In this document: positions 1-64,000 of the stretch, one piece after another
Numbering within the stretch: the first letter of the stretch is position 1
Layout of the letters: each line of letters begins with the position of its first letter
Assembly (NCBI GenBank): GCA_029256105.1
Contig: JAQSYO010000003.1
Span: forward strand, 124,001 to 188,000
Reading direction: 5' to 3'
Length of the DNA: 64,000 nucleotides
DNA from: Herbinix sp.
GTDB taxonomy: Bacteria > Bacillota > Clostridia > Lachnospirales > Lachnospiraceae
Notes under the pieces: model-generated
Databases searched by the model: none
The model's input: only the letters and a program-made list of their open reading frames with translations
Told to the model about the DNA's origin: nothing
Translations under genes and position numbers: made by a program

Positions 1-2
1 CC

Positions 3-131
3 CATATCTTAAAACTAAGATGGGAAAATAGGGGAGTTAGTACAACATTAGAAGCAAATCTAGAAAATTGTTGCTTTAAGATATCAGTAAGGGATAAAGA
101 GGTGGTAACGAAAATTTTTATCCAAGATTGA
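3..131 (+). CDS. C-terminal end of an unidentified protein (cut by window start)
   Basis: An open frame runs in from the left edge and stops with TGA at 129-131, giving the last 42 residues of a protein. The tail alternates hydrophobic and polar residues and ends in KIFIQD, which would suit a terminal beta-sandwich strand. I do not recognise the family from this fragment. Its neighbours are glycan-degradation genes, so a carbohydrate-active enzyme is possible, but that is only context. The frame is followed by a strong inverted repeat at 154-200, which fits the end of a gene. Confidence 0.45.
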   Translation, partial: HILKLRWENRGVSTTLEANLENCCFKISVRDKEVVTKIFIQD

Positions 132-153
132 AAAACTGTCTCTTGTTATGTTC

Positions 154-200
154 AAGTAAGTGGACTTAAGAGCTACCATTGAATTTAAGTCCACTTATTT
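154..200. terminator. Inverted repeat between convergent genes, probable terminator
   Basis: The arms AAGTAAGTGGACTTAA (154-169) and TTAAGTCCACTTATTT (185-200) pair over about 15 bp around a 15-nt loop. The element lies after the stop at 131 on the plus strand and about 105 nt past the stop of the minus-strand GH127 gene. It could end transcription from both sides. The T-rich stretches are short, so efficiency is uncertain. Confidence 0.55.
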
Positions 201-305
201 ACTATCTCCACGAGTATTTTCAATCCTACATTCTTCAATTTCAATCGATAGTTGTAGCCAATAGTTGTAGCTTTTCGAGATTGTCAAATGAAAGTACTAT
301 ACCAT

Positions 306-2264
306 CTACTCAGTTCTTATCCAAACTGACATCTCACCACAGGTTCTATTAGCCCAAGCATAATACGGTATCCAAGTCAATTCTTTTGCTGTAAAAGTAT
401 CCTCGGTATAAAAACGATATAAAGTGTTATCCTCCCAGCCGTTATTGTCTAATATCATTCCATTTGAACTTAATTTAACGATACCACCAAGCAAATCCTT
501 TTCATAATGACATGTAAATTGTGAGTCTTTTGGTAATCGGATTTGTTGCAGTTGGGCTCCGTTGTCTTCTTGCTCTAAGCAATAAACGATTGGACCGCGC
601 ATGACAGCAACTTTACCTATATTTGAGCGTACCCTAGGATTGGAGCTGATAACCTGTACGGGCATTTCAAAATGTAGTTTAATAAGATCTCCAGCCTCCC
701 ATTTGCCTTGTATATAGAGATAACCATCTTTAAGAATATTTTCATCTGGTACAATCGGTACGTCATTTTTCCAAACAGTATATTTTCTGCACCAACCTGG
801 AATTCGAAAAGCTAGACTACCTTCCATTGCTTCGACAGGCGACACTTCTACGGAGATGTCACCATCCCAAGGGTAATTAGAGGTCATGTTAATCGTTGTT
901 TCTATTCCATTTAGTTCGAGCTTACTTTCATTTCCTATATACAAGTGTAGGAACAACGTATCCTCATTTTTCGTATAGATATAATTAGAAAGAGAAGTAA
1001 CTGTGCGAGCTAAGTTTGGAGGGCAACAAGCGCAACCAAACCATTTTTGACGTTCCGGTTTTACATGCCTTCTTAATTGATCCTTTTCGCAGGCTTCTGG
1101 TAGTACTTCCAAGGGATTGACGTAAAAGAATTTAGTTCCGTCCAGAGATATACCACTTATGATTCCATTATATAATGCTTTTTCCATTACATCCGCATAT
1201 TCACTCTTTGGAGAGATTTGAAGCATTCTGTGTGCAAAGAATACCAAACCAATCGAAGCACAAGTTTCACCATAAACGGTATCATTGGGTAAATCATAAT
1301 CAAAGGTAAACGATTCACCATAGGACGAAGAGCCGATGCTACCAGTGATATACATACGCTTATGGACCATATTATCCCAAATTCTTTGGCAGGATTGATA
1401 CAACCCATCATCTCCTGTCTCACGAACAACATCGGCCATTCCGGAATATAGATATACTGCCCGGACTGCATGTCCTTCAGCCTTATCCTGCTCTCTAACC
1501 GGTAATCCGGCTTGGTAATATTGTAACTTAAAGTAGCTATCCTTCCAATGGGGATCCGTATTATTTGCCTTCGCTTCTTCATCAAAATAAAGCGGACTTT
1601 GGCCCCTTTGATCGATAAAATACTTTGCAAGCTTTCGATGCTTTTCCTCTTTTGTAATTTCGTACAATTTCATTAAGGCCATTTCGAGAACTTCATGTCC
1701 GGGATAGCCCTTTTTCTTTCCCTCTTCTGGACCAAATACCTGGTCAATATGGTCTACAAATCGGATTGTAGCATCTAGAAGCTTTCGCTTTCCGGTTGCA
1801 TGATAGTAGGCAACCGCAGCTTCAAGCATATGTCCGGCACAATACATCTCATGGTTATTCGTAACATTCGTCCATCGATCTTCCAGACCATTAATAATGT
1901 AATAGGTATCCAGATAACCATCTTCCTGCTGCGCACTTACAATCAAATCAATAGCTTCATCCACGGTTTGCTCTAATGTACTCTCTGGATACCATACAAG
2001 GGAGAAAGCGGCTGCTTCAATCCATTTAGCTAGATCGCTGTCTTGGAAAACGAACCCTTCAAATTTACCTTCCTTTAATCCCGCAGCAATCTTAAAGTTA
2101 TTAATGCAATGGCTAGGCTCCGCACCAGGAACGCGGTCATTGAGTGCCTCCCATTGGTAAGGAATTATCTTTGTTCGAGCCAATTCCCTATAACAACTCC
2201 AAAAAGTATCCTTGATGGATATCTGATTCATGGGAACCGTTTTTGTATATTTTTCTTCGTTCAT
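306..2264 (-). CDS. GH127 beta-L-arabinofuranosidase (DUF1680 family)
   Basis: Predicted retaining enzyme that removes terminal beta-L-arabinofuranosyl units, as HypBA1 does on plant hydroxyproline-rich glycoprotein arabinans. The 652 residues match the usual GH127 length (about 650). Visible hallmarks are GES with Glu317, GETCAS with Glu333 and Cys335, and the CACCPPN block with Cys411, Cys413 and Cys414. In the family these supply the zinc site and the unusual cysteine nucleophile. There is no signal peptide, so it should act on imported oligosaccharides in the cytoplasm. It is divergent from an AraC regulator that starts at 2405, the likely controller. A second DUF1680-fold enzyme sits at 10350. 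The family is clear; the exact linkage specificity is inferred. Confidence 0.88.
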   Translation of the reverse strand: MNEEKYTKTVPMNQISIKDTFWSCYRELARTKIIPYQWEALNDRVPGAEPSHCINNFKIAAGLKEGKFEGFVFQDSDLAKWIEAAAFSLVWYPESTLEQTVDEAIDLIVSAQQEDGYLDTYYIINGLEDRWTNVTNNHEMYCAGHMLEAAVAYYHATGKRKLLDATIRFVDHIDQVFGPEEGKKKGYPGHEVLEMALMKLYEITKEEKHRKLAKYFIDQRGQSPLYFDEEAKANNTDPHWKDSYFKLQYYQAGLPVREQDKAEGHAVRAVYLYSGMADVVRETGDDGLYQSCQRIWDNMVHKRMYITGSIGSSSYGESFTFDYDLPNDTVYGETCASIGLVFFAHRMLQISPKSEYADVMEKALYNGIISGISLDGTKFFYVNPLEVLPEACEKDQLRRHVKPERQKWFGCACCPPNLARTVTSLSNYIYTKNEDTLFLHLYIGNESKLELNGIETTINMTSNYPWDGDISVEVSPVEAMEGSLAFRIPGWCRKYTVWKNDVPIVPDENILKDGYLYIQGKWEAGDLIKLHFEMPVQVISSNPRVRSNIGKVAVMRGPIVYCLEQEDNGAQLQQIRLPKDSQFTCHYEKDLLGGIVKLSSNGMILDNNGWEDNTLYRFYTEDTFTAKELTWIPYYAWANRTCGEMSVWIRTE

Positions 2265-2404
2265 AATGAAACCTCCTACATAGTTATAAGTGTTTAAATC
2301 ATATAGACAATGAAAGACATTTGTTTTACAATATGTTTATATGATAATAATGTTAAAGGAATTATACAACTATTAATTCAATATAAAAGGTGGTTAAAAC
2401 ATAT

Positions 2405-3289
2405 ATGAGATATTATATAGCTGACGCTTCTTTTCCACTCGAATATATCTCCAGTGGAAATCTCCTGAGTAAACAAGACTTTCTTCATCCCAAACGTATT
2501 CTGGATACCTGTGTTTTGATATTGGTGAAAGAAGGGATATTATTCATTACCCAAGCGGGAGTAAATTATGAGGTACATCCAAATCAATACATATTTTTAT
2601 ATGCCAATGAAGAGCATTATGGGTTTTCGCAATCTCCAGGTAAATTATCCTATCTCTGGGCTCATTTTGCATTGCCTGAAAAGGCGATGATGTTACAGAA
2701 GGAACAATTGCTATTCAAAGATATTGGCTCAGGGGAATTAATGGAGGGTATTCCTAAGGACATTTACATTATGCCTGAACATGGGGACATATCGCTTGTC
2801 AGAAAAGTTCCTCTCTTATTTAATCAACTACTAGATTTAGCAAAACATGATCAGATTTACTCCAAATATATAACAAACTATGCGGTCAGCTTATTGGTCA
2901 TGGAAATTTCCCAGGAATTCTATGATAAGTATAATAAAGATAATCAAAATCTCCCAACTGGTGTTTCTAAAATAATGGAATGGATTCGTTCAAACTATTT
3001 TCTACCACTTACAGTAGCATCGATTGCGAATGAATTTGGATATAACCCGGATTATTTATCTACCTTATTTAAAAAATCTACCAATAATACTTTGATCAAT
3101 TATATTAATAAAACACGGGTAGATACAGCCAAATCGTTAATTGTTACCTATGATATTTCAGTAAAAGAAGCTGCCTATTCCTGTGGCTTCACGGATGAAA
3201 AATATTTTATGAAAACCTTTAAAAAATTTGAGAATATGACTCCTTCTCAATATAAAAAAGCATTTATTCACAAGACGATAAATAACTAA
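2405..3289 (+). CDS. AraC-family transcriptional regulator
   Basis: A 294-residue AraC/XylS-type regulator. The N-terminal two thirds look like a cupin-type sugar-sensing domain. The last 100 residues carry two helix-turn-helix units, one at LTVASIANEFGYNPDYLSTLF and one at ISVKEAAYSCGFTDEKYF, followed by the family signature MTPSQYKK. A GTG at 2390 is also possible, but it lies within the AAAGGTGG ribosome site, so the ATG at 2405 is preferred. The gene is divergent from GH127 and immediately upstream of the two-component system. It probably activates one or both transcription units when arabinosides are present; the ligand is not shown by sequence. Confidence 0.88.
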   Translation: MRYYIADASFPLEYISSGNLLSKQDFLHPKRILDTCVLILVKEGILFITQAGVNYEVHPNQYIFLYANEEHYGFSQSPGKLSYLWAHFALPEKAMMLQKEQLLFKDIGSGELMEGIPKDIYIMPEHGDISLVRKVPLLFNQLLDLAKHDQIYSKYITNYAVSLLVMEISQEFYDKYNKDNQNLPTGVSKIMEWIRSNYFLPLTVASIANEFGYNPDYLSTLFKKSTNNTLINYINKTRVDTAKSLIVTYDISVKEAAYSCGFTDEKYFMKTFKKFENMTPSQYKKAFIHKTINN

Positions 3290-3346
3290 ATTAAAAAGCG
3301 TAATTTAACGTCGGGAATCAAAGATAAACGGGGGGAATATATAAAA

Positions 3347-5158
3347 ATGGGAAAGAAGCTGGTAAGTAAAAAAAGTTTTAAGTATCGCCTGATTGTCTAC
3401 TTTTGCTGGATTTCAATCATTCCTATTATTGTGATGATTATCGTTTCCTATTACAATATAGCAACCATGGTACAAAGCAATGTAGATGAACTGACTGATA
3501 TTAATCTTGCGCAGACGGATAAAAATATTACTACAGTATTGTCCTCGTATGAAGATTTGCTATATCAGATGTATACCGATGATGATATGGTTGCATTAGT
3601 GGATAAGATTAACGCAGGTGACAATATTGAAGTAAGTAGGAACCAATTAAGAAGAACACTGAGAGGACTTGCCAGTGTAAAGCCATACATTCAATGTATT
3701 ACCATTATTACGGACAATGGGAGTATGGTATTTTATGATAAATTAGCAACTTCGACAACGAATATCGAATGGATCAACAATTATGGTATGGCATCGAACG
3801 AATTGTATGAACAGATTGCTTCTACAAATCAGACGGACATCCTATCGACCAAATATGCAGCCGATTTTTCTGCACAGCCTTATTATTTATTTCATATGAC
3901 GCATCGAATGATAGACTATAAAAATATTAACAAGAAAAATGGCGTTGTTATTTTAAGCATTGATGAGAGAATGCTTAATGAAATCTGTAATCCTGAGACT
4001 GTGGATGGGGAAAATGAAAAACGAAGCAATCTAAATATTATCGTAGACGATTTGGGAGCAGTTATTTCCTTTATCAATTCTGATGAAATTGGTAGGAATG
4101 TGATAAGTATCGCTTCAACACAAAACAAACAGGAAGATGCTTATATACAGATGGCAAAGGACAGCGGTTTGCTAACAGGTGAATATCTCAAAGTATATAG
4201 TACCTATGATGAAGAGCTCAAATGGCATTTTATAAATGTGTCGGATCAAAGCAGAATTATTGATCAAATGATGAATCAGCAGAAGGGAGCAATCCTATTA
4301 ATTGTTATTTCAGTATTTGCACTGATTATCATCATTATTTTCATCACGAATCATATGACAGGATCGATTGGACAGATTGTAAGGGCTATGAAGGTAGCCG
4401 AAAAAGGAGAACTGTCGGTACGAGTACAAATTGATGAAAAAATGCCAATTGAAATCGAAATCATAGCAGATCAGTTTAATCATATGGTGACAAAGTTAAA
4501 TGACTCAATAGAAAAAGAGAAGACAGCAACAGTAAAACAGAAGAATGCCGAAATCTCGGCCTTGGAAGCACAAATCAATCCTCATTTTTTATATAATACA
4601 CTAGATACCATTAACTGGATGGCAATTGATAAGGATCAATATGAAATCAGTAATGCCATCAATTCGTTAGCAAAGATTTTGCGATATGGAGTAGACAAAA
4701 GCAATAGTATCGTTGAAATAAAACAGGAAGTTGAGTGGTTGAGACAATATGTATTTTTACAGCAAACAAGGTTAAAAAACACTTTTGAATGTTTCATTCA
4801 TGTGGATCCCAATGCACTAACCTTTCATATTCACAAACTGCTGTTGCAACCCTTTGTAGAAAATGCTATTTTACACGGGTTTGATGGAGTGAATGAAAAA
4901 CATGAATTGGAGATTACTATAGGGGAAGAAGCCGAGACAATTAATATAAGAATATCTGATAATGGGAAAGGTATGACGGAGCAGATGCTCCAACAAATTA
5001 ATCAGGGCTCATTTGAAAGTAAGGAAGAAAGAAATCATATAGGAATAAGTAATGCGATTGGAAGATTTCATATGTATTATGGGACTCAAGCAAAAGTAAA
5101 AATCGAAAGTAAATTAGGAGAAGGTACTAACATTTATTTGGAAATTCCCAAACTATAA
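3347..5158 (+). CDS. YesM/LytS-type sensor histidine kinase
   Basis: A 603-residue membrane sensor kinase. A first transmembrane segment (about residues 13-35) is followed by a roughly 270-residue extracellular Cache-like domain. The second transmembrane segment (about 310-333) leads into a HAMP linker, then the His_kinase domain with the phosphoacceptor His413 in NPHFLYNTL, and a C-terminal ATPase domain with the N box QPFVENAILHG and DNGKGM. This is the architecture of kinases paired with AraC-type response regulators that control sugar importers in Firmicutes. The partner regulator starts 22 nt downstream and the importer follows. The sensed signal is probably a sugar or the sugar-loaded binding protein, which is inference. 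Confidence 0.92.
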   Translation: MGKKLVSKKSFKYRLIVYFCWISIIPIIVMIIVSYYNIATMVQSNVDELTDINLAQTDKNITTVLSSYEDLLYQMYTDDDMVALVDKINAGDNIEVSRNQLRRTLRGLASVKPYIQCITIITDNGSMVFYDKLATSTTNIEWINNYGMASNELYEQIASTNQTDILSTKYAADFSAQPYYLFHMTHRMIDYKNINKKNGVVILSIDERMLNEICNPETVDGENEKRSNLNIIVDDLGAVISFINSDEIGRNVISIASTQNKQEDAYIQMAKDSGLLTGEYLKVYSTYDEELKWHFINVSDQSRIIDQMMNQQKGAILLIVISVFALIIIIIFITNHMTGSIGQIVRAMKVAEKGELSVRVQIDEKMPIEIEIIADQFNHMVTKLNDSIEKEKTATVKQKNAEISALEAQINPHFLYNTLDTINWMAIDKDQYEISNAINSLAKILRYGVDKSNSIVEIKQEVEWLRQYVFLQQTRLKNTFECFIHVDPNALTFHIHKLLLQPFVENAILHGFDGVNEKHELEITIGEEAETINIRISDNGKGMTEQMLQQINQGSFESKEERNHIGISNAIGRFHMYYGTQAKVKIESKLGEGTNIYLEIPKL

Positions 5159-5180
5159 AATGTGTTAAGGGTGAGTGCAG

Positions 5181-6725
5181 ATGAAAATAGTAATTGTAGA
5201 AGATGAGATAAGGATTCGGGAAGGCATTATCAATCTAATTAAAAAGATAAAAGAAGAATATGAAGTAGTGGGTGAAGCAGAAAATGGGGTAGAGGGATTA
5301 CGATTGGTGAAGGAAACAAAACCCGACTTAATCATAACTGATATCAAAATGCTTGATATGGATGGACTTGAGATGCTTAGAATATTAAAAGAAGAGAAAT
5401 TCTCAATAAAAGCGATTGTTCTGAGTGCATATTCAGAATTCTCTTATGCGCAACAAGCCATTAAGCTCGGCATCAGCGAATATCTGCTAAAACCTATTGC
5501 AGTTGGTGAATTGACACAATCTTTGAAAAATATTGAAATACAACTTGAGCAAGAGCGAAGCCAACAAGGAAAGCACCTTGAAGTATTGCAAACACTTGAT
5601 AATGTGTTTTATGGCATATTACTTGGTGGTATCACCGTGGATAAAGAACTAACTCAGTTTTTAGAAAGAACTTATCAATTGGATGATAGCAGCAACTTTA
5701 TTATGCTACCGATTTTTCTAGGGGATTATTATGAACAGAATCATAAAAAAATGAGTAGAGTATTGCATTCTGTTTTGCGAGAGCAAGATAATCAAGAATA
5801 TCGATTACTAGAGATACCACAAAATAAGATATTATTACTTGTTATTTTTTCTTATAGGGATGAGCATGCTTTAAAGCGATGGTTTCAAAACAACGTGTTA
5901 CTTCAATTGAAGAATGAAAAGTCGTACCAAGCGTGTTTTGGATGGAGCAGTTTTCAAGGGATTTCAATGATGAAAAATAGGCTTAATATACTCCTTAAGC
6001 ACATGGACTGGAGCATTACCTTGGGAGATGATGTAATCATTTCATATCCCCAAGTGACTCAAATACAGACCAAATTGTTATCTTATCCGATTGATATCGA
6101 AAATCAGATGAGAGTTGCACTGTGTGCATTAGATAGAAAAAGAATTGAGAAAATCATTCATAATTTTTGCTTCTCGTTTAAAGATGGAAATTTGTATTCA
6201 CCAAAGGAGATAAAAGAATCTTATGTACGTTTTTTATGGTCAATGATTAATGTGGTAAAAGAAATTAATTTTACCCAATACAAAAGTTTTGAACAACAGA
6301 TATTCTTGGAAAGAATTATGTCTGCAATGACATACATAGAATTAGAACATACCTTGAAGGAGTTCGTAACGCTACTTTCGAAGGATATGACAGAAGAGAA
6401 ATTAAATGGTCTTACCATTCAAAGGGCAAAGAGCTTGGTCCACGAATTTTATAATCAGGGAATTACATTAGATGAGATTGCACTTAAATTGAACATTACA
6501 CCAGAGTATCTTGGTACCCAATTTCATAAAGAAGTAGGTGTTAATTTTGGAACCTATATTAAGAATTTTCGAATTAAAAAAGCAAAGGAAATGTTAATTG
6601 GTACACATCTGAAGCTGTATGAAATAGCAGAAAAGGTAGGATACAGTGATTCTAAATATTTTAGTCAAGTTTTTAAAGAATGTACGGGACAATTGCCAAC
6701 TGAATATAGAATGATGAATCATTAA
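5181..6725 (+). CDS. YesN-type response regulator with AraC DNA-binding domain
   Basis: A 514-residue response regulator. The receiver domain (about 1-120) shows the acidic pair in VEDE, phospho-acceptor Asp54 in IITDIKM and the conserved lysine in LLKP. A long middle region of unknown role follows, then a C-terminal AraC-type double helix-turn-helix (about the last 100 residues) ending in GQLPTEYRMM. The ATG at 5181 is chosen over an upstream GTG at 5175 because AAGGGTGAG sits at the right distance before it. It forms an operon with the sensor kinase and should activate the binding-protein gene that starts 140 nt downstream. Confidence 0.92.
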   Translation: MKIVIVEDEIRIREGIINLIKKIKEEYEVVGEAENGVEGLRLVKETKPDLIITDIKMLDMDGLEMLRILKEEKFSIKAIVLSAYSEFSYAQQAIKLGISEYLLKPIAVGELTQSLKNIEIQLEQERSQQGKHLEVLQTLDNVFYGILLGGITVDKELTQFLERTYQLDDSSNFIMLPIFLGDYYEQNHKKMSRVLHSVLREQDNQEYRLLEIPQNKILLLVIFSYRDEHALKRWFQNNVLLQLKNEKSYQACFGWSSFQGISMMKNRLNILLKHMDWSITLGDDVIISYPQVTQIQTKLLSYPIDIENQMRVALCALDRKRIEKIIHNFCFSFKDGNLYSPKEIKESYVRFLWSMINVVKEINFTQYKSFEQQIFLERIMSAMTYIELEHTLKEFVTLLSKDMTEEKLNGLTIQRAKSLVHEFYNQGITLDEIALKLNITPEYLGTQFHKEVGVNFGTYIKNFRIKKAKEMLIGTHLKLYEIAEKVGYSDSKYFSQVFKECTGQLPTEYRMMNH

Positions 6726-6865
6726 AATATTGACCTTAGCTTTACCATCCTTTTATAGTTTTTTTGAGTTTTTATAAATGAAAGCGTGTAATATAATAAA
6801 TTCAGCATTAAAGAAGATTATCTACTTACACAGAAAGTCGTGTAAGAAAAAAAGGAGGAAGAGCA

Positions 6866-8158
6866 ATGAAGAAGTTTATTTCTATTTTATTAACGTTTGT
6901 TCTTGTAGCTACGATGTTGGTTGGATGCGGGGGGAAACCATCTACCAATGACACAACAGCAAAAAATACCGTGACAAAAGCTGCCGATACAAAAGACGCT
7001 GCGACCGAAGATGCAGCAGCCGAAACAGTAGCTACAGAGAAAAAAGATATAGTTCTGTGGTATTATTGGGAAAATGAAAACCATCAAAAATTGTTAGATG
7101 GAATTATTCAAGACTTCAACGGTTCTCAAGAAGCTGTATCAGTGTCAGCAAAATATGTCCCTTTTGCAGATTTTAAAAAACAATTGTCAATCGGTGCATC
7201 CGCATCAGAACTACCCGATATTGTTATAATTGATAATCCGGATCACGCAGCTTATGCAGAAATGGGAATATTTGCAGATATCACTGGCAAAGTTGATGTC
7301 AGCCAATATTATGACGGTCCGATTGCTTCCTGTACCCTGGATGGCAAACTGTATGGAGTTCCTTTTGGAAGCAACTGCCTAGCACTTTTTTATAATGAGG
7401 ATATGTTAGCAGCAGCCGGATGTGAAGTTCCGACTACTTGGGAGGAGTTGGCAACCGTAGCAAAAGCGACAACAAAAGGTAATGTAAGTGGTTTCGCTTT
7501 TTCCGCACTTCAAAATGAAGAAGGAACCTTTAACTTCCTGCCTTGGATGAATGCAGCAGGAACAACGGCCTATGAAATTAATAATGAAGCAGGTATTAAA
7601 TCACTTAAATTTATTGGCGATATGGTAAAAGACGGGGCTATGATTAAAGAAGCAATTAACTGGACCCAGGGCGATACCATGAACCAGTTTATATCAGGAA
7701 ATCTTGCTATGATGATCAATGGAACTTGGCAAGTACCTACAATGCGTGAACAGGTACCGGATCTTAACTGGAATGTAGCAATGATTCCTACCGGTGCAAA
7801 AGATGCATCAGGACTTGGCGGAGAAAACTTTGCTATCATAGATAATGATAAGGTAGATGCATCCTTAGCATTTATTACATATGCAACTAGTGCAGAAAAA
7901 GTTAAGAGCTATATTGATGGATTTGGATATATTGCTTCCCGTAAAGATGTTGCTGAAACTCAATATCAGGGTGATGAAGTTATGCAGCTTTTCATAAAAG
8001 AACTTCAGTATGCAGTAGCCAGAGGGCCTCATGCAAGTTGGCCGGAAATCTCTGATGCAATTTCTTTAGCTTTTAATGAAGTAATCACCGAAACAAGTAC
8101 ACCAGAAGACGCTGCAGCCAAAGCTCAGGCAACAATTGACGCCGTTCTGGCACAATAA
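6866..8158 (+). CDS. ABC sugar importer, substrate-binding lipoprotein (family 1)
   Basis: A 430-residue extracellular solute-binding protein. A type II signal peptide ends in the lipobox LVGC with lipid-modified Cys21, followed by a low-complexity Thr/Ala/Lys linker to about residue 55. The mature part has the MalE-like family 1 pattern, including an INGTW segment typical of oligosaccharide binders. It captures sugar for the permeases at 8294 and 9196. Its leader carries a small inverted repeat (CTTACAC at 6825 with GTGTAAG at 6840). The preceding YesM/YesN pair is the likely regulator. The ligand may be an arabino-oligosaccharide, judged only from the neighbouring GH127 and DUF1680 enzymes. 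Confidence 0.9.
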   Translation: MKKFISILLTFVLVATMLVGCGGKPSTNDTTAKNTVTKAADTKDAATEDAAAETVATEKKDIVLWYYWENENHQKLLDGIIQDFNGSQEAVSVSAKYVPFADFKKQLSIGASASELPDIVIIDNPDHAAYAEMGIFADITGKVDVSQYYDGPIASCTLDGKLYGVPFGSNCLALFYNEDMLAAAGCEVPTTWEELATVAKATTKGNVSGFAFSALQNEEGTFNFLPWMNAAGTTAYEINNEAGIKSLKFIGDMVKDGAMIKEAINWTQGDTMNQFISGNLAMMINGTWQVPTMREQVPDLNWNVAMIPTGAKDASGLGGENFAIIDNDKVDASLAFITYATSAEKVKSYIDGFGYIASRKDVAETQYQGDEVMQLFIKELQYAVARGPHASWPEISDAISLAFNEVITETSTPEDAAAKAQATIDAVLAQ

Positions 8159-8208
8159 AGAATGGTGATATTTAAAAACAAATAAAAATAAGTATAGAAA
8201 AATGGGTG

Positions 8209-8234
8209 GGAGTACACGATTTTTCGTGCACTCC
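8209..8234 (+). promoter_or_regulatory. Hairpin between binding-protein and permease genes
   Basis: GGAGTACACGA (8209-8219) pairs with TCGTGCACTCC (8224-8234) around a TTTT loop, with one mismatch. No T-run follows. In importer operons such a hairpin often protects the binding-protein mRNA or partly ends transcription, so that more binding protein than permease is made. That role is inferred here. Confidence 0.55.
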
Positions 8235-8293
8235 TATCTATTATCCAGACATACGATATACTTCATGCTTTTCATATTTCAGGAGGTGGTTTT

Positions 8294-9196
8294 GTGAAGC
8301 GGATTAAAAGATATTTTAAGTATGACAATGTTGGTTTTTTGTATGTCCTTCCCGCTATGATTTATATGATGATATTTGTTGGTTATCCTATCATCAGTAA
8401 CTTTATATTAAGCTTTCAAAATGTTACAGTTAAAACTTTAAATGATGCAGTAAAGCCCTTTGTTATGTTCGATAATTATGTGAAATTATTTCAAGATTCA
8501 GTACTTCAAAAATCAGTAGTAAACACACTTTTATTTACGGTTATGTCTTTGGTTTTCCAATTCGTTTTTGGCTTTGCATTAGCACTGTTTTTTAATAAAA
8601 AATTCTCGATTTCGAAGCCAATCAGAGGGTTACTCATGATCCCGTGGATGATTCCGATGACCATAACTGCTCTTATGTTTAAATTTATGTTTAGTTCAAA
8701 TGTGGGAATTATTAATCAGGCCTTACAAACGCTTCATTTGATTGCTTCACCGATTGACTGGCTTATATCACCTAATTCGGCTATGTTTGCTCTGATTTTC
8801 ACCAATATATGGGTTGGTATTCCGTTTAATATGATATTACTTTCCTCCGGACTTACGCTGATACCGACGGAATTATATGAAAGTGCTTCCATTGATGGGG
8901 CGGGTAAAGTACAGACTTTTTTAAAAATAACATTACCTTTAATAAAGCCAACCATACAATCTGTACTAATCCTTGGATTTATCTATACATTTAAGGTGTT
9001 TGATTTAGTATATGTTATGACAAACGGAGGACCGGTTAATTCCACTCATTTATTGTCTACCTACTCCTATAAATTATCCTTTAGTCTGTTTAAATATAGT
9101 CAAGGAGCTACCGTAGCCAATATACTATTTATCATCTTGTTCTTTGTAAGTTTGATTTATTTGAAATTTGTATATCATGATGAGGAGGATGCTTAA
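8294..9196 (+). CDS. ABC sugar importer permease, MalF-type
   Basis: A 300-residue inner-membrane permease with about six transmembrane helices, the first at residues 13-35. The cytoplasmic coupling loop ELYESASIDGAGKVQTFLKI matches the EAA motif of binding-protein-dependent permeases, which docks with the ATPase. It starts with GTG behind a perfect AGGAGGTGG. Its stop codon overlaps the ATG of the second permease by one base (TAATG), showing translational coupling. With the lipoprotein at 6866 and the permease at 9196 it forms a family 1 carbohydrate importer. No ATPase gene is nearby, so a shared MsmX-like ATPase is likely. Confidence 0.92.
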   Translation: MKRIKRYFKYDNVGFLYVLPAMIYMMIFVGYPIISNFILSFQNVTVKTLNDAVKPFVMFDNYVKLFQDSVLQKSVVNTLLFTVMSLVFQFVFGFALALFFNKKFSISKPIRGLLMIPWMIPMTITALMFKFMFSSNVGIINQALQTLHLIASPIDWLISPNSAMFALIFTNIWVGIPFNMILLSSGLTLIPTELYESASIDGAGKVQTFLKITLPLIKPTIQSVLILGFIYTFKVFDLVYVMTNGGPVNSTHLLSTYSYKLSFSLFKYSQGATVANILFIILFFVSLIYLKFVYHDEEDA

Positions 9197-10044
9197 TGAA
9201 TTCAGAACAAAAATTACACGGTAAACTAAATGTAATCTTATGCATCTTAGCGCTGATTTTAACGTTGGTATTATTATTTCCTCTGTTTTGGATTTTTGTA
9301 ACATCAATAAAGACGGAACAGGAAATATTTCAATTTCCACCGACTTTGTTTCCGAATAAGATGAATTTTACATCTTATGCAGCACAGCTTGAAAATGGTG
9401 ACTTTAACATGTTTCGGTCATTTGCTAACAGTATGTTTATTTCTTTAAGCTGCATGCTGATTGCGGTAGTACTTTCGGTCCCTGCCTCCTATGGACTGGC
9501 AAGATATCGGTTTAAAGGGAAAAAGATATGTACCTTAGGCTTTTTAGTAACACAGATGCTTCCTGTTTCCGTTATATTAACCCCTATGTTTATGATGTTT
9601 CGGAATATGCACTTAATAAACCATCCATTAACTGCAATATTAGCGGATGCAACGATTGGAATCCCATTTTCGATTTTAATCTTAAAGAATTATTTTGCTT
9701 CCATACCAAAAGATCTGGAAGAGGCTTCTTATATTGATGGCTGTAACCGTTTTACGGCATTTATCAGAATATTGATACCAATTGCTTTTCCAGGAGTTAT
9801 TGTGTGCGCAATCTTCTCATTTCTATATGCTTGGGGTGATTTAACCTATGGAATGACTTTTATACAAGACCAAGTAAATCGGCCAATCACAGCTGGAATA
9901 TTCAATTTCATGGGACAGTATGGAACGAAATGGAGCTATTTAACAGCATTTGCTGTGGTGACCATTATACCAGTAGCGATTATTTTCATTTTTATGCAGA
10001 AATATATCATTAGCGGATTAACAAGTGGAGCCGTGAAAGGATAA
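9196..10044 (+). CDS. ABC sugar importer permease, MalG-type
   Basis: A 282-residue permease with six predicted membrane helices. The EAA loop is present as DLEEASYIDGCNRFTAFIRI, and the C-terminus SGLTSGAVKG is typical of the MalG subgroup. It pairs with the permease at 8294 to form the membrane channel of the importer. The gene overlaps its upstream partner by one base. It is the last gene of the operon before a 305-bp gap. Substrate is unknown; neighbours suggest beta-arabinofuranosides. Confidence 0.92.
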   Translation: MNSEQKLHGKLNVILCILALILTLVLLFPLFWIFVTSIKTEQEIFQFPPTLFPNKMNFTSYAAQLENGDFNMFRSFANSMFISLSCMLIAVVLSVPASYGLARYRFKGKKICTLGFLVTQMLPVSVILTPMFMMFRNMHLINHPLTAILADATIGIPFSILILKNYFASIPKDLEEASYIDGCNRFTAFIRILIPIAFPGVIVCAIFSFLYAWGDLTYGMTFIQDQVNRPITAGIFNFMGQYGTKWSYLTAFAVVTIIPVAIIFIFMQKYIISGLTSGAVKG

Positions 10045-10349
10045 GTTGAAGTACAATTGGTATGTCGTTTACATTAGTAGCGTACGTGAGGTTTCATAAG
10101 GGGGTAGCTAGTATTCCTGGCAATCAATAAGACGGAAAAATCAATTGCATTAATTAGTTTATTTGTTATACTATAGTTAAGCAAAATTTATGTATATTCA
10201 TTCTCAAGAGCAATACCTATGGGAAAGAAACAGCAGTAGGAAATGATAGAAGGGTAAGAGAGATATCATTGGGAGCAAGTAAAATCAGAGGAGGATATTA
10301 AGAAACAATCCAATACATAAAATATAATTGACAGTGAGGTACTTCAGTT
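10045..10349 (+). promoter_or_regulatory. Intergenic region with a possible promoter
   Basis: No coding sequence is seen in these 305 bases. TTGCAT (10145-10150) and TATACT (10167-10172) are 16 bp apart and could be a sigma-A promoter for the glycosidase at 10350. No convincing terminator follows the permease gene, so read-through is also possible. Confidence 0.35.
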
Positions 10350-12227
10350 ATGAAAGAGCTAAAAGGGAAAAGCGTTATTATCAATGAGCACGAATTGATG
10401 CGTAGGGAAAAGTCAAACAGAGAATATCTAATGAAATTATCCAATGATAATCTTCTTATCAATTATAAATTGGAAGCAGGAAGATATTCTGGTAGAGGTC
10501 TTACAGAGGATGCACATAATGGATGGGAGTCTCCTGTCTGCCAACTTCGTGGACATTTTCTGGGGCACTGGTTATCGGCTGCGGCAATGCATTATGAAAA
10601 AACGGGTGATAGAGAACTAATTGCGAAGGCAGAAGTCATTATTGATGAGCTGGAGGAATGTCAGAAGGACAACGGAGGCCAGTGGGTAGGGCCGATTCCT
10701 GAAAAATATCTATATTGGATCGCGAATGGAAAAGCAGTCTGGGCACCACAGTATAATATTCATAAGATTTTTATGGGATTGGTGGACATGTTTCTATATG
10801 CAGGTAATCAAAAGGCACTTGATGTGGCAGATCATTTTGCTGACTGGTTTGTTGAATGGAGTGGTAAATATTCCAGGGCTAAGTTTGATGACATACTGGA
10901 TGTGGAGACAGGAGGAATGCTTGAAGTCTGGGCAGAGTTGCTTAAGAGTACAGGTAAGGAAAAGTACAATTTACTCCTAGAGCGTTATTACCGCAGCAGA
11001 CTTTTTCAACCCTTGTTGGATGGGAAAGATCCACTTACCAATATGCATGCCAATACAACCATACCGGAAGTACTTGGCTGTGCCAGAGCTTATGAGGTAA
11101 CAGGAGAAGAAAAATGGATGGAGATTGTGAAAGCATATTGGAATTGTGCCGTGACAGAGCGAGGCAGTCTAGCGACCGGTGGTCAGACAGCAGGTGAAGT
11201 TTGGATGCCAAAAATGAAGATGAAGGACCGTTTCGGGGACAAAAACCAGGAACACTGTACGGTATATAACATGATGCGTGTGGCAGAATTTTTATTTCGT
11301 CATACAGGAGACCCTACATATCTGCAATATATGGAATATAATCTTTATAATGGTATCATGGCGCAAGCATATTACCAAGAATATCACTTAACCGGTAATA
11401 AACATAACAATAAGGAAACCGGGTTATTGACTTATTTTCTACCGATGAAGGCAGGATTACATAAGGACTGGAGTGGAGAGACTGATAGCTTTTTCTGTTG
11501 TCACGGAACCATGGTTCAGGCGAATGCAGCATTTAATAGAAATATTTATTACCAAGACAAGAACGACATCTATATCTGCCAGTATTTTAATTCTGAGCTG
11601 AAGGCAACAATTGATGGAGTTGAAATTGGAATAATTCAAAGACAGGATAATATGAGCGGAAGCATGATGGATTCCTCTAATACTGCCGGAGTTCATGGTG
11701 TAAACGATATTACGTCACTTCATGAAAATATGCCGCAATACCGAAAGTATGATTATGTGGTACATTTAACTTCACAGAAGGAATTTGCGATAGATTTTCG
11801 AATTCCGGACTGGATTATGTCAGAAGCTATAATCTATGTAAATGGTACAATTCATGGTAAATCAACCGATAGCAGTATGTTTTATAAAATACTTCGTGAA
11901 TGGACTGAGGGCGACAGTGTTACTATCATATTGCCGATCGGAATCCGTTTTTTACCACTTCCGGAGGATGAGAACCTGGGAGCATTCCGTTATGGACCTG
12001 AGGTTCTGGCAGGTATTTGTGAAGAAGAGAGAATACTTATTGTAGAAAAAGGTGATGTTGCCCTCGAAGTGACGATGGAAAATGAACGTGAGTGGGGTAG
12101 TTGGCGCTACTTCTTTAAGACTGTGAACCAGAATCCGGCTATTCAACTTAGAAGAATCCGAGACATTGGATATGAACCATTTCAGGTATATTTTAGGGTT
12201 AAGAGAATACAAGCTGAAGCAAAGTAA
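10350..12227 (+). CDS. DUF1680-fold glycoside hydrolase, GH127/GH146-like
   Basis: A 625-residue enzyme of the beta-L-arabinofuranosidase superfamily (Pfam PF07944). It has an (alpha/alpha)6-barrel N-terminal half and a beta-rich C-terminal half. Family positions are visible: Glu283 in TAGEVW, Glu301 and Cys303 in QEHCTVYNM, and Cys383-Cys384 in FFCCHGT. These correspond to the zinc-cysteine active site of GH127 and GH146. The CCHG block resembles the GH146-type CCxG more than the CxCCPPN of GH127, so the two DUF1680 enzymes in this locus probably cleave different arabinofuranosides. No signal peptide is present. An AraC gene follows after 47 nt, likely in the same transcript. Confidence 0.8.
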   Translation: MKELKGKSVIINEHELMRREKSNREYLMKLSNDNLLINYKLEAGRYSGRGLTEDAHNGWESPVCQLRGHFLGHWLSAAAMHYEKTGDRELIAKAEVIIDELEECQKDNGGQWVGPIPEKYLYWIANGKAVWAPQYNIHKIFMGLVDMFLYAGNQKALDVADHFADWFVEWSGKYSRAKFDDILDVETGGMLEVWAELLKSTGKEKYNLLLERYYRSRLFQPLLDGKDPLTNMHANTTIPEVLGCARAYEVTGEEKWMEIVKAYWNCAVTERGSLATGGQTAGEVWMPKMKMKDRFGDKNQEHCTVYNMMRVAEFLFRHTGDPTYLQYMEYNLYNGIMAQAYYQEYHLTGNKHNNKETGLLTYFLPMKAGLHKDWSGETDSFFCCHGTMVQANAAFNRNIYYQDKNDIYICQYFNSELKATIDGVEIGIIQRQDNMSGSMMDSSNTAGVHGVNDITSLHENMPQYRKYDYVVHLTSQKEFAIDFRIPDWIMSEAIIYVNGTIHGKSTDSSMFYKILREWTEGDSVTIILPIGIRFLPLPEDENLGAFRYGPEVLAGICEEERILIVEKGDVALEVTMENEREWGSWRYFFKTVNQNPAIQLRRIRDIGYEPFQVYFRVKRIQAEAK

Positions 12228-12274
12228 ATGCATCACTGTATCGTTTATTAGAGGAAGGGATAAGGATACGAATC

Positions 12275-13099
12275 ATGAAACCGGCTCAATACTATATCAA
12301 CGAAGATCTGATCTGTATAGATAATGGGTATAAGCCCCCCAATTTGCACAAATGGGGTCCGGGTGAACGTGATATTTATGCTCTGCATTACGTTATAAAC
12401 GGAAAAGGTTATTTTAAATCGAATAATGTTACGTATACTCTATGTGCTGGTGAAAGTTTTATTATTTTTCCTCATATGGAGGTTAATTATTATCCGGATT
12501 CTCAAAATCCATGGGAATATATTTGGATTGATTTTAAAGGTGACGAGGCTATACACCTGTTGTCAATGACGGAACTAACATATCATACCCCAGTAGTTGG
12601 TGTATCACCGGAAAATCTGGAGCCGTTATTCCAAAGTATCGTAGTGGAGGGGCATAAACCCTTCGAAAAAGAGCGATCCATTGCAAAACTGCGCCTATTG
12701 CTGTCATATTACATGGAGTATTATCCCAAAGCAGATACCATTCCCAAGGCAGATTATGTAGTATCAGCTAAGGAATTTATCGAAAACAACTATTGGAAGT
12801 CCACACTGACAGTCTCGGATATAGCTGATTTTGTCAAAATTGAGAGGACCTATTTGTTCCGATTATTCAAAGAAGCAACCGGCATGTCAATCATAACCTA
12901 TCTTACCTCCTTTCGGATTCGACGTGCATGTACCTTGTTAAAATCCTCGGAATTATCAATAAAAGCAGTTGCCTGCTCTGTAGGCTATGAGGACCAGCTG
13001 TACTTTTCAAAAGTGTTTAAGAAGGTAACCTCATATACTCCGTCGGAATATAGTAGGAAGAAAAAGCACCTTTCCGGGTTATTAGATAAAGTCCGTTGA
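12275..13099 (+). CDS. AraC-family transcriptional regulator
   Basis: A 274-residue regulator with an N-terminal cupin sensor (LHYVINGKGYF, then the PHMEVNYYPD block) and a C-terminal AraC double helix-turn-helix. The latter shows LTVSDIADFVKIERTYLFRLF, a second helix pair at LSIKAVACSVGYEDQLYF, and YTPSEYSRKK at the end. It lies 47 nt after the DUF1680 glycosidase and probably controls it or the importer. Transcription meets the minus-strand genes at a terminator immediately downstream. Confidence 0.88.
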   Translation: MKPAQYYINEDLICIDNGYKPPNLHKWGPGERDIYALHYVINGKGYFKSNNVTYTLCAGESFIIFPHMEVNYYPDSQNPWEYIWIDFKGDEAIHLLSMTELTYHTPVVGVSPENLEPLFQSIVVEGHKPFEKERSIAKLRLLLSYYMEYYPKADTIPKADYVVSAKEFIENNYWKSTLTVSDIADFVKIERTYLFRLFKEATGMSIITYLTSFRIRRACTLLKSSELSIKAVACSVGYEDQLYFSKVFKKVTSYTPSEYSRKKKHLSGLLDKVR

Positions 13100-13104
13100 T
13101 TCAT

Positions 13105-13144
13105 TAAAAAAGGAACTGTCAAAATGCAATTTTGACAGTTCCTT
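13105..13144 (-). terminator. Rho-independent terminator
   Basis: A perfect 15-bp stem (AAGGAACTGTCAAAA at 13110-13124 with its complement at 13130-13144) has a 5-nt loop. Read on the minus strand it ends in a run of T, placing it 10 nt after the stop of the 67-residue zinc-ribbon gene. It may also stop the plus-strand AraC transcript, but the T-run on that side is poor. Confidence 0.85.
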
Positions 13145-13154
13145 AACAATAATA

Positions 13155-13358
13155 TTAGCGAAACAAGGTACAATTACCTGATTCTCTGAAGTATCTAATC
13201 CGTTCCTCAATCGGTCCACGTCCGCATTTTAACTTTGCGCCAAGGCAATCTATGCATAAAAAGTCTTCTGCATTTCTCGATACCAGTTTTAGATAAATAG
13301 CGATAGCGTCACCTGTCAGAGGTGAGTTGCATTCTCGGCATGTTTTATTGTTCCCCAT
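13155..13358 (-). CDS. Small zinc-ribbon-like protein, function unknown
   Basis: A 67-residue protein with paired cysteines CREC (7, 10) and CIDC (35, 38), plus Cys45 and Cys63. The two CxxC knuckles 25 residues apart suit a zinc ribbon. Its ATG directly abuts the TAA of the upstream GH27 gene (TAAATG). No good ribosome site precedes it, so translation is probably coupled to GH27. A strong terminator follows within 11 nt, so the two genes share one transcript. I do not recognise a named family. It could be a small regulator, a metal-dependent assembly protein or an unknown domain. Coupling and cysteine pattern argue that it is real. Confidence 0.62.
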   Translation of the reverse strand: MGNNKTCRECNSPLTGDAIAIYLKLVSRNAEDFLCIDCLGAKLKCGRGPIEERIRYFRESGNCTLFR

Positions 13359-14522
13359 TTAGTTCACGAGCTTTGCACGAACAATCACGCAGTCATGTGA
13401 CGGTACTACAGGAGCATATCGTTCTTTGAAAACTCCTATTTCCTTATGTTCCCAACAGTCATACATGGATAAGGATATTCCAGAAGCATAAGGAAGACCT
13501 ATGTCCCAAAACTGTAAAGATAATTCTCTTTGCGTATCACTCAGATTAAAAAAGCCGATAATAATATCTCCATCCGTTAGTACTTTTACCAACATAAATA
13601 CATCCTCGGTATGAAACCACTGCGGTTCCGGTTTAATGCGATACGCTCCGCGGCATTCTATATCCTGATTTATTTCAATAATATCACGATTCATCAGAAT
13701 ATCCTTCGTAGCCTGGTTAGCGTTTCTGATATCACAGCCGATCATAAGTGGGGATCCCATTATGCTCCATAGAGAAAAATGTGATTTATATTCGTTGTCA
13801 CTGCAACCGCCTATTTTGCTTCCAATAAAATCACTATTACTTCCGCCATACATCCCTACGACCAACATATCCATATCGTTATGACAAAAGGAACCCGTAT
13901 AACATTCCTTATCAAGCTGTGATAATGTTAAACTCTTGATGGAATCCCAATTGTCCTGGATATCACCTGTGGAGCGGTACAAATGCGCACCTGATTCTCG
14001 AATCCATTGGTATACATTATCCTCGCCCCAATTGCAAGCAGAAAACAAGATATCTCGCCCACAGTTTTTAAGTGCCAGACTCATTCTCTTATATAGTAAT
14101 TCCCCTGAAATGTTCCTTGGTTTAAAGCAGTAGTCATACTTTAAATAGTCCACACCCCATTCTGCAAAAAGCTTCGCATCTTGAAATTCGTGTTCAAAGC
14201 TTCCCGGATATCCAGCACAGGTATGAGTTCCTGCACAAGAATACATTCCAAACTTCAGCCCCTTCGCATGAATATAATCGGCCAGTGCCTTCATCCCACT
14301 TGGAAATTTCTCGGGATCTGCGATAAGATTTCCATCCTTGTCTCTTTGCTTTAAACTCCAGCAGTCATCAATAACGATATATTCATAACCGGCATCCTTA
14401 TAACCCTCGGTAAGAAATGTATCCGCAACATTACGGATAAGTTGTTCGTTAATATCCCAAGTAAATGTGTTCCATGAATTCCACCCCATGGCAGGTGTTA
14501 TGCCCAACTGGTTTTTCTCCAT
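13359..14522 (-). CDS. GH27 alpha-galactosidase (or beta-L-arabinopyranosidase)
   Basis: A 387-residue retaining glycosidase of clan GH-D. The start MGWNSWNTF region, IDDCW, the nucleophile Asp130 in YLKYDYC and the acid/base Asp187 in RSTGDIQD all match GH27. The ATG at 14522 is preferred over one at 14534 because GGAG lies seven bases before it. There is no signal peptide, so the enzyme is cytoplasmic. Most GH27 members release alpha-galactose; some release beta-L-arabinopyranose. Both are possible beside arabinose enzymes, but the downstream tagatose-pathway-like genes favour galactose. The zinc-ribbon gene follows without a gap. Confidence 0.9.
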   Translation of the reverse strand: MEKNQLGITPAMGWNSWNTFTWDINEQLIRNVADTFLTEGYKDAGYEYIVIDDCWSLKQRDKDGNLIADPEKFPSGMKALADYIHAKGLKFGMYSCAGTHTCAGYPGSFEHEFQDAKLFAEWGVDYLKYDYCFKPRNISGELLYKRMSLALKNCGRDILFSACNWGEDNVYQWIRESGAHLYRSTGDIQDNWDSIKSLTLSQLDKECYTGSFCHNDMDMLVVGMYGGSNSDFIGSKIGGCSDNEYKSHFSLWSIMGSPLMIGCDIRNANQATKDILMNRDIIEINQDIECRGAYRIKPEPQWFHTEDVFMLVKVLTDGDIIIGFFNLSDTQRELSLQFWDIGLPYASGISLSMYDCWEHKEIGVFKERYAPVVPSHDCVIVRAKLVN

Positions 14523-14534
14523 ACTAGTCTCCAT

Positions 14535-14968
14535 TCGAAAATATATTTGTGAATTCCATACAGTAACACTGAATTCCGGTTAACAACATATAGTATAAAT
14601 GTTGTATCATAATAAAATTTAAACATATATCATTGCTTTTACATATAGTTTTACGTTGCTTTTATATGAAAATTTATTGTATAAGAGTATGTTAAATACT
14701 CAACGGATAATTATAATTTAGCAATAAGGAATTTTACGACGAAAGTCAAGAAGCTGCTCGATATTGTGATGGAATTTGTTGTAGTTCAGATAAAGATTCA
14801 ATATGGAATCACCTCATTAATAAAAAAGACTCAAAAATAAAAGATGTAAGAGCTTTTATAATATCGAATGAAACAACATCATAAAACTCTTACATCTTTA
14901 CTTTTCTTTCAAATCAAGCATACAGGTAAGAAGGTATTCATAATAAGCATATTGTAAGCAATATTCTT
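14535..14968. other. Intergenic region with a hairpin and a startless open stretch
   Basis: 434 bases between GH27 and the FucU gene. A plus-strand frame is open from 14717 to 14884 but has no start codon and no recognisable product, so it is at most a relic. The right half holds the terminator hairpin described separately. The AT-rich part next to GH27 (14580-14700) should contain its promoter, but no clear -35/-10 pair stood out. Confidence 0.4.
14840..14899 (-). terminator. Large hairpin after fucU, probable terminator
   Basis: AAAGATGTAAGAG plus TTTTAT (from 14840) pairs with ATAAAA plus CTCTTACATCTTT (to 14899), about 19 bp with one bulged base, around a 21-nt loop. On the minus strand it is followed by TATTTTTGAG and more T. 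It lies 70 nt beyond the FucU stop. Confidence 0.6.
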
Positions 14969-15406
14969 TTATTGAAGTACTACACCTTTTTTTAAGATAA
15001 TATTAGCGTAGATAGCAGCTTCTCCCGTCATAATTACTACGGTTGATTTTTCCTTCGTCTTTTCGTAAAATTTCCATTTGTCTATTTCTTCAAAACAATC
15101 AGCACCTCTATGATCATACTTTGCTACAATTTCCTTGTAAGTATCCCAAATTGGAGTTTTTGCAGTATCTCCTTGTACAACACCCATAAGGGTAACTGGC
15201 TTTTCTACATAAGTATCGAGTGGAAACACCTGAAGAATAGCATCTAAAATTTCAGGTACACCATGTCCGTCCATGCGAATAACTTTACTACCATAGGTAT
15301 GCCCCGGAAAGTTTCCGTCTCCAATCGTAAGCTCATCTGTGTGACCCATTTCACATAATACCTTTAATAGTTCTGGGGATAAAATTGGCGGTATTCCCTT
15401 TAACAT
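14969..15406 (-). CDS. fucU: RbsD/FucU-family sugar mutarotase
   Basis: A 145-residue cytoplasmic protein that speeds anomer exchange of a sugar. The catalytic-site His in MGHTDELTIGDGNFPG, the PVTLMGVV strand and the C-terminal YANIILKKGV are hallmarks of the FucU branch. Length matches the family (about 140). The start is set by GGAGGATT before the ATG. It has its own promoter (15461-15489), followed by an operator-like palindrome also found in front of the class II aldolase gene, so both are probably controlled by the LacI protein at 17590. The sugar could be L-fucose, galactose or another hexose; the locus favours galactose. Confidence 0.85.
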   Translation of the reverse strand: MLKGIPPILSPELLKVLCEMGHTDELTIGDGNFPGHTYGSKVIRMDGHGVPEILDAILQVFPLDTYVEKPVTLMGVVQGDTAKTPIWDTYKEIVAKYDHRGADCFEEIDKWKFYEKTKEKSTVVIMTGEAAIYANIILKKGVVLQ

Positions 15407-15431
15407 AATAATAATCCTCCGAATACAAATT

Positions 15432-15451
15432 CAGAAACGGAAACGTTTCTG
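15432..15451 (-). promoter_or_regulatory. Predicted LacI-family operator in front of fucU
   Basis: The palindrome GAAACGTTTC (15440-15449) is preceded on the plus strand by another GAAAC (15434). The same 16-bp pattern, GAAAC-R-GAAACGTTTC, occurs at 16650-16665. It lies nine bases downstream of the -10 box, where a repressor would block RNA polymerase. It is assigned to the LacI protein at 17590 by inference. Confidence 0.7.
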
Positions 15452-15460
15452 TTATAGAAT

Positions 15461-15489
15461 ATAATATAAGCAATAAGTAAGTATGTCAA
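15461..15489 (-). promoter_or_regulatory. Promoter of fucU
   Basis: On the minus strand TTGACA (15489-15484) and TATTAT (15466-15461) are separated by exactly 17 bp. This is a near-consensus sigma-A promoter between the epimerase stop codon and fucU, so fucU can be transcribed separately from the epimerase. Confidence 0.75.
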
Positions 15490-15496
15490 TATGAAA

Positions 15497-16378
15497 CTAT
15501 AATAGGGTAATATCAAAAGAATGTATTGCTGATTGATTTGGTGGTAGGATGGTAACCCCTCTTTTTTCTTCAAATATATCTGATTCATCATTACAGGTGG
15601 AAATTCCGGACCAAGGCTCCAAAGCGACAAAGGGTCCGTTATTTGGACTAGACCAAAGAATAAAATAAGGAAAATCTGCAAAATCCATCTTGATTCCTTT
15701 TCCTGTTACCGGATTTCTAAGCTTCACCGAACGTGATTCTAATTGATCGAAAATCAATGCATCCACGTTGAAATAGCTGTGTTTTAGTGGAAGAGCCGCT
15801 TCATTATCTAGAACGGAAAGGCGGTTATTCAAATTCACTAAGCCGGTAGAGGGTATTGATTCAGGACATGCAGCAACTTCTGGCATCTCAAATTCGAGAA
15901 CATAATCGTCAAAGTTTTCACCAGGTAGAAGTGGACAATTAAAACCGGGGTGCCCTCCAATAAAATATGGCATTGGAATAGAATTGCGGTTATATACCTG
16001 ATAGGAAGTAGTAATTGTTTTCTCAATTAGGGTGTAAGTTATCTGCAACTCAAAGTCAAATGGATAACTGGATTTTAATTCTTCATTGGAACAAATGGAA
16101 AAGCTGATAGAATTTGTCGTTTGTCCAAGATATGAAAATTCTAATTTTCTTACGAGTCCATGGCGTTCCATAAAACAAGTCATCCCATCTCCGATGGTGG
16201 CTTTTTTGTCGCGCAGACTCCCACAGATGGGAAACATAACAGGCGCTTGTCCGGACCAATAGGCTGCATCACCTTGCCATAGATATTCTATTTTGTCTAC
16301 ATCTTTAATCGAAACGATTCCGGCGCCTTTCGTATCAAACTTTACCACAACCTGATTATTTTCTAGTAAATATTGCAT
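15497..16378 (-). CDS. Aldose 1-epimerase family protein (LacX/GalM-like)
   Basis: A 293-residue galactose mutarotase-fold protein. MFPICGSLRD near the N-terminus, the GGHPGFNCPL segment with its catalytic His, and the C-terminal WSSPNNGPFVALEPWSG with the likely catalytic Glu fit the LacX-like branch of aldose 1-epimerases. The ATG at 16378 is preferred to a GTG nine bases upstream because GAGGTGG lies just before it. It should interconvert anomers of an aldose or sugar phosphate in the cytoplasm. It is divergent from the aldolase gene and upstream of fucU, so two mutarotase families are present side by side. Confidence 0.85.
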   Translation of the reverse strand: MQYLLENNQVVVKFDTKGAGIVSIKDVDKIEYLWQGDAAYWSGQAPVMFPICGSLRDKKATIGDGMTCFMERHGLVRKLEFSYLGQTTNSISFSICSNEELKSSYPFDFELQITYTLIEKTITTSYQVYNRNSIPMPYFIGGHPGFNCPLLPGENFDDYVLEFEMPEVAACPESIPSTGLVNLNNRLSVLDNEAALPLKHSYFNVDALIFDQLESRSVKLRNPVTGKGIKMDFADFPYFILWSSPNNGPFVALEPWSGISTCNDESDIFEEKRGVTILPPNQSAIHSFDITLL

Positions 16379-16612
16379 TGTATCCACCTCAGTCTTTTAG
16401 ATTATTATTTATTGTTTCTTATGTAACTATTGAGTTTCCTTGAAAGATTCGTTAGAATTTCGAGTTAGTTAGCACCGAAATCTGCGTTTCATAGCATGTT
16501 TTTTAGAGGATAGTTCAGAGGAACCTCTAGGAATAATAGTCCTTTTTATAATAGTAACTTTCTATTTGTTAGTCAATAGAGAAGTTAATGAATAAATAAT
16601 TTTGTTTTATAA

Positions 16613-16641
16613 TTGACAAGAATGATAAATTATATTATTAT
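16613..16641 (+). promoter_or_regulatory. Promoter of the class II aldolase gene
   Basis: TTGACA (16613-16618) and TATTAT (16636-16641) are 17 bp apart. The boxes and spacing are identical to those of the fucU promoter. The first start codon lies 50 nt downstream, leaving room for the operator at 16650. Confidence 0.78.
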
Positions 16642-16649
16642 TTAATTAT

Positions 16650-16665
16650 GAAACAGAAACGTTTC
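16650..16665 (+). promoter_or_regulatory. Predicted LacI-family operator in front of the aldolase gene
   Basis: GAAACAGAAACGTTTC contains the perfect palindrome GAAACGTTTC (16656-16665) and an extra upstream GAAAC. It sits eight bases after the -10 box, over the expected transcription start. The LacI-type repressor is encoded two genes' breadth downstream, at 17590. Confidence 0.72.
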
Positions 16666-16690
16666 GGATATGTTAAAGGAGGAAAATAAT

Positions 16691-17545
16691 ATGCCATTGG
16701 TTACATCAGAAAAGATGCTATTAGATGCTCAAAAGGGTGGATATGCGGTTGGAGCATTTAATGTCGAGAATATGGAGATGGTGAAAGCGGTAATAGCAGC
16801 GGCACAGGAGTTAAATGCTCCCGTTATGCTTCAGACGACACCTTCTACCGTCAAATACGGTACTTTGGAGACATTTGCTGCAATTGTAACTGCAGAAGCG
16901 AAGAAAGCAACGATTTCGGTAGCCTTACACCTGGATCATGGCAGCAGTTTCGATCTTGCGGTGAGTGCCATCAAGGAAGGCTATACTTCAATCATGATTG
17001 ATGGATCACATGAAACCTTTGAGGAAAATATTAAGCTTAGTAAAAAAGTAGTGGAAGCAGCAAAACCATATAACATACCTGTAGAAGCGGAGCTTGGTAA
17101 AGTTGGCGGTAAGGAAGATGATTTAGTCGCAGTTGCGGATACCAATACTGATCCGATGGAAGCGAAAGAATTTGTAGAAAGAACCGGAATTACTTCACTT
17201 GCAGTGGCAATTGGTACTGCTCATGGTTTTTATAATGGTATTCCGGTACTTGATAAAGCAAGACTTTCTGAAATCAAAAAGGTAGTATCGATTCCACTGG
17301 TATTACACGGTGCTTCCGGTTTAAGTGATGAAGATGTAAAGGACTGCGTAAGCCGGGGAATTTGTAAAGTGAATTTTGCTACTGAACTCCGAGTTGCTTA
17401 TACGGACGGAATGAAAGAAGTGCTAAAAGAAAAGCCGGATACCTTTGATCCAAAAACGTTAGGAAAAGCAGGTATGGACAAGGTGAAAGAATTAGTTAAA
17501 AACCGTATTTTAGTTTGCGGATGTGATAATAAAGTGTTAAAATAA
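16691..17545 (+). CDS. Class II aldolase, tagatose/fructose-bisphosphate type
   Basis: A 284-residue zinc aldolase, the same length as GatY. Asp82-His83 in LHLDHG, His178 in GTAHG and His206 in LHGASG correspond to the catalytic and zinc residues of the family. It cleaves tagatose-1,6- or fructose-1,6-bisphosphate to dihydroxyacetone phosphate and glyceraldehyde-3-phosphate. The ATG at 16691 follows AAAGGAGG at good spacing; an upstream ATG at 16670 has no ribosome site. The neighbouring GatD-like dehydrogenase and PfkB kinase favour tagatose-bisphosphate. No GatZ-type partner is visible, so it may act alone or serve fructose-bisphosphate. Confidence 0.88.
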   Translation: MPLVTSEKMLLDAQKGGYAVGAFNVENMEMVKAVIAAAQELNAPVMLQTTPSTVKYGTLETFAAIVTAEAKKATISVALHLDHGSSFDLAVSAIKEGYTSIMIDGSHETFEENIKLSKKVVEAAKPYNIPVEAELGKVGGKEDDLVAVADTNTDPMEAKEFVERTGITSLAVAIGTAHGFYNGIPVLDKARLSEIKKVVSIPLVLHGASGLSDEDVKDCVSRGICKVNFATELRVAYTDGMKEVLKEKPDTFDPKTLGKAGMDKVKELVKNRILVCGCDNKVLK

Positions 17546-17589
17546 TCAAAAATCATTTAATTATTTTAATGAAGGCGGGTTGAATCATA

Positions 17590-18600
17590 TTGGCATCTAC
17601 AATTAAAGATATAGCAAAGCTAACAGGACTGGGGCTCGCAACAATTTCCTCTTATATAAACGGTGGCAACGTTCGCGAAGGAAACAGAGAAAAAATAGAA
17701 GCAGCAATTAAGGATTTAAATTTTGAGGTGAATGAGGTAGCCCGTGGTCTAAAAACCAACAAGACGAAAACCATAGGGGTAGTGATTCCGGAATTAAATA
17801 ATAATTTCTGTACTGAAATTATTACTGCCATGGAGGATATTTTACGAAATCATGGCTATGCAACCATTGTTTGCGATTGTAGGACGAACAAGGAGTTAGA
17901 GAAAAATGCTGTTGATTTTCTATATCGGAAAAGAGTGGATGGAATTATAAATATGCCGGTTAATTCGGATGGTTCCCATTTAAGCAGCTTTTACAAGGCA
18001 AAAAAACCGATTGTAATGATTGACCGCAAAATAAATGGAATTGACTGTGACTATGTTTTGGTAGATAATCTAACCGCTGTAAAGAATGCAATACAGAAAT
18101 TAATTGATAATGGGCATACAAGAATTGGCATGATTGGCGGACCTGAGGATATATTTACAGCACAGGAAAGAATGCTTGGATATAAGCTTGCCTTAATGGA
18201 AGCGGGAATTGTTCCGGAAGAAAGACTGTTTGAACATGGAGATTATACCATTAACGGCGGAGTTAGGTGCTTGGAAAGTCTGGTTAAAAGTAACAAAGAC
18301 ATGACGGCAGTATTTGTGGCGAATTATGAAATGACCATGGGGGCTTTGATAGGGATGAATGAACTGGGTGTCAAAATTCCAGAAGAGCTTTCCGTTATCG
18401 GTTTTGATAATGCAGAATTTGCAAGAGCATGTAAACCGAGGCTAACGATTGTAACACAACCACTAGAGGAAATTGGAAAGAAAGTTGCTGAATTAATTTT
18501 AAAACGAATTGAAGAAAATGAATGTGGAAATGAACGGGATTATCAAATATTAAAATTACAGACAAAGATCCTGGAAGGCAATTCTATAAGAAAATTGTAA
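17590..18600 (+). CDS. LacI-family transcriptional repressor
   Basis: A 336-residue regulator starting with TTG behind AAGGCGGG. The N-terminus STIKDIAKLTGLGLATISSYING is the LacI helix-turn-helix, followed by the hinge and a periplasmic-binding-fold sensor domain with VIGFDNAEFARACKPRLT and TVTQPL-like (TIVTQPLEEIG) signatures. It lies between the aldolase and kinase genes. The repeated GAAACGTTTC palindromes at the aldolase and fucU promoters are the best candidate binding sites. A related element at 18637 could also be bound. The inducer is probably an intermediate of the galactose or alditol route. Confidence 0.9.
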   Translation: MASTIKDIAKLTGLGLATISSYINGGNVREGNREKIEAAIKDLNFEVNEVARGLKTNKTKTIGVVIPELNNNFCTEIITAMEDILRNHGYATIVCDCRTNKELEKNAVDFLYRKRVDGIINMPVNSDGSHLSSFYKAKKPIVMIDRKINGIDCDYVLVDNLTAVKNAIQKLIDNGHTRIGMIGGPEDIFTAQERMLGYKLALMEAGIVPEERLFEHGDYTINGGVRCLESLVKSNKDMTAVFVANYEMTMGALIGMNELGVKIPEELSVIGFDNAEFARACKPRLTIVTQPLEEIGKKVAELILKRIEENECGNERDYQILKLQTKILEGNSIRKL

Positions 18601-18636
18601 GAGTATAGGTTTTGGTGGATGAAAACTTATTAAAGT

Positions 18637-18658
18637 AAAAGCGAAACGTTACGCTTTT
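18637..18658 (+). promoter_or_regulatory. Palindromic element between LacI and kinase genes: terminator or operator
   Basis: AAAAGCG (18637-18643) and CGCTTTT (18652-18658) flank AAACGTTA, making a 22-bp near-perfect palindrome centred on AACGTT. It can fold as a hairpin followed by T-rich sequence, so it may end the aldolase-LacI transcript. The core CGAAACGTTACG also resembles the predicted LacI operator. A possible extended -10 promoter, TGGTACTAT at 18691-18699, lies 32 bp downstream. Confidence 0.5.
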
Positions 18659-18762
18659 AGATTGTTATTATCTCTAGGAAGAACAAGGAATGGTACTATT
18701 GTGCAAACTTCGTAGTTCTTCCAAGGTTTAAGTTGTCTCGAAGAGGCATCATGGAGGGTCGC

Positions 18763-20283
18763 GTGAAAAAATATTTACTTGGAATTGATATTGGAACAAG
18801 TGCTTGCAAGGTAGCAATTTTTAATCGGCAGGGTGAAGTTATCGCCAGTCAAATGGGGGATTATCAGGTTTACTACCCCAAACCCGGATATGTGGAACAA
18901 AACCCGGAGGAGTGGTGGGAAGCAATATATAAGACCATTAATGCCACCCTACTAAAAGCAGGTATTGATAATGAGGATATTGCCGGGATTGGAGTCGATG
19001 GCCAGAGCTGGTCTGCAATCGCAATTGATGAAAACGGAAAAGTGCTGACGAACACACCAATATGGATGGATACTAGAGCAAATGATATATGCGGACGCTT
19101 AAACAAGGAGATTGGAGAGGATGCAATTTTTAATCTGGCAGGAAATTCCCTTCAAGCCTCCTATACCACAGCTAAAATATTATGGTATAAGGAAAATCTA
19201 CCACAGGTTTATGAAAGCATTTACAAAATATTACAGTCAAACAGCTTTATTGTTTACCGCCTAACGGAGGTGCTAAGTCAAGACAAATCTCAAGGCTATG
19301 GATTACACTGTTTTGATATGCGTGCCGGAACATGGGACGAAAAAATGTGTAAACGTCTTGGAATTCCTTTGGATTTTCTTCCGGATATCTACGACTGTCA
19401 TCAGGTTGTTGGTTATGTTACGGAAAAAGCAGCAAAGCTGAGTGGTCTGGCAGTAGGAACACCGGTTGTTGCAGGAGGACTAGATGCAGCATGTGGAACA
19501 CTTGGAGCTGGAGTTATTCATCCCTATGAAACACAGGAACAAGGTGGTCAAGCAGGAGGAATGAGCATCTGTCTGGAGGAATACAGTGCTGACCCCAGAC
19601 TTATTCTTAGCTTTCATGTAGTGCCAAATCAATGGCTATTGCAGGGTGGCACTACAGGCGGTGGAGGAGTCATGCGGTGGTTTGAAAAAGAATTTGCTGA
19701 CTTTGAAAGAGAAGAAGGACAACGTACCGGAAAGTCATCGCTGGAGCTTTTGAACGAAATAGCCGGTAAAGTTAACGCTGGTAGTGATGGCATGATTTTC
19801 TTACCCTATATGGCGGGCGAAAGATCACCAATCTGGGATGTCCATGCAAAGGGAGTATATTATGGACTGGACTACAGCAAGACCAAAGGACATTTTGTAA
19901 GAGCAGCAATGGAAGGAGTAGCTTTTTCCTTAAAACATAATTTAGATGTTGCTGCTACTGCTGGAGCACATATAAATGAATTACGAGCTATGGGTGGATC
20001 AGCGAATTCTTTGTTATGGACACAGATAAAATCGGATGTTACAGGAAAGCCGATTGCCGTTCCTTCCTCTGATACAGCGACAACGCTTGGAGCAGTGATT
20101 TTAGCTGGTGTTGGTGTTGGGATGTATCGTGATTTTGAGGAAGCAGTGGAAATGACAGTAAAGGTTAGAAGATACCATGTCCCCAATATGGAAAATCATG
20201 AAATTTATAAGGAAAATTATAAATTGTACTTAGATTTATATAAGAATTTACAAAATGTAAGTAAGGAGAATTGTCTTATATGA
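18763..20283 (+). CDS. FGGY-family carbohydrate kinase (annotated type: xylulokinase)
   Basis: A 506-residue cytoplasmic kinase that phosphorylates a sugar or alditol with ATP. The N-terminal phosphate-1 loop LLGIDIGTSACK, the GVDGQSW sugar-contact region, GGLDAACGTLGAG with the catalytic-base Asp, and the C-terminal AMGGSANSLLW ATP-binding segment define FGGY kinases. GTG at 18763 is chosen because FGGY proteins start just before YLLGIDIG and GAGG precedes it; TTG 18733 and ATG 18751 are alternatives. Overall similarity suggests xylulokinase, but the operon has no xylose isomerase. It overlaps by four bases with a GatD-like dehydrogenase, suggesting an alditol or ketohexose substrate, for example galactitol. 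Confidence 0.85.
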   Translation: MKKYLLGIDIGTSACKVAIFNRQGEVIASQMGDYQVYYPKPGYVEQNPEEWWEAIYKTINATLLKAGIDNEDIAGIGVDGQSWSAIAIDENGKVLTNTPIWMDTRANDICGRLNKEIGEDAIFNLAGNSLQASYTTAKILWYKENLPQVYESIYKILQSNSFIVYRLTEVLSQDKSQGYGLHCFDMRAGTWDEKMCKRLGIPLDFLPDIYDCHQVVGYVTEKAAKLSGLAVGTPVVAGGLDAACGTLGAGVIHPYETQEQGGQAGGMSICLEEYSADPRLILSFHVVPNQWLLQGGTTGGGGVMRWFEKEFADFEREEGQRTGKSSLELLNEIAGKVNAGSDGMIFLPYMAGERSPIWDVHAKGVYYGLDYSKTKGHFVRAAMEGVAFSLKHNLDVAATAGAHINELRAMGGSANSLLWTQIKSDVTGKPIAVPSSDTATTLGAVILAGVGVGMYRDFEEAVEMTVKVRRYHVPNMENHEIYKENYKLYLDLYKNLQNVSKENCLI

Positions 20284-21329
20284 AAGCAGCAGTGGTCTGT
20301 GCAAATGAAGATGTACAATATTTAGAGTATAATGAACCGGTAACAACACCGGGTACAGTTAAAGTGAAGGTAAAGGTTTCCGGTATCTGCGGTTCTGATA
20401 TTCCAAGAGTATTAGAAAATGGTGTTCATTTTTATCCCATTGTATTAGGACATGAATTTTCCGGTGAAGTTGTAGAAATTGGAGAAGGTGTTACAAGAGT
20501 ACAGGTAGGAGATAGAGTATCCGGGGCCCCTCTGCTTCCTTGTTTGACCTGCGAAGACTGCCAGAATGGCAACTATTCTCTCTGCAAGCATTACAGTTTT
20601 ATTGGTTCCAGAGAGCAGGGGAGCAATGCAGACTATGTAGTAATACCAGAAAGAAATGCAGTGGTATTTGATAAAAGCATTTCCTATGAACAAGGTGCAA
20701 TGTTTGAGCCTTCCACTGTAGCACTCCATGGACTCCTACAAAATGATTATCAAGGCGGGAAATGCGTGGCAATCTTAGGCGGTGGAACCATCGGCTTATT
20801 CACGATGCAGTGGGCTAAAATCTTCGGTTCTAAGAAGGTGGTAGTATTTGATATTAACGACGAAAGACTTGAGCTTGCAAAACGCCTAGGCGCAGATGAA
20901 GTTGTAAATACAAAGGAAGAGGGTTTCCTGGAAAAAGCAATGGAGTATACCGCTGGAAAGGGTTATGACTTTGTGTTTGAAACAGCAGGAGCGGCACCTA
21001 CCATGTATATGGCGTTTGAATTGGCTGCAAATAAATCCCATGTATGCTTTATTGGTACTCCACATGTTAAACTGGAGTTCACACAGAAAATGTGGGAAAA
21101 CATGAACCGCAAAGAGTTTAAGCTTACTGGTTCCTGGATGTCCTATAGTGCTCCATTTCCGGGAAAAGAATGGGAGTTAACGGCACATTATTATGCAACC
21201 GGACAATTGAAGTTTGATTCGGGTTTAATCGCAATGAAGTACCCAATGAGTAAAGCACAGGAGGCATTCCAGCTATTTAAGATACCAGGTGCTGTAAACG
21301 GTAAAATCTTGCTGGTAAATGAAGACTAG
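20280..21329 (+). CDS. gatD: Zinc alditol-phosphate dehydrogenase, galactitol-1-phosphate 5-dehydrogenase-like
   Basis: A 349-residue medium-chain dehydrogenase. Catalytic zinc residues are Cys37 and His58-Glu59; structural zinc cysteines are 88, 91, 94 and 102. The NAD site is GGGTIG. Several stretches match the GatD subgroup closely, notably GICGSDIPRV, HFYPIVLGHEFSG, YSFIGSR and GSWMSYSAPFPGKEWE. GatD oxidises galactitol-1-phosphate to tagatose-6-phosphate. The ATG overlaps the kinase stop (ATGA). In classical gat operons the substrate comes from a phosphotransferase system; here no such system is present and an FGGY kinase precedes it. Confidence 0.82.
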   Translation: MKAAVVCANEDVQYLEYNEPVTTPGTVKVKVKVSGICGSDIPRVLENGVHFYPIVLGHEFSGEVVEIGEGVTRVQVGDRVSGAPLLPCLTCEDCQNGNYSLCKHYSFIGSREQGSNADYVVIPERNAVVFDKSISYEQGAMFEPSTVALHGLLQNDYQGGKCVAILGGGTIGLFTMQWAKIFGSKKVVVFDINDERLELAKRLGADEVVNTKEEGFLEKAMEYTAGKGYDFVFETAGAAPTMYMAFELAANKSHVCFIGTPHVKLEFTQKMWENMNRKEFKLTGSWMSYSAPFPGKEWELTAHYYATGQLKFDSGLIAMKYPMSKAQEAFQLFKIPGAVNGKILLVNED

Positions 21330-21347
21330 CAGGAAAGGAAAAAAGAT

Positions 21348-22280
21348 ATGATTTTAACAGTTACATTAAATGCAGCGATTGACAAAAGATATGTTGTGGA
21401 GAATTTTCAATCCGGCGGTGTAAACAGAGTAAAAGAATGTAGCTATTCCGCAGGAGGAAAAGGACTGAATGTATCCCGAGCTGCAACCATTGCAGGGGAA
21501 GAGGTTACTGCGACTGGGTTTGTTGGGGGTCATGCTGGTAATTATATCGTAGAAGTATTGGAAGGACAGAAGATTAAAAGTGACTTCGTTCATATTAAAG
21601 GCGAAAGTAGATCTTGCATTAATATTTACGATGAAACAAACCATATACAGACAGAATTCCTAGAGCCAGGCGCATTAGTCACTGAGGCTGATAAGGAAGA
21701 TATGCTAATAAAGTATATGAAATTAGTTGAAGTGTGTTCCGTGGTTGTTATTTCGGGAAGTGTTCCCAGAGGCATGGATGGCAGCTTATACAAAGATATG
21801 ATTATGATTGCAAAACAGTATAACAAGAAGGTGCTTCTAGATACCAGCGGTAAATTATTGGAGGAAGCGATTGAAGCAAGACCTACCATGATTAAACCGA
21901 ATATAGACGAGATCAGAGCACTTACCGGTAAGGATATTAATTGTCAGGAAGATATAGTCAAAGCAGCCGTTACTCTTCAAAAAACGGGGATAGAGACAGT
22001 CGTTATATCCTGTGGCTCTGAGGGCTCCTATATTGCCTGTGAGGAAGGTGTTTATCGAGCAGTTGTACCAAAGCTCGTGGCTGTTAATACCGTAGGTTGC
22101 GGTGATTCTATGATTGCAGGCTTTGCAGTTGGATTTTCACGCGGTATATCAATGGTGGATACCATTAAGCTTGCAAGCTCTATTTCTGCAGCGAATGCGT
22201 TACGTATTGAAACCGGATTTTTTATCATGAAAGATATGCAGCAACTATTACCACAGATTGTGGTAGAGAAAATTATATAA
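21348..22280 (+). CDS. PfkB-family kinase, tagatose-6-phosphate / 1-phosphofructokinase type
   Basis: A 310-residue ribokinase-fold kinase of the LacC/FruK/PfkB group. The N-terminal MILTVTLNAAIDKRY, the substrate-binding GGKGLNVSRA (residues 37-46) and the anion-hole motif NTVGCGDS with catalytic Asp253 are typical. It phosphorylates a ketohexose monophosphate to the bisphosphate. Between a GatD-like dehydrogenase and a bisphosphate aldolase in the same locus, tagatose-6-phosphate is the best substrate guess; fructose-1-phosphate is the alternative. It starts 18 nt after gatD with a clear AGGAAAGG site. Confidence 0.86.
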   Translation: MILTVTLNAAIDKRYVVENFQSGGVNRVKECSYSAGGKGLNVSRAATIAGEEVTATGFVGGHAGNYIVEVLEGQKIKSDFVHIKGESRSCINIYDETNHIQTEFLEPGALVTEADKEDMLIKYMKLVEVCSVVVISGSVPRGMDGSLYKDMIMIAKQYNKKVLLDTSGKLLEEAIEARPTMIKPNIDEIRALTGKDINCQEDIVKAAVTLQKTGIETVVISCGSEGSYIACEEGVYRAVVPKLVAVNTVGCGDSMIAGFAVGFSRGISMVDTIKLASSISAANALRIETGFFIMKDMQQLLPQIVVEKII

Positions 22281-22322
22281 AACTACTATATCAAATTTAA
22301 ACATTGAAAAGGAGATTATAAT

Positions 22323-23336
22323 ATGACAACATTTATTGATCCAAAATCTGTACCACAGAGAAAACTATATACAGGTGATACGATGCCTGGTATTGGAATG
22401 GGAACCTTCGGTTCTGACCGTTTCACCCCGGAGCAGGTTTCCGCTGCTGTAGCAGGTGCAATTGAATCCGGATATCGTCTGTTTGACTGTGCAGCAGTGT
22501 ATGGAAATGAAGATCAGATCGGCAAAGTATTTCGGGAGGCATTTGATAAGGGCACGGTTAAAAGAGAAGAGTTATTCATTACGACAAAAGTATGGAATAA
22601 TATGCATGGTGCTGGAGACGTTCTTGTGTCCTGTGCGAAGAGTTTAAAAGATTTGCAATTGGATTATATTGATTTGTTCTTTGTACATTGGCCATTTGCT
22701 AACTATCATGCGCCGGGCTGCAGCGTGGATTCCCGTAATCCGGATTCAAGACCATTTAATGTAGAGAAGTTTATTCAGACCTGGAGACAATGTGAAAGAT
22801 TAGTGGAAGCTGGCCTTGTAAAACATATCGGTATGTCAAATATGACCATAGCAAAATTAGAAGCAGTTCTTCCTCTTTGTAAAATTAGACCAGTAGCAAT
22901 TGAAATGGAGTTGCATCCTTGCTTCCAACAGCCGGAATTATTTGATTATTGTCTTACACACGAAATTCAACCAATCGGTTTTTGTCCGATCGGTTCTCCA
23001 ACCAGACCGGATCGAGATAAAACGCCGGATGATATCGCTGATATTCAAGTACCGGAATTGGTTGAAATTGCGAAAGCACATAATATACACCCTGCTGTTG
23101 TCTGCTTAAAATGGGCTGTACAGCGAGGACAGGTTCCAATTCCATTTTCCGTTCATGAAATTGAGTATGTAAGTAACTTAAAGTGTACTACAGAAGATCC
23201 ACTTAGCGACAAGGAAATGGAAATACTAAAGTCGATTGATAAAAATAATCGATTAATTAAAGGTCAGGTATTCTTGTGGGAAGGTGCAAAGGACTGGGAA
23301 GACCTCTGGGATTTGGACGGTAGCATTACGAAATAA
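22323..23336 (+). CDS. Aldo/keto reductase, aldose-reductase-like
   Basis: A 337-residue NAD(P)H-dependent oxidoreductase with a TIM barrel. The catalytic tetrad is complete: Asp55, Tyr60, Lys89 and His122 (FDCAAVYGNE, TTKVWN, VHWPF). GMSNMT and the C-terminal IPIPFSV region match the cofactor site. The sequence resembles aldose and xylose reductases. As last gene of the kinase operon it could reduce galactose to galactitol, feeding the kinase and GatD. It could also act on an arabinose or xylose aldehyde. The cofactor preference cannot be read safely. Confidence 0.82.
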   Translation: MTTFIDPKSVPQRKLYTGDTMPGIGMGTFGSDRFTPEQVSAAVAGAIESGYRLFDCAAVYGNEDQIGKVFREAFDKGTVKREELFITTKVWNNMHGAGDVLVSCAKSLKDLQLDYIDLFFVHWPFANYHAPGCSVDSRNPDSRPFNVEKFIQTWRQCERLVEAGLVKHIGMSNMTIAKLEAVLPLCKIRPVAIEMELHPCFQQPELFDYCLTHEIQPIGFCPIGSPTRPDRDKTPDDIADIQVPELVEIAKAHNIHPAVVCLKWAVQRGQVPIPFSVHEIEYVSNLKCTTEDPLSDKEMEILKSIDKNNRLIKGQVFLWEGAKDWEDLWDLDGSITK

Positions 23337-23604
23337 TTCCTGTTATAAATTGCTAAATATCACCAAAGAGAAGCATTTAAAAATATGTTAAAGAATAATT
23401 GCGTATTATGATACAAATTACTATTTTGGAATAGTGGTTTTAGCATTAATGTGTTATTATATTACTAGAATAATTCATAGGTGTTTTGTTATGGGAGGAC
23501 TACTTTTATTGCTTTTCGCAATTGAAATATGATAGGACTTTTCGTAATGATGCTATAACCTGTATTTTAATAAGAGTAATTATATATTAGCATGGAGGTA
23601 AATG

Positions 23605-24375
23605 ATGAATCATATAAGATACGTGGAATATGATGCTTCTCATTCGGAAAATTTCGAATTTGATATCCCAGAAGGGCATGATTGCTGGCTCCTTTTATTA
23701 ACTCAGACACCAGCAATATTTCTGGTTGATGATAATTATATAGAATATCCTGCGAATTGTGCAGTACTATTCAGGCCAAACCAGAAAATTTATTATCGTG
23801 CATGCGTGGATAAGTATGTAAATGATTGGATTCGATTTGATACGGATGAAGCTTATGTTACTACCTCTCCAATAACAAATGGGGTTCCGTTCATTATTCA
23901 TGATCCATCTTATTGCCATACATTATATCAATTACTTGTGACAGAACATATTTTGAACAATAATTATAAAGATATCTCTATTGATAATTTATTAAGAGTG
24001 TTATTCAATAAGCTATTAGAGTCATATAATTACAAGAGTATATCTATCTTATTTAAAAACCTCAACGAATTAAAGATGGAGATATACCATAATCCTAATA
24101 AGGAGTGGACTGTAGCCAAAATGGCGGAAAAACTCAATATCAGTGCGGGCTATCTTGAGGATATCTATAAAAATACCTTCGGTATTACCTGTATTGAGGA
24201 TGTCATTAACAGTCGTATTAATCTTGCCAAAAAATATTTATTATATGATCATTACTCAATAGCGGAAATTGCTACTTTGTGTGGATATCATAATATGGAA
24301 CATTTCTTCCGGCAATTTAAGAAAATAACTGGATCAACGCCTAATTCTTTCCGAAATAGTCCTTACCAAAAATAA
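23605..24375 (+). CDS. AraC-family transcriptional regulator
   Basis: A 256-residue AraC protein with a short cupin-like sensor domain and a C-terminal double helix-turn-helix (WTVAKMAEKLNISAGYLEDIY, then YSIAEIATLCGYHNMEHFFRQF) ending in GSTPNSFRNS. The second of two adjacent ATGs (23605) is chosen, as GGAGG is six bases before it. A good terminator follows. It probably controls the GH120-like, importer, GH51 and GH39 genes downstream. Confidence 0.88.
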   Translation: MNHIRYVEYDASHSENFEFDIPEGHDCWLLLLTQTPAIFLVDDNYIEYPANCAVLFRPNQKIYYRACVDKYVNDWIRFDTDEAYVTTSPITNGVPFIIHDPSYCHTLYQLLVTEHILNNNYKDISIDNLLRVLFNKLLESYNYKSISILFKNLNELKMEIYHNPNKEWTVAKMAEKLNISAGYLEDIYKNTFGITCIEDVINSRINLAKKYLLYDHYSIAEIATLCGYHNMEHFFRQFKKITGSTPNSFRNSPYQK

Positions 24376-24441
24376 TAGTCCGGAGTATTTTGAAAATATA
24401 CTTAAAATAAGTGAATTTAATATAGGTTTTTAGCTTTTATC

Positions 24442-24478
24442 AAGGTGTAAATACCCCTAGGGATTTACACCTTTTTTT
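24442..24478 (+). terminator. Rho-independent terminator after the AraC gene
   Basis: AAGGTGTAAAT (24442-24452) and ATTTACACCTT (24463-24473) form an 11-bp perfect stem with a 10-nt loop, followed by seven T. It separates the regulator from the glycosidase operon. Confidence 0.9.
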
Positions 24479-24649
24479 GTTGTTATTAATTAAAGTTATG
24501 AAAGAAATTATTGGAAACTGATAATAGATCATATTAATATGAATAAATGTCATTTATCGATTAGAATAGTTCATTTTGTGCTGAGTATATGTCATTGTTT
24601 CATAAGAATATATAATTTATAATGGATTTATTGAACATATTGTACAATT

Positions 24650-24697
24650 ATTATGTAAGTTTTACATAATTGATTAGTAATATGTTTAAATTATGAT
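24650..24697 (+). promoter_or_regulatory. Promoter and upstream inverted repeat of the GH120-like gene
   Basis: TTGATT (24670-24675) and TATGAT (24692-24697) are 16 bp apart. Immediately upstream is the inverted repeat ATTATGTAA (24650-24658) / TTACATAAT (24662-24670), which touches the -35 box. This position suits an activator such as the AraC protein encoded just before. The rest of the 376-bp gap (24376-24751) holds only the terminator and AT-rich sequence. Confidence 0.5.
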
Positions 24698-24751
24698 CAA
24701 ATTAAAGCGAAAAATTTAACACTTTTCATTTAGTTAAAACAGGAGGACAAA

Positions 24752-26716
24752 ATGAAGCAGGATATAACGTTATGTCTACCAAATGGTGATTATTATAAAC
24801 ATTGGGAAAAAGAACAAAAATATGACAGAGAACTACATGTGTCTTGTAATCATTTTAATGCATCCGATGATAATGACGGAACCCCGGAGCGTCCTTTCAA
24901 AACAATTAATGCAGCGGCAGTAATTGCTGAGCCTGGTACTCGGGTATGGATTCATGGTGGAGAATATCGGGAATGCGTTCACCCTGCAAGAGGTGGCGAT
25001 GATCCTGATAAGATGATTTGTTATGAAGCTTATGATAATGAGCAAGTAATTATTAAAGCCTCCATTATAACGAAGAATTTTATGAAAAGTGAGGGGTGGA
25101 ATTTAATACGTTACACCCCAGGAAGTAAGCTTGAGGGTAAGGATACACAAATTTGGGAAATTAAACTCGATCAGAATGAGTTTCGTGGATATAACCCTTT
25201 TTGTGCTGTCAATATCCTGCATGATCGGTTATTTATTGAATATGACAAAACAGATATGACCACCTATCTAAATCGTCGCGGAATGGTTTTTTGTGATGGA
25301 AAACCGTTGCTTCAGGTAGCGCTTTATAATCAGCTTTCAGATCATCCGGGTTCCTATTGGGTGGAGGCAAATGGACAATCCGTACATATTAGATTAGAAA
25401 ATGATGATGATCCCTTGAAGCATGTCATTGAATTGACCTGCCGGGAACAATGCTTTGCACCTGAAATCCCATTCTTATCGTATATCAAGGTAAAGGGCTT
25501 GACCTGCGCACATGCGGCTACAGGTGCTCCGGTACCGCAAAGAGGTTCAATATCTTGCTATCGGGGTCATCATTGGATTATTGAAGATTGTATGATAGAT
25601 TGGTCGAATGGGGTCGGAATTGATATTGGCAATGAATGCTGGCATCACTCGATTATTGATAATCAAATTGTCGGATCTACAGTGATAAGACGCTGTAAGA
25701 TTTATAATGTGGGTGTCTGCGGAATTGCTGGAATGTTTGCGAAAGAGTTATTAATTGAAGATAATCTGATACAGGGTACCGGATGGCAGAAGATGGAATT
25801 ATCTTGGGAAGCAGGGGGGATAAAAGTACACGCCTGCACCAATAGTATAATTCGTCGCAATATATTTACTAAGACACTTAGGGCAGATCATCTCTGGATG
25901 GATATGGTGAATGAGAACAACCGTATAACGCAGAATCTTTTCCTTGATGGAATCCAGCAAAGAGAAGCTATTTTTATAGAATGTAGTAGAGATGATATAA
26001 ACCTAATTGATAATAATATTTTTTGGAATATAGAAGGACGTTTTGATCCATCCAAAATAACAGAGGGAATTGGTTCTGCTGGATGGTATAAAATGGAAGA
26101 AGAGAATGTAGTGAATGGCTACGCCATATATGGAGAAGGAACAGACCATATTCATATAATTAACAATTTTATAGGGAAGTGTCGAAGCGCCGGCTATTAT
26201 GCTAAGACTGTAGCTTTCCGTATTATTGGTAACACGAGGGGTGGGACAGCACGGGACACAAAAATATGGAATAATATTTTCTACGATTGTGAAGAAGCAG
26301 CTATAAAAATGCCGACTGAACATAACGAATCAGAAGGAAATATGTTTGTGAATATGCCGGGCGGATATCTCAGAATTCTTTATCCGACACCTGAGGCATG
26401 TTTAGATTTGAAGGCATGGCAAGAGTTTTACGGATTTGATAAACAAGGGCAGGAAGCAAAATTTGATATCAATATTGATACTGAAAACTTTACAATGGTA
26501 ATTCAAAGAATGGATGATTTGCCAACATTATATCCTCGATATTCCGATAAACACAGATTCATTAGGAAGACGGAAGATATCAGGAAGGTAGCTATAAAGC
26601 CAATTGTACCAAACGATTTCTATGGCAATGTTGTAGAAGAGGAGCTACGTTTACCGGGACCATTTACAAGGCTAGTAGAAAATCAAATAATCTCCATAGA
26701 TCCACGTAGGTTGTAG
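24752..26716 (+). CDS. GH120-like beta-xylosidase, right-handed parallel beta-helix
   Basis: A 654-residue cytoplasmic protein (no signal peptide) with an N-terminal DGTPERPFKTINAA motif typical of beta-helix glycosidases, followed by repeated short beta-turns such as IIEDCMIDWS, LLIEDNLI and IIRRNIF. The order and spacing resemble GH120 beta-xylosidases, including IKVKGLTCAHAATGAP and GGIKVHAC. In GH120 the nucleophile is Asp in LWLDW and the acid/base is Glu about 23 residues later. Here Asp384 (LWMD) and Glu410 (FIE) align, with a three-residue insertion between. Length matches GH120 (about 640). Other beta-helix families such as GH141 remain possible. The gene leads a xylo-oligosaccharide-type operon. 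Confidence 0.65.
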   Translation: MKQDITLCLPNGDYYKHWEKEQKYDRELHVSCNHFNASDDNDGTPERPFKTINAAAVIAEPGTRVWIHGGEYRECVHPARGGDDPDKMICYEAYDNEQVIIKASIITKNFMKSEGWNLIRYTPGSKLEGKDTQIWEIKLDQNEFRGYNPFCAVNILHDRLFIEYDKTDMTTYLNRRGMVFCDGKPLLQVALYNQLSDHPGSYWVEANGQSVHIRLENDDDPLKHVIELTCREQCFAPEIPFLSYIKVKGLTCAHAATGAPVPQRGSISCYRGHHWIIEDCMIDWSNGVGIDIGNECWHHSIIDNQIVGSTVIRRCKIYNVGVCGIAGMFAKELLIEDNLIQGTGWQKMELSWEAGGIKVHACTNSIIRRNIFTKTLRADHLWMDMVNENNRITQNLFLDGIQQREAIFIECSRDDINLIDNNIFWNIEGRFDPSKITEGIGSAGWYKMEEENVVNGYAIYGEGTDHIHIINNFIGKCRSAGYYAKTVAFRIIGNTRGGTARDTKIWNNIFYDCEEAAIKMPTEHNESEGNMFVNMPGGYLRILYPTPEACLDLKAWQEFYGFDKQGQEAKFDINIDTENFTMVIQRMDDLPTLYPRYSDKHRFIRKTEDIRKVAIKPIVPNDFYGNVVEEELRLPGPFTRLVENQIISIDPRRL

Positions 26717-26815
26717 AATTTTGAAAACGATTAAAGTATTAGATATATTAAATTATTGAGAGTGAATTTATTTATATATGTTTAGTGAACTATTCCCAAT
26801 AAAGGAGAATGTGTA

Positions 26816-27736
26816 ATGAAGGTTTTTCAAAATAAAAAGAAAATGAGAGCATACAGGGAATTTTTGTATATACTACCGTTTATAATTTTGATTGCTATTT
26901 TTGCTTATTACCCGCTTTACGGGTGGACTTATGCTTTTTTCGATTATAGACCACCGAAGCCGATGACCATGGATGATTTTGTGGGATTTAAATGGATTAA
27001 ATCATTGGTGGAAAATCCAGTAAAAACGAAAATGATATTAAATGTAATAAAAAACACTTTTGCCATGAGTGGACTGACGATATTGTTCTCGTGGTTACCA
27101 ATGATTTTTGCTGTTTTCCTTAATGAAATCAAATGTGTACCGTTCAGAAAAGTAGTACAGACGGTAACTACAATTCCAAACTTCATCAGCTGGGTTTTGG
27201 TATACTCCATCGCGTATAATATATTCAATAGTACAGGTATGGTTAATCATCTTCTGACTTCCATGGGATTAATAGCAAAACCTATCTTGTTCCTACAGGC
27301 TTCCGAACATGTCTGGATTACGCAATGGCTTTGGCTCACATGGAAAAATCTTGGTTGGGCAGCCATCATGTACATAGCAGCCATATCAAGTATTGATGAA
27401 GAACTCTTTGAAGCTGCTAGAGTGGATGGTGCGAGAAGGATGCAAATGATTCGATTTATTACCATCCCAAGCATATTACCTACATATTTTGTTCTATTGA
27501 TGTTAAGTATCGCTAGTTTCCTTTCGAACGGTATGGAGCAATATTATGTGTTCCAGAATGCTTTTAATAAAGAGTCAATTCAAGTATTGGATTTGTATGT
27601 TTTTAATCTGGCAATGGGAAGTGGTAGTTATTCAGTTTCTACAGCTCTAAGTATGCTTAAGAGTCTCATCAGTGTAGTGCTGCTGTGCATTGCGAATGGA
27701 ATTTCAAAACTGGTAAGAGGAGAAAGCTTTTTATAG
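26816..27736 (+). CDS. ABC importer permease, LplB-type
   Basis: A 306-residue permease with six predicted helices. The FLYILPFIILIAIFAYYPLYGW start and the EAA loop ELFEAARVDGARRMQMIRFI are typical of LplB-like permeases, which work with the large family 1 binding proteins of oligosaccharide importers. It pairs with the YtcP-type permease 16 nt downstream and the lipoprotein at 28734. No ATPase is encoded nearby. The substrate is probably a xylo- or arabinoxylo-oligosaccharide, judged from the adjacent glycosidases. Confidence 0.92.
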   Translation: MKVFQNKKKMRAYREFLYILPFIILIAIFAYYPLYGWTYAFFDYRPPKPMTMDDFVGFKWIKSLVENPVKTKMILNVIKNTFAMSGLTILFSWLPMIFAVFLNEIKCVPFRKVVQTVTTIPNFISWVLVYSIAYNIFNSTGMVNHLLTSMGLIAKPILFLQASEHVWITQWLWLTWKNLGWAAIMYIAAISSIDEELFEAARVDGARRMQMIRFITIPSILPTYFVLLMLSIASFLSNGMEQYYVFQNAFNKESIQVLDLYVFNLAMGSGSYSVSTALSMLKSLISVVLLCIANGISKLVRGESFL

Positions 27737-27752
27737 AAGCGGAGGTGGTGGA

Positions 27753-28673
27753 ATGAATAAAAAAAGAAGAAAAATATATCAAAAAAGAAGTATTGGAGAT
27801 AGTTTAATCAGCGTAATAACATATGTTGCATTTGCAATATTCGCTTTTGTTTGCATTTACCCATTTTATTATATATTTATCAATACAATCAGTTCGAATG
27901 AGCTAAGTGAACGTGGATTAATTATATTTTGGCCTCAACAAATTCATATTCAGAATTATATCGAAGCATTAAAGATAAAAGGTTTGATGAATGCTGCTAT
28001 GGTATCTGTTGGTAGAACAGTAATAGGTACATTCCTCACAGTTATAGCTGCTGCCTTCCTGGGGTACATGTTCACTCGCGAAAGTATGTGGCGTAGAAAA
28101 CTCTGGTATCGTTTTGTAATTATTACAATGTACTTTAATGCTGGTGTTATTCCCTGGTACCTGACAATGCGTAATCTTCATCTGACAAATAATTTCTGGG
28201 GATATATTTTACCGGCTATTGTATCACCGTTTTATATTATTCTGACAAAGACCTTTGTGGAATCTATTCCAAAAGAACTTCAACAGGCGGCTGAAATTGA
28301 CGGTGCAGGTACGTTAAAGATATTTTTCCGAATCATAATGCCAGTTATCAAACCGATCATGGCGACAGTAGCTATCTTTACAGCGGTAGGGCAATGGAAC
28401 GCCTTTCAAGATACACTTTTACTTATGACAGATACCAAGTTGTATAGTTTACAATTCATATTGTACCAGTATATAAATCAGGCAAACTCATTAAGAATGC
28501 TTGCAAATTCTTCCAGCGGTGCCGGTATGGCACAAAGCCTGGCTACCGTACAGACAGCCACTTCGATACGAATGACGGTAACAATTATTGTAGTAGCGCC
28601 TATCTTACTAATTTATCCGATTTTCCAGAAATATTTTGTAAAAGGTATCATGATTGGTGCTGTGAAAGGTTAA
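27753..28673 (+). CDS. ABC importer permease, YtcP-type
   Basis: A 306-residue permease with six predicted helices. The FYYIFINTISSNE segment after helix 1, the EAA loop ELQQAAEIDGAGTLKIFFRI and the C-terminal YFVKGIMIGAVKG are hallmarks of the YtcP subgroup. It starts with ATG after GGAGGTGG, 16 nt after the LplB-type gene, so the pair is co-translated. A short hairpin (GAAGATG / CATCTTTTTA around 28680-28703) precedes the binding-protein gene. Confidence 0.92.
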   Translation: MNKKRRKIYQKRSIGDSLISVITYVAFAIFAFVCIYPFYYIFINTISSNELSERGLIIFWPQQIHIQNYIEALKIKGLMNAAMVSVGRTVIGTFLTVIAAAFLGYMFTRESMWRRKLWYRFVIITMYFNAGVIPWYLTMRNLHLTNNFWGYILPAIVSPFYIILTKTFVESIPKELQQAAEIDGAGTLKIFFRIIMPVIKPIMATVAIFTAVGQWNAFQDTLLLMTDTKLYSLQFILYQYINQANSLRMLANSSSGAGMAQSLATVQTATSIRMTVTIIVVAPILLIYPIFQKYFVKGIMIGAVKG

Positions 28674-28733
28674 GAAATAAGAAGATGAGTCAACATCTTT
28701 TTATGATAAAAATAAGAGAATGGAGGGTATTTT

Positions 28734-30536
28734 ATGAGAAAAAGAAAGATTATTTCATTAATGATGGTGGTAGTATTAATGCTTTCACTAATTCTTACCG
28801 GATGTTCCGACAAAAAGGATGACAGCAAGGATCAAACCGGAAGCACAGACACAAAGGCAACACAGGCACCTGCTAGTAGCGATGGTGACGCAACTACGGA
28901 CGATTCAGCTACCGTAAGCAGGGATCCAATGACGATTGAGGTTTATGATGTTGCAGCTAATTACCAGGGAATTCAGGGTGGTTGGTTTGGAAAAATCGTT
29001 AAGGATAAGTTCAATCTCGAGTTGAATATTATTGCACCACAGGTATCCGGAGATGGGAATGCTCTTTACCAGACACGTACTTCAGCTGGTAATTTGGGAG
29101 ATATTATTCTGTTGGATAATTCAGATCTTCAGGATTGTATTACAGCAGGATTAATCAAGGATATTACTAGTGACATTCAAAACAGTACCAATTTAAAACT
29201 GTATTATGATCAGTATAAAGTTTATAACACTGGAATGGAAGGAAATGCTGATGGCAAAATATATGGTTTACCTTGCCAGATAACAAATACATCTCCTACT
29301 ACCTATTCAGAAACCGAAGTTTATTCAAGTCCTATGTTCCCCTGGGATTATTACTCAGAACTGGGTAATCCTGAAATGAAGAATTTAGATGACTTGTTGA
29401 ATGTAATGGAACAGATTCAAAAGGCACATCCTACGAATGCTGCTGGAGATCCGAACTATTGTCTTTCTTTATGGGCAGACTGGGATAAAGGCGGAACTCA
29501 AATTAGTATAGAGACAGCAACTCAGCTTACAAAGTGGTATGGTTATGAAGTAAATGGTTCTATCCTTCTTGGTACAAACGGAGACATGAAGGAGCTTACG
29601 GATGATGCTGGAGCATACTACAAGATGTTAAAATTCTTCTATGATGCAAATCAAAGAGGTCTTGTTGATCCTGACTCCGGTACTCAAGATTGGGAAACTG
29701 CATGTACAAAGATGAAAAACAAACAGGTGTTATTAATGTGGTATAGCTGGCAGAGAGGCTTCTGGAACACCCCGGATCGTGCAAATGAGAGAGATGCTTA
29801 TATCTACGCACCGGTTGCTGATATGAACTTCTACCAGACTTCGGATTATTACTACGGAGACGGTCGAGCATTTGCAGTGGGTTCCCAGGTGGATGATGCT
29901 AAAAAAGCCAGAGTTATGGAATTCTTAGACTGGTTAATCAGCCCTGAAGGTCTTAATTATTTACATGCCGGTCTGGAAGGTTATTGCTATACTGTAAATG
30001 AAGATGGAACCTACACTATGACAGAGGACGGTTTATATGCGCTGATGGAAAATAGAGAAGTTCCTGCAGAATTTGGCGGCGGCGGATATAATGATGGTTT
30101 GTCTAAGATTAATCAGTGGCCTATGCATGCAGTATCTAAAAATCCTTTAACAGGAGAAACCTATGTTTATAACTACTGGAAATCATATTTAGAGGCTAAC
30201 AAAACGACCATGACGAAGGAATGGAGTGCGAAGTACGGTGCAGCTAACCAGGTAGAGTTTCTGATTAATAAAGGACAGTTGAATGTAGTTCCTAGTGTTA
30301 ATATTATTCTGCCAAGTGATACTACTGATATTGGATTAATCCGCAGTCAATGTGCTGAGTTGATTTGTGATACTTCTTGGAGAATGATTTTTGCAAGCAG
30401 CGCTGATGAGTTTAATCAGATGTGGTCAGAGATGAAGACTCAGCTTGAAGGATTAGGCTGGAAAGACTTAGTTGCATTTGATACTGCAAAGTTCCAGAAG
30501 GTAGTCGATGCAAGAAATGCAGCAAAGGGTCAATAA
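28734..30536 (+). CDS. ABC importer substrate-binding lipoprotein, LplA/YtcQ-type
   Basis: A 600-residue solute-binding lipoprotein, larger than usual family 1 proteins (about 430) but normal for partners of LplB/YtcP permeases. The signal peptide ends in LTGC with Cys24, followed by an acidic Ser/Thr/Asp linker. The mature domain has WDYYSELGNPEMKNLDDLL-like segments common to this branch. It follows its two permeases, the reverse of the other two importers in the window. A 17-bp-stem terminator lies 88 nt after the stop, closing the operon. Confidence 0.92.
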   Translation: MRKRKIISLMMVVVLMLSLILTGCSDKKDDSKDQTGSTDTKATQAPASSDGDATTDDSATVSRDPMTIEVYDVAANYQGIQGGWFGKIVKDKFNLELNIIAPQVSGDGNALYQTRTSAGNLGDIILLDNSDLQDCITAGLIKDITSDIQNSTNLKLYYDQYKVYNTGMEGNADGKIYGLPCQITNTSPTTYSETEVYSSPMFPWDYYSELGNPEMKNLDDLLNVMEQIQKAHPTNAAGDPNYCLSLWADWDKGGTQISIETATQLTKWYGYEVNGSILLGTNGDMKELTDDAGAYYKMLKFFYDANQRGLVDPDSGTQDWETACTKMKNKQVLLMWYSWQRGFWNTPDRANERDAYIYAPVADMNFYQTSDYYYGDGRAFAVGSQVDDAKKARVMEFLDWLISPEGLNYLHAGLEGYCYTVNEDGTYTMTEDGLYALMENREVPAEFGGGGYNDGLSKINQWPMHAVSKNPLTGETYVYNYWKSYLEANKTTMTKEWSAKYGAANQVEFLINKGQLNVVPSVNIILPSDTTDIGLIRSQCAELICDTSWRMIFASSADEFNQMWSEMKTQLEGLGWKDLVAFDTAKFQKVVDARNAAKGQ

Positions 30537-30623
30537 TAGCAGAATAGTTAATACGTCAAACAATTAGTGATTATTTTTATTTGAATATATTCTTTGGTAT
30601 TTGTGTATGAAATGTACTTATGA

Positions 30624-30667
30624 AAAGTTCCATATATGATTCGAAAGTATCATATATGGAACTTTTT
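30624..30667 (+). terminator. Rho-independent terminator after the importer operon
   Basis: AAAGTTCCATATATGAT (30624-30640) pairs perfectly with its complement at 30649-30665 around an 8-nt loop, followed by five T. It separates the importer from GH51. Confidence 0.92.
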
Positions 30668-30797
30668 ACAGTATATAAATGATGGCATAGCTACAATCAA
30701 GGTTAGAATGGATATCACCGGAAAGTAATACATAATAAAAAGCAATCAGATTACCAACATTAAGTAAAAAATGGTATGGATAGAAATGGAGGAATTT

Positions 30798-33290
30798 ATG
30801 AGCAGTATAAATATAAAAACTACCGAAAGACGTTTTCCTGTCGCTAAAAATTTATATGGCATATTTTTTGAGGATATCAACAGGGCGGGGGATGGTGGTC
30901 TTTATCCGGAGATGCTACGCAACAGATCATTTGAAGATTCAATTCCTCCTAAAGAATGTACTACCGAAGGTGATGATGATTATGCTATTGTTACACCATC
31001 AGGTTGGAGAGATGAATTTAATCATGGAGAAGGGTTGTCTAGATGGATTCGTGATAATGAGATTGCATTTACTCCGATACCTGCATGGTATTGTGAAAAT
31101 TCCAACATAAAATTGGATAGAGAAGATACCTTAAATAATAAACGAAGCACTGCTCTTTCCGTGGAGTTTCATCCGCAAGGCTTTATTTATAATACAGGAT
31201 TTGTTGGAATTCCTCAAAAAGAAGGCGAGAAATATAATTTTTATATGTTTGCCAAGGTTGAGGAGCCTACAGAAGTAATTCTTTCTATAGAAGAAGATGG
31301 AGTTAGATTATGTGAGAGTGTAATGAACCTATATGGAAACGGTTTTGTTCGTTATGATACAGAGTTTACCGCAATTAGGACTACGGGAAATGCAATATTT
31401 GTTATGACTTGTCCGAATGGAGGTAAAATTAAACTTGGATTTACATCTTTGATGCCGGCGGATACCTATAATGGACATGGCTTAAGAAGAGATTTGGTAG
31501 AGAAGCTTCGTGACATGCACCCGACATTTTTACGCTTCCCCGGTGGATGTATTGTAGAAGGATTTACTCCATCAACAGCGATGCGATTCAAAAATATCAT
31601 TGGACCCGTCTGGGAGAGACCGGGGCACTTACTGATGTGGCATTACCGGACATCAAATGGGCTTGGTTATCATGAATATCTACAGTTATGTGAAGACCTT
31701 ATGCTCGAGCCACTCTATGTATTTAACTGTGGCATGACCTGTCAAGCACGTAATTCAGTGCTTATGGAGGGCCAAGAGCTGGAGGAGATGATACAGGATA
31801 CACTAGATGCAATTGAATATGCAATAGCACCTGCTGACAGTAAGTGGGGTAAAATACGCGCAGATATGGGACATCCGGAACCATATAAGATGAATTATGT
31901 TGAAATTGGTAATGAGAACTGGGGTCCGGATTATGAAGAAAGATATCTAAAATGTTATAAAATTATTAAGGAAAAATATCCATGGATGATATTTGTGGCG
32001 AATCATCATGTTGAAGAAAAAGGATTTCCAGTTGATATTGTGGATGAACACTATTATGACAGCGTGGAGTATTTTGCTGAAAACATAGGCTTTTACGATA
32101 ATTATGACAGGAAAGGTCCAAATATATTTTTAGGAGAACTTGCGGTACTTCGCGGCCCAGTGGGACAACTTTATGCAGCCATAGGTGAAGCGATGTTCTT
32201 GATTGGAATGGAACGTAACCAAGATATTGTTAGTCTAGCGTCCTATGCTCCATTATTGGAGAACTATCATTACTATGCATGGTATCCCAATCTATTAATT
32301 TTTGATAATTTAAGAAGTTATTGTATCCCTACGTATTATGCATGGAAACTATTTGGCGGCAACCGTGGAAACTATGTTGTTTTATCACAGGATGAGACCG
32401 GAGTTTTATATCGCCCTGTAAAAGGTATGGCCTCACTGATTGGACCTGCAGGGGTTAAGTATCGGAAAGCAACATGGAATGGCAATCCTGTAAAAGCAAC
32501 ACATGAGGTTATGGGACATGAAGTGGTTTTAGAGGAAGGCTATGGCATAACGGAACCGGATGAAGAACAGAAGAAAGAGAGTTCTACAATGGGCGTAAAA
32601 CCGGATGAAATTCTGGTTGTATTTGGAGATAATGAAGAGGAAACGGAAGGAACTTTTGAAATTGAGATATTCGCAGAAGAAGGTCGTGAAATTGGAATTG
32701 GAGTATATAGTTCCCGAATATCCAAAGAAATGTATATGAATGATGAAACGCACCCCCCCAGAGAATGGAATGCGGGAATTGTGCGTCCTTTTCAATGGAG
32801 AATTAAGGGAGGTAAGAGTACTTTTCAAGAGAAGCATTATCCAGAACCCATAGCATTAACATCGGAGGCATCTGTAAAGCTAACCATGGGTGCATATAAT
32901 AAATTCAAATATGTAGTAACAGGTAAAAAAATGAGTCTTTCTATAAATGATGTATTAGTACAGGAAGCCTCAGTACCAAGCTTCCCAGCCATGGCAGCTG
33001 TTGTATGCGATACAGAGCAGGAAGTAATCGTAAAAATCGTTAATATGAGCCCTGATCCGGATGATATCAATATCAGTCTTGACTGTGATGTTGAGAATGA
33101 ATATAAAGTTAATAGGTTGACCGGTGGAAAATATGACGAAAACACAATTGATAATCCAACTAAGGTACAAGATATCGAAGTTAAGTCAAGTGGTGCGTCT
33201 AAGCAGTTTGTATATCGAGCACCAGCATATTCCTTAAATATAATTCACTTAAATAAGAAAGAGGCAATCAATAAACAGAATAATTTGTAA
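30798..33290 (+). CDS. GH51 alpha-L-arabinofuranosidase (long form)
   Basis: An 830-residue retaining glycosidase. The N-terminal NLYGIFFEDINRAGDGGLYPE and RFPGGC segments, acid/base Glu373 in EIGNEN and nucleophile Glu447 in FLGELA identify GH51. It is longer than bacterial GH51 enzymes of about 500 residues. The extra sequence after the usual barrel and C-terminal beta domain region (about residues 590-720) includes a LamG-like beta-sandwich-type insertion. No signal peptide is present. The start at 30798 follows GGAGG; an earlier ATG at 30771 has none. It should remove arabinofuranose branches from imported arabinoxylan oligosaccharides, with GH39 and the esterase downstream. Confidence 0.9.
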   Translation: MSSINIKTTERRFPVAKNLYGIFFEDINRAGDGGLYPEMLRNRSFEDSIPPKECTTEGDDDYAIVTPSGWRDEFNHGEGLSRWIRDNEIAFTPIPAWYCENSNIKLDREDTLNNKRSTALSVEFHPQGFIYNTGFVGIPQKEGEKYNFYMFAKVEEPTEVILSIEEDGVRLCESVMNLYGNGFVRYDTEFTAIRTTGNAIFVMTCPNGGKIKLGFTSLMPADTYNGHGLRRDLVEKLRDMHPTFLRFPGGCIVEGFTPSTAMRFKNIIGPVWERPGHLLMWHYRTSNGLGYHEYLQLCEDLMLEPLYVFNCGMTCQARNSVLMEGQELEEMIQDTLDAIEYAIAPADSKWGKIRADMGHPEPYKMNYVEIGNENWGPDYEERYLKCYKIIKEKYPWMIFVANHHVEEKGFPVDIVDEHYYDSVEYFAENIGFYDNYDRKGPNIFLGELAVLRGPVGQLYAAIGEAMFLIGMERNQDIVSLASYAPLLENYHYYAWYPNLLIFDNLRSYCIPTYYAWKLFGGNRGNYVVLSQDETGVLYRPVKGMASLIGPAGVKYRKATWNGNPVKATHEVMGHEVVLEEGYGITEPDEEQKKESSTMGVKPDEILVVFGDNEEETEGTFEIEIFAEEGREIGIGVYSSRISKEMYMNDETHPPREWNAGIVRPFQWRIKGGKSTFQEKHYPEPIALTSEASVKLTMGAYNKFKYVVTGKKMSLSINDVLVQEASVPSFPAMAAVVCDTEQEVIVKIVNMSPDPDDINISLDCDVENEYKVNRLTGGKYDENTIDNPTKVQDIEVKSSGASKQFVYRAPAYSLNIIHLNKKEAINKQNNL

Positions 33291-33462
33291 CCATCCCTCG
33301 GTTGAAGTGTTTATGAGTTGTAGTATTGGTTTATTTAATTATGCAGTGAAGAAAACAGGATGACCAGACAAAATCCACATTCGATATTACTTCAAATATT
33401 GTTGTTGAAATTGACTGAAAAATCCATGCTTTTTATGTTATAATTAATATCATAAATTAATA

Positions 33463-33648
33463 TCAAATCAAACAAATTTACTCTCACTGAATGCATCAAT
33501 TGAAGCAGCAAGAGCTGGAGAGATATAAAAGTATTTAAACCAGTTAGGTTCAGTAGAGCAACCTCATCAATCTTTGACCTATTCAACTGATAAGTCGGAG
33601 AAATTGTATCAAGAGACTCAGAGATTTATTTTATTAAAATCAGTATAA
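33463..33648 (+). pseudogene. Relic of a methyl-accepting chemotaxis protein gene
   Basis: In one frame, 33463-33525 encodes [19 protein letters not shown], the invariant signalling tip of chemoreceptors, then meets a stop at 33526. In the same frame, 33553-33648 encodes a chemoreceptor-like C-terminus (SVEQPHQSLTYSTDKSEKLY, then QETQRF) up to TAA. Upstream sequence has stops and no receptor domains. Most of the gene is missing, so this is a decayed remnant. The intact chemoreceptor at 46371 shares the tip motif. The rest of the 379-bp gap between GH51 and GH39 shows nothing else. Confidence 0.82.
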
Positions 33649-33669
33649 GAAATTATAGGAGGATTGGAT

Positions 33670-35181
33670 ATGGCAGAGAAAAATAGATACAAGATTAATC
33701 GTAATGACAGTGAGGTATTTAATAATAATGCTACCTTCTGTATAGGGACAGGTCGTATGAATCTGGCTTTGAGACAGGAATATCATAATCAATTAAAAAA
33801 GGTACAGGAGGATATCAATTTTTCTCATATCCGTGGACATGGATTGTTCTGTGATGATATGGCAATTTACCATACATATGAAGAAAATGGTGTAGAGAAG
33901 GTAGAGTACAATTTTACTTATGTTGACATGGTGTTTGATGATTATCAATCTATGGGGCTTAAGCCTTTTGTAGAATTAGGGTTTATGCCTGAAAAATTAG
34001 CATCCGGAAGGCAAACAGTGTTCTATTGGAAGGGTAACGTTACACCACCAACAGACTATGATAAATGGGCTGACCTGGTATCAGCAACAATTCAGCATTG
34101 GATTAGCCGCTACGGAAGAGAAGAGGTTATTACCTGGCCTTTTGAGGTTTGGAATGAACCGAACCTTCCCGGTTTTTGGAAAGGTGCAGATATGGAGGAG
34201 TATTTCAAGCTTTACGAAGTAACAAGCAAAGCGGTGAAAAACTGCGATCCTCGTATTCGTGTAGGTGGACCTGCAATTTGTGGAGTTGATGATGAGCGCT
34301 GGTTGAGATGTTTCCTTGAATTTTGTTCAAAGAATAAAACTCCTTTGGATTTTGTAACAAGACATGCTTATGCAACAGAAGCACCGGATAATATGGGTCA
34401 TTATGCATATCAAAAACTAAGAACACCGGAAGCATTTATGGAAGAGTTAAGGGTGAGCCGCCGGATAATTGATCGTTTTCCTGAGTATGTAGGCATGGAG
34501 ATGCACATTACAGAATTTAATACCTCTTATACTCCCCTCAATCCAATCCACGATACCAATCTTAATGCTGCCTATGTGGCGCGATTACTTAGTGAAATGG
34601 GAGATATTTGTGCCTCCTATTCCTATTGGACCTTTGGTGATGTTTTTGAGGAAGCAGGGGTTGCATTTACACCCTTCTCCGGCTGTTTTGGATTATTAGC
34701 GAATGGAATGATTCCGAAACCAACCTATTGGACCTACTCGTTCTTTAAAAATTTGGGTTCAAATGCAATCGCACGTGAGGAGCATTTTGTTATAACGAAA
34801 GAGGATGATAATAATATTCACGGTGTTGCTTGGAATCCAGTGGAGGAAGGTGGTAGTGCCAACCTTACATTGAATTTCGCAATAGATTTAGATAATGGCG
34901 AATATGTAATGATTATAAGGAATGTGGATGAAGAAACCTGTAATCCCTTAAAGAATTGGATTGATATGGGATCACCGTCATCCCCTTCAAAAGAACAAGT
35001 GATCTTATTGCAGGAGTGCGCTCAACCGCAAATTAGAACAAAGCGGATCGAGGTTACAAATAACACAACGGATTTTGAAATAACATTGTCAGCTAACGCA
35101 ATTTGCAATTTTGAAATTAAACGCATTTACCCCATACTAGATAGAGGATATCAACCGGAGCGTATCCAAGGAGCGAGATAA
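33670..35181 (+). CDS. GH39 beta-xylosidase
   Basis: A 503-residue retaining glycosidase, the usual GH39 length. HIRGHGLFCDD, acid/base Glu163 in FEVWNEPNLPGFW and nucleophile Glu282 in HITEFNTSY match bacterial GH39 beta-xylosidases. There is no signal peptide, so it acts on imported xylo-oligosaccharides. ATG at 33670 follows AGGAGG at seven bases; an in-frame TTG at 33664 overlaps that site and is less likely. GH120-like, GH51 and an esterase nearby make a complete side-chain and backbone set. Confidence 0.92.
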   Translation: MAEKNRYKINRNDSEVFNNNATFCIGTGRMNLALRQEYHNQLKKVQEDINFSHIRGHGLFCDDMAIYHTYEENGVEKVEYNFTYVDMVFDDYQSMGLKPFVELGFMPEKLASGRQTVFYWKGNVTPPTDYDKWADLVSATIQHWISRYGREEVITWPFEVWNEPNLPGFWKGADMEEYFKLYEVTSKAVKNCDPRIRVGGPAICGVDDERWLRCFLEFCSKNKTPLDFVTRHAYATEAPDNMGHYAYQKLRTPEAFMEELRVSRRIIDRFPEYVGMEMHITEFNTSYTPLNPIHDTNLNAAYVARLLSEMGDICASYSYWTFGDVFEEAGVAFTPFSGCFGLLANGMIPKPTYWTYSFFKNLGSNAIAREEHFVITKEDDNNIHGVAWNPVEEGGSANLTLNFAIDLDNGEYVMIIRNVDEETCNPLKNWIDMGSPSSPSKEQVILLQECAQPQIRTKRIEVTNNTTDFEITLSANAICNFEIKRIYPILDRGYQPERIQGAR

Positions 35182-35230
35182 TCAATATAGACCATACGCA
35201 GTTTGTTGTTTTGAATAGGCGAATGCATAG

Positions 35231-35271
35231 GGCATTGATAAGCTAAGGTGTACTCTTAACTTGTTAATGCC
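35231..35271 (+). terminator. Possible terminator hairpin after GH39
   Basis: GGCATTGATAAG (35231-35242) and CTTGTTAATGCC (35260-35271) pair over 12 bp with two G-U pairs, followed by a weak T-rich stretch. Nothing else is seen in the gap 35182-35442. Confidence 0.45.
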
Positions 35272-35439
35272 TTTAATTAATTTGATGGTAGTATGAGATA
35301 AAATCAAAATGTAAATAAGTTTTCACGTGTAATGATGAATGCAGTATTTACTGGGGGGCATGCGTTTTTAAATATTTATATTTATTAATGAATTTATCGC
35401 AATTATTTCTAAATTAGTTAGAAAAAAATAGGAAGGTGA

Positions 35440-36519
<1,080 letters not shown>

Positions 36520-36719
36520 AATGAAATGTCTTACCCTATGTACAGGTTCACTTGGTGCGGATAGTAACAATGACATACCTGACATTATAAGTGTGCTGGG
36601 TGCTAATTATCTGTTAGGCCTTTGGGAAGCTATACATAAAAGTTCAAGAAAGTAGATTTCATTGGATAATTGCTTCCCAATAAATATATAGATTTCCAAC
36701 ACTGCCACGAAGGTAACAG

Positions 36720-36754
36720 CGAAGCGTCTATCAAAGGATAGGCGCTTCGTTTTT
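36720..36754 (+). terminator. Rho-independent terminator after the esterase gene
   Basis: CGAAGCGTCTATC (36720-36732) pairs with GATAGGCGCTTCG (36737-36749) across an AAAG loop with one mismatch, followed by TTTTT. It lies 200 nt after the esterase stop. The sequence between shows no convincing gene. Confidence 0.85.
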
Positions 36755-36764
36755 ATAAAAAAGG

Positions 36765-37514
36765 TTAACCTTGATAATCAATAACATCCAGCCATTTATT
36801 TAAAAATTCGACTTCTGCTTCACTGGCAGTGGTAAGCTGCTGCGCAGCAACAATAGGAAACCATTGTTGAACGTATTTTAGGGAAGTGTTACTCTTTTGA
36901 CAGAAAAGTTTTAAATATGCATCTGCTAAATCCGGAAAATACAGCGACAGCTTTAAATACGTAGTAGCTACATCAGCGCTTGCGTTGCCTTGTGTGGCAT
37001 GGGACCAGTCTAATATATAAGCCCCGGTATCATTGATAATAATATTAGAAGGAAGAAAGTCACCGTGGCAAACTTTGGTATGCTTTGGCATACTGTCTAA
37101 CTGCGTTAATAATTCGTATTTAGTCGTATCATTCAAATCCTTTACACTTTGTATTTTACGAACTAATTTATCTTTGAGTTTGTTTAATAAAGGTGCCGTC
37201 TTGGAATGCATATCGATTTGTAAATCAACAAATAATTCCAGAAGTTCGGAAGCCTTTTCTGGATTCTCTTTCAGTTTTTGCTCAAGAGTCTGCCCAGGTA
37301 TATAATCCATACTAATGCTCCATTGACCTTCAATATTACTAACGGAACGAATATTAGGAATTTTCAAACCTGTTTCTTCTACGAGAGCTTGGTTTAGAGC
37401 TTCGTTTAATATAGATGATTTAGGGTGATTTTTGTTAAATACTTTTACGACCATATCTTCATGATGATAGATTGTTTTATTATTTTTTGCTGCTAAAACT
37501 TGTTCCAGATTCAT
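36765..37514 (-). CDS. Aminoglycoside phosphotransferase (APH)-fold kinase
   Basis: A 249-residue cytoplasmic protein with the choline-kinase/APH catalytic core. The Brenner motif is CHGDFLPSNII (catalytic Asp, Asn) and the metal-binding Asp is in AYILDWSHA. The N-terminal lobe carries the VVKVF lysine. The second ATG (37514) follows AAAGGGG at good spacing and is preferred to the one at 37532. Similar small APH-fold proteins phosphorylate diverse small molecules and most are uncharacterised. No resistance role can be claimed. It stands alone between a plus-strand terminator and the adhE downstream region. Confidence 0.8.
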   Translation of the reverse strand: MNLEQVLAAKNNKTIYHHEDMVVKVFNKNHPKSSILNEALNQALVEETGLKIPNIRSVSNIEGQWSISMDYIPGQTLEQKLKENPEKASELLELFVDLQIDMHSKTAPLLNKLKDKLVRKIQSVKDLNDTTKYELLTQLDSMPKHTKVCHGDFLPSNIIINDTGAYILDWSHATQGNASADVATTYLKLSLYFPDLADAYLKLFCQKSNTSLKYVQQWFPIVAAQQLTTASEAEVEFLNKWLDVIDYQG

Positions 37515-37810
37515 AATGTTATCCCCTTTCAAAATCAGTCAAGTATTGTGTTAACCTTATTTTACCATCACACACAGAAAAAGTATATGGATATTCCAAA
37601 ATATTTCAAGAATTTTAATGGAATTTGTTGAAAGTGTACAAAATTGGCATATAACATATATTGAAAGTTCTTATATCATAGCTATATTACGAGTGACATG
37701 AGTATAACGAAATTTCCTGCAAGAGCCAGAAGTGAATCTGAACAATTTGCAGATGTTGTAGAAAGTATAGTTTTAATGCAATGGAGAAGATGTAATTATA
37801 TATTGATAAA

Positions 37811-38040
37811 GTTGAAAGTAGAAGAGTTGAAAGAAGAGTTGAAAGTAGAAGAGTTGAAAAATAGAAAAATAGAAAAATAGAAAAATAGAAAAGTAGAAAA
37901 GTTGAAAATTAGAAAATTAGAAAATTAGAAAATTAGAAAATTAGAAAATTAGAAAATTAGAAAAGTTGAAAAGTTGAAAAGTTGAAAAGTAGATCAGTAG
38001 ATCAGTAGATCAGTAGAATAGTAGAGAAGTTGAAAAGTAA
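37811..38040 (+). repeat. Degenerate 8-bp tandem repeat tract
   Basis: About 28 copies of an 8-bp unit with consensus TWGAAAAK (variants TTGAAAAG, TAGAAAAA, TAGAAAAT, TAGATCAG) fill 230 bases. The tract is almost free of C on the plus strand. Blocks of one variant (for example several TAGAAAAT, then three TAGATCAG) show local expansion. It lies beyond the adhE terminator and upstream of the APH-fold gene. The remaining gap (37515-37810) holds the APH promoter region and no gene. Confidence 0.9.
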
Positions 38041-38041
38041 A

Positions 38042-38096
38042 AGAGGACATCCTCGCAAACTACACGTTAAAACGTGGAGTTTAGGAGGATACCCTC
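38042..38096 (-). terminator. Long terminator hairpin of adhE
   Basis: Nested arms pair in three blocks: GAGG with CCTC, ATCCTC with GAGGAT, and AAACT-CACGTT with AACGTG-AGTTT. They form one 55-nt hairpin with small internal mismatches. On the minus strand it is followed by CTCTTTTACTTTTC. It begins 22 nt after the adhE stop codon. Confidence 0.82.
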
Positions 38097-38118
38097 TCTA
38101 ATATTATGTTATATGTTG

Positions 38119-40749
38119 TTATTTGCCATAGTAAACACTAAGATATATTTCTTTTAATTCACTCATTAACGGATATCTAGGATTTGCTCCGGTGCATTGA
38201 TCATCAAAAGCCTGTTCCACCATTTCGTCAAGAGATTCTAGGAATACTTTTTCATCGATACCATACTCTTTGATAGATTTTTTGATGCCAACGCTTTCTT
38301 TTAAAGAGCCAATTGCATCGATGAATTTATTGAAGGTATCCATATCATCTTTTCCGTTTATTCCAATAAAGTTAGCGCATTCTACATATCTCTCCAAAGT
38401 ATGAGGATATTCGTATTGAGAGAAAGCACCCATCTTAGTGGGACGTTCGGAGATGTTGAATTTCATTACTTCTTCAATTATTAGGGCATTAGCAACGCCA
38501 TGAGGAAGATGATGGAAAGCTCCTAATTTGTGGGCCATAGAATGACAAATTCCAAGAAAAGCGTTGGCAAATGCCATACCAGCTATCGTGGAAGCGTTAG
38601 CCATTTTTTCTCTAGCTTTTATGTTGGTGCCATCAATATAAGCTGTAGGTAAGTATTGAAAAATATTTTTTAGAGCTTTTAATGCAAGACCATCCGTATA
38701 ATCAGTAGCTAACATGGAAGCATAAGCTTCTAATGCATGAGTCATTGCATCGATACCGGAGGCACTGGTTAAGCCTTTTGGCTGACTCATCATATTATCA
38801 GTATCAATGATAGCCATGTTTGGAAGTAATTCGTAATCCGCTAATGGATATTTAACTCCTGTAGTTTCATCGGTAATAACAGCAAAAGGAGTAACCTCGG
38901 AACCGGTACCAGAAGATGTAGGAATTGCAACGAAGTATGCTTTTTCGCCCATTTTAGGGAAAGTATATACTCGCTTGCGGATATCCATAAAACGCATTGC
39001 CATGTCTAAGAAGTCAGCTTCCGGGTGTTCGTACATTACCCACATGATTTTTGCAGCATCCATAGCAGAACCACCACCTAAAGCGATAATTACGTCTGGC
39101 TCGAAAGAACGCATTGCGTTAGCTCCCTCTTTCGCACAAGCAAGGGTTGGATCTGGAGCTACATCATAAAAGCAAGTGTGCGTAATTCCCATGGAATCTA
39201 ATTTATCTGTGATTGGTTTAACATATCCGTTTTTATAAAGGAAGGAGTCAGTTACGATGAAGGCCTTTTTCTTACTCATAACAGTTCCAAGTTCATCAAG
39301 AGCAACCGGCATAGAGCCTTTTTTAAAGTAAATTTTTTGTGGAACTCTAAACCAAAGCATATTTTCTCTCCTCTCGGCAACCGTTTTAATATTAATTAAA
39401 TGTTGCACACCAACATTTTCAGAAACTGAGTTACCGCCCCAAGAACCGCAGCCTAATGTTAAGGATGGTGCTAATTTAAAGTTATAAAGGTCACCAATAC
39501 CGCCGTGAGCAGCGGGAGTATTTACTAGGATACGGCAAGTTTTCATTGCACTAGCATGCTTTGCCATTTTTTCCTTTTCGTTAGTATTGATATATAAAGA
39601 AGCAGTATGGCCATAACCACCGTCAGCAATTAAATGTTCTGACTTTTCAATCGCTTCATCATACGTTTTCGCTTTGTATAATGCTAAAACCGGAGATAAT
39701 TTTTCATGAGCGAATTCTTCTGAGATATCTACGCTTTCTACTTCACCGATTAGGATTTTAGTATCCATAGGAACTTCTACACCGGCTAGTTTTGCGATGG
39801 TATAAGCTGATTGACCAACGATTTTAGCATTTAAAGCACCATTGATAATAATGGTTTTTCTAACTTTTTCGATTTCATCAGGTTTTAAGAAATAACATCC
39901 ACGAAATGCGAATTCTTTCCTAACTTCTTCATAAACACCTTCTAATGCAGTAACAGATTGTTCAGAAGCACAAATCATACCATTATCAAATGTTTTGGAT
40001 AAAATGATAGAGCTGACTGCCATTTTAATATCTGCAGTATCATCAATGATTACTGGAGTATTGCCGGCACCGACACCTATGGCAGGCTTTCCGGAGGAAT
40101 ATGCGGATTTTACCATACCAGGGCCACCAGTTGCTAAAATAATGTCAGCATTTTTCATAACTTCGTTCGTTAATTCCAAGGAAGGAACATCAATCCAACC
40201 TATAATACCTTCCGGAGCACCGGCAGCAACGGCAGCGTCCAATACGACTTTCGCAGCAGCTATTGTACAATTTTTTGCACGGGGATGTGGAGATATAATG
40301 ATTGCATTTCTAGTTTTTAACGAAATTAAAGTTTTAAATATAGCGGTTGATGTTGGGTTAGTTGTAGGAATAACAGCAGCAATGATACCGATCGGGTCTG
40401 CTATTTTCTTGATTCCATAAGTCGCATCTTCTTCAATCACACCGCAGGTTTTGGTATCTTTGTATGCATTGTAGATATATTCAGCTGCATAATGGTTTTT
40501 GATTACTTTATCTTCTATGATTCCCATTCCTGTTTCCTGTACTGCCATTTTTGCAAGCGGAATTCTTTGTTTATTCGCAGCGACTGAAGCAGCGAAGAAG
40601 ATTTTGTCTACTTGTTCTTGAGAATAAGTTGCAAATATTCTTTGTGCCTCTCGCATTTTTTCCAATTTTGATAGAAGAGCAGCAACTGTATCGATTACAG
40701 TTGTTTGCATTTCGGTTTCGTTACGTTCTGCAATATCTTTTTTAGCCAT
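38119..40749 (-). CDS. adhE: Bifunctional acetaldehyde-CoA/alcohol dehydrogenase
   Basis: An 876-residue fermentative enzyme that reduces acetyl-CoA to acetaldehyde and then ethanol with NADH. The N-terminal aldehyde dehydrogenase half (about 1-440) shows GVGAGNTPVIID and the catalytic Cys in NGMICASEQS. The C-terminal iron alcohol dehydrogenase half (about 450-870) shows GGGSAMDAAK, SGTGSEVTPF and the iron-binding Asp and His in GIDAMTHALEA, GICHSMAHKLGA and the following HG. AdhE proteins form long spirosome filaments. The ATG at 40749 follows GGAGGT. A Rex-type operator overlaps its promoter. It is the likely main ethanol-forming enzyme. Confidence 0.97.
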   Translation of the reverse strand: MAKKDIAERNETEMQTTVIDTVAALLSKLEKMREAQRIFATYSQEQVDKIFFAASVAANKQRIPLAKMAVQETGMGIIEDKVIKNHYAAEYIYNAYKDTKTCGVIEEDATYGIKKIADPIGIIAAVIPTTNPTSTAIFKTLISLKTRNAIIISPHPRAKNCTIAAAKVVLDAAVAAGAPEGIIGWIDVPSLELTNEVMKNADIILATGGPGMVKSAYSSGKPAIGVGAGNTPVIIDDTADIKMAVSSIILSKTFDNGMICASEQSVTALEGVYEEVRKEFAFRGCYFLKPDEIEKVRKTIIINGALNAKIVGQSAYTIAKLAGVEVPMDTKILIGEVESVDISEEFAHEKLSPVLALYKAKTYDEAIEKSEHLIADGGYGHTASLYINTNEKEKMAKHASAMKTCRILVNTPAAHGGIGDLYNFKLAPSLTLGCGSWGGNSVSENVGVQHLINIKTVAERRENMLWFRVPQKIYFKKGSMPVALDELGTVMSKKKAFIVTDSFLYKNGYVKPITDKLDSMGITHTCFYDVAPDPTLACAKEGANAMRSFEPDVIIALGGGSAMDAAKIMWVMYEHPEADFLDMAMRFMDIRKRVYTFPKMGEKAYFVAIPTSSGTGSEVTPFAVITDETTGVKYPLADYELLPNMAIIDTDNMMSQPKGLTSASGIDAMTHALEAYASMLATDYTDGLALKALKNIFQYLPTAYIDGTNIKAREKMANASTIAGMAFANAFLGICHSMAHKLGAFHHLPHGVANALIIEEVMKFNISERPTKMGAFSQYEYPHTLERYVECANFIGINGKDDMDTFNKFIDAIGSLKESVGIKKSIKEYGIDEKVFLESLDEMVEQAFDDQCTGANPRYPLMSELKEIYLSVYYGK

Positions 40750-40779
40750 AATAATTACCTCCACTAGATTGAAAATCAA

Positions 40780-40797
40780 TTGTTAATAATTTAACAA
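40780..40797 (-). promoter_or_regulatory. Rex operator upstream of adhE
   Basis: TTGTTAATAATTTAACAA is a perfect match to the Rex consensus TTGTTAA-N4-TTAACAA. It lies just downstream of the -10 box. A weaker copy, TTGTTAAATTATTGTCAA at 40813-40830, covers the -35 box. Rex senses the NADH/NAD ratio and represses fermentation genes when NADH is low. Confidence 0.88.
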
Positions 40798-40801
40798 TGC
40801 C

Positions 40802-40830
40802 ATTCTATAACATTGTTAAATTATTGTCAA
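40802..40830 (-). promoter_or_regulatory. Promoter of adhE
   Basis: Minus-strand TTGACA (40830-40825) and TAGAAT (40807-40802) are exactly 17 bp apart. The transcription start should fall inside the Rex site at 40780-40797. The rest of the gap to the patatin gene (40831-41166) is AT-rich, without another gene. Confidence 0.8.
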
Positions 40831-41055
40831 TATAAAATATAAAAATAATATTATTTTTTTGGTAGAGAAAAATTCAACTATTATTGAATATTAATACAAA
40901 GACAATTTATTCCGTAAATACTAGGATCAAGGGACTGCAATGTTTGTATACTGGGTTTTAGCCATAACAAAATATATTTATGGCTTACAGCATGCGATTG
41001 GAACAAGTTTGATTACATTGGAAATTAGTTATATATAAATCTTAAATAGATAAAA

Positions 41056-41081
41056 GGCTTCCATCCAATAAGATGCAAGCC
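41056..41081 (-). terminator. Probable terminator after the patatin gene
   Basis: On the minus strand GGCTT-G-CATC pairs with GATG-G-AAGCC around a 6-nt loop, with one mismatch, followed by TTTTATC. It is 86 nt past the stop codon. Confidence 0.6.
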
Positions 41082-41166
41082 CTCAATTATATGCATATTA
41101 TAATAAATTTCTTTATAGGACAAAAAATATTCAAAGTTCAAATAGGTGAATAGCCTCTTATTAGAT

Positions 41167-42168
41167 CTATTGTGAAAAGAAGGCTTCGGTAGCGGAATAA
41201 CCTTGATAATATAAGGAACGATATCGCTTATCATTCGGATGAATATTAAAGTCAATTGGGGAGATATCCATGGGATATATATTAATTGATCTAATTCTAT
41301 CCATGGGGCTGCTATAATATGCTTCTTGCTGGATGCGGTTGTAGGAGTGGATAAGGCTCCAGATATATTCGAGTAGATTATCAATAGTTAAATATGGATT
41401 TTTACTCATAAAACGAGCACCAAGAGTATCCATATTGACGCCGCGCAGTAGATTGGGATTATATCTTAAGGAATCAAAAAGTTTTATGGGGTAATTATTC
41501 ATTACACCACCGTCGCAGTACACATTAGTTAATGCATTACCGGTAATCTCAGATTGATTCACTTTTATGGCTTCAAAAAACAAGGGAATTGACATAGATA
41601 TCCTTACAGCATTTGCCACCTCCATTGTCGGTGTTGTTTCATAGGAAAAAACATTGCTACTTCCGGTTGTTAGATTGGTTCCTATGATAAATAAATCATA
41701 GAAGGAACGGTTGTCTTTATGTAAGGACGGAGTTTTAAAATCCTGAAAGGTATACGGCGGCCGTTTGCTTGGGTTGAATTGATTTGCAATAACCTTTTTA
41801 AGCCATTCATAAAAATATTCAGAAGAGAACCAGCCATAGCTTGTAACGAGCCGATAAAGGCAGTTTATATCGCCGAAAAACGGTTCTATACTATTCTTAA
41901 CCTCTGTTGGAAGTGGTAAAGGGTTATTGTCATATTCACCTTCATAAGGGACTTTCGAATAGTCAAGGGAGTCTGCAATGATCTTGATATCTTCAAAGGG
42001 AAGATGAAAACTGGTTATGCAAGCGGCTATTGCTCCGGCAGAAGTTCCGGCAGTTCTTTTTACATTTTTCATTAAATCATTCTGGAACAGATAATCTAGG
42101 ACACCTAAATATGCAATTCCCAATACTCCACCGCCTTCGAATACCAGATTACTGATATCATTAACCAT
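41167..42168 (-). CDS. Patatin-like phospholipase
   Basis: A 333-residue serine hydrolase. The oxyanion hole EGGGVLGIAYLG is at residues 11-22, the nucleophile is Ser43 in GTSAG, and the dyad Asp219 is in CDGGVMNNYP. This is a complete Ser-Asp catalytic pair as in RssA-like bacterial patatins, which hydrolyse membrane or storage lipids. No signal peptide or membrane segment is visible. It is a single gene with a ribosome site GAGGTGGGG and its own terminator. The natural substrate is unknown. Confidence 0.88.
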   Translation of the reverse strand: MVNDISNLVFEGGGVLGIAYLGVLDYLFQNDLMKNVKRTAGTSAGAIAACITSFHLPFEDIKIIADSLDYSKVPYEGEYDNNPLPLPTEVKNSIEPFFGDINCLYRLVTSYGWFSSEYFYEWLKKVIANQFNPSKRPPYTFQDFKTPSLHKDNRSFYDLFIIGTNLTTGSSNVFSYETTPTMEVANAVRISMSIPLFFEAIKVNQSEITGNALTNVYCDGGVMNNYPIKLFDSLRYNPNLLRGVNMDTLGARFMSKNPYLTIDNLLEYIWSLIHSYNRIQQEAYYSSPMDRIRSINIYPMDISPIDFNIHPNDKRYRSLYYQGYSATEAFFSQ

Positions 42169-42466
42169 TACCCCACCTCACTCTTATAACTAAATCTTAA
42201 TAGGCAGATAGACATAATCTATCATTAAGTGACCATCTACTTTATAGGATGGTTTCTTCTAAAGATATGATGTCGATGTAAATAAGATGTTAATGTTATT
42301 CATTATATGGAATATGATTACTTAACAGTTATGCGGAAACTACAACTTAATAGGAGGTATTAATTTTCATTTGTAAATTTAGATGTTTTGAATAAGCCTA
42401 TACATTGGAAGGTAGTCTTTAACCTTTCCTGAAGGATTGACATTTGGTACATCTTGCATTCTCCTA

Positions 42467-42495
42467 TTGATAAAAGCTTACAGCAAAGATATAAT
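42467..42495 (+). promoter_or_regulatory. Promoter of the RibD/RibBA-like operon
   Basis: TTGATA (42467-42472) and TATAAT (42490-42495) are 17 bp apart, a strong sigma-A promoter ending 74 nt before the first start codon. No FMN riboswitch sequence is seen in 42169-42568; the remaining sequence in this 400-bp gap is AT-rich with no gene. Confidence 0.75.
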
Positions 42496-42568
42496 AAATC
42501 TATCCGAGAAATTAGGTAAAGCATACATAGTATATCATTTTACAAAAACAAACAAAAAGGAGTATGCT

Positions 42569-43660
42569 ATGAACGAGTATTTTATGAAGAAAGCCATTGA
42601 GTTAGCTGCTAACGGAGCTGGATTTGTAAATCCTGATCCGCTTTCCGGTGCAGTAATCGTAAAAGAAAATAGAATAATCGGTGAAGGGTATTATAAATCT
42701 TATGGAGCAATACCTGCAGAAACTGAGGCTATATTTAGTGCCTCCGGCGATTTAGTAGGAGCAGAGTTGTACTTAACAATCGAACCGTTTCGTGCAGAGC
42801 AAGAGGAATATGAGTTTTGCAGGCTGCTAAAGGAGAAAGGTATAAAAAAGCTTTACATTGGAATGCTGGATCCTAACCCTAGTAAAAAGGGTAATTTAAT
42901 ATCGGAACTTGAGAAAATGGATATTAGTTATGAGTTAGGCCTCCTGAGAGATGAGTGTGAGGAATTGAATGAAATCTATGCTTATTATATTCAAAATAAA
43001 TTACCCTATGTTATTGTAAAATGGGCTATGACACTGGATGGAAAGCTAGCAACGAAAACGGGTGATTCAAAATGGATTAGTTCAGATGAAAGCTTAAAAT
43101 TCGTTCATCAATTAAGGCAAAGAGTTGGAGCAATCTTAGTAGGAGAAAATACAGTTAAAATAGATGATCCAAGGCTCACAACCAGATTAGATGGAGTAAC
43201 TATCTCAAATCCACTTAGAGTAATCATTTCAAAGTATGGCGATATTCCCTTAAATTCAAAAGTGCTTCAGGTGGATGACAATACAAAGACTCTGATTATT
43301 GCCTCAGAATTTATATCAAAGGATAAGGAAGATGCTCTTTTACAAACAGGAGTAGAAATTGCTAAGCTAAGAGAAACAAATAACCACATTGAATTCAAAG
43401 ATATAATGGCTTTATTAGGAAGTATGGAAATTGATTCATTATACATAGAAGGTGGAAGTTCGATACTAGCATCTGCATTTGAAAGTGGATGCATTCATAA
43501 GGTATACACTACGATTGCGCCTAAGATTATTGGAGGCAGTAATGCAGTTACTCCGGTTGGCGGTAATGGGATTGAATTAATGAGAAATGCAATTGTATTA
43601 AAAAGGGTTTCTCATGAGATTGTTGGACCGGATGTTATTGTAAAGGGATACATTTATTAA
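42569..43660 (+). CDS. ribD: RibD-like protein with a degenerate deaminase domain
   Basis: A 363-residue homologue of riboflavin RibD. In the N-terminal deaminase domain, the zinc-binding His becomes Pro49 (IPAETE; Glu51 is kept), the first zinc Cys becomes Phe74 (IEPF), and the PPC position becomes Phe83 with a Cys only at 84. The domain should therefore not bind zinc or deaminate. The C-terminal reductase (about 145-363) looks intact, with KWAMTLDGKLAT, SKWISS, RVGAILVGENTV, DDPRLT and YIEGGSS. The ATG at 42569 follows AAAAGGAG. RibBA-like follows after 54 nt. It may reduce a pyrimidine that has not been deaminated, as archaeal and fungal reductases do, or serve another pathway. Confidence 0.85.
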   Translation: MNEYFMKKAIELAANGAGFVNPDPLSGAVIVKENRIIGEGYYKSYGAIPAETEAIFSASGDLVGAELYLTIEPFRAEQEEYEFCRLLKEKGIKKLYIGMLDPNPSKKGNLISELEKMDISYELGLLRDECEELNEIYAYYIQNKLPYVIVKWAMTLDGKLATKTGDSKWISSDESLKFVHQLRQRVGAILVGENTVKIDDPRLTTRLDGVTISNPLRVIISKYGDIPLNSKVLQVDDNTKTLIIASEFISKDKEDALLQTGVEIAKLRETNNHIEFKDIMALLGSMEIDSLYIEGGSSILASAFESGCIHKVYTTIAPKIIGGSNAVTPVGGNGIELMRNAIVLKRVSHEIVGPDVIVKGYIY

Positions 43661-43714
43661 AAATACGTTTGGAATAAAATAAAAATACTTACAAAGATTA
43701 TGGAGGAAAGAACG

Positions 43715-44902
43715 ATGCTTGATAAGATTGATAAAGTAATTAAAGATGTAATAAAAGGTAAAATAGTTATAATTGTAGATGACGAGCTTGCAGAAAGTGG
43801 AGGGGTCTTTTTCATGGCTTCTGAACTTGCTACTAAGGAAAACACAAATTATATGATGAAATATGGAACGGGATTTACTTACATTTCACTTCCAGAGGAA
43901 AAGACAGAAACGATTACGTTATCCCAAACAAATCATTTTAGTAAACAAAGTATCTCAGATACTTATGATTTATCGGTGGATTATATCAATGCCGGAACAG
44001 GGATAACTGCAGAAGATAGAACATTAACAATAAAAAAAATATTGGAAGAACAAATGAATTACAACAATTTTAAAACACCAGGTCATGTTTTTATCATGAA
44101 ATCAGCCAACGGTGGTGTATTAAAAAAAGCGGGGAATGCAGAGGCTGCATCGGATCTAGCTTCTATTTCCGGATACTATCCATCGGGAGTTATATCGGAA
44201 ATCTTAAATGAAGATGGCGAAGTAGCAAATGCGGAGCAGATTTTCCAGTTTGCCTTAAAAGAAAATATAAAGGTTGTTACGATAGAAACAATAATCTCAT
44301 ATCGCAGGGAAAAAGACTGTTATGTTTTTCAAGAGGCAGAAGCTAATCTTCCGACCGAGTATGGTGAGTTTCGTATGGTCGGATTTGTAAATAAATTAAA
44401 TGGAGAGCACCATGTTGCGTTAGTTCATGGGACAATCGATGTGAATGATGAAGTGTTGGTAAGAGTTCATTCGGAATGCCTCACCGGAGATGCGTTTCAT
44501 TCTTTAAAGTGCGATTGCGGTGAGCAATTGGCGGCGGCATTGATGAATATAGAAAAGGAAGGAAAAGGTGTTTTGCTTTATCTGAGGCAGGAAGGTCGTG
44601 GTATTGGACTAATTAATAAGATTAAAGCTTATAAGCTACAAGAGCAGGGGATGGATACGGAAGAAGCAAATATCGCTTTGGGTTTTCCCGCCGATATGAG
44701 AGATTATGGTATTGGTGCTCAGATATTAAGTGAGTTGAATATTAGAAAAATAAGGCTCATGACGAATAATCCCAAGAAAATCATCGGACTCAAAGGTCAC
44801 GGTATAGAAATAATTGAAAGAGTTCCTTTAATTATGGATACAAATATTTATAATAAAAGATACTTTGAAACTAAGAAAGAGAAGATGGGACATTTATATT
44901 AA
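43715..44902 (+). CDS. ribBA: RibBA-like protein: degenerate DHBP synthase fused to GTP cyclohydrolase II
   Basis: A 395-residue homologue of RibBA. The N-terminal dihydroxybutanone-phosphate synthase domain has lost key residues. The canonical DRENEGD is LAESGGV (25-31), with Arg to Ala26, Glu to Gly29 and Asp to Val31, and the metal-binding His of AGHTEA is Asn141. The GTP cyclohydrolase II domain (about 205-395) is well kept: HSECLTGD with Cys255, KCDCG with Cys266 and Cys268 for zinc, [12 protein letters not shown], and the TNNPKKI GTP-site segment. So it should open GTP but not make the four-carbon precursor of riboflavin. The ATG at 43715 follows GGAGGAAAG. Confidence 0.87.
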
Positions 44903-44951
44903 ATATAATTAGATAATAGATGGAATGTTAAAAGAATATGGGAGGTATTTT

Positions 44952-45779
44952 ATGGACAAGATCTATGTACAAATGTATTCCTTTGGAAGCTTTTCGCCAG
45001 CAGAAAATGAGAAGAATTTTGCTGATGCAGCAAAGCTAGGATTTAATGGGGTGGAGTTGTTTGGCCCTAATTTTGCTATGCAACCGCTACAGCTTGTAGA
45101 AACTCTTAAAAAAAATGGGCTGGAAGCGATTTCTCTGCACGCTTCAACAGACATGATTGAAGGAATGATACCATTTGCAGAAGCTTTGGAGATGCGCTTT
45201 ATGGGAATTGGAATGCATTATATTCCTGATGTTGCAGCAGCGATGCAATATGCTGAGAGGCTAAATCAAATCGGTGAAGTATGTGCAAAACATGGAATTA
45301 TGTTGACCTACCACAACCACACCCAGGAATTTTTAGCGTGTGAAGGGAAAACCATACTAGATATCATAGCAGATAATACAAATCCAGCTTTTGTAGGGAT
45401 TGAATTGGATGCGGGCTGGTGCGCGGCAGCAGGAGTGGATCCAATTGCATTTATAAATAAGCATGCGGGCAGAGTGAAATTAATTCATCTGAAAGAGAGT
45501 AAAGAAGTAATTGGAGTTCAACCACCTATGAATCCTGCAGATATGCAAATTGATGAAACCGGTAGACCAAAATTCACAGAGAAGCAACTCAAAGAAATGG
45601 AATTCATGAAAAGTATCAATTGTCCGGCAGGGGAAGGAATTGTAGATTGGACTAAGCTAAAAGAAGCTGCGGATGCACAGGGTTGCGAGGCATATATCGT
45701 AGAACGTGAACTTACTTATGCAAATGAGAGATATGACTGCTTGGAAACAGATATTGAATATTATAAAAATAATTTGTAA
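44952..45779 (+). CDS. Sugar phosphate isomerase/epimerase-type TIM-barrel protein
   Basis: A 275-residue protein of the xylose-isomerase-like TIM-barrel superfamily (AP endonuclease 2 / IolE-like). Metal-binding positions are suggested by LTYHNHTQEF, GIELDAGW, KLIHLKE and YIVERE, where Glu, Asp and His are conserved in the family. It starts 49 nt after the RibBA-like gene behind GGGAGGT and is followed by a strong terminator, so it is the third gene of that operon. The substrate is unknown: inosose dehydratases, epimerases and hydroxypyruvate isomerases share this fold. Its link to a pyrimidine pathway, for example processing a ribityl or ribosyl side chain, is speculative. Confidence 0.8.
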   Translation: MDKIYVQMYSFGSFSPAENEKNFADAAKLGFNGVELFGPNFAMQPLQLVETLKKNGLEAISLHASTDMIEGMIPFAEALEMRFMGIGMHYIPDVAAAMQYAERLNQIGEVCAKHGIMLTYHNHTQEFLACEGKTILDIIADNTNPAFVGIELDAGWCAAAGVDPIAFINKHAGRVKLIHLKESKEVIGVQPPMNPADMQIDETGRPKFTEKQLKEMEFMKSINCPAGEGIVDWTKLKEAADAQGCEAYIVERELTYANERYDCLETDIEYYKNNL

Positions 45780-45844
45780 AAAAATTAAAAATTAAATAGA
45801 ATTTTGAATGTCTAGAAGATAATTAAAATTCGAGTAGATCAATG

Positions 45845-45880
45845 AAGGAGCCAACAGTGAAACAATGTTGGCTCCTTTTT
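45845..45880 (+). terminator. Rho-independent terminator of the RibD/RibBA-like operon
   Basis: AAGGAGCCAACA (45845-45856) pairs perfectly with TGTTGGCTCCTT (45866-45877) around a 9-nt loop, followed by T. It defines the end of the three-gene transcript. Confidence 0.93.
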
Positions 45881-46041
45881 ATAGTAGTGATAATTCAAAC
45901 AACTAGTCGGATGCAATCCATCACTAGAACTTTGCCGGAATACTCTGAATCATTCCAATACTTAAATTTAATTATCAATTTTCAAATTGGTTAAAAATAT
46001 GAGGTTACCCCTTGACTTTCATTAGTAAGACTTGGCTTGAT

Positions 46042-46069
46042 GATTGATAACGAATAAAAGTTATCAATC
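46042..46069 (+). repeat. Perfect 10-bp inverted repeat in the chemoreceptor upstream region
   Basis: GATTGATAAC (46042-46051) and GTTATCAATC (46060-46069) flank an 8-nt spacer. It lies in the 591-bp gap before the chemoreceptor (45780-46370). It has no T-run, so it may be an operator rather than a terminator. TTGACA at 46242 with TAAAAT at 46263 is a possible but poorly spaced promoter. The rest of the gap is very AT-rich. Confidence 0.5.
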
Positions 46070-46370
46070 GCTTAAGATAGAAATAATATTTAGTTAATAA
46101 AAGTTAATTAAATGATAAAAATGATAAAAAACTCAAGGTGAAAATATTTAACTTGAATTATCGTAATATAATTCAAAATGTCGAAAAAATTAAAAATAGT
46201 AACAATAAATAGTATAATATTAATATAAATATCTAAGAGTTTTGACAAATTCATAGAAAATGTAAAATAATATGATAAAAATATTAAAACTATATTGCAA
46301 TTTTTTGATAATAGTGTTAATTTATGTAAGTAAATTAATATGACAAAATATTAAACCGGGGGTAACATTT

Positions 46371-48494
46371 GTGAACAAAATTTTGGTAGGATGTAGAAAT
46401 TGGATTATGATTAGAAAATTAAAATCTAGCAAAAAAGAAGAAAAAAATACGAATTCAATCGTTTGGTATCGTAGGATAAGCCTTCGATTGATCATGTCAT
46501 TTATGATACCAATTGCTTTTGTTGTCATTATTGGCCTAGTTTCCTATGACAAGGCGTCTAAGGCAATTGTTGCTAATTATAAGCAATCAAGTCAACAAGC
46601 AATTGAAATGTCAAGCGAATATATCCGTTTTGGTATGGATGCAACACAAGCTACTGCGATTGAGTATATTATGGATAAAAATGTTCAGAGTTTTTTCTCT
46701 GGCTTTCTAGACCCAGATACCATGGGCTATTCGTCTGCCTTCACTGATATTAGAAGCTCCTTATTAACGAAACAGGCTTCTGATCAATTTCTGAGTAATA
46801 TACATATAATTTCATCAAAGGTTAATCTGACAGCCTCTACAATAAAAAATCCAAAAAACAATCTTTATCAAAAATATATTGAATCTGAGGTTGGTAAAAT
46901 ATCAGCAGAAAAACCTACAGCAAAATATTGGGTAGGTATCGATAAAAATTTTGACGAAATGATAGGATTACCAACATCGGATTATGCTATAAGATATGTG
47001 ACTGGTTTTAGTACAGGAAAGGCTTTAATGATGCTCGATATCAGTACTTCGGCCATTCAAGAAATCATAGATCGTTTGGATTTTGGAGCTGGAAGTATCA
47101 TTGGTTTTGTAACGAAGGATGGAAGAGAAATATACAATTCCTCGTATGAGCATAAAGCGGATCAATTATTCACAACCCAAGATTTTTATAAGGATTCTAA
47201 TGACTTGAAAGCTGGCAGCGGGAGTATGGACGTAAAATTTAACGGTAAAGATTATCTATATCTGTATTCAAAAGTTGGAGATACAGGTGTTATGATATGT
47301 TCATTAATTCCGGAAGCGACGCTGATTCAACAAGTGAGCAGTATTAAAAATGTTACATTATTACTTGTAATTTTATCTTGTATTATTGCTGTAGCGATCG
47401 GAGTCTATATTTCTACCGGTATTCAGAATACCATTCGATATATTGTAAACGAATTAGAAAAAGTATCGAAAGGAAATCTTACTATTAAGCTTAGAACAAA
47501 AAGAAAAGATGAGTTTTTATTATTAGCAGGTGGGGTGAATAATACAATTGAAAATATGAGGGGATTGATAGAGAAGGTATTGGATCAGAGCTCTTCTGTT
47601 ACGGCCTCTTCAACTCAAGTAAAAGATTCCTCTGAGGTGTTTTCCCAAGCTACGAAGAATATTATTGATTCAATTAAAGAAATTAAATCTGGAGTGGATC
47701 AACAGGCGGAAGAATCTGAAAACTGTCTCTTGCAGATGGATGACTTATCAGAGAAGATAGAGATAGTAACGGGTAAAACAAATGAGATTAGTGGAATAGC
47801 CAATAAAACAAAGCAAAGCATTGATCATGGGGTTGGATCAATGAAAACCTTGAATACAAAAGCACAGTTAACAACGCAGATTACAGCAAGGATTATTAAT
47901 AATATTGAAACATTACAGGAAAAATCAATAACGATTAATAAAATAGTAGGAACTATTAATGAAATAGCAGATCAAACAAATCTATTATCGTTAAATGCTT
48001 CCATTGAAGCAGCAAGGGCAGGTGAAGCTGGAAGAGGCTTTAGTGTAGTTGCGCTAGAAATCAGAAAACTCGCAGATCAATCTATGCAAGCAGTGCATGA
48101 AATAGAAAAGCTTATAAATGATATACAGCAGCAAACCAAGGAAGCAGTGTTAACGGCGAAAGAAGCAAACAGTGTAGTAAAAGAACAGGAAGAGGCGGTT
48201 AATAATACAGAGGATTCCTTTGAGGATATTAATAATCATGTTGAGAAATTAATCGATAATGTAGGATTGATATTTAGCAGTATCCAAGTAATAGCTACAG
48301 CTAGAGTCGGTACCTTAGCAGCAATTGAAAATATATCAGCAGTATCCCAACAGACTGCTGCTGCAACATTATCTGTTTCCGATATAACAAATCGACAATT
48401 GGACGCGATACATACGTTAAATGATTTATCACTAGAATTAGATAAAAATGCAAGTGAATTGGGGCAAGCTGTTGATAAATTCATAGTAGAGTAA
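46371..48494 (+). CDS. Methyl-accepting chemotaxis protein
   Basis: A 707-residue transmembrane chemoreceptor. A cytoplasmic N-terminus of about 37 residues is followed by transmembrane helix 1 (38-58), a Cache-like extracellular sensor of about 260 residues, transmembrane helix 2 (about 325-348), HAMP, and a long coiled-coil signalling domain. The hairpin tip [20 protein letters not shown] (around residues 534-553) binds CheA and CheW. It starts with GTG; the ribosome site is weak (GGGGGTAAC). The N-terminal 35 polar residues before helix 1 are unusually long. It stands alone, so the chemotaxis machinery must be elsewhere. The ligand is unknown. Confidence 0.93.
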
Positions 48495-48503
48495 AAGAGA
48501 TAT

Positions 48504-48546
48504 GAGCCTTGACTCAGTAGCAAATAATGCTGTGGAGTCAAGGCTC
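48504..48546 (+). terminator. Stem-loop after the chemoreceptor gene
   Basis: GAGCCTTGACTC (48504-48515) pairs perfectly with GAGTCAAGGCTC (48535-48546) around a 19-nt loop. The following sequence is TGTTATG, a poor T-run, so termination is likely but less certain. Confidence 0.7.
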
Positions 48547-48626
48547 TGTTATGTTCAGCAGTCTCCTAGCCTATGATGAGTAGGATCTCATAGTGGTAAT
48601 TTAAATTCACTTTATGTTTATGAAAC

Positions 48627-48749
48627 TTAACTTAATAACTGTAAAATTCCTTCCGGCTGCTTAATCGCTTGTGCGATCATCGCCTGAGAGGCTTGCTGTA
48701 ATATATTGTACTTCGAGTAGTTTACCATCTCCTCAGCGATAGCAACATC
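48627..48749 (-). pseudogene. Relic of a flagellin gene (C-terminal end)
   Basis: On the minus strand this segment encodes EEMVNYSKYNILQQASQAMI followed by AQAIKQPEGILQLL and a stop codon. That is the conserved C-terminal coiled-coil helix and tail of flagellin (compare the general form SKxNILxQAxxxMxAQANxxPxxxLxLL). Upstream on that strand a stop lies just before it and no flagellin body is present. Only about 40 codons remain, so it is a fragment left by deletion or rearrangement. Nothing else is recognised in the gap 48495-48914 apart from the GntR operators. Confidence 0.82.
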
Positions 48750-48849
48750 TCATATCCTGGATTTAGCCTTTGAATAAAAAACGAGTATTCCTTATCTAGT
48801 ATAGATTTAAAAATATTTTAAGTAGGGTATTTATTATTGATTAAGTATC

Positions 48850-48884
48850 TGATATAATGTGTATCAGTGATATAGGATGTATCA
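48850..48884 (+). promoter_or_regulatory. Two operator copies (TGATA-N7-TATCA) in the GntR/LacI promoter
   Basis: TGATATAATGTGTATCA (48850-48866) and TGATATAGGATGTATCA (48868-48884) are two 17-bp inverted repeats one base apart, centres 18 bp apart. The first contains a TATAAT -10 box (48853-48858). The same pattern recurs upstream of GH38. They are likely autoregulatory sites of the downstream repressor. Confidence 0.75.
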
Positions 48885-48914
48885 GTATAATAAAAAGCAG
48901 TGGGAGATGTATAA

Positions 48915-50048
48915 ATGAAAGTTAATCAGAATATGCCGGATACTTTGTATATTAGAGTTCGTAATGAAATATTGAAAATGATAATAGAACGTAATATTGG
49001 AGCCAATGAATTATTACCTTCGGAAGGTGAAATAGCGGAGCTATGTGGTGTCAGTAAGATGACGAGTAAACTGGCTCTCAATTCACTTGTTGATGAACAG
49101 ATCGTATATAGAATACCTAGAAGAGGTAGTTTTCTTAAGGATGTTGATATTAATAAGATTAGAAGTATGGTGGACACCAAAAATAATTCTACCATTGCGA
49201 TTGGAAAGACGAACTTCTTAGCCTTGATTATTCCAAAACTAGATTCTTATATCAGTAATATTGTGAAAGGAATTGAGAAGGCAGCTAAGGATAATAATTT
49301 TCATGTGGTTGTTAAATTCTCAAATGGCATGAGTGAACAAGAAGAACAAATCCTCTCAGAATTATCAAAAATATCGGAAATAAAAGGAGTTATTCTATTT
49401 CCTGGCGATAACAATACTTGTGGTATTGAATTGCTACAGTATAAAGTAAGAAATTATCCACTTGTGATGATTGACCGTGTGTTTAAAGAAATTGAGTTTG
49501 ATAGTATATATCACGATCATTTTCAAGGAGCCAAGGATGCAGTTAACTATCTACTCGATAAAGGACATAGTAAAATCGGATTTATTTCAAAAAGTATTTC
49601 AAATGTTACGAGTCGTGAAGAACGATATCAAGGTTATATCAGTGCCATGATGGAATCTAATAAACGGGTGAAAAGTGAATATGTTCAAATCGACGATGAA
49701 TTAATAAGCAGTGAGGCACTAAGATCTTATTTAACGAAAAATGATACGATATCAGCTGTATTTTGTGCAGATGATTATATTGCCACTAATATGTATTATG
49801 CTGCTGAGTGGCTGGGCAAAAAAATCCCGGAAGATTTATCTATCATAGGTTTTACAGATAATGAAATCCTGGAATTTCTTCCATTAAAAATGACGACAGT
49901 CAGACAACCGGTAGAGGAATTATGCACGAAGGCAGTTGAAATATTGATCAATAAAATAACAGATAGTGATGCATCTACCCAAACTATTAAAATTAAAACA
50001 GAAGTAATTGAGCGTTCCAGTGTTGCTCCTTTCATTAGCAGTAATTAG
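48915..50048 (+). CDS. GntR-type repressor with LacI-like sensor (AraR-like)
   Basis: A 377-residue regulator. The N-terminal winged helix-turn-helix (about 8-75) has the GntR pattern LPSEGEIAELCGVSKMTSKLALNSL with RIPRRGSF as the wing. The rest is a periplasmic-binding-protein-like sugar sensor, with IIPKLDSY, GHSKIGFIS, AVFCADDYIA and SIIGFTDNE. This fusion is typical of AraR. Paired TGATA-N7-TATCA sites lie in its own promoter and before GH38, so it probably represses itself and the mannosidase locus. The inducer is unknown; the downstream enzymes suggest a mannoside. A terminator follows. Confidence 0.9.
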   Translation: MKVNQNMPDTLYIRVRNEILKMIIERNIGANELLPSEGEIAELCGVSKMTSKLALNSLVDEQIVYRIPRRGSFLKDVDINKIRSMVDTKNNSTIAIGKTNFLALIIPKLDSYISNIVKGIEKAAKDNNFHVVVKFSNGMSEQEEQILSELSKISEIKGVILFPGDNNTCGIELLQYKVRNYPLVMIDRVFKEIEFDSIYHDHFQGAKDAVNYLLDKGHSKIGFISKSISNVTSREERYQGYISAMMESNKRVKSEYVQIDDELISSEALRSYLTKNDTISAVFCADDYIATNMYYAAEWLGKKIPEDLSIIGFTDNEILEFLPLKMTTVRQPVEELCTKAVEILINKITDSDASTQTIKIKTEVIERSSVAPFISSN

Positions 50049-50060
50049 TAAAAATGAATA

Positions 50061-50089
50061 AAGGTCTCCTATGGAGACTTTATTTTTTT
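50061..50089 (+). terminator. Rho-independent terminator after the GntR/LacI gene
   Basis: AAGGTCTCC (50061-50069) pairs with GGAGACTTT (50073-50081) with one wobble and a 3-nt loop, followed by ATTTTTTT. Confidence 0.82.
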
Positions 50090-50109
50090 GTAAATTTGAT
50101 GAAAACGTA

Positions 50110-50167
50110 TTGACAAATCAACTGATATGTATTAGTATCAATATATCAAGTGATATTAAGTATATCA
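50110..50167 (+). promoter_or_regulatory. Promoter and two operators of the GH38 operon
   Basis: TTGACA (50110-50115) and TAGTAT (50133-50138) are 17 bp apart. TGATATGTATTAGTATCA (50123-50140) is an 18-bp version of the repeat, with an N8 centre, overlapping the -10 box. TGATATTAAGTATATCA (50151-50167) is a perfect TGATA-N7-TATCA copy just downstream. Both resemble the sites in front of the GntR/LacI gene, which implies shared repression. Confidence 0.75.
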
Positions 50168-50194
50168 AGAATATCAAGACGAAAAATACTATTT

Positions 50195-50338
50195 AAGTAA
50201 TACTACAAGTAATACTACAAGTAATATTTCAAGTAATACTACAAGTAATACTTCAAGTAATACTTCAAGTAATACTACAAGTATTACAACAATTAAAACA
50301 ACAAGTAAAACAACAAGTGAAACAACAAAAGTAACATG
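50195..50338 (+). repeat. 12-bp tandem repeat in the GH38 5' leader
   Basis: About 12 copies of a 12-bp unit, consensus AAGTAATACTAC drifting to AAGTAAAACAAC, fill 144 bases between the promoter and the GH38 start. The plus strand has no G except within AAGT-type units. One frame would read Ser-Asn-Thr-Thr repeats but has no start codon, so it is taken as untranslated leader. Confidence 0.9.
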
Positions 50339-50431
50339 AATGAAAGTAACAAAGGAACAAAATATCAATGAAATGAAATTACGACAACATAATTTCACAT
50401 TACAATAATCTCAGTAGGGAGCTAATCACAA

Positions 50432-53400
50432 ATGCCATATCCTATTAACGAAATTAAACCTAATTTACGCAATACTTTGAATGCAATTGAAGCCTCCATC
50501 TATAAAAGCATTAAGCCCTTACGGGTCACGATATGGAAAACCTCAGAACCTGTTTCTTTTGAAGAACGTACAAAAGGGGAAGAGAAAGAGGTCTCAATCG
50601 GAGATAGCTGGGGAGAAATATGGGACTGCGCGTGGTTTCATTTTGAAGGTGAAGTACCAAATGTTTTGAACGGGAAAAAAGTAGTTCTATTAATTGATAT
50701 CAGTGGTGAAGCCTGCTTATTTGATTCAGAAGGCTGTCCTATTCAAGGATTAACGAATGTATCCTCTGAATTTGATCTAAGTCTCGGAAAACCTGGTAAG
50801 AGGGTTGTAGAAATATCAAACAATGCCCGTGGCGGTGAAACAATTGATATATGGGCAGACGCAGGTTGTAATGATTTATTTGGAAAGTACCAAGATCATG
50901 GTTGTATAAAAGAAGCCCATATTGCTTCCTGTAATGAAGCAATGAGACAGTTATATTATGATTTTGAAGTACTACACGAGCTCATGAATAATTTATCTGA
51001 AAATAGTGCAAGAGCGCAGAGTATTATGTATTCCCTAAATAGAGCTTCCTTAGAACTGAACGAATTCAATGAGGAGGAAGCAATTCGCGCTAGAAATATT
51101 ATTGCCGTTGAGTTAAACAAAAAAGGTGGAGATCCATCCTTGAGGCTCAGTGCAGTTGGTCATGCACATATTGATTTGGCATGGTTATGGCCAATTCGAG
51201 AGACAAAAAGAAAAGCAGCAAGAACCCTCTCTACTGCACTTATGATGCTGGAGAGATATCCGGATTATGTATTTGGTGCAAGCCAACCTCAGCTTTATTC
51301 CTGGGTGAAGGAAAGTTATCCTGCGCTTTATAAAAAAATTACTGCAAGAATTGCAGAGGGTAGATGGGAAGCACAGGGTGGTATGTGGGTTGAAGCAGAT
51401 ACCAATATTTCTGGTGGAGAAGCACTTGTTCGTCAAATTTTATATGGTAAAAGGTTCTTTCAAAAAGAGTTTCAAAAGGATATGAAATCTTTATGGCTCC
51501 CGGATGTATTCGGTTATTCCGGGGCACTGCCTCAAATATTGAAAAAATCAGGAATTGATTACTTTATGACCATAAAGCTTTCATGGAGTGTACATAATAA
51601 ATTTCCACATCACACGTTTGTATGGACGGGCATTGACGGTAGTGAAATCTTGGCTCACATGCCTCCGGAAGGAACCTATAATTCAGCAGCCTCACCTTCC
51701 TCTATTCGAAAAGCGGAAAATGAGTATCTTGATAAAGGGATAGCACAGGACTGCTTGATGTTATTTGGAATTGGTGATGGTGGCGGTGGACCAGGGGAAG
51801 AGCATCTGGAACGACTTACAAGAGAGAAGAATTTAGAGGGATTAATTCCGGTCACTCAAGAAACCAGTATTCAGTTTTTTGACCGATTAAAATCTAATCA
51901 AGTTGATTATAAAACTTGGCAGGGTGAACTGTACTTAGAGAAACATCAAGGGACACTTACGTCGCAAGCCAAGAGCAAACGTTATAATCGGAAATTAGAA
52001 ATTGCATTAAGAGAGTTGGAATTTATAGCGGTATTAGCAAAATTACAAGGTGGCTATGAATATCCATCGGCTCAAATCGAAGCATTATGGAAAGAAATAT
52101 TGCTTTATCAATTTCATGATATTCTTCCTGGCTCCTCAATTCGAAGAGTATATGAGGAGTCCATAGAGAGATATGGTGTTATAACACAGGAAGTAAAGAA
52201 GCTTACCTTACAAGCTTATGAGGTACTTACACAGAACAATTCAATCGTATTCAATACTCTATCCTGGAATAGGGAAGAATGGCTTAAGCTTGAGGAAAAC
52301 TGGATCAAAGTAGCGGTACCTTCTATGGGGTATGCAGCGTTTGGAAAGCAAACATTATTGAATTGGATCTCATCTTCAAATTATCCGAGTGCTGATATCA
52401 ATAAATTGGAGAATGAATATCTCTTATTAAAGTTTAATTCAGATGGCTCCATTAAGTCTATTTATGATAAAGAACTTGATAGAGAAGTTATATCGCCTGG
52501 GCAAGTAGGAAATCAATTGAAGGTTTACCATGACCAAGGGGATGCTTGGGATTTCTCAATACAATACAATCAAAGACCATCAATGGAGTTTATACTGACA
52601 TCAACTCAGGCTAGTGTAGATGGGCCAAAAGCTGAAGTCCTGCAGATATATACCTATGGTAATTCGCAACTTGAGCAAAGGATTGTTTTGATGAGTAATA
52701 GTCGTAGAGTGGATTTTATTACTAAGGTACAATGGCAGGAAAGTCAGAAGATGTTAAGAACCTCATTTCCAATCAATGTATTAGCTTTAGAAGCAACCTG
52801 TGATATACAATTTGGATGCGTTAACAGACCAACGCATATCAATACTGGTTTTGATATGGCAAAACAGGAAGTATGTGCACATAAATGGGTGGATATATCG
52901 GAACCTGAATACGGAGTAGCGTTACTTAATGATTGCAAGTATGGATATAATGTTGACAAAAATGTAATTGATTTGAATTTATTAAGAAGTCCGAGGTATC
53001 CGGATGAAACAGCAGATCAAGGAGAACAGGAATTTACATATAGCATCTATCCTCATCGTGGTAATCATATGGCGGGGAAGGTAAATCAAGTAGCTTATGA
53101 ACTTAATATGCCACTGGTGGTTCGGCAATCCGGTAGTGAGAATAATCAAGTGAATAAATCGATGGCCTTTCTTCATTTGGACCGTGAGAATGTCATCATA
53201 GAAACAATTAAAAAAGCGGAGGACAGTGAGGAAATCATCGTAAGGTTATATGAATGCTATGGTACCTCATGCTCTGCTAAATTGATAATGGGAATAAATC
53301 CAATTGCAGTAAAGTTAGTAGATCTAATGGAAAAAGAGGTAGATGAAATTGAAATATTAAAAATGAAGCAGAAAGATGCTTCTATTGAACTTCATTTTAA

Positions 53401-53437
53401 ACCATTTGAGATTTTAACTTTAAAAATACAATTATAA
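50432..53437 (+). CDS. GH38 alpha-mannosidase
   Basis: A 1001-residue retaining zinc glycosidase of the cytosolic bacterial type. The zinc pair His246 and Asp248 is in GHAHIDLAW, the nucleophile Asp358 is in WLPDVFGYSG, and a further zinc-site His is in HDILPGSS. A mid-barrel helical domain and C-terminal beta-sandwich domains account for the length. It has no signal peptide, so it hydrolyses alpha-mannosides in the cytoplasm. The leader holds a promoter, two predicted repressor sites and a 12-bp tandem repeat. An ABC importer follows 168 nt later, probably under the same control. The ribosome site GGGAG is about 11 bases before the ATG. Confidence 0.94.
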   Translation: MPYPINEIKPNLRNTLNAIEASIYKSIKPLRVTIWKTSEPVSFEERTKGEEKEVSIGDSWGEIWDCAWFHFEGEVPNVLNGKKVVLLIDISGEACLFDSEGCPIQGLTNVSSEFDLSLGKPGKRVVEISNNARGGETIDIWADAGCNDLFGKYQDHGCIKEAHIASCNEAMRQLYYDFEVLHELMNNLSENSARAQSIMYSLNRASLELNEFNEEEAIRARNIIAVELNKKGGDPSLRLSAVGHAHIDLAWLWPIRETKRKAARTLSTALMMLERYPDYVFGASQPQLYSWVKESYPALYKKITARIAEGRWEAQGGMWVEADTNISGGEALVRQILYGKRFFQKEFQKDMKSLWLPDVFGYSGALPQILKKSGIDYFMTIKLSWSVHNKFPHHTFVWTGIDGSEILAHMPPEGTYNSAASPSSIRKAENEYLDKGIAQDCLMLFGIGDGGGGPGEEHLERLTREKNLEGLIPVTQETSIQFFDRLKSNQVDYKTWQGELYLEKHQGTLTSQAKSKRYNRKLEIALRELEFIAVLAKLQGGYEYPSAQIEALWKEILLYQFHDILPGSSIRRVYEESIERYGVITQEVKKLTLQAYEVLTQNNSIVFNTLSWNREEWLKLEENWIKVAVPSMGYAAFGKQTLLNWISSSNYPSADINKLENEYLLLKFNSDGSIKSIYDKELDREVISPGQVGNQLKVYHDQGDAWDFSIQYNQRPSMEFILTSTQASVDGPKAEVLQIYTYGNSQLEQRIVLMSNSRRVDFITKVQWQESQKMLRTSFPINVLALEATCDIQFGCVNRPTHINTGFDMAKQEVCAHKWVDISEPEYGVALLNDCKYGYNVDKNVIDLNLLRSPRYPDETADQGEQEFTYSIYPHRGNHMAGKVNQVAYELNMPLVVRQSGSENNQVNKSMAFLHLDRENVIIETIKKAEDSEEIIVRLYECYGTSCSAKLIMGINPIAVKLVDLMEKEVDEIEILKMKQKDASIELHFKPFEILTLKIQL

Positions 53438-53605
53438 TATCGGATGGATATTTGTCGATTGGTGCACATTGGCAAATTGATATAGTCTTTCATGCTCTTA
53501 CTAATTGGGAGGTGGTTCAGAACTTACCTTGGATAGTATAAAGATTTTAAGTGGGGATTGCGATACAAACTAAAAATAGTTAGGAAAAGGAGAGTAAGGA
53601 AAATT

Positions 53606-54979
53606 ATGAAAAAATTTATTGCGTTACTGCTCGCTTGTGTTATGGTATTTTCATTCTCAGGTTGTGCAAAAGAACAAACAAATGACGAAACAAACGCGCC
53701 GGCAACGGAGGGAGCAGCAAAAACAGATGCGGAAACTCCAAAAGAGGAGCCTTCCACTGAAAAGATTCATTTGGTTGCACCTAAGTTAGGCTTTACCGAA
53801 GAGCAAATAAAGTTAGAAAAAGAGAATGCAGAAGCAAAAGGAGAAGATTTATCCTGGAGTGCTAAATACTATATTGGTGTTACAGAAAAAATTGCGAACG
53901 ATTATCCTAATTATGATATGGAATATGTAGATTGGGGTTGGGCAGAAACTTTGGATCAAAAACAACGTGCTTCCATCCTATCCGGTGATGTGCCAAGCTT
54001 AGTTGCCGGAGAAACCTTTATGCCGGTCTATGCAGCTTCCGGTATGCTTGATCCACTTCCCCAAGATATCGTAGATATGGTTAATCCATCCTTCCTTATT
54101 AAAAATCCGGAGGGTGTACCGGTTGCGGTAGCTTACAAATCTTCTATATTTATGTTATTCTATAATAAAACGTTAATGAAAAATGCTGGACTTGACCCGG
54201 AAAGCCCTCCGAAGACTTGGGAGGAATGGAAAGAGATGTCCAGAATAATAACAGAAAAAGGTGAAGGTAAAGTATTTGGTGGTGGTGTTCCCTCCTTCCC
54301 TCATGCAGGTGGTTCCCTTCGTGCAACACCATTCTTCCGTCAAATGGGAGTGGACTTTGGTGGAGGAACAACGGTTAGTCTTACAGATCCTAAAATGATA
54401 GAAACACTTCAGTTTATTCGTGATATGAATGCATACCTACCTGCAGGACTTGGTAATAGTGCAGATGAAGGTCCATTATGGACAGAGTTTCAAGAGAATG
54501 AAACCGTTGCATTTGCTGTTAATGGCTCTTGGCAACAAGCTGGACTTGAAGCAAATGGTGTTGACTGGGGTGTAACTGAACTTCCTCTTCCCGAGGGTGG
54601 CGTTACAGGCAATTGCATGGTTGGTGCAGTATATGTAGGTGTACCAACACAAGCAGAGAATAAGGAAGATTGCTTTAATTTAATTCGTGTATTACTTGAT
54701 ACAGAACTTCAGAAGAACGTTGTATATGAGACAGTACCTTCTCCTCTTAATATTTACATTGATAGCGATGCTGAATATGCAGATAATAAGACCTTAAAGG
54801 TTGCAACAGAAGCCTTAAAGAACGGTACCTACGCAGGTTTAACTACATTTGATAAAAACGATGCACAGATATGGGAAATTATTAATACAAAGGTTCTTGC
54901 TAGAACGACCATGACGAATGATTCTATTGAAGACATTTGCTCAGAAGCGCAATCGGAGATTGAAAACTTATTAAAATAA
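53606..54979 (+). CDS. ABC sugar importer, substrate-binding lipoprotein (family 1)
   Basis: A 457-residue solute-binding lipoprotein. The signal peptide ends in FSGC with Cys20, followed by a Glu/Thr/Ala linker to about residue 48. The mature domain has LFYNKTLMKNAGLDPESPPKTWEEW-like and FAVNGSW segments typical of family 1 oligosaccharide binders. ATG at 53606 is chosen because the signal peptide starts there, after AAGGA; an upstream TTG frame adds an unlikely basic tail. It works with permeases at 55097 and 55999. A strong hairpin separates it from them. The ligand may be a mannoside, inferred from GH38. Confidence 0.9.
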   Translation: MKKFIALLLACVMVFSFSGCAKEQTNDETNAPATEGAAKTDAETPKEEPSTEKIHLVAPKLGFTEEQIKLEKENAEAKGEDLSWSAKYYIGVTEKIANDYPNYDMEYVDWGWAETLDQKQRASILSGDVPSLVAGETFMPVYAASGMLDPLPQDIVDMVNPSFLIKNPEGVPVAVAYKSSIFMLFYNKTLMKNAGLDPESPPKTWEEWKEMSRIITEKGEGKVFGGGVPSFPHAGGSLRATPFFRQMGVDFGGGTTVSLTDPKMIETLQFIRDMNAYLPAGLGNSADEGPLWTEFQENETVAFAVNGSWQQAGLEANGVDWGVTELPLPEGGVTGNCMVGAVYVGVPTQAENKEDCFNLIRVLLDTELQKNVVYETVPSPLNIYIDSDAEYADNKTLKVATEALKNGTYAGLTTFDKNDAQIWEIINTKVLARTTMTNDSIEDICSEAQSEIENLLK

Positions 54980-54990
54980 TATTGGTTAGG

Positions 54991-55022
54991 AACAGTGGGT
55001 GGGGTATACCCCTCCCACTGTT
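54991..55022 (+). promoter_or_regulatory. Strong hairpin between binding-protein and permease genes
   Basis: AACAGTGGG-T-GGGG (54991-55004) pairs with CCCC-T-CCCACTGTT (55009-55022) around TATA, 13 base pairs with one mismatch. There is no following T-run. It lies 12 nt after the binding-protein stop, the same position as the hairpin at 8209 in the first importer. It probably stabilises the upstream mRNA or lowers permease expression. Confidence 0.65.
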
Positions 55023-55096
55023 ATTCATGATAGTAAATGCTTTGTCTCTCTAACAAAAAGAATAAAATGGATACTAATTATTATGGGGGTATTTTA

Positions 55097-56002
55097 ATGA
55101 ATTCAATCTATACTAAAAAGCGTATCGTAACGAGGAAACAGCGAGAAGCCCGTAGAGCCTATGCTATTATCATACCGATATTTACCTACATAGCAATTTG
55201 GAGTCTGATCCCTTTGCTGATCGGATTATTTCTTGGCTTTACAAGTTTTGATGTAATAAATGGCTTCCCTAAGTGGGTTGGTTTAGACAACTTTAAGACC
55301 TTCTTTGGTACAAAGGATTATCCAACGCTGTTATTTCGGCAATTGTGGATGGGTGGTTTATGTCTTGTTGCAAATACGATACTTTCTTTTATCTTAGCAT
55401 TAGGCCTGAATGTTAAACACCCTTTTAGAGGATTTTTCCGTACAGCTGTGTACGTTCCAACAATTGCAGCAGCTTCAGTAACTTCTGCTGTTTTTCTAGC
55501 ACTACTAAATCCCTTCAATGGAGGGCTAAACAAATTTCTTATGACCATCGGTCATGAGCCTATTATTTGGAGTTATAGTCAATTTTGGATGGTGTTTTGG
55601 GTTATTATTTTCTATGTGTGGCGCTCTATTGGGCCTTCAGCTATTATTTGGTTGGGCGGTCTTCAGTCAATTGACACTACGTTATATGAAGCGGCAAAGG
55701 TAGATGGTGCTAATAAATTGCAACAAATTAAGTATATTACAATTCCTGGATTACGTTTTATCGCGATTTATATCGTATTAACAGGTCTTATCGGAGCAAT
55801 GCAGATGTATGATGTGATTATGCTCTTAACCCACGGAAATCCATATGGAAAGACAGATGTTTTAATGTATCGGATTTATCGCGATGGTGTAATAAGCTTT
55901 AATATGGGAATGGCAGGTGCTGCATCAACAATTTTAGGATTTGTAACAATCTTCTTTGCGTTTATATCTTATAAATCCATAATGAGAGGTGAAGATAAAT
56001 GA
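55097..56002 (+). CDS. ABC sugar importer permease, MalF-type
   Basis: A 301-residue permease with six predicted membrane helices and the EAA loop TLYEAAKVDGANKLQQIKYI. The ATG at 55097 follows GGGGGT and gives a normal short basic N-terminus; an earlier ATG at 55070 also exists. Its last four bases overlap the next permease (ATGA), so the two are translated together. It belongs with the lipoprotein at 53606 and has no local ATPase. Confidence 0.92.
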   Translation: MNSIYTKKRIVTRKQREARRAYAIIIPIFTYIAIWSLIPLLIGLFLGFTSFDVINGFPKWVGLDNFKTFFGTKDYPTLLFRQLWMGGLCLVANTILSFILALGLNVKHPFRGFFRTAVYVPTIAAASVTSAVFLALLNPFNGGLNKFLMTIGHEPIIWSYSQFWMVFWVIIFYVWRSIGPSAIIWLGGLQSIDTTLYEAAKVDGANKLQQIKYITIPGLRFIAIYIVLTGLIGAMQMYDVIMLLTHGNPYGKTDVLMYRIYRDGVISFNMGMAGAASTILGFVTIFFAFISYKSIMRGEDK

Positions 56003-56889
56003 CAAAAACCTGGCGTACAATAGGAAAGTTAATTTGGTTATTATTAATGTTTGCTATTATAATACCAATGCTTTATCCATTTATATATTCTGTATTTGGT
56101 GCTCTCAATAATCGGTATGAATTTGGTAATTTGGGTTCGTTATTACCGATTCCCAGTAAATTAGAGTTTGGTAATTTCTCCTATGCCTTTAGTAAAACAG
56201 GATTAAGACCATTGATAAATACAGTTATTCGTACCACTTGGTACACTGGTATGAATGTATTTATAGCAGTATTATTAGGATATGTTATGGCACGTTATAA
56301 TTTTAAGGGTAAGAAATTCTTTTTTTCAGTGATCATATGCTCACAGGTTATTCCGAGTGTTATGACCTTAATTCCATCATTTCTAATGCTGTCTAAAATA
56401 CCTTTTGTGGGTGGAAATAACTGGATGGGTTTAGGCGGCCACGGTTTGATCAATGATCCAATGGCCCTATATCTACCAATGGGTTGGGGTACTTTATTAT
56501 GGGTGTTTCTATTTGCCCAGTCCATGAAATCTCTTCCGAAAGACTTCGAGGAAGCAGCTGATATAGACGGTTGTGGCTTTTGGGCTACGATACTTCGTAT
56601 TGTTATGCCAATGCAAAAGCCAATCATTGCAGTTATTGCAGCGAATACTGCTTTAAACACCTGGAACGATTGGATTACCCCATTTATGTATATCAATAAA
56701 ATTAAAGATTCAACGCTTCCTGCTTATATTGGTATGTTAACGACCCAATTACAAGAGATGAGTGGTGCAAGAGATTATCCAAGAGTGTTTGGTTTGGCTT
56801 GTGTAGCGATTATCCCACCTTTTCTCATTTTTATTTTCCTTCAAAAATATATTATACAAGGCATTGCCTCTTCCGGTGTAAAAGGATAA
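55999..56889 (+). CDS. ABC sugar importer permease, MalG-type
   Basis: A 296-residue permease with six predicted helices, the EAA loop DFEEAADIDGCGFWATILRI and the C-terminal GIASSGVKG typical of MalG-like proteins. It overlaps the upstream permease by four bases. A short hairpin with a T-run follows, but the glycyl radical activase starts only 79 nt downstream, so some read-through into that gene is likely. Confidence 0.92.
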   Translation: MTKTWRTIGKLIWLLLMFAIIIPMLYPFIYSVFGALNNRYEFGNLGSLLPIPSKLEFGNFSYAFSKTGLRPLINTVIRTTWYTGMNVFIAVLLGYVMARYNFKGKKFFFSVIICSQVIPSVMTLIPSFLMLSKIPFVGGNNWMGLGGHGLINDPMALYLPMGWGTLLWVFLFAQSMKSLPKDFEEAADIDGCGFWATILRIVMPMQKPIIAVIAANTALNTWNDWITPFMYINKIKDSTLPAYIGMLTTQLQEMSGARDYPRVFGLACVAIIPPFLIFIFLQKYIIQGIASSGVKG

Positions 56890-56924
56890 GGAGTGTAGGG
56901 CTTAATCATAATTTTAAACAAAAT

Positions 56925-56950
56925 ATCTATCCGATAAGATAGATTTTTTT
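56925..56950 (+). terminator. Weak terminator between importer and glycyl-radical genes
   Basis: ATCTATC (56925-56931) and GATAGAT (56938-56944) form a short AT-rich stem with a 6-nt loop, followed by seven T. The stem is weak, so the importer and the activase may be partly co-transcribed. Confidence 0.6.
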
Positions 56951-56967
56951 GTTATGGAGCAAATTAT

Positions 56968-57864
56968 ATGACAACAGGTAAAATTTTTAATATCCAGCGT
57001 TTTTCGGTACAGGATGGACCGGGTGTTCGCACGACTGTCTTTTTTAAAGGGTGCAATCTCAAGTGTAAATGGTGTCATAATCCGGAGTCAATCAGCTTTA
57101 AAAATCAAATCGAGTTATATAAGGAACGTTGTATTGGATGTGGCAAATGCTATGTTATTTGCCCTCAGGGTGCTCATTCTATGGAGGAACACGCCGGTCA
57201 TAGAATTGATAGAGATAAATGTATCGGGTGCTTTCAATGTGCCGAAAACTGTTTTGCAGAAGCCTTAGTAGGTGTTGGTTCCAGTGTTAGCGTCGAAAAG
57301 CTAATGGAGGCGATAGTAACGGATGAACTCTATTATAAAAACTCTGGTGGAGGTGTGACCTTCTCCGGTGGGGAGTGTATGTTACAAGCTGATTTTCTGA
57401 AGGAACTATTAATCGCTTGTAAGCAACGTAAGCTACATACTGCAATTGATACAGCAGGTGCAGTTCCTTGGACACAGTTTGAGAAAGTGCTGGACTGGAC
57501 AGATCTATACTTGTATGATCTGAAAGCGGTTGATTCTAAAGTTCATAAACAGCTGACGGGAGTGGATAACACATTAATTATTGAGAACCTAATCAAATTA
57601 ACGAGATTAGGTAAAGAAATTGTGATCCGAATTCCCTATATTATTGGATTAAATGATATGGAGTTAGAAGGCATGAGTAATCTGTTACAAGGACTTACGG
57701 TCGCAAGAGTAGAGGTTTTAGGCTACCATAAGCTGGGGGACAGTAAATATCACGCTCTTGAAATGGAAAATCAAACAATGGATTTAGCGATTCCCTCCGA
57801 GGAGAGAATTATAGCAGCGGTAGAGTATCTCAAGAAAAAAGGGATTAACGCTATAAAAAAATAG
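56968..57864 (+). CDS. Glycyl radical enzyme activase (radical SAM)
   Basis: A 298-residue S-adenosylmethionine radical enzyme that installs the glycyl radical on its partner. The SAM cluster motif is CNLKCKWC (Cys29, 33, 36), preceded by SVQDGPGVRTTVFFKGC. Two added ferredoxin-type clusters follow (Cys55, 58, 61, 65 and Cys85, 88, 91, 95). These are absent from pyruvate formate-lyase activase but present in activases of dehydratase- and lyase-type glycyl radical enzymes. The partner gene starts at 58280, after a tandem-repeat leader. GGAG precedes the ATG. The long gap to its partner is unusual. Confidence 0.92.
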   Translation: MTTGKIFNIQRFSVQDGPGVRTTVFFKGCNLKCKWCHNPESISFKNQIELYKERCIGCGKCYVICPQGAHSMEEHAGHRIDRDKCIGCFQCAENCFAEALVGVGSSVSVEKLMEAIVTDELYYKNSGGGVTFSGGECMLQADFLKELLIACKQRKLHTAIDTAGAVPWTQFEKVLDWTDLYLYDLKAVDSKVHKQLTGVDNTLIIENLIKLTRLGKEIVIRIPYIIGLNDMELEGMSNLLQGLTVARVEVLGYHKLGDSKYHALEMENQTMDLAIPSEERIIAAVEYLKKKGINAIKK

Positions 57865-57959
57865 ATAGGAACTTGATTCAAAAATAAGGAACAATTAAAA
57901 ATGGATAAAAAATATACAATGAAATAAATAAGAAGTATATAAATTAATAAGAAGATAAA

Positions 57960-58161
57960 GAAATTGAGAAGTAATAAGGAAATTAAGAAGTAATAAGGAA
58001 ATTGAGAAGTAATAAGGAAAAAGGAAGTAATAAGGAAATTAATAAGTAATAAGGAAAAAGGAAGTAATAAGGAAATAAGAAGTAATAAGGAAATAAGAAG
58101 TAATAAGGAAATAAGAAGTAATAAGGAAATAAGAAGTATTAAGGTAATAAGAAGTAATAAA
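57960..58161 (+). repeat. 18/19-bp tandem repeat in the leader of the glycyl radical enzyme gene
   Basis: Eleven copies of GAAATAAGAAGTAATAAG and variants (18 bp, or 19 bp as GAAATTGAGAAGTAATAAG) run without interruption. The plus strand of the tract has essentially no C. It fills half of the 415-bp gap between the activase and the enzyme (57865-58279), and no promoter is obvious there. The complementary strand has a long leucine-rich open frame, an artefact of the repeat. Confidence 0.93.
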
Positions 58162-58279
58162 GAAATATAAGTGAAAGAAATAAAAAATGATAAAGTATTT
58201 AGAAAAAGAGAATGAAATAATAATAAAATATTTAGTGAAATAAAGACAAAAAACAGTGTAATCGAATAGGAGGTATTCC

Positions 58280-60448
58280 GTGTTGAATACAGAAAAAGTA
58301 GTATTATCACCACTTTATCAAAAGAGGTTTCAGGGCCTCCATGATGATAAGTTACTGATTAACGATGCCAAAATTAATAAACTAGGAAGTATTGATATAG
58401 ACGACCATGGGTTTATTTTATTCCCCGACTTCAAATTCGAACCAAAGGTAAATCATAAAGACGGGTATGTATATGGAGCATTGGCTATCGGTGAGAATTT
58501 TAGGACTTTCTTAAATCAGATACCAAGTTATATTAATAAAAATAGTGCACTTGCAACCTGTTGGATTGGTCCTCTGCATAATTATATGAAGGTTGGAATA
58601 ATACCGGAAGATCGACTTCCCCAATTAGAAGAGATTTGGAAGGAATACAAAATACTTCAAAGTGGATTTGGTGGCATGAATCACCTTGGACCTGATATTA
58701 AGATAGGTTTAGAGTTGGGATGGGGAGGTTTACTGAAAAAGGTAAGGAACTTTAGGACTTTTAATCATCCTGCAGATACTAGTTTTTATGATGGTGAGGA
58801 GCAGCTGTTATTAGGGATACAAGAATGGATCGCAAACCATGCAAAACTGGCAAGAACGTTAGCAGAAGCAGAAGAGGAGGAGATCCTTCGAGAAAACTAT
58901 ATGGAAATAGCTTTGATGAATGAATGGCTTACTGAAAATCCACCTCGAACCCTACGAGAAGCATGTCAATTCATTGCTCATTTTCAAGCGGTAGACAGAA
59001 CCTACTTTGGGGGTGGTGCACTTAGCCAGCTCGATGAGGTATTAAGACCGTTTTATGAGAAGGATGTTAGTGAGGGAATCGTAACAGATGAGCAAGCAGC
59101 TTGGTATATTGCAAGCTTATTTTTTAATGATACACATTATTCTCAAATAGCTGGATTAACAACAGATGGAAGTGGTGATTTGACAAGTAGAATGTCCTTT
59201 CTTATTCTTGATGCAATGCATTATCTACACATACCAATTAATCTTGCTCTTCGTGTACATGATCAGGTGAATGAGGAGTTACTTCGCAGGAGCTTAGCAT
59301 ATACGTTGGAAGATGGCTCGGGTGTGGACTATTCCTTAAACATTGGCTGCGAGGAGGGTTATGCAAAGAATGGATTTCCAGTAGAGCTGGGTAGGTTGAG
59401 AGCAAAGGTTGGCTGTAATTGGACCGCATTACCTGGTACGGAATATCCGCTTCAAGATGTTACACGTTGTAATATGGCCTCTGCCCTCGTGCACGCAATA
59501 GAAGATTTGAAAGCTTCAAGAGAGAGAACACTTGAACTGTTGTGGGATAGATTTACCTACCATATTAGGATTATGCTTGATAGTATAAAGAAAGGTTATG
59601 ATCATCACTATGAGGTTGTATCAAGAAATACACCTGAGCTTGTATTAAATCTGTTTATGCATGGACCAATCGAACGAGGTTTGAATGCCGCTGAGGGTGG
59701 TGTGGATAATATGAGCTTTTGTATCGATGGGATTGCACTTGCAACCGTTGCTGATTCCTTTGCGGCGATTGAACAGCGACTTGTGCTTGAGCAAAGACTG
59801 ACCTGGGAGCAGTTATTTGATGCCTTAGGGAATAACTTTAAAGATGCGGAGTCAATTCGGTTAATGATGAAAAATGTGAAACGCTTTGGATCTCCAGATT
59901 CTCTTGCTGAAAAATGGGCACTTAAAATAAGAGATTATTTCGTTGATTATGCCAAAATATCGACTCCATTACATAACCTTAGAATAATTCCAGGTATGTT
60001 TTCTCATGGAGATGTATTCATGTATGGAAAAACAATTCCTGCTACACCAAATGGAAGATTTGATAAAGATCCGATCTCTCATTCCAATGAGCCAGATCCG
60101 GGTTTTGCAAGAGGGATTGACTCCTTCTCACCTTCCCTGAAGGCGACTGCAGTTGCAAAAGTACAGCCTGGATTAGGAAATTCTGCGCCTTTGCATCTTG
60201 ATATAGACAAGGATATGTTAGGGAGTGAGGATGGTATTGATGCGCTTATTGCGCTCATTCATACGCACAATCATATGGGTGGAACCTTAATTAATTTAAA
60301 CTGCCTAACAAAAAAAATGCTACTGGAAGCTCATGAGGACCCAAGTAAATATCCGGATTTGGTTGTTCGTGTGACAGGATATTCCGCTTTCTTTGCAACC
60401 TTATCGAAAACATATCGGCAGCAGATCGTGGATCGCTTTTTATCATGA
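58280..60448 (+). CDS. Glycyl radical enzyme of unknown substrate
   Basis: A 722-residue enzyme of the pyruvate formate-lyase superfamily, shorter than PFL (760). The glycyl radical site is RVTGYSAFF with Gly700, 23 residues from the C-terminus. The thiyl Cys is best placed at Cys379 in KVGCNWTALPG. Usual dehydratases and lyases have Cys-x-Glu there and PFL has Cys-Cys, so the catalytic environment differs. The NGRFDKDPISHSNEPDPG block and PLHNLRIIPG match the family fold. It starts with GTG behind AGGAGG. The activase is upstream. Neighbours are GH38, an importer, AraC and a GH106-like enzyme, so a sugar-derived substrate is possible, but the reaction cannot be named. Confidence 0.88.
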   Translation: MLNTEKVVLSPLYQKRFQGLHDDKLLINDAKINKLGSIDIDDHGFILFPDFKFEPKVNHKDGYVYGALAIGENFRTFLNQIPSYINKNSALATCWIGPLHNYMKVGIIPEDRLPQLEEIWKEYKILQSGFGGMNHLGPDIKIGLELGWGGLLKKVRNFRTFNHPADTSFYDGEEQLLLGIQEWIANHAKLARTLAEAEEEEILRENYMEIALMNEWLTENPPRTLREACQFIAHFQAVDRTYFGGGALSQLDEVLRPFYEKDVSEGIVTDEQAAWYIASLFFNDTHYSQIAGLTTDGSGDLTSRMSFLILDAMHYLHIPINLALRVHDQVNEELLRRSLAYTLEDGSGVDYSLNIGCEEGYAKNGFPVELGRLRAKVGCNWTALPGTEYPLQDVTRCNMASALVHAIEDLKASRERTLELLWDRFTYHIRIMLDSIKKGYDHHYEVVSRNTPELVLNLFMHGPIERGLNAAEGGVDNMSFCIDGIALATVADSFAAIEQRLVLEQRLTWEQLFDALGNNFKDAESIRLMMKNVKRFGSPDSLAEKWALKIRDYFVDYAKISTPLHNLRIIPGMFSHGDVFMYGKTIPATPNGRFDKDPISHSNEPDPGFARGIDSFSPSLKATAVAKVQPGLGNSAPLHLDIDKDMLGSEDGIDALIALIHTHNHMGGTLINLNCLTKKMLLEAHEDPSKYPDLVVRVTGYSAFFATLSKTYRQQIVDRFLS

Positions 60449-60455
60449 TAAAAAT

Positions 60456-61382
60456 TTATGCTATTGGCTCCTGATTGGCTAACATACGACGATACTTACC
60501 TGGAGTGATGCCTTCTGATTTTTTAAATAATTTTGTAAAGTAATACACATCATGGATCCCTACTTCATTTGCTAACTGCTCCAACGTCTGATCGGAGGTT
60601 AACAACAACTTTTTTGCATGTTGCATGCGTAACTCTAATAAATAGCCATTCATTGATAGGCCAGTTACTTCCTTAAATAAAGCCCCAAAATATTTCGGAG
60701 ATAATCCGCAATACTTCGACATATTGGCTGTATTTAAATCATTGGCGGAATGAACCTTCATATATTCGATGGCATGTTGTATGGTTTTAATATGATAATG
60801 GTCCTTTTGTGCACCAGTTGAAGTGAATCTATCGTATAGAATCGAGGCTATAATACCTAGAAATAGCGACTTAACCATTAATTTCGAAGTAATATCAGGC
60901 TGGTGGGATACGAAATACATTTCCTTAAACATTGGTTGTAGCTTATCCAAGTTTACATTATGGATTAGAGTCGGAAAGTAAAATTCAGAAACAGCATAAT
61001 CGGGGCGTTGTTTTAATTTTTCAATAAAGTTGATTTCCTCGGAAGAAAAAGTTCCATTGAGATAATATTTTTCAGCAGTAAAATCAAATTTTTCGTCGGG
61101 GGTTACCCAGTCAAAATGCACACAATGGACATGTATTGATTTGTTCTCATCAAGAATCATCTGGTTTCTGACATTGGGCTTGATATAGAATAAATCACCT
61201 TTTTTTATATTGTATTGAATACCCGCCAAGATCATTCTTGCTTCACCATTAAGGCATAGAATAAACTCATGATCATAGATAATGCGGTTTGCATGAATTT
61301 GTGGTCCCCGGAATACCTCATCATTTACATAACGGATATAGGGTGATATTTGCTTCATATCGATAAGAACGGAATCACTCAT
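60456..61382 (-). CDS. AraC-family transcriptional regulator
   Basis: A 308-residue regulator with an N-terminal cupin domain (GPQIHANRIIYDHEFILCLNG) and a C-terminal AraC double helix-turn-helix (LNTANMSKYCGLSPKYFGALF, then QTLEQLANEVGIHDVYYFTKLF, ending GITPGKYRRM). ATG at 61382 follows GGAGGTG; a longer start at 61436 has no such site. It converges with the glycyl radical enzyme gene, the stop codons being seven bases apart, and is divergent from the GH106-like gene, its most likely target. Confidence 0.9.
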   Translation of the reverse strand: MSDSVLIDMKQISPYIRYVNDEVFRGPQIHANRIIYDHEFILCLNGEARMILAGIQYNIKKGDLFYIKPNVRNQMILDENKSIHVHCVHFDWVTPDEKFDFTAEKYYLNGTFSSEEINFIEKLKQRPDYAVSEFYFPTLIHNVNLDKLQPMFKEMYFVSHQPDITSKLMVKSLFLGIIASILYDRFTSTGAQKDHYHIKTIQHAIEYMKVHSANDLNTANMSKYCGLSPKYFGALFKEVTGLSMNGYLLELRMQHAKKLLLTSDQTLEQLANEVGIHDVYYFTKLFKKSEGITPGKYRRMLANQEPIA

Positions 61383-61435
61383 AAAACACCTCCAAAAATC
61401 ATCTGCCCAAATTACAAAAATTGTTCGGATATACA

Positions 61436-61464
61436 TTGTTTCCCTTATTTAAATAGATTATAAT
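61436..61464 (+). promoter_or_regulatory. Promoter of the GH106-like gene
   Basis: TTGTTT (61436-61441) and TATAAT (61459-61464) are 17 bp apart, in the 150-bp divergent region next to the AraC gene. The start codon is 69 nt further on. Confidence 0.65.
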
Positions 61465-61532
61465 GACGTAAAACTTAAGCCTATTATACAATTTATTTAA
61501 ATGGGACGCAATATATAAGGAGTGTATATCTT

Positions 61533-64000
61533 ATGAAAAGAGAATTTGATAAAGAATTTCAAAATCCCGGTTCTGAGTTTCGTGGAGCACCGTTTTGGGC
61601 ATGGAATTGTAAATTGGATCAACAGCAGCTATTGGAACAGATTGATTATTTTAAAGAAATGGGAATGGGCGGGTTCCATATTCATTGTCGTATCGGATTG
61701 AATACTCCATATATGGGAGATGAATTTCTAACGATCGTAAAAGCATGTGTTGAAAAAGCGAAAAAATATGGAATGCTTGCTTGGCTTTATGATGAAGATC
61801 GGTGGCCATCGGGTTTTGGCGGTGGACTTGTTACCAAGGAGGAAGAGTATAGGAGCAGAGTAATCGTTTTTTCGCCAGTTAATAAGAATTTAATGAATCA
61901 AGAAGAAAAAGATGTTAGAGCTGGCGCCGATCTAAATATATCTTCGAATGGGAATGGAAAGTTATTAGCGAGATATGAGATTACCTTAAAGGATGGGTTA
62001 TTGGCTCATTACCATCGCCTTGAAGAGGGAGAAGACGGGGAAAATATTTGGTATGCATATTTAGAAGTAGCACAATCAGATCCTTGGTATAATAACCAAA
62101 CCTATGTTGATACCTTAAATCCAAAGGCAATCAACCGTTTTATAGAGACGACCCATGAGAAGTATGCGGAAGTGGTTGGCGAATATTTTGGCACGACTAT
62201 TCCTGCAATCTTTACCGATGAACCTCAATTTACAAGACGAAATACACTGGGCTATGCGGATGAGAAAAAGGATATTATTTTACCTTATACCGATGATTTT
62301 AAGGAAAGCTATAGTAAATTGTACGGAGAAGAATTTTTTGATATTCTACCTGAATTGATTTGGGAGCTACCAAATAATAAAGTGTCCGCCTCACGATATC
62401 ATTATCATGATCATCTCGCAGAGCGCTTTGCAAGTGCTTTTGCGGATACTCTGGGGAACTGGTGCAAACAGCATAATATCATGCTTACAGGACATATGAT
62501 GGAGGAACCCACACTACATTCACAGACCTGCGCAATCGGGGAAGCGATGCGTTCCTATCGGAGCTTTGAGCAACCGGGAATTGATATGTTATGTGATTGG
62601 AGAGAATATACGACAGCAAAACAAGCACAAAGTGCGGCGCGCCAATTTGGTTGCAAGGGAACTACAAGTGAATTGTATGGCGTGACAAATTGGGATTTTG
62701 ATTTTAGAGGTCATAAGCTTCAAGGAGACTGGCAGGCTGCACTTGGTGTAGTTACAAGAGTACATCATTTGGCGTGGGTAAGTATGGAAGGAGAAGCGAA
62801 GCGCGATTATCCTGCTTCCATCTTCTATCAATCTCCTTGGTATAAGGAATATTCCCTGATTGAAAATCATTTTGCTAGAGTTAATCTGGCGATGACGGAA
62901 GGAAAACCTTGTGTAAAGGTAGGTGTCATCCATCCGATTGAGAGTTATTGGCTTGCCTTTGGTCCGGAAGAACAAACCGCAACGCTTCGTAAACATTTGG
63001 AACAAAACTTTGACTCAATTGTTCAGTGGCTTTTGTTTGGCTTTATTGATTTTGATTTTATTGCAGAATCACTTCTTGCAGAACAAAGTGAGGTAGTGGA
63101 AAGTAAACTCTTTGCCGTTGGTGAATGCGCTTATGAGATTGTTATTGTTCCCGAGTGTAAGACGATCAGGCGCACTACTTTAGAACGCTTAACATCCTTT
63201 GTTGCGGGTGGAGGTAAGGTTATTTTTATGGGGGATGTTCCTTCTCATATAGATGCACTACCATCAATTGAGGTAGCAGAGCTTTCAAGGTTGTGTGAAA
63301 GTATTCCCTTTAGTCAGTCTGATTTAATGGACAAAATGGAGACCGTACGTACTGTTGATATATGGCATTCAAACGGAGTCAGAGCAGACAATTACATCTA
63401 CCAAATGCGTGATTGTGGTAATGAAAAGTGGTTATTTATCGCAAATGGCAAAGAAGTACTAACACCGGATGTTACTAATCCTGAAATGATAAAAATCATA
63501 ATTGGCGGTAATTATACCGTTCAGTTATATGATACTTTAAATGGGACAGCTGAAGTACTACCAACTAAATTCATGAGTGGAAAAACAGAAATCACCTATA
63601 CTTTTTATCCCCATGATAGCCTTCTACTTCATTACTCTTTACAAGATTCATTCATAGCTGAAGTGACTGAGGAGATTAAATCTGTTGAAGCTTCAAAAGT
63701 TTTTGAAGAGATACAAGCTGTGACAGAGAAAAGAGTTATTGAGGAGAAAAGAGTTGTTGAGGAAATAAGAGCTGTTGAGGAGATAAAAGCAGATGAGCAG
63801 CTAAGAGCTTATAAAGATATAATAACAGTTGAAGGTAAGAAGGAGTATATTCCTTCTCAAGTTGTGCGAGGAGCTTATCCTATTTCTTTATCTGAACCCA
63901 ATGTGTTACTTTTGGATCAAGCGGAATATGCACTCAATGACGAAAACTGGCAGGCATTAGAGGAAGTGTTAAGAATAGAAAATATTTTACGTGGAAAGTT
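61533..64000 (+). CDS. GH106-like glycoside hydrolase (cut by window end)
   Basis: An open frame from ATG at 61533, after AAGGAG, runs off the right edge; 822 codons are visible. FRGAPFWAWN at the start, MGMGGFHIH, YDEDRWPSGFGGG and later IFTDEPQF, TSELYGVTNWDFDF and HLAWVSMEG match large enzymes related to GH106 alpha-L-rhamnosidases (Pfam PF17132-like). No signal peptide is present. Near residues 718-759 there is an in-frame run of seven charged six-residue repeats that interrupts the usual domain order. The AraC gene is divergent. The substrate could be a rhamnoside or another deoxy or neutral sugar; the specificity is not clear from this part. Confidence 0.78.
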   Translation, partial: MKREFDKEFQNPGSEFRGAPFWAWNCKLDQQQLLEQIDYFKEMGMGGFHIHCRIGLNTPYMGDEFLTIVKACVEKAKKYGMLAWLYDEDRWPSGFGGGLVTKEEEYRSRVIVFSPVNKNLMNQEEKDVRAGADLNISSNGNGKLLARYEITLKDGLLAHYHRLEEGEDGENIWYAYLEVAQSDPWYNNQTYVDTLNPKAINRFIETTHEKYAEVVGEYFGTTIPAIFTDEPQFTRRNTLGYADEKKDIILPYTDDFKESYSKLYGEEFFDILPELIWELPNNKVSASRYHYHDHLAERFASAFADTLGNWCKQHNIMLTGHMMEEPTLHSQTCAIGEAMRSYRSFEQPGIDMLCDWREYTTAKQAQSAARQFGCKGTTSELYGVTNWDFDFRGHKLQGDWQAALGVVTRVHHLAWVSMEGEAKRDYPASIFYQSPWYKEYSLIENHFARVNLAMTEGKPCVKVGVIHPIESYWLAFGPEEQTATLRKHLEQNFDSIVQWLLFGFIDFDFIAESLLAEQSEVVESKLFAVGECAYEIVIVPECKTIRRTTLERLTSFVAGGGKVIFMGDVPSHIDALPSIEVAELSRLCESIPFSQSDLMDKMETVRTVDIWHSNGVRADNYIYQMRDCGNEKWLFIANGKEVLTPDVTNPEMIKIIIGGNYTVQLYDTLNGTAEVLPTKFMSGKTEITYTFYPHDSLLLHYSLQDSFIAEVTEEIKSVEASKVFEEIQAVTEKRVIEEKRVVEEIRAVEEIKADEQLRAYKDIITVEGKKEYIPSQVVRGAYPISLSEPNVLLLDQAEYALNDENWQALEEVLRIENILRGK
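63684..63809 (+). repeat. In-frame 18-bp repeat inside the GH106-like gene
   Basis: Seven units of 18 bp encode the hexapeptides VEASKV, FEEIQA, VTEKRV, IEEKRV, VEEIRA, VEEIKA and DEQLRA. The array is strongly charged and probably helical. The underlying DNA (GTTGAGGAGATAAAAGCT type) is rich in purines on the plus strand. This looks like recent repeat expansion in a linker between domains. Confidence 0.85.

Follow-up and report, generated by a model that had tools for sequence, protein, structure and literature searches.

The RibD-like and RibBA-like genes of the window, the 64,000-nucleotide stretch of DNA analysed here, very probably form a riboswitch-free module of a monofunctional GTP cyclohydrolase II (GCHII) and a monofunctional reductase. 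This assignment is drawn from sequence comparison, and in it the pair represents a reciprocal subfunctionalisation of two bifunctional riboflavin enzymes. The sequences themselves demonstrate that domains were lost on both sides, that the two gene sets differ in their riboswitch, that the copies of the pair form a single clade and that purifying selection acts on them. The locus is composed of the following features.

42467..42495, plus strand: promoter-like site TTGATA-17-TATAAT, 11/12 match to the -35/-10 consensus
42557-42562: ribosome site AAGGAG upstream of the RibD-like gene, read directly
42569..43660, plus strand: RibD-like protein, 363 aa, with dead deaminase and intact reductase, start set at ATG 42569
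42569..43003, plus strand: deaminase domain of RibD-like, zinc site lost, fold predicted to be kept
42713-42715, 42788-42790 and 42815-42817, plus strand: Pro49, Phe74 and Phe83, lost zinc site of the deaminase
43004..43660, plus strand: remainder of RibD-like after the deaminase domain, from profile searches
43715..44902, plus strand: RibBA-like protein, 395 aa, with dead DHBP synthase and intact GCHII
43715..44314, plus strand: DHBP-synthase (DHBPS) domain, active site lost (Ala26, Gly29, Val31, Asn141)
44333..44902, plus strand: GCHII domain, motifs intact
about 44952..45779, plus strand: third, co-oriented gene, xylose-isomerase-like TIM-barrel protein (IolE-like 78 bits, cut-off 290)
45844..45878, plus strand: intrinsic terminator hairpin with T run, -20.9 kcal/mol, z -5.0

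An earlier note on this DNA had described the promoter, terminator and ribosome sites as strong. This holds for the terminator. The promoter-like site matches the consensus closely, but such sites are not in excess in the region (21 compared to 20.1 in shuffled sequences). The terminator hairpin is strong, yet it is absent from the output of the consensus scan. The TIM-barrel gene has no counterpart at the other RibD-like loci in the stretches fetched. Although it falls within the coordinates given in the earlier note, it is therefore not counted in the module, and a role as third pathway enzyme was rejected.

In the RibD-like protein, alignment to the canonical RibD of its own genome and to others places Pro49, Phe74 and Phe83 at the His, Cys and Cys zinc ligands of the deaminase, which confirms the replacement read earlier. 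All 14 RibD-likes have lost the zinc site, and each of them lacks all three ligands. Among the 14 canonical copies and the 51 other RibDs not a single one shows this loss, which is therefore not due to chance. Glu51, beside the lost zinc His, is retained. The dead deaminase domains are variable at the zinc positions, and the second Cys is gapped in 6 of 14 through deletion of nine loop residues in four of them and of four in two. The dead domains of both proteins still score above their Pfam cut-offs (deaminase 30.1 vs 25 bits, DHBPS 174.7 vs 26.4 bits), as expected if the fold is retained, and for the deaminase domain the fold is predicted to be kept. The reductase domain RibD_C (PF01872) scores 159-161 bits and covers profile positions 1-196 of 197. 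According to excerpts of PMC3668577, zinc-ligand mutants of RibD retain reductase activity and RibD is replaceable by separate enzymes. RibD-like also passes the TIGR00326 cut-off for bifunctional RibD (253 vs 156 bits). Since the deaminase-only RibD of G509 passes it as well (199.5 bits), a match to TIGR00326 is no test of bifunctionality.

The DHBPS site consists of the R, E and D of DRENEGD and the H of GHTEA. In RibBA-like, Arg is exchanged for Ala26, Glu for Gly29, Asp for Val31 and His for Asn141. These exchanges had been noted before and are borne out by the canonical RibBAs, 14 of 14 of which carry all four residues (13 from the genomes with the pair and one from G504). Arg, Asp and His are lost in 12 of 12 RibBA-likes, and Glu27 and Glu162 of the site are retained in RibBA-like, whose DHBPS domain, at 146 bits, misses the TIGR00506 cut-off of 177. 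The GCHII domain reaches 252 bits in Pfam and 281 bits in TIGR00505 (cut-off 206). Aligned to the GCHII chain 2bz0, Cys255, Cys266 and Cys268, which we take to be the zinc cysteines, and the presumably catalytic Tyr306 and Arg329 are kept in 12 of 12 RibBA-likes. With these residues and the profile scores, the earlier statement that the reductase and GCHII motifs are intact is upheld.

The comparison comprised 14 RibD-likes and 12 RibBA-likes. Thirteen orthologues of the RibD-like were found, all in the family of Clostridium zeae (13 of 206 genomes; 473-794 bits, next match 355). Two orthologous loci contain RibD-like without RibBA-like, directly beside the riboflavin operon; RibBA-like is missing from C. 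acidisoli (G398) and G400. No orthologue was detected in the other 396 sampled genomes of the window's own family, nor in 390 other sampled genomes of its class, a thin test as this sample held none of the 13 known ones. A pattern scan found three orthologues and missed others possibly in the same collection. Plasmid carriage was rejected, as all of the 152 matching plasmid records stay below 60% and the best 15 of 152 listed reach 38.5% at most. In a tree that took in all 51 other RibDs, the dead-deaminase clade is supported at 100/99, and its sister group is formed by the full-length RibDs of G504 and G505 (100/97). All 13 canonical operons are preceded by an FMN riboswitch, whereas none of the 14 RibD-likes has one ahead of it within the stretches fetched. 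MCP genes are neighbours of the pair at four loci (window, C. zeae, G508, G514); only the signalling domain is common to them, at 27-32% identity, with the genes of C. zeae and G508 as the exception.

Across six close pairs, dN/dS is 0.02-0.29 in each domain, which indicates purifying selection, and 0.02-0.13 in the live domains. In each of the 12 comparisons, which are partly non-independent, the dead domain has a higher value than the live one, yet all values remain below 0.3. The frames are open in every genome read, that of G580 being cut by contig ends.

A canonical operon could be read in 13 genomes. G580 is excluded; it has the pair, and its canonical operon was not found, perhaps because of the fragmentary assembly. 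Eight of the 13 canonical operons are devoid of exactly the domain that the pair retains, be it reductase, GCHII or both. Canonical RibD is deaminase-only in six genomes (C. zeae (G397), G508, G509, G510, C. acidisoli and G400) and canonical RibBA is DHBPS-only in four (G509, G510, G561 and G562), all of which carry RibBA-like; two genomes combine both losses. C. acidisoli and G400, the genomes without RibBA-like, have kept the canonical GCHII. The reduced operons retain ribE, ribH and the deaminase and DHBPS motifs, and the zinc or DHBPS residues are still present in the shortened copies. As these operons lack reductase or GCHII and are otherwise complete, the pair most likely supplies the reductase and/or the GCHII. 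By this genomic complementarity, it most likely feeds riboflavin synthesis in these eight genomes. In the remaining five of 13 (the window's genome, C. yunnanense, G514, G478 and G579) the canonical set is complete, and the pair is thus not needed for riboflavin.

A search at E 0.001 found no other GCHII in the four genomes with DHBPS-only RibBA. For G400, no RibD_C match besides RibD-like exceeds the cut-off. The other five deaminase-only-RibD genomes contain a weaker extra match over the cut-off (53-72 bits, one partial, compared to 156-165 bits for RibD-like). In C. acidisoli DSM 12555, RibD-like is the sole RibD-type reductase, alongside two weaker RibD_C proteins. Such extra RibD_C matches occur in 13 of 16 genomes searched, and these proteins could in principle perform the reduction. 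Parsimony on the operon tree requires three changes for the reductase (bootstrap 3-4) and two for GCHII (bootstrap 2-2), and the well-supported branches alone force two for the reductase and one for GCHII. As control, 146 genomes of the C. zeae family with a RibD match and no orthologue contain, judged by a low RibD score, at most three clear candidates for a missing reductase part (G466, G569, G577) and the borderline G444. A RibD score low enough to be reductase-less is found in 6 of 12 genomes with the pair, and the difference to the control gives a Fisher value of 4e-6 or 9e-6, with phylogeny ignored. Relaxation of the retained canonical reductase was not detected, the ratio of reductase to deaminase distance being 1.67 with the pair, while two control sets gave 1.97 and 1.60; from these, a motif filter had left out 20 of 51 controls.

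In the window's own draft genome, RibBA and full-length RibD each occur twice. The copies other than those of the pair belong to an FMN-riboswitch operon ribD-ribE-ribBA-ribH with intact motifs, and the genome search for a complete riboflavin operon thus returns one besides the pair, which is not the sole riboflavin locus. The operon lies on C25, a 4.5-kb contig, and the draft has 7.5% contamination. C25 has a tetranucleotide score of 0.90, compared to a median of 0.96 and a maximum of 1.33 over the genome's own 84 chunks, and chunks from Clostridium loci mostly lie at 1.39-2.04 (5-95%). The classifier calls C25 3% Clostridium versus 52-92% for 11 Clostridium operon stretches. The tetranucleotides suggest that C25 belongs to this genome, short of proof, since two Clostridium operon stretches, with 1.29 for C. 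zeae and 1.22 for C. yunnanense, fall within the range of the genome as well. The RibD of C25 is 73% identical to one from the family of C. zeae and at most 55% identical to 29 RibDs of the window's own family. Tetranucleotides and classifier argue against contamination as origin of the canonical operon, though two Clostridium stretches overlap, and horizontal transfer is the likelier origin, not a proven one. Contamination was also rejected for the pair, which is part of a 324-kb contig and has, at a distance of 1.8 kb, an AdhE gene that resembles those of the window's own family. Among 60 hand-picked genomes, this AdhE is 73-81% identical in 9 of 30 others of its own family and reaches at best 68% in 29 of the C. 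zeae family; matches in the other 21 own-family genomes, including one of the same genus, are more distant or partial.

We propose that the pair descends from a Clostridiaceae ribD-ribBA pair whose deaminase and DHBPS sites disappeared, in the simplest case only once, ahead of the divergence of the 14 sampled copies. In several lineages, the reductase and/or GCHII domain complementary to these sites would later have vanished from the canonical operon, which would have fixed the division of labour. RibBA-like would act as GCHII and convert GTP to 2,5-diamino-6-ribosylamino-4(3H)-pyrimidinone 5'-phosphate, and RibD-like would reduce the ribosyl side chain. The intervening deaminase step, the DHBP branch, lumazine synthase and riboflavin synthase would be provided by the separate FMN-riboswitch operon, here on C25. 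This would place both the committed step, catalysed by GCHII, and the reduction outside FMN-riboswitch control. The window's genome, like four others, represents a half-way state with pair and full operon, in which the pair most likely provides additional GCHII and reductase capacity that does not depend on the riboswitch. We infer the enzymatic activities of the pair, the cooperation of the two halves of the pathway and the escape from FMN feedback as reason for the retention of the pair. It is conceivable, and we put it forward tentatively, that the two fused enzymes were separated by duplication and by complementary loss of domains in both genes at once, and that the line of the split was drawn so that GCHII and reductase escape the FMN riboswitch and deaminase, DHBPS, RibE and RibH remain under it, a rewiring of feedback by domain loss instead of riboswitch loss that would serve flavin over-supply or export.

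The earlier note had instead proposed that the opening of GTP is followed by reduction of the diaminopyrimidine with no deamination in between, and that selection for the resulting un-deaminated ribityl pyrimidine, a separate product of unknown use, rather than random decay has shaped the pair. The domains missing from the pair are indeed exactly those unneeded for such a product, and the five genomes whose canonical operon is complete would allow for it. Archaeal reductases use the un-deaminated compound, going by the NCBIfam name of TIGR01508, a model that RibD-like matches below the cut-off (139 bits; own canonical RibD 158, cut-off 186). The reciprocal loss ties the pair to riboflavin synthesis in eight of 13 genomes, and the un-deaminated product was rejected as general function. 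Furthermore, no neighbouring candidate user gene is common to the loci in the stretches fetched, and at two loci RibD-like stands alone beside the riboflavin operon. We regard this explanation as very unlikely; a side product may be formed in the five genomes with full canonical set, including that of the window. The other part of the claim stands, as the dN/dS values and the clade of 14 argue against random decay. A redundant duplicate that neutrally loses domains before it disappears would agree with the varying zinc positions and the gapped Cys, but it is extremely unlikely in view of the open frames, the low dN/dS of the live domains and the apparent dependence of canonical copies on the pair.

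Extra GCHII and reductase outside FMN control could also yield excess flavin or an intermediate, for example for export, with the canonical set serving internal needs. Such a role is compatible with the subfunctionalised module, not opposed to it. It is in line with the lack of a riboswitch before all 14 RibD-likes and with a precedent from Sinorhizobium, where RibBA is proposed to provide secreted flavins and another route supplies the cell (excerpts of PMC9478397). However, deaminase and DHBPS are still under the riboswitch, so that riboflavin flux would still be gated, and no transporter is common to the loci in the stretches fetched. We consider this role rather unlikely.

The plant enzyme PyrR carries a dead deaminase domain. 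Similar to the pair, PyrD and PyrR have the RibD-step deaminase and reductase on separate proteins (excerpts of PMC12840815), but they are plant enzymes. Plant RIBA3, as well as Arabidopsis RIBA2, is a bipartite RibBA in which GCHII is retained and DHBPS activity was abolished by changes of essential residues; RIBA3 coexists with a bifunctional isoform, and its role was left open by its authors (excerpts of PMC3509567). In contrast to the pair, RIBA3 is eukaryotic and plastidic, its partner isoform is not cut down to DHBPS alone, and there is no riboswitch split. RibBX of Shewanella and Aeromonas is also a RibBA with one dead domain, explained by the gain of another GCHII gene, but its polarity is reversed, with live DHBPS and dead GCHII-like domain, and RibD is not involved in the excerpts of PMC10012899. 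Bacillus subtilis RibG (2b3z/4g3m) and RibBA (4i14) share architecture and C-terminal catalytic motifs with the pair by sequence, and RibD-like resembles bacterial RibD/RibG in predicted fold, whereas the pair has lost both N-terminal catalytic sites. Monofunctional relics are already known from plant RIBA3, PyrD/PyrR and bacterial RibBX. A complementary double split outside riboswitch control in bacteria was not found among the matches listed from the open literature (titles and abstract openings).

The pair is a clear natural example of how two bifunctional enzymes from the same pathway lose domains in complementary fashion, and living relatives still show half-way states. If true, this would be a riboflavin pathway with its first committed step free of FMN feedback, which has a bearing on flavin overproduction and on riboswitch-targeting drugs. 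For annotation, TIGR00326 labels both dead-deaminase and deaminase-only proteins 'bifunctional RibD'.

The two genes lie on a 324 kb contig that includes the window and belongs to a draft genome of 4.8 Mb (98.5% complete, 7.5% contamination). The arrangement is as follows.

42569-43660: RibD-like gene, 363 aa
43715-44902: RibBA-like gene, 395 aa
44952-45779: TIM-barrel gene, behind the RibBA-like gene
3' of the TIM-barrel gene: strong terminator

The solved Acinetobacter RibD binds its zinc through His54, Cys79 and Cys88 (excerpt of PMC3668577). Alignment bears out all substitutions that the earlier note had listed, namely Pro49, Phe74 and Phe83 in the RibD-like deaminase and Ala26, Gly29, Val31 and Asn141 in the DHBP synthase (DHBPS) domain of the RibBA-like protein. 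The C-terminal halves, described there as keeping their motifs, indeed give full-length, strong profile matches. Both dead domains still exceed their Pfam cut-offs. The AlphaFold model of the RibD-like protein predicts a deaminase fold that is kept (mean pLDDT 87) and a full-length match to B. subtilis RibG (TM ~0.78). The TIM-barrel protein is xylose-isomerase-like and weakly IolE-like, and it is found co-oriented behind the pair in this genome only.

The complete riboflavin operon that the earlier note wanted looked for elsewhere in the genome is present on contig C25. Here, a second RibD and RibBA with intact catalytic motifs are encoded alongside ribE and ribH behind an FMN riboswitch (122 bits), and the pair is therefore not the sole riboflavin locus. 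C25 is 4.5 kb long, and its composition agrees with the genome, a measure that is not decisive.

No further orthologue besides the window's own was found in 397 genomes of its family, probably Lachnospiraceae (next match 297 bits, 42%, the canonical level), or in 391 genomes of the class (next 332 bits), a draw in which none of the orthologues identified by other searches was included. Three named orthologues, in Clostridium zeae, C. acidisoli and C. yunnanense, came from a pattern scan of a species collection. In the family of C. zeae, 206 genomes were searched and 13 orthologues scored 473-794 bits, well separated from the next match at 355. The sample comprises 14 genomes, drafts among them, from about eight lineages. 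All three zinc ligands are missing in the 14 RibD-likes with varying replacements (K/E/Y, S/E/-, A/D/-, P/F/F and others), and the second Cys is gapped in six, where nine residues (four proteins) or four residues (two) are missing. H, C and C are present in 14/14 canonical RibDs (13 pair-bearing genomes and G504) and in 51/51 other RibDs. RibBA-like accompanies RibD-like in 12 of the 14 genomes, and the DHBPS Arg, Asp and His are gone in every one.

We read the canonical operon in every genome with the pair and located it in 13 of 14. It was not found in fragmentary G580, which carries the pair (contigs C204 and C405; L103, L104); this reflects either an assembly gap or a real exception. The canonical ribD is reduced to its deaminase (142-148 aa by the starts taken) in C. 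zeae, G508, G509, G510, C. acidisoli and G400, with ribE beginning 2-35 bases later, and the canonical ribBA is reduced to DHBPS (202-204 aa) in G509, G510, G561 and G562. G509 and G510 combine both truncations, so that the riboswitch precedes deaminase-only, DHBPS-only, ribE and ribH genes, and GTP cyclohydrolase II (GCHII) and a RibD-type reductase occur in the dead-domain pair only. The truncated copies retain their own active sites. Both genomes without RibBA-like retain a full RibBA; canonical RibD and RibBA alike are full-length in the window's genome, C. yunnanense, G514, G478 and G579. Parsimony on a tree of the operon's common parts requires three changes for reductase loss and two for GCHII loss, of which well-supported branches by themselves force two and one, because the backbone is unresolved. 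Among 146 same-family control genomes with a RibD match and without the pair, judged by search scores and not gene by gene, three clearly and a fourth as a borderline case score in a range that would fit reductase loss. The corresponding count with the pair is 6/12, versus 3-4/146 without (Fisher 4e-6 or 9e-6, relatedness ignored).

The earlier note had proposed a new, un-deaminated product. From the sequences, we consider it very probable that the pair is instead the GCHII and reductase module of a split riboflavin pathway. RibBA-like would open GTP, the deaminase of the riboswitch operon would act next, RibD-like would then carry out the reduction, and DHBPS, RibH and RibE would complete the pathway. 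According to an excerpt of PMC3668577, RibD with mutated zinc ligands retains reductase activity, and separate enzymes can replace RibD. A point against this reading is that five of the six genomes with deaminase-only RibD hold a weaker RibD_C (reductase domain) protein or fragment over the Pfam cut-off (53-72 bits), which slightly lowers our confidence in the split pathway; in the sixth, G400, RibD-like is the sole RibD_C match. An FMN riboswitch lies 5' of 13/13 canonical operons and, within the stretches fetched, of 0/14 RibD-likes; in C. acidisoli and G400 it sits between RibD-like and the deaminase-only ribD. The usual clostridial layout is one riboswitch-led ribD-E-BA-H operon (C. difficile; excerpt of PMC11477304). 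Where the canonical GCHII and reductase domains are gone, the committed step and the reduction would fall outside FMN control.

Similar solutions are known. Plant RIBA3 lacks DHBPS activity (PMC3509567), plant PyrD and PyrR similarly divide the RibD steps between separate proteins (PMC12840815), and RibBX is a mirror case affecting RibBA alone (PMC10012899). A complementary double split in bacteria, seen here at several stages, was not found in the titles and abstract openings searched and to that extent appears new. The NCBIfam TIGR00326 cut-off ('bifunctional RibD') is passed by both the dead-deaminase protein (42569-43660) and a deaminase-only protein (L111 4171-4608). Automatic annotation probably calls both bifunctional, which hides the split pattern.

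RibD-likes form one clade (100/99), sister to the canonical full-length RibD of G504/G505 (100/97). The GCHII domains of the RibBA-likes likewise make up one clade (99/96). The window's RibD-like falls within the Clostridiaceae copies, next to those of C. acidisoli and G400 (98/90). An AdhE beside the pair belongs to the window's own family, which makes horizontal transfer the probable origin of the pair here. On C25 (L036), the canonical RibD also groups with Clostridiaceae (100/98), with 73% identity to one Clostridiaceae copy and <=55% to 29 own-family copies. The canonical operon is thus Clostridiaceae-like though the pair's contig has an own-family AdhE, and it may possibly have been transferred too. 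Purifying selection acts on the dead domains, less strongly than on the adjoining live domain in 12/12 comparisons from 6 close pairs, not all independent. Among the RibD-likes, distances are much smaller in the reductase than in the dead deaminase (ratio 0.42), and canonical RibD has the opposite pattern (1.6-2.0). Reductase/deaminase distances did not reveal the expected relaxation of retained canonical reductases.

A methyl-accepting chemotaxis gene lies 3' of the pair in four genomes (window 46371-48494, L037 10457-12118, L098 4848-6422, L101 3961-5688). These genes have only the signalling domain in common, except for C. zeae/G508, and their position is probably due to chance. The window also holds several transporter and glycosidase-like genes and, at 56938-60448, a radical-SAM activase-like gene, which we take to be such from its CNLKCKWCHNPE motif, followed by a large open frame.
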